38,139 bases of DNA from an uncultured Oscillospiraceae bacterium (GTDB taxonomy: Bacteria; Bacillota; Clostridia; Oscillospirales; Oscillospiraceae). The notes under the pieces were generated by a model. That model was not told the DNA's origin. It saw nothing but the letters and a program-made list of their open reading frames with translations, and searched no databases. The stretch is taken from contig CAJOPB010000030.1 in assembly GCA_905236305.1 (NCBI GenBank), forward strand, positions 1 to 38,139, given 5' to 3'. Shown here one piece after another: positions 1-38,139 of this stretch (the stretch's first letter is position 1; every line of letters begins with the position of its first letter). The position numbers and the translations under genes were made by a program.

Positions 1-56
1 GGCTGCACTGCGCTGCGCGCACTCGCTGCGCTCGCACACTCCGCTCCGTGAAAGGT

Positions 57-91
57 ATTTTTGGCGACGTACATGCCGCCGCCAAAATGGT
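57..91. repeat. Inverted repeat/hairpin TATTTTTGGCG...CGCCAAAATGG
   Basis: TTTTGGCG (left) is complementary to CGCCAAAA (right), within a GC-rich noncoding left edge made of degenerate CACTCGCTGCGCTCG-like units (about 1-48). Confidence 0.5.
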
Positions 92-171
92 TAAAATTGA
101 TTCCGCGCTGCGACGCATAGCTAGTCCTTTAGGGCGGCGCGGAACTCTGCGAGGCAACGAGAGCTTCCCCC

Positions 172-187
172 CTACTGTGAACAGTAG
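172..187. promoter_or_regulatory. Short palindrome CTACTGT-GA-ACAGTAG upstream of the malQ promoter
   Basis: Perfect 7-bp arms around a 2-nt centre, about 28 bp upstream of the -35. Confidence 0.4.
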
Positions 188-215
188 CGAAGGAACCGTG
201 TGCGACAAGGCGTGT

Positions 216-244
216 TTGACAAATTCTTTCAGGACTGCTACAAT
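216..244 (+). promoter_or_regulatory. Sigma-A type promoter for malQ
   Basis: TTGACA (216-221), 17-nt spacer, TACAAT (239-244) preceded by TGC. Confidence 0.8.
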
Positions 245-297
245 AAATAGCCGCGCCGGTTTACCGGCAAAATGAAACAAAAAGGAAGTAAGAAGCA

Positions 298-1851
298 ATG
301 GAGCGTTCTTCTGGTATTCTGATGCCGCTTTCCTCCCTGCCCTCGCCGTATGGAATCGGCACCTTTGGGAAAGCAGCGTATGATTTCGCGGATTTTCTTC
401 ACGCGGCAGGACAGAGCTGCTGGCAGCTTTTGCCGCTGGGACCCACGAGCTACGGCGATTCGCCCTACCAGAGCTTTTCCACCTTTGCGGGGAATCCGTA
501 TAATATTGACCTGGATCTCCTGGTGAGGGACGGCCTGCTGAAAAAGAAAGAAATCACCGAGCTGAGCTGGGGTGACGACCCCCGTCATGTGGACTATGGC
601 CTGCTGTATCAAAACCGCTTTACCATCCTTGCCACGGCCAAGCAGCGGGGCTGGGTCAGAGACCGGGAGGCAGTACGCGCTTTTGAGTCGGAGAATGCCG
701 GCTGGCTGCCGGACTATGCTCTGTTTATGGCTCTGAAGCGTCACTTCGATATGAAGCCCTGGACTGAATGGCCGGATGAAAAAATCCGCCGCCACCAATG
801 GGACGCTCTGGAGCACTATCGGTCCATGCTCTGGAAGGATATTGAACTGTTTACCTATATTCAGTATCTGTTCTTTAAGCAGTGGGGGGCGCTGAAAAAA
901 TATATTAACAACCTGGGCATTCGCGTAATCGGTGATTTGCCCATCTATGTGGCGCTGGACAGCGCCGACGTCTGGGCAGAGCCCAGTCAGTTTTGCCTGG
1001 ATGAGGCGGGCTTTCCTGTGGATGTGGCCGGTGTGCCGCCGGATTATTTCACCGCGGACGGGCAGCTCTGGGGCAATCCGCTCTATAATTACGATATGAT
1101 GCAGCGGGACGGCTATGGCTGGTGGATACGCCGGGTGGGCGGCGCGGCAAAGCTGTATGATGTGATCCGCATTGACCATTTCCGCGGCTTTGAAAGCTTT
1201 TGGGCCGTGCCCTACGGGGATAAAACCGCCCGCCGCGGCCGTTGGGTCAAGGGGCCGGGGATGGACCTGGTTGGCAGACTGACCGGGTGGTTCCGGGATA
1301 TTGAGTTTATTGCCGAGGATCTGGGATATCCCTCTCCCGAGGTCGAGCGCCTTCTGCGAGATTCCGGACTTCCAGGCATGAAGGTTTTGGAATTTGCCTT
1401 TGATCACCGGGACCCCAGCAACTATCTGCCCCATTGCTACCACGAGAACTGCGTGTGCTATACCGGTACGCATGACAACGCCCCGCTGGCAAGCTGGCCG
1501 CGTGAGGCGGACCCCAAGGATCTCAAATTTGCCCGGCAGTATCTGGGCCTGAATGATCAGGAGGGCTTTAATTACGGTGTCATCCGCGGCGGCATGGGTT
1601 CTGTGGCAAAGCTCTTTGTGGCACAGATGCAGGATTATCTGGAGCTGGGAGACGGACACAGAATGAATACGCCCGGAAATCCCATGGGCAACTGGACCTG
1701 GCGGATGCTTCCCGGAGAGGCAACAAAAAAGCTGGCCGGCCGAATCCATGAGATGGCCCGTATCTATGGACGCCTGCCAAAAGAAGAAAAGAAGGCTGAG
1801 GACGGCGAGAAGAAGCTGTCTGAAGACGTCGAAAGCGCCGAAAGCGCGTAA
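298..1851 (+). CDS. malQ: 4-alpha-glucanotransferase (amylomaltase)
   Basis: MERSSGILMPLSSLPSPYGIGTFGKAAYDFADFL...WQLLPLGPTSYGDSPYQSFSTFAGNPYNIDLD; FIAEDLGYPSPEV; CYTGTHDN: GH77 motifs. Confidence 0.97.
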   Translation: MERSSGILMPLSSLPSPYGIGTFGKAAYDFADFLHAAGQSCWQLLPLGPTSYGDSPYQSFSTFAGNPYNIDLDLLVRDGLLKKKEITELSWGDDPRHVDYGLLYQNRFTILATAKQRGWVRDREAVRAFESENAGWLPDYALFMALKRHFDMKPWTEWPDEKIRRHQWDALEHYRSMLWKDIELFTYIQYLFFKQWGALKKYINNLGIRVIGDLPIYVALDSADVWAEPSQFCLDEAGFPVDVAGVPPDYFTADGQLWGNPLYNYDMMQRDGYGWWIRRVGGAAKLYDVIRIDHFRGFESFWAVPYGDKTARRGRWVKGPGMDLVGRLTGWFRDIEFIAEDLGYPSPEVERLLRDSGLPGMKVLEFAFDHRDPSNYLPHCYHENCVCYTGTHDNAPLASWPREADPKDLKFARQYLGLNDQEGFNYGVIRGGMGSVAKLFVAQMQDYLELGDGHRMNTPGNPMGNWTWRMLPGEATKKLAGRIHEMARIYGRLPKEEKKAEDGEKKLSEDVESAESA

Positions 1852-1870
1852 GAGACGCATCGTATGAATG

Positions 1871-1923
1871 AAAGCAGCGGCTGGTTCCTTTCGCTTGGAG
1901 GGCAGCAGCCGCTGCTTTTTTCA
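1871..1923 (+). terminator. Rho-independent terminator after malQ
   Basis: AAAGCAGCGGCTG...CAGCCGCTGCTTT 13-bp stem followed by a T tract. Confidence 0.9.
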
Positions 1924-1928
1924 CAACA

Positions 1929-1955
1929 TTAGCACTCGAATTTAACGAGTGCTAA
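1929..1955. promoter_or_regulatory. CIRCE operator (HrcA binding site)
   Basis: TTAGCACTC-GAATTTAAC-GAGTGCTAA: perfect 9-bp arms with 9-nt spacer. Confidence 0.95.
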
Positions 1956-2043
1956 TGTTTACAATTTGTTCACATGATATACTAGGTTTATTCATGATTA
2001 GCCGCTATATTAAAGGTCAGGAAAAGTCAAAGGAGGCGTCATC

Positions 2044-4641
2044 ATGAATATTGAACGTTTTACACAGAAATCCGTCTCCGCCGTGCAGGGAGCACAGGAG
2101 CTGGCCCGTGAGTACGGCAATCAACAGATTGAACAGCTGCATCTGCTGGCGGCGCTTTGCGGCGACCCTGAGGGGTTGATTCCGCAGCTTTTTACCGCGA
2201 TGGGTATTGAGTCCCGGAGCTTTGACCAGGCAGTACGCAGTGAGCTGGACCGGCTTCCCAAGGTTACCAGTTACGGTCGGGAGGCAGGAAAAGTCTATAT
2301 CAGCGCTGAGACAGACAACGCCCTGCAGAGTGCGGAGCGAATTGCGCAGTCCATGAAGGATGAGTATATCTCTGTGGAGCACATTCTCCTGGGGCTTCTG
2401 GACAGGGCGGCAGGCGCGGTAAAGGAATTGTTTCGCACCTATGATATTACCAAGGACCGGGTAATGCAGGCATTGGCCCAGGTGCGGGGAAATCAGCGTG
2501 TGACCAGTGATAATCCCGAGGATACGTACAACGCACTGAAGAAATTCGGCACGGATCTGGTAGAGCGCGCCAGGCAGAACAAGCTGGACCCGGTGATCGG
2601 CAGGGACGATGAGATTCGGAATGTGATTCGCATACTCAGCCGCAAGAGCAAAAACAACCCGGTGCTGATCGGCGAGCCCGGTGTGGGAAAAACTGCCATT
2701 GCCGAGGGGCTGGCGCAGCGAATTGTAAAGGGAGATGTGCCAAACAGTCTGAAGGACAAGACAATTTTCTCCCTGGACATGGGCAGCCTGATCGCGGGCG
2801 CAAAATTCCGCGGCGAGTTTGAGGAACGCCTGAAGGCCGTGCTGAACGAGGTGCGCAAGAGTGAGGGGCGTATCCTCCTGTTTATTGACGAGCTGCATAC
2901 CATTGTCGGCGCAGGAAAAACCGAGGGAAGCATGGACGCCGGGAACCTTTTAAAGCCCATGCTGGCCCGCGGTGAGCTCCACTGCATCGGCGCGACGACG
3001 CTGAACGAATATCGCCAGTATATTGAGAAGGATGCAGCTCTGGAACGGCGCTTTCAGCCCGTTATGGTCAACGAGCCCAACGTAGAGGATGCCATTGCCA
3101 TTTTGCGTGGCCTGAAGGAGCGCTATGAGGTGTTCCACGGGGTGAAAATTACCGACGGCGCGCTCATTGCCGCTGCCACGCTGAGCGACCGGTATATCTC
3201 CGACCGCTTTTTGCCGGATAAGGCGATTGACCTGGTGGACGAGGCCTGCGCGATGATCCGGACGGAAATTGACTCCATGCCTACGGAGCTGGATGTGATT
3301 CAGCGGCATATCATTCAGCACGAAATAGAGGAGGCGGCTCTGAAAAAAGAGGATGATGCACTGTCCCGGGAGCATCTGGCTGAAATTCAACGGGAGCTCA
3401 GTGACCTGCGGGAGGAATTCAATGCGAAGAAGGCCCAGTGGGACAATGAGAAAAATGCGATTGGCAAGGTCCAAAAGCTGAGAGAGGAGCTGGATGCGGC
3501 CAATACGGAATTGGAGCAGGCGCAGCGCAGCTATGACCTGAATCGGGCGGCGGAGCTTCAATACGGCAAAATCCCCAACCTGCGGAAGCAGCTGGAGGAG
3601 GAAGAACAGATCGCCAATGACAGCAAGGCGCGTTCTCTGCTGCGGGATAAGGTGACGGAGGAGGAGATCGCCCGCATCATCGAGCGTTGGACCGGCATTC
3701 CCGTGTCACGCCTGATGGAGGGAGAACGGGAAAAGCTCCTGCATTTGGAGAATATTCTTCATAAGCGCGTGGTCGGCCAGGATGAGGCAGTGCGTCTGGT
3801 GAGCGAAGCGATTCTTCGATCCCGGGCAGGAATTGCTGACCCCGGGAAGCCCATCGGGTCCTTCCTTTTTTTGGGTCCCACCGGAGTCGGAAAGACAGAG
3901 CTGGCAAAGACCCTTGCAGAGGCCCTGTTTGACAGCGAAAAAAACATGATCCGTATCGACATGAGCGAGTATATGGAGAAGTTTTCTGTCTCCCGCCTCA
4001 TCGGCGCGCCTCCGGGCTATGTCGGCTATGAGGAGGGCGGCCAGCTTACGGAAGCGGTAAGACGCAAGCCGTACAGCGTTGTCCTGTTTGATGAAGTGGA
4101 AAAGGCACACCCGGATGTTTTTAATGTGCTTCTGCAGGTGTTGGACGACGGCCGCATTACCGACAGCCAGGGCCGCACGGTGGATTTTAAAAATACCATT
4201 TTGATTTTGACCTCCAACCTGGGCAGCCAGCTTTTGCTGGACGGCATTGATGAAAGCGGAGAAATCCGCGAGGAGACCAGAGGCCAGATTGGCGAGCTGC
4301 TGAAACGGTCCTTCCGTCCGGAATTTCTCAACCGTCTGGACGAGATCGTCTTCTATAAGCCGTTGACGAAAGACAATATTACCCACATTATTGATCTGCT
4401 TGCCGCCGATCTGAACCGGCGTCTGGAGGATAAGCAGCTCCGTGTGAAGCTGACAGACGCTGCCAAGCAGTTTATCGTGGACAGCGCCTATGATCCCATT
4501 TACGGCGCCAGACCGCTGCGCCGGTTTGTGCAGCACAGCGTGGAAACCCTGATCGGACGTAAAATCATCGCGGATGAGGTGCACCCGGGAGCAGAGCTGA
4601 CGGTGGACTGTGTTGGAGGAGAACTGACGGTCACCGGATAA
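2044..4641 (+). CDS. clpB: ATP-dependent chaperone ClpB (AAA+ disaggregase)
   Basis: [35 protein letters not shown]; two Walker A sites ([16 protein letters not shown]); coiled-coil middle domain; 865 aa. Confidence 0.97.
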
Positions 4642-4695
4642 AAGCGCAGCGACTGATTCCCGGCCTGGGTAATCGGACAGTGCTGCGGTAAAGGA

Positions 4696-4745
4696 AATAT
4701 ACAAGGGCCAGTCCTTCAAATTGCTGGCCTTTGTATATTTTTTTG
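4696..4745 (+). terminator. Rho-independent terminator after clpB
   Basis: AATATACAAGGGCCAG...CTGGCCTTTGTATATT followed by a T run. Confidence 0.9.
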
Positions 4746-4818
4746 TTGTTATTTGTTTCAATCTGCCATAATAACCCATATAATTAGTACGTTACGGCAA
4801 TTTTGGGCTAAAAACTGA

Positions 4819-4847
4819 TTGCATTTCCAAATGCAGTGTGCTAAAAT
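4819..4847 (+). promoter_or_regulatory. Sigma-A promoter for murA
   Basis: TTGCAT (4819-4824), 17-nt spacer, TAAAAT (4842-4847), extended TGC before the -10. Confidence 0.75.
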
Positions 4848-4941
4848 GCTTACTACCATGTTTATCCGCTGCTCCGATTGTCAAAATCATTGCGGGCAGA
4901 GGATAGACGAGAGAATTCCTTCCTTTCTGGAGGCTGTGACC

Positions 4942-6246
4942 TTGGATAAGTATATCATCAAGGGTGGTAACCAACTGTTTGGCGAGGTGGAGATCTCCGG
5001 CGCGAAGAATGCAGCTGTGGCGATTATTCCGGCGGCAATGATGGTTGACGGCGTAGTCCGCCTGGAGAATCTTCCACAAATCAGTGATACGGATAAGCTG
5101 CTGCAGATTCTGGAGCTTATGGGGGCGCAGGTCCGGATGGTCAATCCCAGCACAGTGGATATTGACTGCTCCCACGTCTCCCTCTCCAATAAGATATTTT
5201 CTTTGACACGCTCCATCCGCGCATCCTATTATCTCATCGGCGCCATGCTCGGACGCTTTGGCAAGGCAAAGACCACAATGCCCGGCGGGTGCAATTTTGG
5301 CGTCCGTCCCATTGACCAGCATGTAAAGGGTATGAAGGCGCTTGGCGCCTCCATCAGCATCGGACGGGGGCTGATCAATGCGGAGACAAGGGACGGGCGG
5401 CTGCGCGGCGCACGTATCTACCTGGACAAGGTCTCTGTCGGTGCTACGATCAACATTATGATCGCCGCTGCCATGGCGGAAGGACTGACTGTAATCGAAA
5501 ATGTGGCAAGAGAGCCGCATATTGTGGATTTGGCTAACTTTTTGAACTCTATGGGCGCAGATGTCCGCGGAGCGGGCACGGATGTGATCAAGATCCGGGG
5601 CGTCAGGTCGCTTCACGGCGGTACCTATGCGCTGATACCCGATCAGATCGAGGCCGGAACCTATATGACTGCTGTCGCTGCAGCAGGGGGAGAAGTGCGC
5701 ATCAACAATGTTATCCCGCGGCACCTGGAATGCATCTCTGCAAAGCTGCGGGAGATGGGCGTGACGGTAGAGGAACAGGGGGATGCAGTGATTGTCCGGC
5801 GGGACGGTCCTCTGGAACGGGCGAATGTAAAGACCCAGCCCTATCCCGGCTTTCCCACAGATATGCAGCCGCAGATTACCACCGTGCTGTGCATGGCGCA
5901 GGGGACAAGTGTTGTCACCGAGGGAGTCTGGGACAACCGTTATAAATATGTAAACGAGCTGCGCAAAATGGGCGCAGAGATAACCGTAAGCGGCAAGACG
6001 GCCATTATTGAGGGAGTGAATCATCTGGTGGGGGCCCCGGTCGCTGCCTGTGACCTTCGCGCCGGTGCAGCTATGGTGGTGGCCGGCCTGTGCGCAGAGG
6101 GAACCACTGTGGTGGAGGATGTCGTATATATCGAGCGCGGATACCAGGACATCGTGGGAAAGCTCCGGGCGCTGGGCGCAGACATTGTCGCTGTAACAGA
6201 GCCGGATGAACCGGAGCAGGAACGCCGGAGAGAGAATGCCGGCTGA
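4942..6246 (+). CDS. murA: UDP-N-acetylglucosamine 1-carboxyvinyltransferase
   Basis: MDKYIIKGGNQLFGEVEISGAKNAAVAIIPA...; MPGGCNFGVRPIDQH active-site region. TTG start preceded by GGAGG at about 4928; the tracked ATG at 4819 lies inside the promoter. Confidence 0.95.
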   Translation: MDKYIIKGGNQLFGEVEISGAKNAAVAIIPAAMMVDGVVRLENLPQISDTDKLLQILELMGAQVRMVNPSTVDIDCSHVSLSNKIFSLTRSIRASYYLIGAMLGRFGKAKTTMPGGCNFGVRPIDQHVKGMKALGASISIGRGLINAETRDGRLRGARIYLDKVSVGATINIMIAAAMAEGLTVIENVAREPHIVDLANFLNSMGADVRGAGTDVIKIRGVRSLHGGTYALIPDQIEAGTYMTAVAAAGGEVRINNVIPRHLECISAKLREMGVTVEEQGDAVIVRRDGPLERANVKTQPYPGFPTDMQPQITTVLCMAQGTSVVTEGVWDNRYKYVNELRKMGAEITVSGKTAIIEGVNHLVGAPVAACDLRAGAAMVVAGLCAEGTTVVEDVVYIERGYQDIVGKLRALGADIVAVTEPDEPEQERRRENAG

Positions 6247-7039
6247 TTCCATGCAGATTGTCACCTTTGCCAGCGGCAGCAGCGGAAACTGTACCCTGGT
6301 TTCCTTTGACGGCAGATGCTTTCTGATTGATGCGGGGATCTCCTTCAAGCGCATTCGGGAGAATCTGGCGCTCTCCGGTGTTCAGCCGGACCAGCTGTCC
6401 GCAGTTCTGATCACCCACGAGCACAGCGACCATATTTCCGGCCTTGCCACAATGGTCAAACGCTGTCCGGCGCCGGTGTTCGCCACACCCGTGGTTGCCC
6501 AAATGCTGCGAAAAAGCGTGCCCGGTATTGCAGAGCGCCTGCGTGAGCTCCCCATAGGAGAGACAGCGAATATAAACGGTGTGTCTTTTCGGGCATTTCG
6601 CACGCCCCACGATACGCGGGAGAGCGTTGGCTGGCGCTTGCAGGGAGAGGAGGAGAGCTTCGCCCTGGCGACGGATATGGGAAGGGTTACAGAGGATATT
6701 CGAGAGGGGCTGACTGGCGCAGACGCAGTTCTGATCGAGGCAAACCATGATTTGGAAATGCTTCGATACGGTCCCTATCCCTATCCGCTGAAAAAACGGA
6801 TTATGTCGGAGCATGGACATCTCTCCAATTTAGACTGCGCTTCTCTGGCCTGCGACCTGTCGGACAGCGGCGTCCGCTGTATCATTCTGGGACATTTGAG
6901 CCGTGAAAACAATTCGCCGGCTCTGGCATTTCAAACGGTTTCCGCCGCTCTGGCGGGAAAGAATACCCAGCTCTATGTGGCCCCGGCTCTGACTCGCCTG
7001 ACCCTGGAGCTGGAGCGGAGAACGCCATGCTTGGCATAA
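6236..7039 (+). CDS. MBL-fold metallo-hydrolase, WalJ/YycJ-like
   Basis: MQIVTFASGSSGNCTLVSFDGRCFLIDAGISFKRI; THEHSDHISG metal motif; overlaps the 3' end of murA. Confidence 0.93.
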   Translation: MPADSMQIVTFASGSSGNCTLVSFDGRCFLIDAGISFKRIRENLALSGVQPDQLSAVLITHEHSDHISGLATMVKRCPAPVFATPVVAQMLRKSVPGIAERLRELPIGETANINGVSFRAFRTPHDTRESVGWRLQGEEESFALATDMGRVTEDIREGLTGADAVLIEANHDLEMLRYGPYPYPLKKRIMSEHGHLSNLDCASLACDLSDSGVRCIILGHLSRENNSPALAFQTVSAALAGKNTQLYVAPALTRLTLELERRTPCLA

Positions 7040-7509
7040 CACTGCTTTGCGTGGGAAAGCTCAAGGAAAAATATTATGCAGAGGCATTGGCTGAATATCA
7101 AAAGCGGCTAAGCGCTTTCTGCCGTTTTTCTGTGACTGAGCTGCCGGAGCAGCGGCTGAACGACAGCCCCGGGCCCCGGGAAACGGCAATTGCTTTGGAC
7201 CGGGAGGCAAAGGAGCTGGAAAAGCATATTCCGGCCGGCGCCGTCGTGTGCGCGTTCTGTGTGGAGGGAAAGCAGAAAAGCAGTGAAGAACTGGCCGAGC
7301 AGCTGTGTCAGTGGAGCGGAAGCGGGAAAAGCCGGATATGCTTTCTCATCGGCGGCTCCTGCGGCCTGTCAGAGCGGATCAAAGCCCGGGCGGACCTGCT
7401 GCTCAGTGTGTCAAGAATGACATTCCCGCACCACTTGTTTCGAATTATGGCGGCGGAGCAGCTCTACCGTGCTTTTACGATTATCGAGGGAATGAAATAC
7501 CACAAATGA
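7027..7509 (+). CDS. rlmH: 23S rRNA (pseudouridine(1915)-N(3))-methyltransferase RlmH
   Basis: MLGITLLCVGKLKEKYYAEALAEYQKRLS...FLIGGSCGLSERI...FPHHLFRIMAAEQLYRAFTIIEGMKYHK. Confidence 0.96.
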   Translation: MLGITLLCVGKLKEKYYAEALAEYQKRLSAFCRFSVTELPEQRLNDSPGPRETAIALDREAKELEKHIPAGAVVCAFCVEGKQKSSEELAEQLCQWSGSGKSRICFLIGGSCGLSERIKARADLLLSVSRMTFPHHLFRIMAAEQLYRAFTIIEGMKYHK

Positions 7510-7607
7510 CATTACTCCGGGTGCTGTGCCGGAAGGCGCGGGATTGAGGTGCTGCTGTCTGTTGCGAGAGAACAGAACAGGGGAATATATCGGAAAGGGG
7601 AGAGGGA

Positions 7608-7928
7608 ATGGCGGAGACCTTTGGATTTGGAAAGCTGCCCGGTGATCTCTATGCGCGGTGGCCAAAGGAGGAAAATGGCGAGCCGGTCCCGCCCAAGCTT
7701 CTGCGCCGGCTGCAGTCAACGGATTTGGCGGATACGATGCTGGTGAATATGCTGGAAGCATATGGAATCCCGGCTCTGGTTATTCACCCGGGTGACGGCG
7801 CATTTGGACGGGTGATACTGGGCATTTCCGGCACAGGCAGCTGCGTTTATGTACCTGAAACTGCATGGAATGATGCAATAGAATTGATGGAGGGAAATAA
7901 CGATGACGACCTACAAAGCGGAGTATGA
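7608..7928 (+). CDS. Small conserved hypothetical protein, DUF2007-like
   Basis: 106 aa; ADTMLVNMLEAYGIPALVIHPGDGAFGRVILGISGTGSCVYVPETAWNDAIELME resembles the DUF2007 fold; overlaps the next gene by 26 nt. Confidence 0.65.
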   Translation: MAETFGFGKLPGDLYARWPKEENGEPVPPKLLRRLQSTDLADTMLVNMLEAYGIPALVIHPGDGAFGRVILGISGTGSCVYVPETAWNDAIELMEGNNDDDLQSGV

Positions 7929-9636
7929 AAAATGGCTGAATTCCCCATCTCTGAGTGAGGACGAGTGGAAGGAGCTCGATGCCATCCGGGGGGATGAGAA
8001 GGAGATCGAGAGCCGCTTCTTTGCGCCTTTGGAATTTGGCACTGCCGGTCTGCGGGGCACCATGAAGCTGGGCCTGCATCACATGAATGTGCACGTGATC
8101 CGTCACGCGACCCAGGCCTTTGCCAACGTGGTTGCCCGTGAGGGAGAGGAAGCAAAGCGCAAGGGTGTGGTGATTGCCCGCGATTGCCGCCTCAACGGTG
8201 ATGCCTATGCCAGAGAGGCTGCCTGCATCATGGCAGCCAATGGGATTCACGTAAGAATTTTTGATGATCTGCGCCCCACACCGGAGCTGAGCTTTGCGGT
8301 GCGCTATTATCAGACAACTGCAGGCATCAATATCACCGCCAGCCATAACCCCAAGGAGTATAATGGCTACAAGGTCTACTGGTCTGACGGCGCGCAGCTT
8401 CCGCCGCACCATGCTGCTGCAATCGCGGCGGAGATGGAGCGCATTGACATCTTCACCGGCTTCGAAACCATGGATTTTGAGGAGGGCAAAAAAGCCGGGC
8501 TCATTGAAATCATCGGCGAGGAAACGGATGAGGCTTATCTGAACAAGGTGCTTGGCGAGGCTATTGACCACGATGTCGTGGCCCGGAATGCCGATAAGCT
8601 GGAGATCGTCTATACACCCTTCCACGGCGCCGGCCATCGCCTGGTGCCTGAGGCGTTGAAGCGGCTTGGCATCAAGCATCTGACCCCGGAGCCCCAGCAA
8701 ATGGTGATAGACGGTAACTTCCCTACGGTGGTGTCTCCCAACCCGGAAAATCCTGAGGGCTTTTATCTGGCAGTGGACCTGGCCAAGAAGGTGGGCAGCA
8801 ACCTGATTATCGGTACCGACCCGGATTCCGACCGCGTGGGTGTGATGGTACGGGATACCAATGGCGAATTTGTTACCATCACCGGCAACCAGATGGGCGT
8901 GCTGCTGCTGGACTATGTGATCGGCGCCCGCAACCGCACGGGAACCATGCCCGCCAATCCCGCAGCCCTGAAGACGATTGTTACAACGGAAATGGCACGG
9001 GAGATTTGCCGCCGGAACGGTATCTATATGGAGGATACGTTTACCGGTTTTAAGTTCATGGCGGAGAAGATTGCCCAGTTTGAAGCTGAGGGCAGCCATA
9101 ACTATATCTTTGCCTATGAGGAGAGTTATGGCTATATGATGGGCGATTACGTTCGGGACAAGGACGCTGTAACCGCCTCGATGATGATTGCCGAGATGGC
9201 CGCTTATTACTGCGACCGAGGCATGACGCTGCTCGATGCACTGAAGGAGCTGTACGCCAAGTACGGAAACTTTGCGGAAAAGACCCTGAACCTGGTCATG
9301 CCCGGCCTGGATGGCCTGAATAAGATGAAGCACGTTATGGGTGTGCTGCGGGAGAATCCGCCGGAGTCTGTGGCCGGCATCAGTGTTTCCCGGGTGCGGG
9401 ATTATCAGAGCGGACAGGTTTCCGTGCCGAAGCTGGGCGCAGTGGAGCAAACCCACATCAAGGGAAGCAATGTGCTTTACTTTGAATTGTCTGACGGCAG
9501 CAGCTTTATTATCCGTCCCTCCGGTACGGAGCCGAAGATCAAGGTCTATCTGCTGGTGAAGGATGAAAGCCAGGAGAAATGCCATGAGAAGATTGCCCGC
9601 TATGCAGAGTATGCGGAGACGCTGAAAGAACTGTAA
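7903..9636 (+). CDS. Phospho-sugar mutase (phosphoglucomutase/phosphomannomutase)
   Basis: GTAGLRGTMKLG; TASHNPKEYNGYKVYWSDGAQ; GTDPDSDRVGVMV; RPSGTEPKIKVY. Confidence 0.96.
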   Translation: MTTYKAEYEKWLNSPSLSEDEWKELDAIRGDEKEIESRFFAPLEFGTAGLRGTMKLGLHHMNVHVIRHATQAFANVVAREGEEAKRKGVVIARDCRLNGDAYAREAACIMAANGIHVRIFDDLRPTPELSFAVRYYQTTAGINITASHNPKEYNGYKVYWSDGAQLPPHHAAAIAAEMERIDIFTGFETMDFEEGKKAGLIEIIGEETDEAYLNKVLGEAIDHDVVARNADKLEIVYTPFHGAGHRLVPEALKRLGIKHLTPEPQQMVIDGNFPTVVSPNPENPEGFYLAVDLAKKVGSNLIIGTDPDSDRVGVMVRDTNGEFVTITGNQMGVLLLDYVIGARNRTGTMPANPAALKTIVTTEMAREICRRNGIYMEDTFTGFKFMAEKIAQFEAEGSHNYIFAYEESYGYMMGDYVRDKDAVTASMMIAEMAAYYCDRGMTLLDALKELYAKYGNFAEKTLNLVMPGLDGLNKMKHVMGVLRENPPESVAGISVSRVRDYQSGQVSVPKLGAVEQTHIKGSNVLYFELSDGSSFIIRPSGTEPKIKVYLLVKDESQEKCHEKIARYAEYAETLKEL

Positions 9637-9701
9637 GCAGGTCTTCTGCTGGGAAGAACGCGACCGTCTTCTGCGTATAATTGTGGACTATCGCTATATA
9701 C

Positions 9702-9732
9702 CGGCCCTCCCATAACCGGGAGGGCCGTGTAT
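9702..9732 (+). terminator. Terminator after phospho-sugar mutase
   Basis: CGGCCCTCCC-ataacc-GGGAGGGCCG then GTGTATTTTC. Confidence 0.8.
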
Positions 9733-9827
9733 TTTCATGAAAATCTCATCAAATTTCGAAATCCCCTTGCAAATGGGACTTTCATATGATAAAGTTCATA
9801 ATAATTTCATATTATAGCGAGTGGAAC

Positions 9828-10050
9828 CTTGTTGGAAAGTGCGGCAGAGCGCCGCCGCCGAAGGAATAACATTATCAGGCAAGGAGCCGGAAGGAGCAGC
9901 TCCCGGAGAGGGGGAATATGGGCTTTCCGGCACCGAGGAGACTGCAAGGGGATCGCGCTCTGGAGAAGTCCATGTATTGCCATGGATGCCGAAGGTGTAA
10001 GGTGCGGCTTTGCCGCGCCAAATCTCTCAGGCAAAAGGACAGGGAAACAG
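9828..10050 (+). promoter_or_regulatory. Glycine riboswitch, probably tandem aptamers (first one degenerate or short)
   Basis: Core 2: CTCTGGAGAAG...TGCCGAAGGTGTAAGG...ATCTCTCAGGCAAAAGGACAGG. Core 1: GCCGCCGAAGGAATAACATTATCAGGCAAGG. Upstream of an amino-acid symporter. Confidence 0.87.
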
Positions 10051-10083
10051 AATGACTCATTTAACCATGGGTTGCTTTGGCGT

Positions 10084-10113
10084 CTTTTTGCTCCATACCG
10101 GCGGAGCAAAAAG
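10084..10113 (+). promoter_or_regulatory. Perfect 11-bp hairpin in the riboswitch expression platform
   Basis: CTTTTTGCTCC (10084-10094), loop ATACCGGC, GGAGCAAAAAG (10103-10113). Confidence 0.8.
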
Positions 10114-10148
10114 AGAGATGAGCATTGGATGGGTTTGTTTCGCTGCAT

Positions 10149-10186
10149 GGGCTGCTCCGGATATGAAACAGGAGGGCCCGTTTTTT
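10149..10186 (+). terminator. Riboswitch-associated intrinsic terminator
   Basis: GGGCTGCTCC-ggatatgaaaca-GGAGGGCCC (one bulged G) then G-TTTTTT. Confidence 0.75.
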
Positions 10187-10257
10187 GTGCTCTCCGGGGG
10201 GGTATGACCCTGAATACAGGCTCCCATGATGAGAGGAAGTAAGGAGGAAGATTGCGA

Positions 10258-11670
10258 ATGGGCATTATTAATTTCTTTACCGGAACATTGAATACAGTGG
10301 CGTGGCTGTATATTTTCCTGCCCTGTGCCGTGGTTGGCGGAGTCTTTTTGACCATCCGAACCAAAGCGGTCCAGTTCTCCAGGTTCGGATATGCCATGAA
10401 AAACACTGTCGGCAAAATGTTTAAGAAGACAGAGGCAGGGAAAGGTGCAGTCACACCCCTGCAGGCCGTAACCACCGCGCTGGCTGCCACTGTTGGCACC
10501 GGCAACATCGTCGGCACCTCTCAGGCAATCGCGCTGGGCGGCTACGGCGCCGTGTTTTGGCTTTGGATTGCCGCTCTGGTCGGTATGTGCACAAAGTATT
10601 GCGAGGTCACACTTGCTGTAAAATACCGTGAGCGCGACGACAAGGGCGACTGGGTCGGCGGACCTATGTACTATATTAAAAACGGCCTTGGAAAGGGCTG
10701 GGGCTGGCTGGCCGTGTTGTTCAGCCTTTTTGCCGCTCTTGCCTCCTTCGGAATCGGAAATATGTCCCAGGTGAACTCCATCACCGGATCTATTATTGGC
10801 GCGATCAGTGCCTTCAATCCGCTTTCCTCCGGGACGGAGACCGTGATCAAATGGGTTATCGGAGTTTTGATTGCTGTTTTGATTGCCGTGATCCTTCTGG
10901 GTGGTATTAAGCGTATCGGACAGGTCACAGAAAAGCTGATCCCGTTTATGAGCGTCCTCTACATTATTTTTACACTGATTGTTATTATCGGAAATATCGG
11001 CAAGCTGGGCCACGCCTTCGGGCTGATTTTCCGGACTGCCTTTACCCCTCAGGCAATGTTCGGTGCATCCACCGGCATCGTGCTGCGGCAGACCATCATC
11101 TGGGGCCTGCGGCGCAGTGCGTTCTCCAATGAGGCCGGCCTCGGCTCCGCCGCCATTGCCCATGCTGCGACAAGCGAAACCAATCCTGTGAAGCAGGGTC
11201 TTTACGGAATCTTCGAGGTTTTTGCCGATACGATTGTGATCTGCACCCTGACCGCACTGACGATTATTGTCAGCGGAGTTGATATTGAGTTTGGTGTGAA
11301 GCCGGGTTCTGAGCTGATTACGGCTGCTTTTGCCACTGTGGTTGGCGAAAAGGCTGCGTCACTGTTTGTTGCGATTGCCCTGATGCTCTTTGCCTTCTCC
11401 ACCGTGCTGGGCTGGTCTCTCTACGGTACCCGCAGCGTGCAGTATCTCTTTGGCACGAAGGCCATTCGTATCTACCAGGTGATCTTTGTCCTGGTTGCTG
11501 TAATCGGCTGCGTGACCAGCGTGGATGTGGTTTGGGATATTTCCGATACCTTCAATGGACTGATGGCCATTCCCAACTTTATCGCCGTATTCGGGCTCAG
11601 CGGCATCGTTGCCAAGCTGACCAGGGATCATTTTTCCAATCCCCTGGAAATGAAGGATGACGAGATTTAA
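10258..11670 (+). CDS. Sodium:alanine/glycine symporter, AGCS family
   Basis: MGIINFFTGTLNTVAWLYIFLPCAVVGGVFLTIRTKAVQF...; TALAATVGTGNIVGTSQAIALGGYGAVFWLWIAALVGM; SNEAGLGSAAIAHAA. Confidence 0.95.
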   Translation: MGIINFFTGTLNTVAWLYIFLPCAVVGGVFLTIRTKAVQFSRFGYAMKNTVGKMFKKTEAGKGAVTPLQAVTTALAATVGTGNIVGTSQAIALGGYGAVFWLWIAALVGMCTKYCEVTLAVKYRERDDKGDWVGGPMYYIKNGLGKGWGWLAVLFSLFAALASFGIGNMSQVNSITGSIIGAISAFNPLSSGTETVIKWVIGVLIAVLIAVILLGGIKRIGQVTEKLIPFMSVLYIIFTLIVIIGNIGKLGHAFGLIFRTAFTPQAMFGASTGIVLRQTIIWGLRRSAFSNEAGLGSAAIAHAATSETNPVKQGLYGIFEVFADTIVICTLTALTIIVSGVDIEFGVKPGSELITAAFATVVGEKAASLFVAIALMLFAFSTVLGWSLYGTRSVQYLFGTKAIRIYQVIFVLVAVIGCVTSVDVVWDISDTFNGLMAIPNFIAVFGLSGIVAKLTRDHFSNPLEMKDDEI

Positions 11671-11748
11671 ATGACATCTGCCCCTTTTCATGCGCCTGCT
11701 TTGGGAAGGGGCAGGCAGCTTTGTGCAAATGAGCCGGCGCGGCATAAA

Positions 11749-11781
11749 AATTCCCCTCTGACGGAAATGCAGAGGGGAATT
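11749..11781 (-). terminator. Terminator for the leftward CW_7 gene
   Basis: AATTCCCCTCT...AGAGGGGAATT 11-bp stem; on the minus strand followed by TTTTTAT. Confidence 0.85.
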
Positions 11782-11785
11782 CCTA

Positions 11786-12103
11786 TTATTTCAGAAGCTG
11801 ATTGACGCATTTTTGTACGGCATCGGGATCATATCCGGCGGATTTGAGCTTTTCAACACGCTCAGCGCCGGAGCTCCATTTACCGGCAATGACTTCACGG
11901 GCGATTTCCTCGATCTTCTCCGGGCTCGGCGCCGCGGGAGGGGGAGGGGGAGGAGGTGGATTCTGGCCGGGAGCAGCTGCCGCCTCTGCCTCCTGAGCAG
12001 AAGCAGCACGTCGAGCAGCCTGCTTTGCCTTGATCTCTGCAATATGATCGTGGTTATTCGGCTTGGGCGTCTCGGGTTGTGCGTCTTTCATAATAATTGG
12101 CAT
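11786..12103 (-). CDS. Small CW_7 (Cpl-7-like) domain protein with octaproline linker
   Basis: MPIIMKDAQPETPKPNNHDHIAEIKAKQAARRAASAQEAEAAAAPGQNPPPPPPPPAAPSPEKIEEIAREVIAGKWSSGAERVEKLKSAGYDPDAVQKCVNQLLK. The C-terminus matches the CW_7 pattern (xxEIAREVIxGKWGxGxxRxxxLxxAGYDYxxVQxxVNxLL). AGGAGG lies 7 nt before the ATG. Confidence 0.85.
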   Translation of the reverse strand: MPIIMKDAQPETPKPNNHDHIAEIKAKQAARRAASAQEAEAAAAPGQNPPPPPPPPAAPSPEKIEEIAREVIAGKWSSGAERVEKLKSAGYDPDAVQKCVNQLLK

Positions 12104-12197
12104 GATGCATCCTCCTGTTTCATAATATTTGGCTTTCTTTATGATACCCCCTTTGAGGCCGGAAGTCAATTCTTTTCGCCTTCTGAGGCGCAGCGGT

Positions 12198-12234
12198 GTT
12201 ACCGTTCAGACGCCGGGGGCGTCTGAACGGTAAC
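12198..12234. repeat. Perfect 17-bp inverted repeat with 3-nt loop
   Basis: GTTACCGTTCAGACGCC-GGG-GGCGTCTGAACGGTAAC. Confidence 0.9.
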
Positions 12235-12262
12235 CGGTAGCCTTTTTGGCTTTTTTACCTTC

Positions 12263-12291
12263 TTGACAAACCCTTTTTCCGGTGCTAAACT
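12263..12291 (+). promoter_or_regulatory. Promoter of the thrS leader
   Basis: TTGACA (12263-12268), 17-nt spacer, TAAACT (12286-12291), extended TGC. Confidence 0.8.
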
Positions 12292-12299
12292 ATGCATCG

Positions 12300-12460
12300 T
12301 TACATCGGCAAGGATGGAGCGGAACCAACTCCGGAGCCGCCCGTGAATTCAAGCGGGACGGGACATGCCCGTTACAGCATGACTTGAGCGAAAGCACAGG
12401 GTGGAACCGTGCGGAATTTTTTGCACCCCTGACAGGTAATGTCAGGGGTGTTATTTTTTA
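12300..12460 (+). promoter_or_regulatory. T-box leader (threonine specific) with terminator
   Basis: T-box motif AGGGTGGAACCGTGCGG at 12398-12414; CCGTTA element; terminator CACCCCTGAC-aggtaat-GTCAGGGGTG-TTATTTTTT; precedes thrS; candidate specifier ACC in GGAGCGGAACCAACTCC. Confidence 0.88.
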
Positions 12461-12473
12461 GGAGGAAACCCCA

Positions 12474-14240
12474 ATGGATGAAAACAGATTTACCTTTGAA
12501 AATCCGGAATACAGGCATACCTACTGGCATTCCTGCTCCCACATTATGGCCCAGGCGGTCAAACGGCTGTGGCCGGAGGTCAAGCTCGCTATCGGACCTG
12601 CCATTGCCGAGGGCTGGTACTATGATCTGTTCGCCCCCTTTTCCTTTACGCCGGAGCATCTGGAGCAGATCGAGGGAGAGATGCGGAAAATCTGCAAGGA
12701 AAAGCTGAAAATTGAGCGCTTTGAGCTCAGCCGGGCTGAGGCGCTGGACTTTATGAAGGATGAACCCTTCAAGGTGGAACTCATCAACGATCTGCCGGAG
12801 GGGGAGACCATCAGCTTCTACCGCCAGGGCGAATTTACAGACCTCTGCGCCGGCCCGCATCTGGACAGCACGGGCAGAGTCAAGGGCAATGCCCTGAAGC
12901 TTACCGCCTGCAACGCCAGCTATTGGAGAGGAGATGCCAAGCGGGAGAGCCTGCAGCGTATCTATGGGATTGCTTTCCCGAAAAAGGATGAACTGGACGC
13001 GTATATTCAGCGTCTGGAGGAGGCAAAGCGCCGTGACCACCGCAAGATCGGCCGGGATATGCGTCTGTTTATGACCGACGATCTGGTGGGCAGGGGACTG
13101 CCCATGTTTCTGCCCAAGGGCTACACCATCTGGCGGGAGCTTGAAAATTATATCCGGGACAAGGAACTCAAGCTGGGTTATCAGCATGTTATGACCCCCT
13201 GCGTGGGCACTGTCAATCTCTACAAGACCTCCGGCCACTGGGATCACTACAAGCAGAATATGTTCCCTGCCATGGAGGTGGACGAGGAAGCCTATGTGCT
13301 GCGGCCGATGAACTGCCCCCACCATATGATGATCTATGCCAGCCAGCCCCACTCCTACCGCAACCTGCCTCTGCGCATCGGCGAGATCGCGCACGATTTC
13401 CGGTTTGAGGCCAGCGGAACATTGAAGGGCATCGAGCGCGGCCGCCACTTCTGCCAGAACGACGCCCATCTCTTTGTGACGCCGGAGCAGATCAAGGATG
13501 AGGTGAGCAAGGTCTGTGACCTGATATTCGATACATATAAGGATTTCGGCATTACGGATTATCGGTGCATCCTCTCACTGCGTGACCCTGCGGATAAGGA
13601 AAAGTATCACGACGATGACGCGATGTGGAATAACGCGGAAAGCGCTCTGCGGGAGGTGCTGGTGGAGCTGGGTATCGACTTCACGGAGGAGATCGGTGAG
13701 GCTGCCTTCTATGGTCCCAAGCTGGATGTGAATGTCCGGCCTGCTGTGGGTGCGGAGTATACGCTGTCCACCTGCCAGCTCGATTTCTGCCTGCCGGCGA
13801 AATTCGACCTGAAGTATATCGACTCTGACGGCACGGAAAAGACACCTGTGGTGCTTCACCGGGCGATTCTGGGCTCGCTGGACCGTTTTATGGCTTACCT
13901 GATCGAGGAGACCATGGGCAACTTCCCTGCCTGGCTGGCGCCTGTACAGGTCAAGGTCCTCACTGTCACTGACCGGGCCAATGCATATGCAGAAAAAGTT
14001 TGCGCTGCGCTGGAGGAGGCCAATGTCCGCGCAGAGCTGGATGACCGGAATGAAAAAATCGGGAAAAAGATTCGGGAAGCTACCCTGGAAAAGGTCCCCT
14101 ATATGCTGGTTGTGGGCGACAGGGATGTGGAAAACGGCACTGTCTCCGTCCGCACCCGTGCGGGAGAGGATCAGGGCGCTATGCCGCTGGAAGCCTTCTG
14201 CGGGAAATTGGTCGAAGAAATTCGTACCCGGGCGAGATAA
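12474..14240 (+). CDS. thrS: Threonyl-tRNA synthetase (no N-terminal TGS domain)
   Basis: MDENRFTFENPEYRHTYWHSCSHIMAQAVKRLWPEVKLAIGPAIAEGWYYDL; MNCPHHM; PLRIGEIAHDFRFEASGTLKGIERGRHFCQNDAHLF; HRAILGSLDRFMAYLIEE. Confidence 0.96.
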   Translation: MDENRFTFENPEYRHTYWHSCSHIMAQAVKRLWPEVKLAIGPAIAEGWYYDLFAPFSFTPEHLEQIEGEMRKICKEKLKIERFELSRAEALDFMKDEPFKVELINDLPEGETISFYRQGEFTDLCAGPHLDSTGRVKGNALKLTACNASYWRGDAKRESLQRIYGIAFPKKDELDAYIQRLEEAKRRDHRKIGRDMRLFMTDDLVGRGLPMFLPKGYTIWRELENYIRDKELKLGYQHVMTPCVGTVNLYKTSGHWDHYKQNMFPAMEVDEEAYVLRPMNCPHHMMIYASQPHSYRNLPLRIGEIAHDFRFEASGTLKGIERGRHFCQNDAHLFVTPEQIKDEVSKVCDLIFDTYKDFGITDYRCILSLRDPADKEKYHDDDAMWNNAESALREVLVELGIDFTEEIGEAAFYGPKLDVNVRPAVGAEYTLSTCQLDFCLPAKFDLKYIDSDGTEKTPVVLHRAILGSLDRFMAYLIEETMGNFPAWLAPVQVKVLTVTDRANAYAEKVCAALEEANVRAELDDRNEKIGKKIREATLEKVPYMLVVGDRDVENGTVSVRTRAGEDQGAMPLEAFCGKLVEEIRTRAR

Positions 14241-14293
14241 GAGGATTATTGACAAATAGTAAAGAAAAGGATACAATAATCTAACCGTGTGCA

Positions 14294-14320
14294 GGGCCTC
14301 CCGCCTCCGGCGGGAGGCCC
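14294..14320. terminator. GC-rich hairpin 3' of thrS
   Basis: GGGCCTCCCGCC-tcc-GGCGGGAGGCCC, perfect 12-bp stem. No T tract follows, so terminator function is uncertain. Confidence 0.5.
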
Positions 14321-14404
14321 CCGCGTTGTGCGGGGCACCTGCCCGGTGAACATCGAGAGTGGAAGCCCTGTCCATCTGAAGCAGAAAGAATTTGAGGTAC
14401 CCTT

Positions 14405-15568
14405 ATGAGACGTATCCTGACCCTATTGCTTTCGCTGCTCCTGATTTTGTCTGTAGTTGGGTGCAGCACGAGAGATGAGCCGGAGGAGACACCGGAGCCG
14501 ACTCCCGCTCCCACCGAAACGCCTTCTCCCACACCGGCTGCAACGCCTGAACCCACGCCGGAGCCCACCCCTGAACCTACACCGGAGCCGGAGGTTTTGC
14601 GCAACCCCTTCAACGGTGCGGTGCTGGAAGAACCCTATACCACGCGGCCCTTCATTCTGATGGTGAATAACCATACCGCCGCCTTGCCTCAGTGCGGCGT
14701 TAGCGCTGCAGACATCGTCTATGAGGTGCTGGTGGAAGGCGGTATCACCCGCATGATGTGCGTTTTCTCTGACATTCGCAATGCCGACAAGCTGATGGCA
14801 ATTCGCAGCATCCGGCCATACTACCTGGATCTGGGCATCTCTTACGGAGCCGTGCTCTGCCATGCCGGCGGCAGTGAGGAAGCCTATGGTCGAATCAGTG
14901 CCGAGGGGCTCAACAATATCGACGGCGTCCGAGGCGGCGGATACGGACTTACGGTGTTTGAGCGGGACAGTGCCCGCCTTTCCAACGGCGTTGCCCTGGA
15001 GCATACGCTGTTTACCGCCGGGGACAGACTCTACCAGGCTGCGGAGAACAAAGGCTATGCCCTCACGGTGGAACCGGACTATAAGAGCGGGCTGCACTTC
15101 ACCGAGGATGGTACCCCTGCGGGGGGAGAGGATGCGTCACATATTCAGGTGTCCTTTGGATACAAGACCACGGATCTGACCTATGACGCGGAGAGCGGTC
15201 AGTATTCCGCAGTGCAATATGGAGGTAAATATCCCTATGTGGACGGAAATACAGGGGAGGACGTGCTTTTCCGCAATGTTCTGATTATCAACGCTCCGAT
15301 CCATACCATTGATGACTATGGCCGCATTGCCGTGGCCACCACTGCCGGCGGCGAGGGGTGGTTTGCCTGCGGCGGCAAATGGGTGCCCCTTACATGGGAG
15401 CGGGCACCGATGGGTGTGTTTCACTACTATCTTGCTGACGGCAGCGAGGTGGAGCTGGGCGAGGGCCACAGCTATTTCGCCATTATCCCCACCAATAGCG
15501 GCTCCGTGACCATTGAGGGAAGCGGCGGCACGGCGGAGACCGTCGCAGACGCTGGGACAGCAGAGTAG
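14405..15568 (+). CDS. DUF3048 domain (YerB-like) lipoprotein
   Basis: Lipobox LLSLLLILSVVGC; PTPEPTPEP linker; RPFILMVNNHTAALPQCGVSAADIVYEVLVEGGITRMMCVFSDI...IRSIRPYYLDLG. Confidence 0.9.
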   Translation: MRRILTLLLSLLLILSVVGCSTRDEPEETPEPTPAPTETPSPTPAATPEPTPEPTPEPTPEPEVLRNPFNGAVLEEPYTTRPFILMVNNHTAALPQCGVSAADIVYEVLVEGGITRMMCVFSDIRNADKLMAIRSIRPYYLDLGISYGAVLCHAGGSEEAYGRISAEGLNNIDGVRGGGYGLTVFERDSARLSNGVALEHTLFTAGDRLYQAAENKGYALTVEPDYKSGLHFTEDGTPAGGEDASHIQVSFGYKTTDLTYDAESGQYSAVQYGGKYPYVDGNTGEDVLFRNVLIINAPIHTIDDYGRIAVATTAGGEGWFACGGKWVPLTWERAPMGVFHYYLADGSEVELGEGHSYFAIIPTNSGSVTIEGSGGTAETVADAGTAE

Positions 15569-15642
15569 AGCCAGAGCACAGTGCGAAACGCAGCTTTTCC
15601 GTTTCCTCCCTGTTTCCGACCCGGACGGGGGAGGGAAAGAAC

Positions 15643-15674
15643 GGGCGCCCGCTCCCAGAGAGGAGCGGGCGCCC
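15643..15674. terminator. Hairpin between convergent genes
   Basis: GGGCGCCCGCTCC-cagaga-GGAGCGGGCGCCC, 13-bp perfect stem between convergent stops. Confidence 0.65.
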
Positions 15675-15686
15675 TTGCCGTGGTAT

Positions 15687-17510
15687 TTATTTCATTTTTA
15701 CGCCCCAGATCTTACACTGTCTTATTCCGATCACCACGGTATTTTCAAACACTGCGGGACTGGCTTCGGCACCGCCCTGAATATTGAAGGTATCCAGCAC
15801 CTCGCCGGTCAGCGCATCGAGAAGGAACATGCGGCTGTTGTAATTGCAATAGAGCACATTCCCGCTGCCGTCAGCGTTGTAGACCAGCACCGGGGAGGAC
15901 CAGGTATAATAGGACTTGTGCTCCCATAATACCTCGCCGTTTTTGCGGTTGATGCAGGCCAGTACGCCGCCGTTGAGATGATCGGTTTTCGCGACAGTGA
16001 CGTAGATCAGGCCCTCAAGCTGGTTTTTCCCCAGGGCAATAGTGGACTGAACGCCGCCGGAAACACCGGACTCGGTGTGGCAGGTATAGTCGGTCCGCCA
16101 GACGACAGCTCCGTTTTCTGCGTCAATTTTGAAAATGGGTACCGGGGCAGTGGTCCAGCTGCGCCAGCCATAGTGAAATGAGGTGCTGATATAGATATAG
16201 GGGTGCCCGTCCTCGATCGAGAGCACCGGAGAACCGTTGGAATCGTCCAGAATGTCCTGGACCCATACCAGCTCCAACGTGTTGAGATTAATACACATCA
16301 GTCTTCCGCCGTTGTCCGAGATGATCAGGTGGCCGCGCCAAATCACCGGGCTGTCCTCCATTCCGATCCACCACTTGTCGGAGGTGGTGTTGATACCGTT
16401 GTAATGCCACTTCACCGCGGTGGGCTCCATGGAGATGGTACCGGCTGCTTCATCATAACGGGTGTGGAGCTTCCAGATATAGAGGATACCGTTTTCTCCG
16501 GGATAGATCAGCTGATCGGTCTCTGCGTCCACAAGAGGGGAGCCGTCAAAATAGCAGAGATTGCCCCGCAGGCTGAATCCGCCAATGTCCTCCGGTCCAA
16601 AGGAGTGGAGGATTTCATAATCCAGCAGGCTGATCACAAAGACACGGGAGCGGCCCTTAACGCTGTCGTAACCGGCGCCAAGGTAGAGAATGGGGTAACC
16701 CCGGGGGTCCAGCGCACCTGCGCCCTTGAAGCTGAAGCCCAGGTTCAGCTTATCCCGTGTGGCCCTTCCGCTGTCCAGGTCCAGAAAGTAGATGTGCCCG
16801 TCCATGGTGGCATAGATGACCTCCACCAGGCTGTCATCCTCCCTGGCCCAGTCATACATATTCATCACAGCCTTGGTGGCGCGGGGCCAGCGGACGATCA
16901 ACGGCTGCCCCACCCAGCCGCTCCCGGTCCAGGTTGTGCTCTGATAGCTCAGGGAGCCGGTGGTTATGGACCAGGATTCTCCAAACTTATATTCTGAGAG
17001 CCCGGCCAGACCGTAGGCGCCCCCGTCCCGAAAATTGTTTCCCCGGAAGGTGATAACCCCCTCAACCTCCGTATAGTCACTGCCAAGACCGAAGTCAATG
17101 GGATCCGGAAGGGAGAAGGACGCACCCTCGGGCAGACGTTCTCCGTTTACCTCGATTGCGAGATCCTTTACGAACAGCGCCGGGTCCGTCTCCGGAAGAT
17201 GGTAAGGCGAAAAATCAGAAAGCGGTGCGGGAGCTGCTGTGGGTACAAGGGGCTCCGGAACCGATTCCGCCTCACTGACGGCAGAGGAAAAAGGAATATT
17301 CTCCGCGGTGGAATTCCCCACACGCAGCTTTGCGGTCTGGATGACGGGGGGAAGGGACTCCGGTGCCGCAGGCGCGGCTGTGGCATATTTGTATTCCACA
17401 AAAACGAGGACCACCGTCAGCAGCACCAGCGCTGCCGTCTGAAAAACGGATGGTCGCGGGGAGCTTCCGCGCCGGCGGGCGGGCGCGGCGTGCCGTGGTG
17501 TATAGGCCAT
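15687..17510 (-). CDS. Membrane-anchored PQQ-like (BamB-type) beta-propeller protein
   Basis: N-terminal TM segment VFQTAALVLLTVVLVFVEYKYA; repeated GxVLWxxxxxxxWSSPVLVYNADGSGNVLY-type blades. Confidence 0.8.
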   Translation of the reverse strand: MAYTPRHAAPARRRGSSPRPSVFQTAALVLLTVVLVFVEYKYATAAPAAPESLPPVIQTAKLRVGNSTAENIPFSSAVSEAESVPEPLVPTAAPAPLSDFSPYHLPETDPALFVKDLAIEVNGERLPEGASFSLPDPIDFGLGSDYTEVEGVITFRGNNFRDGGAYGLAGLSEYKFGESWSITTGSLSYQSTTWTGSGWVGQPLIVRWPRATKAVMNMYDWAREDDSLVEVIYATMDGHIYFLDLDSGRATRDKLNLGFSFKGAGALDPRGYPILYLGAGYDSVKGRSRVFVISLLDYEILHSFGPEDIGGFSLRGNLCYFDGSPLVDAETDQLIYPGENGILYIWKLHTRYDEAAGTISMEPTAVKWHYNGINTTSDKWWIGMEDSPVIWRGHLIISDNGGRLMCINLNTLELVWVQDILDDSNGSPVLSIEDGHPYIYISTSFHYGWRSWTTAPVPIFKIDAENGAVVWRTDYTCHTESGVSGGVQSTIALGKNQLEGLIYVTVAKTDHLNGGVLACINRKNGEVLWEHKSYYTWSSPVLVYNADGSGNVLYCNYNSRMFLLDALTGEVLDTFNIQGGAEASPAVFENTVVIGIRQCKIWGVKMK

Positions 17511-17790
17511 GTCAAAGAGCTCCTGTCACATTCTTATGATGCTGTTTCCCGGCGGGAACAGAAAAATAAAACGAGAAGGGAACCTCTCCCACTCATTTGC
17601 CGTTGTTGCTGCCCAGTATAACAAAGAAAAGCGGAAAAAGCAACCTTGCTTTCTCCCGTGTCTCCCGCAGGAAAGGGCGTGCGCGTGTACGGCGTGCAGC
17701 TGCTGCAGTTCAGACGCCTCGAAATCAGAATTGTAACATTCATTGTGCATTGAGCACGGCAGTGTATCGTCCGGGGGAGACAGGAAAACG

Positions 17791-17829
17791 CCCGCCCCAC
17801 AGCGCCTGCAAAAGCAGGTGTGGGGCGGG
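17791..17829 (-). terminator. Terminator after the flotillin gene
   Basis: CCCGCCCCACA...TGTGGGGCGGG with inner CCTGC-AAAA-GCAGG; minus strand continues CGTTTTCC. Confidence 0.75.
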
Positions 17830-17895
17830 AAAATATGCCGGATATGCAGTTTTCAGGTTTCTGCTTTTTATGGCAGAACAGCATGAAATCTGTTT

Positions 17896-19392
17896 TTATT
17901 CCTCCGGTCCTTCCGGCTGTGTCTCGTCTGTGCCGCTCTGGGTGCCGGGGTTCTGAATTTGAATGACTGCAGGAGCTGCGCTGCCGGCTGCGGCTTTTCC
18001 GCCCAGAGCGCCGAGCAGCAATGCGCGGATGTCCAAACCCATGCCCTGGGTGAAGCCCTCGGTTATCTGTGTGGTACCGTTGATAATATCCTGGAGCAGC
18101 CGGGCGCTGTTGCCCTCTCCGTACATGGTGATGTGATCCACCTTGCTCAGAGGCTCAGCCACATTTTTAGCGATCTCGGGAAGGGCCTGCATCACCATTT
18201 CGATGACGGCGGCTTCTCCGTATTTTTTCATGGCCTCTGCCTTACGGTCAATACCCTCTGCCTCTGCCAGCGCCTTGGCACGGATGGCCTCTGCCTCGGC
18301 CTTACCTACGGCAGAGATACCGGCGGCCTCCTGCTCCCGCGCATATTTTGCCGCTTCAGCGGCTTTCTTCTGAGCCTCGGCCGCCTGCTCCTGCTCATAG
18401 CGCAGGGCCTCCGCGTCTTTCTGCCGGCGAAACAGATCCGCCTGGGCCACCTGCTCCTGGCGGTAGCGCTCCGCATCCGCCTGGGCGCGGATGTCGGCGT
18501 CCAGCTTCTGCTTTGCTACCTCTACCTCCTGGCGCTTCAGCTCCGCTTCCCGTTCTGCACGGGCAATCTGTGCGTTGACGGTGGTGGTCTCAATGCTCTT
18601 TTGCTGGGCCTGCTTTTGAATCTCGTAGGCCGCGTCCGCCTCGGCCTGCTTGGTGTCGGCTGTGATCTTCAGCTCGCTCTGGCGCACAGCCAACTCCGTA
18701 TTTTTCTGGGCAATCTCTGTATCCGCGCGGACCCGTGCCTCGTTGGCGGCCTTGTCGGCCTCTGCCTGGGCAATCGCCACATCCCGGTTGGCCTGGGCCT
18801 TGGCTATGGCGGCATTTTTCTTGATGAGACTGGTGTTGTCCGCGCCCAGGTCCCGGATCAGACCGTTTTCATCGGTGACATTCTGAATGTTGCAGGACAA
18901 AATCTCGATGCCCAGCTTATCCATGTCCTTGCTGGCCTTCATCATCACCTGATCCGAGAAGGAGTCCCGGTCGGTGTTGATCTCCTTGAGACTCAGCGTG
19001 CCGATGATCTCACGCATATTACCCTGGAGGGAGTCCTGCAGATCCAGGGTAATGGCGTCCGCCTTTTTGTTCAAAAAGTTCTTTGCCGCCAGCTTGATGC
19101 CCTCGGGCGTGGGGGAGATGCGCACCTTTGCCACAGCGTCCACATTGACATTGATGAAATCATTGGTGGGTACAGACTGCTCCGTCTTGATGTCCACGGT
19201 CATCTGGCCCAGGTAGAGCTTATCCAGCCGCTCAAAGAAGGGGACCTTGACACCAGCCCGTCCGATCAGAATACGGGCCTCCCGCTTCATACCGGAGATG
19301 ATGTAGGCGTGGTCCGGCGGAGCTTTTACATAACCGATCAAAACCAGCAAAATGACGGCGACCGCGACAATACCAATTGCGAAATAGGGCAT
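17896..19392 (-). CDS. Flotillin family protein
   Basis: N-terminal TM hairpin, PHB/SPFH domain (VDIKTEQSVPTNDFINVNVDAVAKVRI), long AE-rich coiled coil, C-terminal QALPEIAKNVAEPLSKVDHITMYGEG. Confidence 0.95.
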   Translation of the reverse strand: MPYFAIGIVAVAVILLVLIGYVKAPPDHAYIISGMKREARILIGRAGVKVPFFERLDKLYLGQMTVDIKTEQSVPTNDFINVNVDAVAKVRISPTPEGIKLAAKNFLNKKADAITLDLQDSLQGNMREIIGTLSLKEINTDRDSFSDQVMMKASKDMDKLGIEILSCNIQNVTDENGLIRDLGADNTSLIKKNAAIAKAQANRDVAIAQAEADKAANEARVRADTEIAQKNTELAVRQSELKITADTKQAEADAAYEIQKQAQQKSIETTTVNAQIARAEREAELKRQEVEVAKQKLDADIRAQADAERYRQEQVAQADLFRRQKDAEALRYEQEQAAEAQKKAAEAAKYAREQEAAGISAVGKAEAEAIRAKALAEAEGIDRKAEAMKKYGEAAVIEMVMQALPEIAKNVAEPLSKVDHITMYGEGNSARLLQDIINGTTQITEGFTQGMGLDIRALLLGALGGKAAAGSAAPAVIQIQNPGTQSGTDETQPEGPEE

Positions 19393-19523
19393 GGGGATAC
19401 CTCCTTATTTATAACTCTCTTTAGGTAATTGTGAAGCTCGCGTCCACGGCCGGACTGAATGCAATTTGTTTTCACTGCGGCTATGCCGCGGCAAAACCGC
19501 CCCATTATGCAGGGCAAAGGTTT

Positions 19524-20225
19524 TCAACTCATTGTATCACATCCGCGGACGCTTTCAAAGTCCAAAAATCTCCTCCCCTGAAACCGGAGCCTGCCACGGT
19601 CGCCTTCCTCGATGCGGCCATAGGCATCGCCGCTGACATGCAGCTCCAAGCGGTCTCCGCTCTCCACCTGAAACGTGATATAGTACGTGGTGGAGCTCAG
19701 GGATGCCGGAGTATCTATATACCGGCACGGAGAAACATTGTTGCGTTTTTTCACCACCACGGCGTCCACCGCAAGACGCGGTGCGCCGCTGCTTCTCCGC
19801 GCGGCAAGATCGCGGATGAGCCCCCAAAGCGCAAGTCCGATGACTGCGGCGGCTCCAAGCGCGAGCGTCAGCTTCAGTGGCAGGGCAAAGCCGCTTTGTG
19901 CACCCAGGGGATGCTCCTCCGCGCCGGGAAAAAGCACGGCCCGGCAAAGCCCGGCGACAAAGAGCAATGCGGCTGCGAGCCCTGCAGCACGCCGCAGTAT
20001 TGCCCGCGCGCCGGAATGCATTTTTCGCCTGAAATGCGCGTCGAATTCCTTCTGACATTTTTCCTCCAGCGTGTCGGGATAGAAAAAATCCGCGTCGCTG
20101 TTGAGCCGCATGGCTTCGCCCCGCAGCCTTGCCTGCTCAATGCCGAGATACTCCTCCATCAGGATCGAGAGGCCCGCCTCGTCCAACTGTTCGCGGGCAT
20201 CGTCACATGGCTGTTCCGGCTTCAA
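19524..20225 (-). CDS. Two-TM protein with C-terminal DUF2500-like domain; candidate anti-sigma factor
   Basis: TTG start in a TTGA overlap with the sigma stop, AGGAGG inside the sigma 3' end; two hydrophobic segments; C-terminal STTYYITFQVESGDRLELHVSGDAYGRIEEGDRGRLRFQGRRFLDFE. Confidence 0.75.
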   Translation of the reverse strand: MKPEQPCDDAREQLDEAGLSILMEEYLGIEQARLRGEAMRLNSDADFFYPDTLEEKCQKEFDAHFRRKMHSGARAILRRAAGLAAALLFVAGLCRAVLFPGAEEHPLGAQSGFALPLKLTLALGAAAVIGLALWGLIRDLAARRSSGAPRLAVDAVVVKKRNNVSPCRYIDTPASLSSTTYYITFQVESGDRLELHVSGDAYGRIEEGDRGRLRFQGRRFLDFESVRGCDTMS

Positions 20226-20806
20226 GTTGACTTCCTCCTTTCCGCGAGAAGCAGTTGTTTTGCCCGCCTGCGGGCACGGGACAGCAGTCCGCGCACACTG
20301 GAGCGCTTGCAGCCCAGCACTACGGCCAGTGCCGCGTCATCCATGCTGTAAAGATAGCGCCCTTCGAGAAGCAGTCGCTCCGCCTCTGTCAGAGAGGGCC
20401 AGATTTGCGACAGATGGTAGTCCGGCAGATGGGAGAGGAACTCCTCCTCTGCGCCGGGAGCCGCTGCTGTAAGCTCCCGTGCGTCGTAGGCTGCCTCTGT
20501 CTTTCTGTCCCGTTCCTGTTTCCTGTGCCAGTCATAGGCAGCGCTGCGAACGGTGAAGATAATATAATTGACCTGGGCGCCCTCTGGCATGGCGTGGAGC
20601 TTTGGCAGCCGCCGGAGCAGCCGGAGCCAGGTCTCCTGAGCCACATCCTCCGCTGCAACTGCATCTCCTGTGAAGGAAACGGCCTTTGCCAGTACCAGAC
20701 GCTTATAGCTCTGATAGAGTGCCATGAAGAATTGCTTTTCCTGCTCCGGGTCCCGGCAGTGGGTATCGTAAAGCTGCAAGCCGTGTTCCCTCCCTTCCGC
20801 TGACAT
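20222..20806 (-). CDS. ECF-type RNA polymerase sigma factor
   Basis: FTGDAVAAEDVAQETWLRLLRRLPKL (region 2); WPSLTEAERLLLEGRYLYSMDDAALAVVLGCKRSSVRGLLSRARRRAKQLL (region 4). Confidence 0.92.
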   Translation of the reverse strand: MSAEGREHGLQLYDTHCRDPEQEKQFFMALYQSYKRLVLAKAVSFTGDAVAAEDVAQETWLRLLRRLPKLHAMPEGAQVNYIIFTVRSAAYDWHRKQERDRKTEAAYDARELTAAAPGAEEEFLSHLPDYHLSQIWPSLTEAERLLLEGRYLYSMDDAALAVVLGCKRSSVRGLLSRARRRAKQLLLAERRKST

Positions 20807-20953
20807 CTCTATAACGATTGGCAGAGGAAAAATGCAACAGCCTTTGACAATTTTTTGCGCACTAAGCTGCTATGTGTGGTATACTGTAAAGAAGAAAAAG
20901 GCCCCACCGTGGAAGGATCATCCCGGAGGCGCCTGTGAGAGGAGTGAGGAACC

Positions 20954-21640
20954 GTGCTGCTGGTTGCCGCCGCTGTGATTCCCGCTGTGTTTTTGATGGT
21001 CCGCGTTTATCGTGCGGACCGTCTGGAAAAAGAGCCGATTGGTCTGCTTCTGACACTGATTCTTTTGGGAATTATATCCACCCTGCTGGCCTCCATCACG
21101 GAATGGGTAGGAGAGAATCTGCTGGAGCTGCTGCTGCCGGCAGATGGCTTGCTGTATGCGCTGCTCCTGAATTTTGTGGTGGTGGGGCTGTCCGAGGAGG
21201 GGTTTAAGTATCTGGTGCTCAAGCGGAGGACATGGCGTTCCCCGGAGTTTAACTGTCAGTTTGACGGGGTGGTCTATGCGGTTTTTGTCTCTTTGGGCTT
21301 TGCACTTTGGGAAAATTTGGGATATGTTGCCGCCTACGGCATGGAGACCGCTTTGGCCCGCGCGGTGACAGCGGTGCCGGGACACGCCTGCTTCGGTGTG
21401 TTTATGGGCGTGTGGTATGGCATCGCGCGGCGCTGGGAGCTGTATGGCGAGTCCCATCTCTCCAAGCGGGCGCGCAGAGCTGCAGTGGTCGTGCCTACGC
21501 TGCTCCATGGCTTTTATGATTTTATCGCCTCCATGGAGCGGGACTGGTTTGTACTGGTTTTCCTGGTCTTTGTGCTGCTGCTGTTTATCACGGCAATGCG
21601 TCTGGTGCGGCGGCTGTCAAAGGATGACCATTATCTGTAA
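20954..21640 (+). CDS. PrsW family intramembrane metalloprotease
   Basis: Multiple TM segments; VVVGLSEEGFKYLVLK (EExxK), ENLGYVAAYG, PGHACFGVFMGVWYG, LLHGFYDF motifs; GTG start. Confidence 0.92.
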   Translation: MLLVAAAVIPAVFLMVRVYRADRLEKEPIGLLLTLILLGIISTLLASITEWVGENLLELLLPADGLLYALLLNFVVVGLSEEGFKYLVLKRRTWRSPEFNCQFDGVVYAVFVSLGFALWENLGYVAAYGMETALARAVTAVPGHACFGVFMGVWYGIARRWELYGESHLSKRARRAAVVVPTLLHGFYDFIASMERDWFVLVFLVFVLLLFITAMRLVRRLSKDDHYL

Positions 21641-21731
21641 ATCACGCCTATCCGCCCAATCATGTCTGCCCAGGCGTTTCCCTGCCACTCGGGAAGCTGA
21701 AAGCGGTCCCCGCGGACATATTCCGCTGCGT

Positions 21732-22286
21732 TTACAGATAAGGCAGCAGCTCCTCCAGCGTGCGGGGCGTATAGTCCATATATGGCAGCATTGCGCCCAC
21801 GTTTGCCATGCGGCAGAGATCGGTGCGGACATAGAGGTTTCGCATCAGCCGTTTCCCGTTTTCTGTGATGTTCCACTCATAGGAGGCGTGAACATGGCCA
21901 TACAGGTGATACCAGCCGAAATACTGGTCGTGGAAGGAGAGCATGGGATAGTGGCAGAGCACTACATGACGGTCCCCGTCCAGAATTTCCCGATATTGCG
22001 CGACCTCCGTAAACAGTCCCCGCAGCTGCTCGACGGTTTCCGGCGTATCATGATTGCCCAGAATCAATGCTTTTTGGCCGTTGAGACTGCCCAGAATGTC
22101 CCTCCAGCGGTCAGCGTCCCCGGCGCAGAAATCCCCGAGAATCCAGGTCAGATCCTCGAGAGACACCACGCGGTTCCAGCGGGCGATCATGGCAGCATTC
22201 ATCTCCGAGACTGAATTGAAGGGACGGTTGTCATAGGCCAAAATGCTGTCGTGGTCAAAATGCATATCAGAGATATAGCGTATCAT
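21732..22286 (-). CDS. Metallophosphoesterase
   Basis: MIRYISDMHFDHDSIL...WILGDFCAGD...LILGNHDTPE...VVLCHYPML...YGHVHASYEW. Confidence 0.93.
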   Translation of the reverse strand: MIRYISDMHFDHDSILAYDNRPFNSVSEMNAAMIARWNRVVSLEDLTWILGDFCAGDADRWRDILGSLNGQKALILGNHDTPETVEQLRGLFTEVAQYREILDGDRHVVLCHYPMLSFHDQYFGWYHLYGHVHASYEWNITENGKRLMRNLYVRTDLCRMANVGAMLPYMDYTPRTLEELLPYL

Positions 22287-22365
22287 GCATTGTTCTCCTG
22301 TTCGGTTCAATGAATACCGCGTTAACAATTCGATTTTATGCCGTTTTTGCCGCGTAGCGGTAAAA

Positions 22366-22401
22366 AAACATGGGGACGGGCCTCTGCCCGCCCTCATGTT
22401 T
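22366..22401 (-). terminator. Terminator after the 22417-23061 gene
   Basis: AAACATGGGGACGGGC-CTCT-GCCCGCCCTCATGTTT (two bulges); minus strand continues TTTTTTT. Confidence 0.8.
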
Positions 22402-22416
22402 TCTCCGGCCGTCTGC

Positions 22417-23061
22417 TTATCCGCCCACAACCTTGGTGGTGCCGGTAGAAGAAGTGCTGTTTTTGGCGTATTCCTGTTTCAGCTTGTCGAACTTGTCCAG
22501 AACCGCCTCCCGGGTCCGCTTGGAGATATCCGGCAGCTCTGCTCCCCAGGACTTGGTAGCAGCTTCGTAGCCTTTTTCAAAGGCGTTGATCAAAGTTTCC
22601 AGCTTGTCGGGATCTCCGCCGCTGAGGGCAGTGGCATATTTCACAATACGGTCGCTGGTTTGCTCCACGCCCCAGTAGCCGTCCTCTGCGATGTCCTTCT
22701 GCGCCTGTGCCTGGGTTTCGGGATCTACATCGAACGCACCCTTGCGGAACTTCTGCCAGAAGGAATCGTCCGCCTTGCCCAGCGTGTCCAGCTGCTTGCC
22801 CAGCATTTGCTGTACCAGGCTCTGCGTGCGCTGCTCCAGCTCATCCTTCATGGCTTTGATGGTGTCGGTATCCAGGGCGTTGGCTCCACGGCGGGAGCTG
22901 GCCTCATAAACCGCCGCCTCCTGATTTGCAGAGACTGCCTGGGCATTTTCTTCCGCAGAGGCATCCTCCGCAGCCTCGGTATTTACTGTGTTAATTGCAC
23001 CGGCAGCGACATAACCGGCCGCGGCGACGGAATTACCGAGAGAAATCTGATTCAGATCCAT
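22417..23061 (-). CDS. Conserved hypothetical protein (DUF5610-like C-terminal region suspected)
   Basis: 214 aa; Ala-rich N-terminus; AQKDIAEDGYWGVEQTSDRIVKYATALSGGDPDKLETLINAFEKGYEAATKSWGAELPDISKRTREAVLDKFDKLKQ; good RBS and terminator. Confidence 0.6.
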   Translation of the reverse strand: MDLNQISLGNSVAAAGYVAAGAINTVNTEAAEDASAEENAQAVSANQEAAVYEASSRRGANALDTDTIKAMKDELEQRTQSLVQQMLGKQLDTLGKADDSFWQKFRKGAFDVDPETQAQAQKDIAEDGYWGVEQTSDRIVKYATALSGGDPDKLETLINAFEKGYEAATKSWGAELPDISKRTREAVLDKFDKLKQEYAKNSTSSTGTTKVVGG

Positions 23062-23201
23062 AGTGTCTCCTTCCTTTCTGCATGTCTTTATGCTGTCAGA
23101 TCATCCTTGATCTTTAATCATTTATCGGCAGATTTTTCCGGTAATTAATAAGTCACCGGTACACTTTTTGTTCTTTTTCTCCCTTCAGCCTGAAAACGGT
23201 T

Positions 23202-23234
23202 TTATAGTCAACGACCCAAATGTCGTGACTATAA
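23202..23234. repeat. Inverted repeat with one bulge in an AT-rich intergenic region
   Basis: TTATAGTC(A)ACGAC-CCAAAT-GTCGT-GACTATAA. Confidence 0.75.
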
Positions 23235-23288
23235 TTTCATTTTAGCCGTCATTTTCCGCCGCAGAGCGGCGATAACATGACATGGAAA

Positions 23289-23326
23289 CTATAGTAAACG
23301 GCAAATTTTTTTTCGTTTACTTATAG
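23289..23326. repeat. Second inverted repeat, just 3' of the radical SAM gene
   Basis: CTATAGTAAACG ... CGTTTAC(T)TATAG with a T-rich loop. Confidence 0.7.
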
Positions 23327-23343
23327 ATTGGCGCAGCTCCTGC

Positions 23344-24171
23344 TCAGCAGTTCCCGGTATACACATACTCCAGATTTTCTCTGGCCAGTGCTGCCAGCCG
23401 GTAGATTCGTTCCACCGGCGTAGGAGGACGGTCCCGCAGATGATAGCGGGGGAAAAACCGGGACAGGTGCAATGGAATATCCCGCCGGAGAGAGGCAATC
23501 CAGCGCGACAGAGCCTGTACCTCATCCTCGCTGTCGTTCTCACCGGTTACCAGCAGCGTTGTGATCTCCACATGACAGGAATCCGCGGCAAGGGCGATTG
23601 CCCGCTTCACTGTCTCCAGGTCGCCTCCCAGCCGGCGGTACCAGTCCGCAGAAAAACCCTTGAGGTCGATATTGGCCGCGTGGATCCGGGGAAGCAGCCG
23701 TTTCCAGGGCTCCTCACAGATGCTGCCGTTGGTTACCAGCACATTGACCATGCCCCGTGCCTGCACCGCGCCGGCAGTGTCCATTACGTATTCATAACCC
23801 ACCAGAGGCTCGTTATAGGTATAGGCCACGCCGATGTTTCCCCGGGGCTTCTGCGTCTCAGCCAGTTCAGCCAATGCCTCCGGGGACAATTGATCCTCGG
23901 CCATATTCGTTCCGTCCGCCATGGATATTTCGGAATTCTGACAGAAGGGGCAGCGGAGATTGCAGCCAAAGCTGCCTACAGAAAGCACCTTACTGCCGGG
24001 GAAAAAGCGGCGCAGGGGTTTTTTCTCAATCGGGTCCAGAGCGAGCGCGGTAACCCGTCCGTAATTCAGCGGTACAATCGCCCCATCCCGGTTGACACGG
24101 GCACGGCAAAAGCCAGCCTGTCCTTCCCGCAGCACACAGCGGTGAAAGCACAGCTCGCAGCTTTGGCTCAT
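23344..24171 (-). CDS. amrS: AmmeMemoRadiSam system radical SAM enzyme
   Basis: N-terminal CELCFHRCVLREGQAGFC; radical SAM SFGCNLRCPFCQN (CxxxCxxC); GVAYTYNEPLVGYEYVMDTA; NIDLKGFSADWYR; HLSRFFPRYHL. Confidence 0.94.
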   Translation of the reverse strand: MSQSCELCFHRCVLREGQAGFCRARVNRDGAIVPLNYGRVTALALDPIEKKPLRRFFPGSKVLSVGSFGCNLRCPFCQNSEISMADGTNMAEDQLSPEALAELAETQKPRGNIGVAYTYNEPLVGYEYVMDTAGAVQARGMVNVLVTNGSICEEPWKRLLPRIHAANIDLKGFSADWYRRLGGDLETVKRAIALAADSCHVEITTLLVTGENDSEDEVQALSRWIASLRRDIPLHLSRFFPRYHLRDRPPTPVERIYRLAALARENLEYVYTGNC

Positions 24172-25556
24172 CTGTGACGCACCACCTCAAAGCGCTCCAG
24201 GGTGTATTTCTCCTGTTCCCCGATGCCGCCCTTCTGCCGGGCAATGGCAATCTGTTCCTCCACAGTGTCCACACCATCAAGGTCCGGCAGCAGCAGTCCG
24301 CGCCGTTGTCCGCATGTGACAATCACCCCATAGCGCCTGACGTCCAGCGCAGCGGGGGAGGCGATGCGCTCCGGCGGGCGCAGCACATCCACGTTGTATT
24401 CCAGAGTATCCAGCTCCGATGCTCTGACCGGAGGGAACCGGGGATCGTGGGCTCCGGCAGAGACGGCATTCTGCACGATCTCTGCCGCCAGACTGGGAGT
24501 CGTGGGCCCGATGGTTCCGATACAGCCCCGGAGCTGTCCCTCCTGATGCAGAGAAACAAAGGCTCCGGCGCGGCTCTGCGTCAGCTCCTCCGGCAAATCC
24601 TCGGGAATCGCGGTCAGACGCTTTCCCGTCCGGACAAAGGTCTCCAGGGAGAGCCGCGCCAGTGCTGTATAGGCGTCCTCCCCGGCTTTTTGCCGGGCAA
24701 GCCGCGCCTGCTCCGCCGCGGCGTACTGTTTGCCGAAGCAGCGGCCTTCATCCTTCCCGGTTACCGAAAATACCGCCACTCCATAGCCTACGCCAAAGGG
24801 CCCTTCGTGGCTCAGCAGCTGTGGTGAAACCGCCAGCCCGTCCAGCGCTCCGGCCATGATCTGAAAGGAACGCTGGCCGCATTCCGCAGCCCGCTCACAG
24901 AGCCTGCTTTCCATGGACAACAGCCGGAGAAAATCCCCGTCCGCCATGGCCGCAGTTACGGCACGGTCGTATTCCGGCCCCTCGGGGACAAAGCCATAGG
25001 GCCCGTCCTCCTTCAGCTTGTGGCTCAAATCGCCGCTCGCGATAAAGACCGCACGGCGGCCCAGCGCCTCCGCTGCCTCCGCTGCGCACTGGCCCAGACG
25101 GTAGTGGGTCAGCGGCGAGAGGCCGGACAGGCCGATGCGCACCACGGGGCAGTCCACTCCTGCCTCCCGCAAAAACCACAGCGGAATAAAGCTCCCGTGA
25201 TCCAGCCGCGGGTCCCGCTGGCCCCGGGTTCCTGCAGGGATGCACGCAGCCTGTGCCCGCTCAATGAGCGCGCGCCGCAGCTCCTGGTCATAGTCCACGC
25301 GCAATTGCGCCTGCGGCGCACGGAAAAAGGACATGTCTCCTGCGGCGAACTCCCCCGGCGCAATGTGAAAATAGTCCGAGTACATCACCAGATGGGGTGA
25401 TGAGAGAATCAGGACCTCCGGCCTCCATTCCGCCACCTGCCGGGCAGCGGCACGATAGGCGTCGACGGTGGCCTGAATTTTCTGTTCCTCCCCTCTGCCC
25501 ACTGCGGGGATAATCAGCGGAGGATGCGGAACAACGACAGAACCCAGAATCGGCAT
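24168..25556 (-). CDS. LigB/Memo-like extradiol-dioxygenase-fold domain fused to a C-terminal AMMECR1 domain
   Basis: N-terminal half: VVVPHPPLIIP, ILSSPHLVMYSDYF, LDHGSFIPLWFL, FIASGDLSHKL. C-terminal half: GAFVSLHQEGQLRGCIGTIGPTTPSLAAEIVQNAVSAGAHDPRFPPVRASELDTLEYNVDVL, QRRGLLLPDLDGVDTVEEQIAIARQKGGI (AMMECR1). Confidence 0.93.
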   Translation of the reverse strand: MPILGSVVVPHPPLIIPAVGRGEEQKIQATVDAYRAAARQVAEWRPEVLILSSPHLVMYSDYFHIAPGEFAAGDMSFFRAPQAQLRVDYDQELRRALIERAQAACIPAGTRGQRDPRLDHGSFIPLWFLREAGVDCPVVRIGLSGLSPLTHYRLGQCAAEAAEALGRRAVFIASGDLSHKLKEDGPYGFVPEGPEYDRAVTAAMADGDFLRLLSMESRLCERAAECGQRSFQIMAGALDGLAVSPQLLSHEGPFGVGYGVAVFSVTGKDEGRCFGKQYAAAEQARLARQKAGEDAYTALARLSLETFVRTGKRLTAIPEDLPEELTQSRAGAFVSLHQEGQLRGCIGTIGPTTPSLAAEIVQNAVSAGAHDPRFPPVRASELDTLEYNVDVLRPPERIASPAALDVRRYGVIVTCGQRRGLLLPDLDGVDTVEEQIAIARQKGGIGEQEKYTLERFEVVRHR

Positions 25557-25561
25557 CTGCT

Positions 25562-26023
25562 TTACCTCCTGCCCATGTATGATTCCACTTCAATGACGCC
25601 GCTTTCCCGGACCGTGACGAGCATACCGTCCCGCACATAGTCCAGAAAATCCTGTCCGAGAGAGTCCACCACCGGCATTGAGACCTCCGGCAGCCACACG
25701 TCAGCCAGCACGGCTCCCGCTGCAGCCAGGGAGTCGATCGGCTCGGAGAACAGCATGCAGGCAGGCTGACGGTGCATGCTGCAGGCACAGTAGAGTACCA
25801 GCCCGCCGGTGGTGGAGCCGATGGTACGGGGAAGACAAAGCGCCTTGCCCGCCATGGCTTTTCCATAGAGCTCCGGGTTGTTCTGATCCCCGCAGCTGGC
25901 CTTTTTATCGCCAAATTGCAGTGCCTTTTGGAAGGAGGCAAGGGTGTTCAGGCCGCTGTGGGATACCACCGCAGGAGCGGTAACCGTGCCTTCTGCCACG
26001 ACTCTGCCCTGAAAAGTACGCAT
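25562..26023 (-). CDS. Aconitase X swivel domain/small subunit (DUF126)
   Basis: GTVTAPAVVSHSGLNTLASFQ...GDQNNPELYGKAMAGKALCLPRTIGSTTGGLVLY; partner of the adjacent AcnX catalytic gene. Confidence 0.88.
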   Translation of the reverse strand: MRTFQGRVVAEGTVTAPAVVSHSGLNTLASFQKALQFGDKKASCGDQNNPELYGKAMAGKALCLPRTIGSTTGGLVLYCACSMHRQPACMLFSEPIDSLAAAGAVLADVWLPEVSMPVVDSLGQDFLDYVRDGMLVTVRESGVIEVESYMGRR

Positions 26024-26026
26024 GGC

Positions 26027-27316
26027 TCACAGTCCTCCCTTTGTCAGTATAGACAGAATTTCCTCGTCCGTATAGTATCGGGCGGAGGTGTATGTGCGGA
26101 GCTTATTGCTGGAGGTGATGACCGGCATCCTGGTGCTGAGCGGGTTGTTCATATACATCAGCGGGCAGATATAGCTCAGCACCACGCCCATATAGCGCAG
26201 CTTGGCGCCCCGCGCAGTATCCGAAAATTCCCGAATTACGCCGGGGGAAGCGGTAAAAACCGTGGGAATCCGGACCCGCCGCTGTCCCTCGGCCACAAGT
26301 GCTGCCTCCAGCCGGTCGGTCCAGTCACATAGCTGGTCCAGGCTGAAATGGGGACAGCCCATAAAGCAGAGCCGGGGCTGGGCCTCCCGGTTTTTCCAGA
26401 TGACGGGATAGCTGTCATATACCCGCTGCAGCTCCGCGTCGTCAATGACATAGGTTCTGAAGCCCTCCGCCAGCAGGGAATCACCCTGTTCCACCGCTTC
26501 CGGCGTGATACCCTCCACGTGATAGAGCCCAACAGCACCGTTGGACGCAGTGGCAGCGCCGAAATCCTTCAGGTATGACCTGGCGCTCTCGTCCAGTCTG
26601 CCGCCCAGCCAGCGATCCAGCCCTACAATATAGGGTACATCCTCCATGACCTTCATACCGATGGCAGAGCCCAGAAGCTGTGCCTCCGGCTTTTTCGAGG
26701 TTCTGACCTCTACCCTCCATGTGGCGCGCCGCCCCTCATCGGTCAGCAGACCGAAGCAGGGTACATATCCAGCCACCGAGCCCATCAGGTCGATGATACC
26801 GCTGTTGCGGTTGCACCGGGCTCCCAGCACAGAGTTGGCATAGACTACGGCCGAGGATTCGGCCCAGGACAGCACCTCTCCCTTTTGCGGGATATTGCCC
26901 ACCTCCGGCAGATAGCAGGTGCAGGTGAAGGCATTGGCATCCAGCAGACCCAGCTTTTGCAGCTGCTTTTCATAATCTGCCTGCCTGCTGTACATGAATT
27001 TTTTGAAAACCAGGTCCTGAAGAAAGGAGCTCGGGACATTGCTGTCCAGAGGGCGCGGATCAGCGGTAAACTTCTGCCCGGACAGTGCTCCCGCCTCGAT
27101 GAGCTGGTCCATCAGGTCGTAGACGGAACCCAGAGCCTTCAAGCCAAAGGAGGTGACCAGATGATTGTATTTACCTGTCACGGGCACCATCTTTTCCGCA
27201 CCGAAAAGCTCTCCGTAACGCACCAGGGTTTCCATGACCTTTGCCATGGTTTCCCCCTGCGCGCCGTCCAGAATTGCCCGCTGTTCGTCTGTGAGGGCGA
27301 TTTTTGTCTGATACAT
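26027..27316 (-). CDS. Aconitase X catalytic domain/large subunit (DUF521)
   Basis: LTDEQRAILDGAQGETMAKVMETLVRYGELFGAEKMVPVTGKYNHL...FTCTCYLPEVGNIPQKGEVLSWAESSAVVYANSVLGARCNRNSGIIDLMGSVAGYVP. Confidence 0.92.
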   Translation of the reverse strand: MYQTKIALTDEQRAILDGAQGETMAKVMETLVRYGELFGAEKMVPVTGKYNHLVTSFGLKALGSVYDLMDQLIEAGALSGQKFTADPRPLDSNVPSSFLQDLVFKKFMYSRQADYEKQLQKLGLLDANAFTCTCYLPEVGNIPQKGEVLSWAESSAVVYANSVLGARCNRNSGIIDLMGSVAGYVPCFGLLTDEGRRATWRVEVRTSKKPEAQLLGSAIGMKVMEDVPYIVGLDRWLGGRLDESARSYLKDFGAATASNGAVGLYHVEGITPEAVEQGDSLLAEGFRTYVIDDAELQRVYDSYPVIWKNREAQPRLCFMGCPHFSLDQLCDWTDRLEAALVAEGQRRVRIPTVFTASPGVIREFSDTARGAKLRYMGVVLSYICPLMYMNNPLSTRMPVITSSNKLRTYTSARYYTDEEILSILTKGGL

Positions 27317-27331
27317 GCGAAACTCCTTTCA

Positions 27332-29383
27332 CTATATCTTCATTGCGGCCTCATAGGCACCCCAGACAACGCTCCGCAGGTTCCCTACCCCCGCACAGTC
27401 GCCCACCAGGAAGATGTTTCTGCCGCCCTGAACGAGGGGGGTGGGAATATAGCCGGCGGAGCTGATGACGGTGTCGCAAGGGATCTCGATCTCCCCATCA
27501 GGACCGGTGCAGAGGACGGAGCTGTCCTGCACCGCAGTAAGCCGGGTGTTGAGATAGACCGGCACCTCATGGAGCGCGAACCACTCCCGGAGATAGGAGC
27601 TGTTGGCCAGGCACACGCCCTTTTGCGCAATCAGGTCCTCCTTCATTTCCACAATTGAGACATCCTTGCCCTGCAGCGCCAGCTCATAGGCGATCTCACA
27701 GCCTGTGAGGCCGCCGCCGATGACCGTTACACGCCGTCCGCAGGGAGCGCCGTTGAGAAAGTCCACGGCCTCCACCATTTTTTCATATCCCGGTATACTG
27801 CGCAAAAGTCTGGGGGTCGCACCCGTGGCAATAATCACGGGATCGGCGCCAAAGCGTTCCAGCTCCCTGACCTCGTCCTGATAGTGAACCGGAATTTCCA
27901 AAAGCTCCACCTGTCGCTGATACCATGCCAAAAGCTGGCGCAGCTTGCCCTTGTAGCTCTCCGCTGAGGCGGCGACAAACACGCCGCCGAGATGGTTTGA
28001 TTTTTCATAAATCACCGGCGCATGTCCCCGCAGCTTCAGCACTCTTGCGGCCTCCATGCCGCCGATGCCGCCTCCCACAATGTGCACGGTTTTGGGCTTT
28101 GCTGTCTGCTTGATATAGTGCCTGTCCGTCTGCATGGTCTCGGCGTTGACGGCACAGCGGGCCAGATGCAGTGAATCACTGAGCTCCTGGTCGTTTGGCA
28201 CGCCCTTATAGTGGCACATATTGAAGCAGCCGTTATGGCAGAGAATACAGGGACGAATATCCTCGCTGCGGCCCTCCATAAGCTTTGTGACCCAGGCACG
28301 GTCAGCCAGGAAGGGGCGGGCAAAGCCGGCGCCGTCGATGTGGCCTGCCTCCACCGCCTCTGCCGCTGCCGCCGGGTCCAGCCGTCCGGCGCAGACCACG
28401 GGAATATCCACAAACCGGCGGAGATGCGCCACATCCTCCAGATTGCAGTTTTCAGGCATATAGATGGGCGGATGTGCCCAGTACCAGGCGTCATAAGTGC
28501 CGTTGTCGCAGTTAAGCATGTCATAGCCCGCGTCTTGCAGCAGCCGGGCAGCCTGCTCGGACTCCGCCATATCCCGGCCTGCCTCAGTGTACTCCTCGCC
28601 CGGAAGTGCACCGGAGCGGAAGCCCTTGGTCTTGCTCACCACACTGTAGCGCAGCGAGACGGGGAAATCATCACCGCAGCTTTTTTTGATTGCCCGGACG
28701 ATTTCACAGGGGAAACGGTAGCGGTTTTCCAGACTGCCGCCGTATTCATCGGTGCGCTTGTTGACATATTTCAGAGTAAACTGGTCCAGCAAATAGCCCT
28801 CGTGGACCGCATGAACCTCGACGCCGTCCACGCCCGCATCCCGCAGCAGACGGGCACTTTCGGCAAAGGAATCAATGAACTCCCGGATTTCCTCCCGGGT
28901 CATCTGCCGGCTTGGAACCTTGTCAGACCAGCGGTTGGGGGCAGGGGACGCCGAGGCAGTGATCTTATCCAGATCCATGACAGAGCGGGAAGCAGAACGC
29001 AGCAGGGGATTGTTATAGAGCTTTTCCATCATGGCACTGACCGTGAAGCTGCGGCCAAAGCCGGCTGTCAGCTGTACAAAAAGCTTTGCACCCGTGCGGT
29101 GGAGCTCCGGCATCCAGCGAGCCAGGTCCCGGTACATTCCCTTGTTCTTATGAAGCCATTGTCCGAACATGGGGTTGTACACCGGCTGACAGCCCGGAAG
29201 GACCAGCCCTGCGTTATTTTGAGCTGCCTCCAGGATAAACTCTGCACCTGCCCGATCAAAATGGTTGCGTTCCATCCAGCCGAGAAGATTGGTACCCCCC
29301 ATGGAGGTCAGTACAATACGGTTTTTGATCTCACAGTTCCCGATCTTCCAAGGGGTAAACAGAGGCTCATAACGTGTGTCCAT
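27332..29383 (-). CDS. NADH:flavin oxidoreductase, 2,4-dienoyl-CoA reductase/BaiCD-like (OYE barrel, 4Fe-4S, FAD/NAD domain)
   Basis: OYE barrel LFTPWKIGNCEIKNRIVLTSMGG; VDGVEVHAVHEGYLLDQFTLKYVNKRTDEYGGSLENRYRF; CILCHNGCFNMC; nucleotide-binding VHIVGGGIGGMEAARVLKLRGH and VTVIGGGLTGCEIAYELALQGKDV. ATG at 29383 with AGGAG upstream. Confidence 0.94.
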   Translation of the reverse strand: MDTRYEPLFTPWKIGNCEIKNRIVLTSMGGTNLLGWMERNHFDRAGAEFILEAAQNNAGLVLPGCQPVYNPMFGQWLHKNKGMYRDLARWMPELHRTGAKLFVQLTAGFGRSFTVSAMMEKLYNNPLLRSASRSVMDLDKITASASPAPNRWSDKVPSRQMTREEIREFIDSFAESARLLRDAGVDGVEVHAVHEGYLLDQFTLKYVNKRTDEYGGSLENRYRFPCEIVRAIKKSCGDDFPVSLRYSVVSKTKGFRSGALPGEEYTEAGRDMAESEQAARLLQDAGYDMLNCDNGTYDAWYWAHPPIYMPENCNLEDVAHLRRFVDIPVVCAGRLDPAAAAEAVEAGHIDGAGFARPFLADRAWVTKLMEGRSEDIRPCILCHNGCFNMCHYKGVPNDQELSDSLHLARCAVNAETMQTDRHYIKQTAKPKTVHIVGGGIGGMEAARVLKLRGHAPVIYEKSNHLGGVFVAASAESYKGKLRQLLAWYQRQVELLEIPVHYQDEVRELERFGADPVIIATGATPRLLRSIPGYEKMVEAVDFLNGAPCGRRVTVIGGGLTGCEIAYELALQGKDVSIVEMKEDLIAQKGVCLANSSYLREWFALHEVPVYLNTRLTAVQDSSVLCTGPDGEIEIPCDTVISSAGYIPTPLVQGGRNIFLVGDCAGVGNLRSVVWGAYEAAMKI

Positions 29384-29422
29384 AGCAGTTCTCCTGTTCC
29401 AGAAGTAATACATATTTTCCGT

Positions 29423-29451
29423 ATTTTAGCACAGTATTGCGGGCAATTCAA
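29423..29451 (-). promoter_or_regulatory. Promoter of the five-gene OYE/AcnX/AMMECR1/radical SAM operon
   Basis: On the minus strand: TTGAAT, 17-nt spacer, TAAAAT with extended TGC, 40 nt upstream of the ATG. Confidence 0.75.
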
Positions 29452-29775
29452 GGGCTTGGAGGAAGCAGCAGCCCCCGTGTTTGCCGTGTTCCGTGCATTC
29501 AGCAAAAAAATACCCGAGCCGGGAAGCGGGGGGAAAAACATGTGGAAAGATTGCGGTTCGCGGCGAATATAGTGAGAATACGGCGCGGCGGAGCCAGCAG
29601 ATCCGCCGCGCAAGCCTGGGAACTGCCGGAAAATAACGCATGCGCATCTGGTCTGTCCTGACCTCGCCGGACGATAGCCCCTTGTTCCGGCGCCTTGCCC
29701 GACGAGGACGATCCTGCGCCGTATGCCGGGTAATTTGCCGACAGTTCCTCACTTGTCACAAGGAGGAGTGATCTG

Positions 29776-30462
29776 ATGATTTCGACTGCGTTTATGCTGC
29801 TGCTGTCGGGGGTGTTTTTATCACTCAGGCTGGGGCAGGGCGGTTCTTTTCCACGGCCGCTCCCGCCGGAGGAGGAGCAGCGCGCTGTAGAGGCATGGGT
29901 GAACGAGGGAGATCTGGAGGCCAGAAACAAGCTGGTGGAGCACAATCTTCGGCTGGTGGCACACATTATTAAGAAATACTATTCCCAGTCTGATGATCAG
30001 GAGGATTTGATCAGTATCGGTACGGTGGGATTGATTAAGGGCGTGAATACCTATCGCCCGGATAAGAAGGTGCGGCTGGCAACATATTGCAGCCGCTGTG
30101 TGGAGAATGAGGTCCTCATGTATTTCCGCGCACAGAAAAAAACTGCCGGGGACGTGAGCCTTTCGGACACCATCGAATCCGACGGAGAAGGAAACAGTCT
30201 TTCCCTGATCGACACCCTGGCAGAGGAGTCCAACATGGCGGAGGACGTGGGGACAGCAGAGCTCTGCCGCCAGACCCGGGAATGTGTCGATACGGTCCTG
30301 GACGCCCGGGAAGCGGAAATCATCCGACTGCGTTACGGCCTGGGCGGCAGAGCGCCGCTGACCCAGCGGGAGGTAGCGGAGCGCAATGGAATCAGCCGCA
30401 GCTATGTATCCCGTATAGAAAAAAAGGCGCTGAATAAGCTTCGCAAGGCGCTGGACGACTGA
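29776..30462 (+). CDS. sigK: Sporulation sigma factor SigK (uninterrupted, with N-terminal hydrophobic pro-sequence)
   Basis: SFPRPLPPEEEQRAVEAWVNEGDLEARNKLVEHNLRLVAHIIKKYYSQSDDQEDLISIGTVGLIKGVNTYRPDKKVRLATYCSRCVENEVLMYFRAQKKTAGDVSLSD. Confidence 0.92.
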   Translation: MISTAFMLLLSGVFLSLRLGQGGSFPRPLPPEEEQRAVEAWVNEGDLEARNKLVEHNLRLVAHIIKKYYSQSDDQEDLISIGTVGLIKGVNTYRPDKKVRLATYCSRCVENEVLMYFRAQKKTAGDVSLSDTIESDGEGNSLSLIDTLAEESNMAEDVGTAELCRQTRECVDTVLDAREAEIIRLRYGLGGRAPLTQREVAERNGISRSYVSRIEKKALNKLRKALDD

Positions 30463-30513
30463 ATGGACCAAGCTGCAAACAGAGGAAATCAGAGACGAAT
30501 CCGGAAAATACGC

Positions 30514-30542
30514 TTGTGCCCGGGACCTTGTCGTGCTAAACT
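30514..30542 (+). promoter_or_regulatory. Putative thiE promoter
   Basis: TTGTGC, 17-nt spacer, TAAACT with extended TGC. Confidence 0.6.
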
Positions 30543-30586
30543 GACCAGGAGCTGCTGCCGGAGGAGCACGAGAAGGAGGAAAACGA

Positions 30587-31225
30587 ATGAAACTCAACAG
30601 GGAAAAGCTAATGCTTTACGCCGTGACGGACCGGAGCTGTCTTCGGGGGCAGAGCCTGGTCCAGGCAGTGGAAGGAGCACTGCGGGGTGGGGCAGGCTTG
30701 GTTCAGCTTCGGGAAAAGGCTCTTGATGACCGGGAGCTGCTGGAGGAGGCAGACGCGGTGAGAACGCTTTGCCGGAAATATGGCGTTCCCTTTGTGCTCA
30801 ATGACCGGACGGAGCTGGTCCTTGCCGCAGACGCCGACGGGGTCCACGTCGGCCAGAGCGATATGGACTGCGCCCGGGCGAGGGCTGTGCTGGGGCCGGA
30901 TAAGCTGGTGGGTGTATCCTGCCGCACGGTGGAGCAGGCCCTGGCTGCCCAGGTTGCGGGTGCGGACTATCTGGGTGTGGGCGCGGTGTTTTCCACCGGG
31001 ACCAAGCCGGATGCAAAGCCTGTGACAAAAGAAACACTGAAAGCCATCTGCGCCGCAGTAGAGATTCCGGTGGTTGCCATCGGCGGCATCAGTGAGGAGA
31101 ATGTGGAGCAGCTGTCCGGCAGCGGGATCGCCGGGGTGGCAGTCGTAAGCGCGCTGTTTGCCCGCAACGACACGGAGGCAGCGGCTCGCGGCCTGCGGGA
31201 AAAGCTGAAAACGGTTGTGGGATGA
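30587..31225 (+). CDS. thiE: Thiamine phosphate synthase
   Basis: LYAVTDRSCLRGQSLVQAVEGALRGGAGLVQLREKALDDRELL...GVHVGQSDMDCARARAVLGPDKLVGVSCRT...GADYLGVGAVFSTGTKPDA. Confidence 0.96.
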   Translation: MKLNREKLMLYAVTDRSCLRGQSLVQAVEGALRGGAGLVQLREKALDDRELLEEADAVRTLCRKYGVPFVLNDRTELVLAADADGVHVGQSDMDCARARAVLGPDKLVGVSCRTVEQALAAQVAGADYLGVGAVFSTGTKPDAKPVTKETLKAICAAVEIPVVAIGGISEENVEQLSGSGIAGVAVVSALFARNDTEAAARGLREKLKTVVG

Positions 31226-31246
31226 TGGAAGATCGGGGAATACAGC

Positions 31247-31891
31247 ATGGATAAGCCATTTGCGATTTTTGATCTGGATGGGACACTGGTGGATTCCATG
31301 CCCTTTTGGGACCGGCTGGGCCTGGATTTCCTGGACCTGCACGGCATTTCCGGCAGCGAGGCAGAGAACGCCGTGCTCCAGACAGCGCGGATGACGCTGC
31401 CGCGGTCGGCCGTATATCTGCGGGAGCGCTTTTCTCTGCCGATCACTGCGGAGGCGGCGGAGGCAGAGCTGAATGCTGTTATGTCACAATACTACCGCAG
31501 CAGTATCCCCGCAAAACCCGGTGTTCACGCCTATCTGGAGCGGCTTCGGCATTGCGGTGTCAGGCTTTGCGTGGCATCTGCAACAGGACATACTCTGATC
31601 TCAGACTGTTTGAAACGATTGGGCCTTGCAGACTGTTTTGAATTTCTGCTCTCCTGTGAGGACCTGGGTGCCGGGAAAGAGTCGCCGGAGATCTATTTGC
31701 AGGCAGCCTCCCGCTTTGGCGCGCAGCCCGCACATATCGCTGTGTATGAGGACGCGCTCTACGCTCTGGAGACGGCGAAACGCGCCGGCTTTTACACGGT
31801 CGCGGTTTGGGACAAAAGCGCCATACACCAGTGGGAGCTTATGCGGTGTATGGCAGATGAAGCAATATTCGATTGGCTCCGGCTCCGTTAG
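31247..31891 (+). CDS. HAD-family hydrolase (beta-phosphoglucomutase-like)
   Basis: FAIFDLDGTLVDSMPFW...VCVASATGHT-type motif (RLCVASATGHTLI)...GAGKESPEIYLQAASRFG...AVYEDALYALETAKRAGFY. Confidence 0.93.
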   Translation: MDKPFAIFDLDGTLVDSMPFWDRLGLDFLDLHGISGSEAENAVLQTARMTLPRSAVYLRERFSLPITAEAAEAELNAVMSQYYRSSIPAKPGVHAYLERLRHCGVRLCVASATGHTLISDCLKRLGLADCFEFLLSCEDLGAGKESPEIYLQAASRFGAQPAHIAVYEDALYALETAKRAGFYTVAVWDKSAIHQWELMRCMADEAIFDWLRLR

Positions 31892-31910
31892 AGAGCGGAG
31901 AAGCAGGCTC

Positions 31911-32681
31911 TTACGGAAGGGCGTCGTCACTGTTCAATTCCTCCCGCAGACGCTGCAGTGCCTTGCGCTCCATGCGGGAGATCTGAACCTGGGACACGCC
32001 CAGTACCCTGGCGGAGCGCTGCTGGGTCATGCCGTGGAAGAAGCGGAGGGAGATCACCATCTGCTCCCGCTCCGGCAGCCGGGCTATGGCCTCGTCCAGG
32101 GCAAAGCGCTCCACCAGCCGCTCCTCCTGACCGTAGTCCCCCAGCACAGCCTCCAGCGTAAAGTGTTCATCACCGCTCTCCCGCTGCAGGGATTCCGCAG
32201 GACCGGAGGCGGATTCTGCTTCCACAATGGCTTCGGGCAAAATGCCGGTCTCCTCCGCCAGCTCGGAGATGGTCGGCTCCCGGCCAAGCTGCTGCTCCAG
32301 CGCCCTCCTGGCCTGCCATATCTTCATGGCGCGTTCCTTGATGCTGCGGCTGACCTTCACGGTTCCGTCGTCCCGCAGAAATCTGCGAATCTCTCCGGAG
32401 ATTTTCGGCACCGCATAAGTGGAAAACTGCGTCCCAAAGCCATCGTCAAAGCCGCTGACTGCCTTCAAAAAACCCAGGCATCCCAGCTGATACAGGTCGT
32501 CCGGCTCCACGCCGCGGCCAAAAAAGCGCCGGGCAACGGACCAGATCAGGCCGGAATTTTCCGTCACAAGCCGTTCGGTTGCCTCCCGGTCCCCGGCCTG
32601 GGAGCGGGCCACCAGGGAGAGTGTGTCGATTTTTGCCGTATCCATGGCCTTTGCCGCTCCGAAGACTCCCGGCGGCCTCAA
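31911..32681 (-). CDS. sigF: Sporulation sigma factor SigF (start TTG 32681 or ATG 32645)
   Basis: GVEPDDLYQLGCLGFLKAVSGFDDGFGTQFSTYAVPKISGEIRRFLRDDGTVKVSRSIKE...SQVQISRMERKAL; downstream of spoIIAA-spoIIAB. Confidence 0.93.
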   Translation of the reverse strand: MRPPGVFGAAKAMDTAKIDTLSLVARSQAGDREATERLVTENSGLIWSVARRFFGRGVEPDDLYQLGCLGFLKAVSGFDDGFGTQFSTYAVPKISGEIRRFLRDDGTVKVSRSIKERAMKIWQARRALEQQLGREPTISELAEETGILPEAIVEAESASGPAESLQRESGDEHFTLEAVLGDYGQEERLVERFALDEAIARLPEREQMVISLRFFHGMTQQRSARVLGVSQVQISRMERKALQRLREELNSDDALP

Positions 32682-33109
32682 CGCCGCCGTCGGATGCGGC
32701 GCAGCATGGTCACGGTGGTACCTGCACCGGGACTGGAACGAACCCGGAGCTTGTCCATGAAGCTCTCCATAATGGTAAATCCCATGCCGCTGCGCTCATC
32801 CCCGCCTGTGGTGAAAAGGGGCTGCCTGGCCTGGTCCACATCCGGTATGCCCCTGCCCTTGTCCCGCACGGTCAGCTCCAGATACTCGCCGTCAAGAATC
32901 CGAGCCCGCAGCCATACGGTGCCCACTGTATCCGGATATGCATGGACAATGGCATTGGTTACGGCCTCACTGACCGCGGTGCGGATGTCTCCCAGCTCGT
33001 CCAGCGTCGGGTCCAGCTGTGCGGCGAAGGCAGCTACGGCGGAGCGCGCCAGCGCCTCATTTGCACTGCGGGAAGGAAATTCCAGCTTTATGTAATTCTC
33101 GCTTTTCAC
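32678..33109 (-). CDS. spoIIAB: Anti-sigma F factor SpoIIAB
   Basis: NEALARSAVAAFAAQLDPTLDELGDIRTAVSEAVTNAIVHAYP...VRDKGRGIPDVDQARQPLFTTGGDERSGMGFTIMESFMD (GHKL ATPase); GTG start. Confidence 0.95.
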   Translation of the reverse strand: MKSENYIKLEFPSRSANEALARSAVAAFAAQLDPTLDELGDIRTAVSEAVTNAIVHAYPDTVGTVWLRARILDGEYLELTVRDKGRGIPDVDQARQPLFTTGGDERSGMGFTIMESFMDKLRVRSSPGAGTTVTMLRRIRRRR

Positions 33110-33433
33110 TCATACCACCTCCCGCGGAACCCTGATATTAACGATGCGGTCGATGCCGCTGGCATCCAGTACCCGCAAGGGCTGCGCCGCAGCATTCTCA
33201 ACCCAAATTCGTCCGCCGCTGCCGGTGATGCGGCGGTGCAGCTTCAGAATCAGGGCAATCCCGGAGCTGTCCATAAAGCTGAGGCCGCCCAGGTCCAGCA
33301 CACAGTCCCGAGGCAGATAATCGTCCAGCAGTCCTTCGATGGACGCAATGGAGCGGCGAATCTCGTGCTGATCCAGCTCTCCCTGCAGATAGATGGTCAG
33401 CCGCCCCTCATGGTAAGCGGAATAAACTTTCAT
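33110..33433 (-). CDS. spoIIAA: Anti-anti-sigma factor SpoIIAA (STAS)
   Basis: MKVYSAYHEGRLTIYLQGELDQHEIRRSIASIEGLL...LDLGGLSFMDSSGIALILKLHRRI. Confidence 0.94.
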   Translation of the reverse strand: MKVYSAYHEGRLTIYLQGELDQHEIRRSIASIEGLLDDYLPRDCVLDLGGLSFMDSSGIALILKLHRRITGSGGRIWVENAAAQPLRVLDASGIDRIVNIRVPREVV

Positions 33434-33566
33434 TGGCTTGTCCCTCCGGTTTACAATGCGTGAGGATATTGTAGCCCCCGCAGGGGGAAAATACCGTCGA
33501 AAGCGCGGCTGCAGGAAAAAAAGCCCTGCTGGCCAACGGCGGCAGAGAAAGGTGATATGGTGGCTT

Positions 33567-34253
33567 ATGAGGGAGTATTGCATGATTGTATCCGGCGGTG
33601 TATTTTGCCCGCTGCCAGCGGAGCTGAAAAGGCCCGAATGGGTAATTGCCTGCGACCGGGGCTGGCAATATGCGCAGCGCATGGGCCTGACGCCGGATCT
33701 GATTGTGGGGGACTTTGACTCGTCTTCCCTGCCGGATACGGAGACGCAGGTGCGGCGTTATCCCCGGGAAAAGGATGATACGGATACGATGCTTGCTGCC
33801 CGGGAGGCCCTGGAAAAGGGATTTCGGGAGGTGGTGATCGCCTGCGCCCTTGGGGGCAGGCTCGATCATACGCTGGCCAATTTTCAGACGGCTGCGTTTC
33901 TGGTCAGGGGAGGAGCCCGGACCTGGCTGCTGGGTACGGATACCGAGGCAGTGGCTTTTTCTCACGGCAGGGTGAGACTGCCCGGAAGGGAGGGGTGGTC
34001 TCTGTCGGTCTTCTCCCTCACAGACTGCTGTACGGGTGTGACCATACGGGGCACAAAATACCGGGCAGAGCATCTGCGTCTGAGCAATTGCTTTCCCATC
34101 GGCGTCAGCAATGCCTGGGAGGAGGACGCCGCGGAAATATCCGTGGAATCCGGTATTCTGCTGGTGGTACAGTCCCGACTGGGACCGGAGGAGCGATTTT
34201 CGCAAGAAGCGCATTTTCACTCCGGCTGCAGCAGCAGCGACAGCTGCAAATAA
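33567..34253 (+). CDS. thiN: Thiamine diphosphokinase
   Basis: MIVSGGVFCPLPAELKRPEWVIACDRGWQYAQRMGLTPDLIVGDFDSSSLPD...YPREKDDTDTMLAAREALEKGFREVVIACALGGRLDHTLANFQ. Confidence 0.94.
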   Translation: MREYCMIVSGGVFCPLPAELKRPEWVIACDRGWQYAQRMGLTPDLIVGDFDSSSLPDTETQVRRYPREKDDTDTMLAAREALEKGFREVVIACALGGRLDHTLANFQTAAFLVRGGARTWLLGTDTEAVAFSHGRVRLPGREGWSLSVFSLTDCCTGVTIRGTKYRAEHLRLSNCFPIGVSNAWEEDAAEISVESGILLVVQSRLGPEERFSQEAHFHSGCSSSDSCK

Positions 34254-35644
34254 AGACGCAGGTCCGGGTCCCCCAGATCGATGCCGGTCAGCTCCTGAAT
34301 CCGGCGGAGACGGTAGAGCAGGGTGCTGCGGTGAATAAACAGCTCCGCAGAGGTATCAGCAAAGCTGCAGTTATTTCGCAGCAGAGCCGACAGGGTTTTT
34401 GTCAGAGAGGCGCCGTGGGAAGCGTCATATTGCCGCAGCTGCTCCAGCGCCGGATGACACGGGTCCACGCTGGAGCCAGTACGCAGAACCTCGGCAAGAT
34501 AGGGAAGGGCAGCTTCTTCAAAGCTGAAAATGCTTCCGGGAGCTTTCGGGGCAAAGCGTGCGGCAATGGCGGCGCGGCGGAATTCCTCACCCAGATGAGC
34601 AAAGTCCGAAAACTCCCGGCTCTTTCCTGCCGCATAGCCGCAGCTGGTCAGTGTCTCCGTCAGCACCTCCCGGTATTGCTCCGGCGGAGTGAGCTGATGG
34701 TTGACGATCCAGACCAGAGTGTTGTCATAACGAAAGAGAAAAGCATAGGGATTCACGCGTTCCAGATAGCGGGGGAGTGCCCGCATGGGGTCCTGTTCCG
34801 GACGGATGACCTGCAAAACATAAAGCAGCTTGCGGTCCGGAGGGTACCAGCCAAAGAGCTGCAGCCGTTCCTCCGTCCGTGCACCGGCGGTGTCCGGGTG
34901 CTCCAGCAGCTCCAGAAAGATGCCGGAACGGTCCAGATGTGCCTGCTGCAGCGCATTCTTGTTCAGCCAGCGGGTCAGCATTTCGGCAAAGGCATCCTGC
35001 AAATCCAGATCGGCCCGGCTGTAGACTCCGCTGCTGTTTACAGTGATGAGCCAGCCCTTGTGCACCGGTCCGTCAAAGAGGTTGGTGACTGCAGCGCCGG
35101 GCTGTATTCCGGGGGGATGGATCAGATAACTGGGCTTCTCCGGTGTGCGGATATGGCCCAGCCTGCTGATGGCCAGCAGGGCCTCGTGGGGCAGCATCCG
35201 GCTTTGCAGGGCCTGCCAGGAGGCGGGAAAGCGCTCTGCGAGCACCTCGCTGCCCACCATTTCCTGCATATAAAAGCCGGCGTCAGCCAGAATCAGCAGC
35301 CGCCGGAGCACGCGCGCACCGCATTTCAGCAGTTCCAAAGCAGTGCAGCCTGCGTCAATCAGATCGTTTGCGTCCGCCGACCAGCTGTCATAGTATTCAA
35401 AGGCATCCAGAATATCATTAAACACGGCATTCATGTCGTCCCCGTGGAGGATCAGATAGTCATGACCGCTGGAGCACAGAATGCGGTCACTCTGTATCTG
35501 TTCCAGGTAAACCGTTGAACGGGAAAAATGCAGTTCATCCGAAAACAGCCTTGCATTGCGCAAAACCCGCTCCCCCTGTTGTATCCGCGCCACAGGATGA
35601 TATTTTTTCAACCACTCCGCCAATATCCAAAGACTGATTCGCAT
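34217..35644 (-). CDS. PucR/CdaR-family transcriptional regulator (C-terminal HTH_30)
   Basis: C-terminal LSALLRNNCSFADTSAELFIHRSTLLYRLRRIQELTGIDLGDPDLRLYLQLSLLL. Confidence 0.88.
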   Translation of the reverse strand: MRISLWILAEWLKKYHPVARIQQGERVLRNARLFSDELHFSRSTVYLEQIQSDRILCSSGHDYLILHGDDMNAVFNDILDAFEYYDSWSADANDLIDAGCTALELLKCGARVLRRLLILADAGFYMQEMVGSEVLAERFPASWQALQSRMLPHEALLAISRLGHIRTPEKPSYLIHPPGIQPGAAVTNLFDGPVHKGWLITVNSSGVYSRADLDLQDAFAEMLTRWLNKNALQQAHLDRSGIFLELLEHPDTAGARTEERLQLFGWYPPDRKLLYVLQVIRPEQDPMRALPRYLERVNPYAFLFRYDNTLVWIVNHQLTPPEQYREVLTETLTSCGYAAGKSREFSDFAHLGEEFRRAAIAARFAPKAPGSIFSFEEAALPYLAEVLRTGSSVDPCHPALEQLRQYDASHGASLTKTLSALLRNNCSFADTSAELFIHRSTLLYRLRRIQELTGIDLGDPDLRLYLQLSLLLQPE

Positions 35645-35800
35645 GATTCTCTCCTACATTTTGATGGAAGGCCCTCCATCCTTCACCGGGAAGATTCCTT
35701 GTGAATGTGGATGACAACTCCCTTGATTTGGGTTTATTATAACGAATAGCAGAAAAAACACAAGGATTACTTCTTGACAAATATGTAGGAGGGTTTGAAT

Positions 35801-36916
35801 ATGGCCAGAAGCTCCATTGAACGCTATCAGAAGATGCTGAGTCTCACGCCCTATGCAGAGCGGGACGAGATGCCGGTTTTCCCAATGATGCTGGCGACCT
35901 ACGGCGCTCTGGGCGGAGTGAGCCAGAAGGATATTTGCACAAGCGCGGACAAATGGATTGAATCCATCCAGCGCACGATCGCTGTGATTGGCAGGCCGGA
36001 TGTCAGCATGGGTGTCTATCCGGGCGATACGATCTTTATCATGGGGCTGCCCGCCCGTGTTCCCGGCAGGGAGCTGCCGGATGATGCGCTCTATCAGTTT
36101 GTGGAGAAGCCCTACTTCGACGACCCCGAGGAGTATGACCGAATTCTGGAGATCGGCTGGGACCGCTGGCACGCGGAGTATCTGATGAATGTGCAGACCC
36201 CACCTTACACCGATCCCGGTCAGTTGGGGGCCCGCTTTGGTGAATTTGGCGCCAACGCCGCAAAGACCATGGGCTTTTTGTGGAGCCAGGGAATTGTGCC
36301 GGACTTTGACGGGGCCACCGCGCCCATTTTTGATACCCTTTCCATGGCCCGCAGCATGTTTGACTTCACCTGTGACCTGATGGACGATCCCGGGCCGATT
36401 GTGGACATTATGAAGCGTTTCCAGCCCGGCGCAGATGAACAGACCATAGGCCAGGTCAAGGCAAACCACGGCACCCGCGTGGGCTCCTTTGCCATGCGGT
36501 CTTCCTCCACCTTTGTCTCTCCGGATATGTTTGAGGAGATCGTCTGGCCGGTGATGAAGGAGTCCATCGAGCGCTTCTACGCCGCGGGGCTGACCTATGT
36601 GCTGCATGCGGACGCGAATTGGGGGCCCATGGTAAAATACTTTACCCAGCTTCCCAAGGGTTGCCTCCATCTGGAACTGGACGGCGATACGGACATAGAG
36701 GAGGCATACGGCATTTTGCAGGGCTGGCAGTCCATCCGCGGCGATGTGCCTGCCACCATGCTCGCCTATGGCACTGCGGAGGAGGTCTCTGCCTACTGCG
36801 AAAAGCTGATCCGTATGGGTATGAAGGGCGGCTTTATGCTGGGCTCCGGCTGCGAGGTTCCTCTGAACGCAAAGCCCGAAAACGTAAAGGCAATTATCGA
36901 CTCCCTGCGGGGCTGA
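35801..36916 (+). CDS. Uroporphyrinogen decarboxylase (URO-D) family protein, possible corrinoid-type methyltransferase
   Basis: URO-D-like barrel: FVSPDMFEEIVWPVMKESIERFYAAGLTYVLHADANWGPMVKYFTQLPKGCLHLELDGDTDIEEA; GFMLGSGCEVPLNAKPENVKAIIDS. Confidence 0.87.
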   Translation: MARSSIERYQKMLSLTPYAERDEMPVFPMMLATYGALGGVSQKDICTSADKWIESIQRTIAVIGRPDVSMGVYPGDTIFIMGLPARVPGRELPDDALYQFVEKPYFDDPEEYDRILEIGWDRWHAEYLMNVQTPPYTDPGQLGARFGEFGANAAKTMGFLWSQGIVPDFDGATAPIFDTLSMARSMFDFTCDLMDDPGPIVDIMKRFQPGADEQTIGQVKANHGTRVGSFAMRSSSTFVSPDMFEEIVWPVMKESIERFYAAGLTYVLHADANWGPMVKYFTQLPKGCLHLELDGDTDIEEAYGILQGWQSIRGDVPATMLAYGTAEEVSAYCEKLIRMGMKGGFMLGSGCEVPLNAKPENVKAIIDSLRG

Positions 36917-36940
36917 TTTTCACAGTACAATCGGATTTCC

Positions 36941-36990
36941 TGAAAAAAACGCTTCCGGACAGGCAAACGACCGGAAGCGTTTTTTCAGAG
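36941..36990 (+). terminator. Terminator after the URO-D gene
   Basis: CTGAAAAAAACGCTTCCGG...CCGGAAGCGTTTTTTCAG. Confidence 0.9.
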
Positions 36991-37107
36991 AGCCATGGAT
37001 GCAGCCGATATGGGGACGGCAGTGGGCAAGCTGACCGTCACACCGGAATCGAAGGCACGATCAGGCACGGAACAGAGAATGGAATGCAGACAGGAAGGAA
37101 GAATACC

Positions 37108-37983
37108 ATGCATATTTTGGAAAACAGGGAGCTGTGTATTGAAATTGCGGACAGAGGCGCGGAGCTGAGCCGGGTCTGGGACAAGGAGACGTGCTGTGAG
37201 CGCCTTTGGAGTGCCGATCCTGCCATCTGGAATCGCCACGCACCGATTCTCTTTCCCTTCGTAGGGAAGGTTATAAACGGAAAATACCGTGTGAACGGCA
37301 GAGAGTATGCGATGAAGACCCAGCACGGCTTTGCCCGTGATCTGGATTTTGTCTGTACAGAGGAATTGCCTGGCTCGGTGACCCATGTCCTCTGTGCAAC
37401 TGCTGAGACCAGATCCATCTACCCTTATGATTTCCGGCTGCTGGTGCGTCACCGTCTTGACGAAAATGCGCCTCGACTGCTGCACGTCGAGTGGGAGGTG
37501 TCCAACGCGGGACAGGAGACCATGTATTATGCCATCGGGGGACATCCGGGCTTTTTGCCGCCGCAGGGTGTGAAGAAGGAGGACTGTTTCCTCGGATTTC
37601 CAGGTCAGGAGCAGCTGCGCTACATCAGTGCCGACCCTGCCGGCTTTGCAATGCCGGGAGCGCTGCACGGTCTGAAGCTTCAGGATTCGATGACGCCTTA
37701 CGCAGCAAGTCTGCCGGAGACCTGGATTTTTGAAGGGCATCAGGTCTCTGCGGCGCAGCTGGTTCGCCCGGACAGGACGCCGTGGGTGACGCTTTTCTGT
37801 GAGGACTTTCCAATCCTTGCTGTCTGGGCCAATGCCGCCGGACCCTTTGTGTGCCTGGAACCCTGGTGCGGCCGGACCGATGATGAAGGCTTCACAGGAG
37901 AGCTTGCCGAAAAGGTCTGTGAGGAGCTTCTTGCGCCGGGAGAAACCAGGCGCATCTCTTATCGCATTTGCTTTCACCGATAG
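37108..37983 (+). CDS. Aldose 1-epimerase family protein
   Basis: MHILENRELCIEIADRGAELSRVWDKETCCERLWSADPAIWNRHAPILFPFVGKVINGKYRVNGREYAMKTQHGFARDLDF...YYAIGGHPGFLPP. Confidence 0.93.
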   Translation: MHILENRELCIEIADRGAELSRVWDKETCCERLWSADPAIWNRHAPILFPFVGKVINGKYRVNGREYAMKTQHGFARDLDFVCTEELPGSVTHVLCATAETRSIYPYDFRLLVRHRLDENAPRLLHVEWEVSNAGQETMYYAIGGHPGFLPPQGVKKEDCFLGFPGQEQLRYISADPAGFAMPGALHGLKLQDSMTPYAASLPETWIFEGHQVSAAQLVRPDRTPWVTLFCEDFPILAVWANAAGPFVCLEPWCGRTDDEGFTGELAEKVCEELLAPGETRRISYRICFHR

Positions 37984-38051
37984 AGCAGCCGGACTCCGCA
38001 GCTGAAGGGACAGGTGAAAGCCCGGATAGCTGCCTGATTGCAGGTGACGAC

Positions 38052-38139
38052 GATGCCATCATAGACTTATGGACGAACGAGTTGCTGGAACTGATCATCC
38101 GGCGGGAAAACCTGAACAAGGCATACCGGCAGGTGAAAA
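38052..38139 (+). CDS. Partial N-terminus of a probable group II intron-type reverse transcriptase/maturase (runs off the window)
   Basis: Open frame DAIIDLWTNELLELIIRRENLNKAYRQVK resembles LtrA-type N-termini (xLMexILxxxNLxxAYkrVkxNKGAxGVD); upstream GGTGAAAGCCCGG resembles the group II leader motif. Confidence 0.5.

Follow-up and report, generated by a model that had tools for sequence, protein, structure and literature searches.

Several described systems bear on the locus reported here. In Bacillus subtilis the protease PrsW cuts RsiW, and yuaF-yuaG(floT)-yuaI belongs to the core sigma-W regulon (PMC3498285). NfeD of Staphylococcus aureus has an OB-fold-like domain in the cytosol, which binds flotillin and makes its oligomers more stable (PMC11222466); the Bacillus counterpart of this NfeD/flotillin pair is YuaF-YuaG (PMC2636767).

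The window (the whole stretch of DNA analysed, 38,139 nucleotides) is contig CAJOPB010000030.1 of an uncultured Oscillospiraceae bacterium. Genes for an ECF sigma factor, a DUF2500 membrane protein and a flotillin on the minus strand, and for a PrsW-family protease on the plus strand, all lie where the first-pass annotation had placed them:

17785..17829, minus strand: probable terminator after the flotillin gene, a GC-rich hairpin then TTTT, read from the sequence
17896..19392, minus strand: flotillin (SPFH2 type), 498 aa, of a clade without neighbouring NfeD (PF01145, PF15975)
19524..20225, minus strand: putative anti-sigma factor, 233 aa, TTG start, with N-terminal module, two transmembrane (TM) segments and DUF2500 (profiles, alignment, hydropathy)
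19531..19558, minus strand: predicted sigma-A-like promoter of the flotillin gene, TTGAAA-N16-TACAAT, its second hexamer preceded by TG (consensus scan, 10/12)
20222..20225, minus strand: TTGA overlap of the anti-sigma TTG start and the sigma TGA stop, from the sequence
20222..20806, minus strand: ECF sigma factor, 194 aa (Sigma70_r2 E=1.3e-13, TIGR02937 above cut-off)
20234..20239, minus strand: AGGAGG ribosome-binding site for the anti-sigma gene, within the sigma gene, from the sequence
20954..21640, plus strand: PrsW-family intramembrane protease, 228 aa, divergent (PF13367, 115 bits), its adjacency not conserved

The locus is like the SigW-RsiW-PrsW-RasP system of B. subtilis in having an ECF sigma factor with an adjacent membrane partner, with genes for a flotillin and a PrsW-family protease close by. 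Unlike RsiW, whose C-terminus is extracytoplasmic, the partner has two TM segments, a C-terminus predicted to lie in the cytoplasm and no HxxxCxxC motif; the surroundings also differ from the SigW circuit, since the PrsW adjacency is not conserved and the flotillin has a predicted housekeeping-like promoter of its own. Clostridial pairs of an ECF sigma factor with a DUF4367 protein (L062-L076, L213-L239) share with the window a homologous sigma, the N-terminal module plus first TM segment and the overlap of the two genes, but their single TM segment is followed by DUF4367, whereas the window partner has a second TM segment and a cytoplasmic DUF2500. That latter half is like the free-standing DUF2500 proteins (YhhM type; PDB 3q6c, 3rd4, 2l0c), a TM segment plus DUF2500 with the same predicted topology and fold, although these are mostly about 115-140 aa, with one TM segment, and are without the sigma-partner module. 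The NfeD-flotillin operons (FloA-NfeD, YuaF-YuaG) likewise set a membrane protein with a small cytosolic beta-barrel beside flotillin; NfeD, however, spans the membrane several times, is encoded ahead of flotillins of a different clade and has no detectable sequence similarity to DUF2500.

The sigma factor and its membrane partner

The sigma protein has regions 2 and 4 only and a length within the class size of about 160-200 aa, as expected of ECF sigma factors (sigma-70 group 4). It scores 69.5 bits against a TIGR02937 cut-off of 42.9, its region 4 match (E=9e-5) falls slightly under that profile's own cut-off, and its closest relatives are 33-40% identical. The proposed translational coupling to the partner is borne out, both the 4-nt TTGA overlap and the AGGAGG inside the sigma gene being present, the latter 8 nt ahead of the TTG start.

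The N-terminal portion of the partner matched only itself when compared with 60 relatives; the wider family search revealed its kin. Across 401 genomes of the family, the hits of residues 8-100 are in longer proteins, with open frames of 240-290 aa for the most part; the majority are encoded beside ECF sigma genes and carry a C-terminal DUF4367 where tested. A profile of 14 such DUF4367-type partners, with the window left out, picked out residues 9-99 of the window protein (E=7.3e-15); with E allowed up to 10, the window's remaining open reading frames gave no match. An independent search, made with the sigma protein, led to the same family: among the 28 closest relatives of the sigma that were fetched, 27 have a module-bearing gene next to the sigma gene (24 pairs on the same strand, overlapping or at most 16 nt apart; 3 divergent), and the C-termini of these partners, as tested, are mostly DUF4367. 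The window protein begins as the clostridial DUF4367-type partners do, with the shared module and then a TM segment, its gene overlapping that of an ECF sigma factor; it is without the C-terminal DUF4367 and has DUF2500 in that place.

The adjacency of sigma and partner, which the first-pass annotation had made a condition of its proposal, is thus conserved in related genomes, and because the module and the coupling are common to 27/28 of the nearest sigma relatives, the partner is very probably an anti-sigma factor, by association, as that annotation had inferred. Inhibition of the sigma is inferred from the architecture, since no paper naming DUF4367 proteins was found in the open library. 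The fusion would also point to the N-terminal module as an anti-sigma domain that is widespread in clostridia and can be joined to different C-termini. The module of the window protein is predicted to be helical by AF2 (helices at 16-43 and 52-98) at low confidence, with pLDDT of only 43-75, the class I anti-sigma domain (RsiW kind) having four helices; a scan of viral contigs for the module gave no relative.

That the partner instead activates the sigma from the membrane, or serves it as a scaffold there, seems very improbable. It would be in keeping with the absence of a characterised member of the module family from the literature searched, with the lack of the zinc motif HxxxCxxC, noted earlier and seen again on reading the sequence, and with a PDB search by partner profile in which nothing was significant and no solved anti-sigma structure was matched. 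This missing match is not telling, however, because the class I domain is carried by only about 36% of putative anti-sigma factors (PMC7406223), and the zinc motif is not obligatory, being missing in about half of the class I domains (ASDI; Hx3Cx2C; PMC7406223). The overlapping gene, the N-in membrane anchor and the variable C-terminus, on the other hand, make up the layout of known anti-sigma factors.

The DUF2500 half and its flotillin neighbour

The predicted parts of the partner are as follows:

19986..20201, minus strand: sigma-partner (anti-sigma) module, predicted cytoplasmic, about residues 9-80 (profile match to residue 99)
19929..19985, minus strand: TM segment 1, residues 81-99, predicted in to out (hydropathy 2.16; K/R 6 before, 0 after)
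19872..19928, minus strand: predicted extracytoplasmic loop, residues 100-118 (topology prediction)
19815..19871, minus strand: TM segment 2, residues 119-137, predicted out to in (hydropathy 2.22; 4 K/R after)
19551..19787, minus strand: soluble DUF2500 domain, residues 147-225, five-stranded and barrel-like, predicted cytoplasmic (PF10694, AF2, Foldseek)

The first-pass annotation had described a "DUF2500-like" protein with two TM segments, the DUF2500 part serving as a sensor domain. Two hydrophobic stretches, residues 81-99 and 119-137, are indeed there, and the DUF2500 assignment stands; "-like" does not, residues 126-224 forming a full member of the family (PF10694, 86.7 bits vs a gathering score of 33.5, E=1.6e-24). 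A sensor outside the cytoplasm is not upheld, as charge bias predicts the cytoplasmic side: K/R residues after the TM segment outnumber those before it in 36 of 37 distinct free-standing DUF2500 proteins (mean 2.8 vs 0.4), and by the positive-inside rule this bias places DUF2500 in the cytoplasm. The window partner fits the same scheme, with N-terminus predicted inside, TM segments at 81-99 and 119-137 joined by the loop 100-118, and DUF2500 inside.

The AF2 model of the DUF2500 domain is beta-beta-beta-alpha-beta-beta, with pLDDT mostly 70-94. Its top Foldseek matches are the DUF2500 structures 3q6c and 3rd4; weaker ones include ribosomal protein S12, which we take to be an OB-fold protein, and the modelled fold is compatible with an OB-like barrel. 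No paper on DUF2500 function was found in the open library, though structures have been solved. Judged by sequence, the DUF2500 half is a transplant that replaces the DUF4367-type C-terminus of a sigma partner. Among about 750 genomes from the family and the order, no second fusion of the module to DUF2500 was found, the one known being seen in one species only.

The flotillin gene lies 131 bp downstream of the partner gene on the same strand, as noted before. Its product exceeds the Band_7 and Flot cut-offs and reaches 269.7 of the 700 bits required by the FloT equivalog. None of 11 flotillins of the window type (50-77% identical) has an NfeD-like neighbour; for most remaining flotillins of the order, the gene immediately upstream encodes an NfeD-like protein. 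In two genera other than the window's, a free-standing DUF2500 gene follows such a flotillin, by 3 nt in one genome (G315, flotillin 76% identical to that of the window) and by 63 nt in the other (G011, 60%). This suggests that the association with flotillin is better accounted for by DUF2500 recurring beside this flotillin type. DUF2500 and NfeD-like profiles show no homology (hhalign probability 0.5%), and the likeness between the two, drawn from topology, type of fold and gene surroundings, would be one of similar role, not of membership.

The best reading of these data, to which we give a probability of about 0.45, is an ECF/anti-sigma pair in which the anti-sigma factor has gained a cytoplasmic module that, like NfeD, would dock on flotillin and probably tie sigma release to it. 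Against this reading stand the occurrence of the fusion in a single species and the separate location of the two genes in 6 of the 8 other genomes that hold a window-type flotillin and DUF2500. Built on the computed sigma/partner pairing, modular homology, predicted topology and flotillin/DUF2500 neighbourhood, the proposed mechanism would involve a chimeric anti-sigma factor, whose N-terminal module and TM1 derive from the DUF4367-type sigma partners found in this bacterial family, and whose TM2 and cytoplasmic domain amount to a complete DUF2500 protein. The module would hold the sigma at the membrane, the DUF2500 domain would dock on flotillin oligomers much as the OB-fold of NfeD does, and an altered state of flotillin or of the membrane domain would change the docking and release the sigma, whether by conformational change or by proteolysis. 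A flotillin-reading anti-sigma factor of this kind, by which transcription would respond to microdomain assembly as sensed in the cytoplasm, no extracytoplasmic sensor being needed, is offered tentatively. If true, a flotillin scaffold would be wired straight to a sigma factor, giving a transcriptional read-out of microdomain state, and DUF2500 would be an alternative to NfeD for the flotillin clade that is without it. No relevant paper on an interaction between an anti-sigma factor and flotillin was found in the literature.

A plainer account is that of an ordinary clostridial ECF/anti-sigma pair of the DUF4367 kind, in which DUF2500 was swapped in as sensor or anchor for some other signal, probably cytoplasmic or from the membrane, with flotillin a mere neighbour. 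The sigma pairing and module homology agree with it, as do the sigma-A-like promoter of the flotillin gene, a candidate with extended -10 that overlaps the end of the DUF2500 gene, and the finding that in most genomes the DUF2500 gene is not near a flotillin gene. It must nevertheless accommodate the two further genera in which a DUF2500 gene comes right after a flotillin of this NfeD-less type, when chance adjacency is estimated at roughly 1 in 1000 per genome, and it is an explanation that we regard as possible though somewhat doubtful.

The PrsW-family gene and the setting of the locus

The divergent gene, 147 bp from the sigma start and so about where it had been reported, encodes a member of the PrsW family (PF13367, 115 bits vs 23.5) with the motifs EEGFK, FALWE and HGFYD intact. 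It scores 129.8 bits against the 225 of the PrsW equivalog NF033739, and is best called "PrsW family", not proven PrsW. The sigma-W-like circuit that the first-pass annotation had envisaged, in which PrsW would make a site-1 cut in the DUF2500 anti-sigma factor and the freed sigma would drive flotillin and prsW, draws on these intact catalytic motifs, on the divergent arrangement and on the B. subtilis precedent given above. PrsW homologues occur in 73 of 351 genomes of the family, however, and no ECF sigma gene was found near them in about 34 distinct loci (flanks of 1.5 kb, extended to about 8 kb at several); the DUF4367-type sigma pairs, for their part, have no PrsW gene in the surrounding 3 kb or so. 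Since PrsW and ECF sigma pairs are not neighbours in the loci compared, the adjacency in the window is most simply a coincidence, and the conservation on which the first-pass annotation had made its proposal depend is missing for PrsW. The idea of a dedicated protease for the partner fares no better: with a loop of only about 19 residues predicted outside, unlike RsiW, cleavage of the RsiW type is a poor fit, which lowers the likelihood that PrsW cuts the partner. The ECF-type AAC...CGT pattern is absent upstream of both sigma and PrsW. We therefore consider the sigma-W-like circuit unlikely. Upstream of flotillin such a motif occurs at chance level. At one of the approximately 34 PrsW loci (L184) the gene lies near an SPFH gene; this SPFH gene is not the same one and stands behind a gene for a small membrane protein, and the arrangement was taken as chance.

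An Rfam scan of 15-24.5 kb of the window gave no match. The fusion is one observation in one incomplete genome. In six congeners no DUF2500 protein, flotillin or PrsW of the window kind was found at the thresholds used, and the sigma has only distant paralogues, in one congener. The two halves of the partner protein are even in G+C (0.596 and 0.583) and conserved residues are intact, so that there is no sign of an assembly chimera. Misbinning of the contig was dismissed, the ClpB encoded in the window being 89% identical to that of a congener. The flanking genes are present in congeners on separate, rearranged contigs, and an empty-site test is compatible with insertion or loss.

DUF2500 variants and other ECF sigma pairs

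Additional DUF2500 variants were seen at G577:C2:22614-23120 and L018:418-1791; they comprise an alignment that runs from query residue 62 onward and a tandem arrangement of DUF2500 genes in genome G042.

ECF sigma / membrane partner pairs also occur elsewhere. Genome G002, of the window's genus, carries two separate pairs (loci L023 and L033), and after each comes a gene whose product resembles a type IV pilin (GFTLVELI...). Another pair follows a rubredoxin/rubrerythrin-like gene at L148:9264-11365, a region that adjoins a gene homologous to the one encoding the 607-aa beta-propeller protein in the window.

Flotillin and SPFH gene neighborhoods

At L184:1495-3430, 160 bp separate a PrsW homologue from two divergently oriented genes, one for a small membrane protein that looks NfeD-like by eye and one for an SPFH (Band_7) protein. 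In canonical flotillin operons of the window's order, a gene for a DUF1836/MerR-like regulator recurs 5' of the NfeD-like gene and flotillin (L099, L101-L103, L106, L197, L200, L203, L207, L209 and L210), the regulator being confirmed by Pfam in L101.

Other features of the window

An interspersed repeat of about 127 bp with strong hairpins (fold z=-5.6) lies at 23200-23326. It has no match in Rfam or in the six congeners; elsewhere in its own genome, about 30 more matches at 75-95% identity are spread across other contigs. At 23344-25556, a LigB-AMMECR1 fusion gene is overlapped by a radical SAM gene, forming an AmmeMemoRadiSam-type set.
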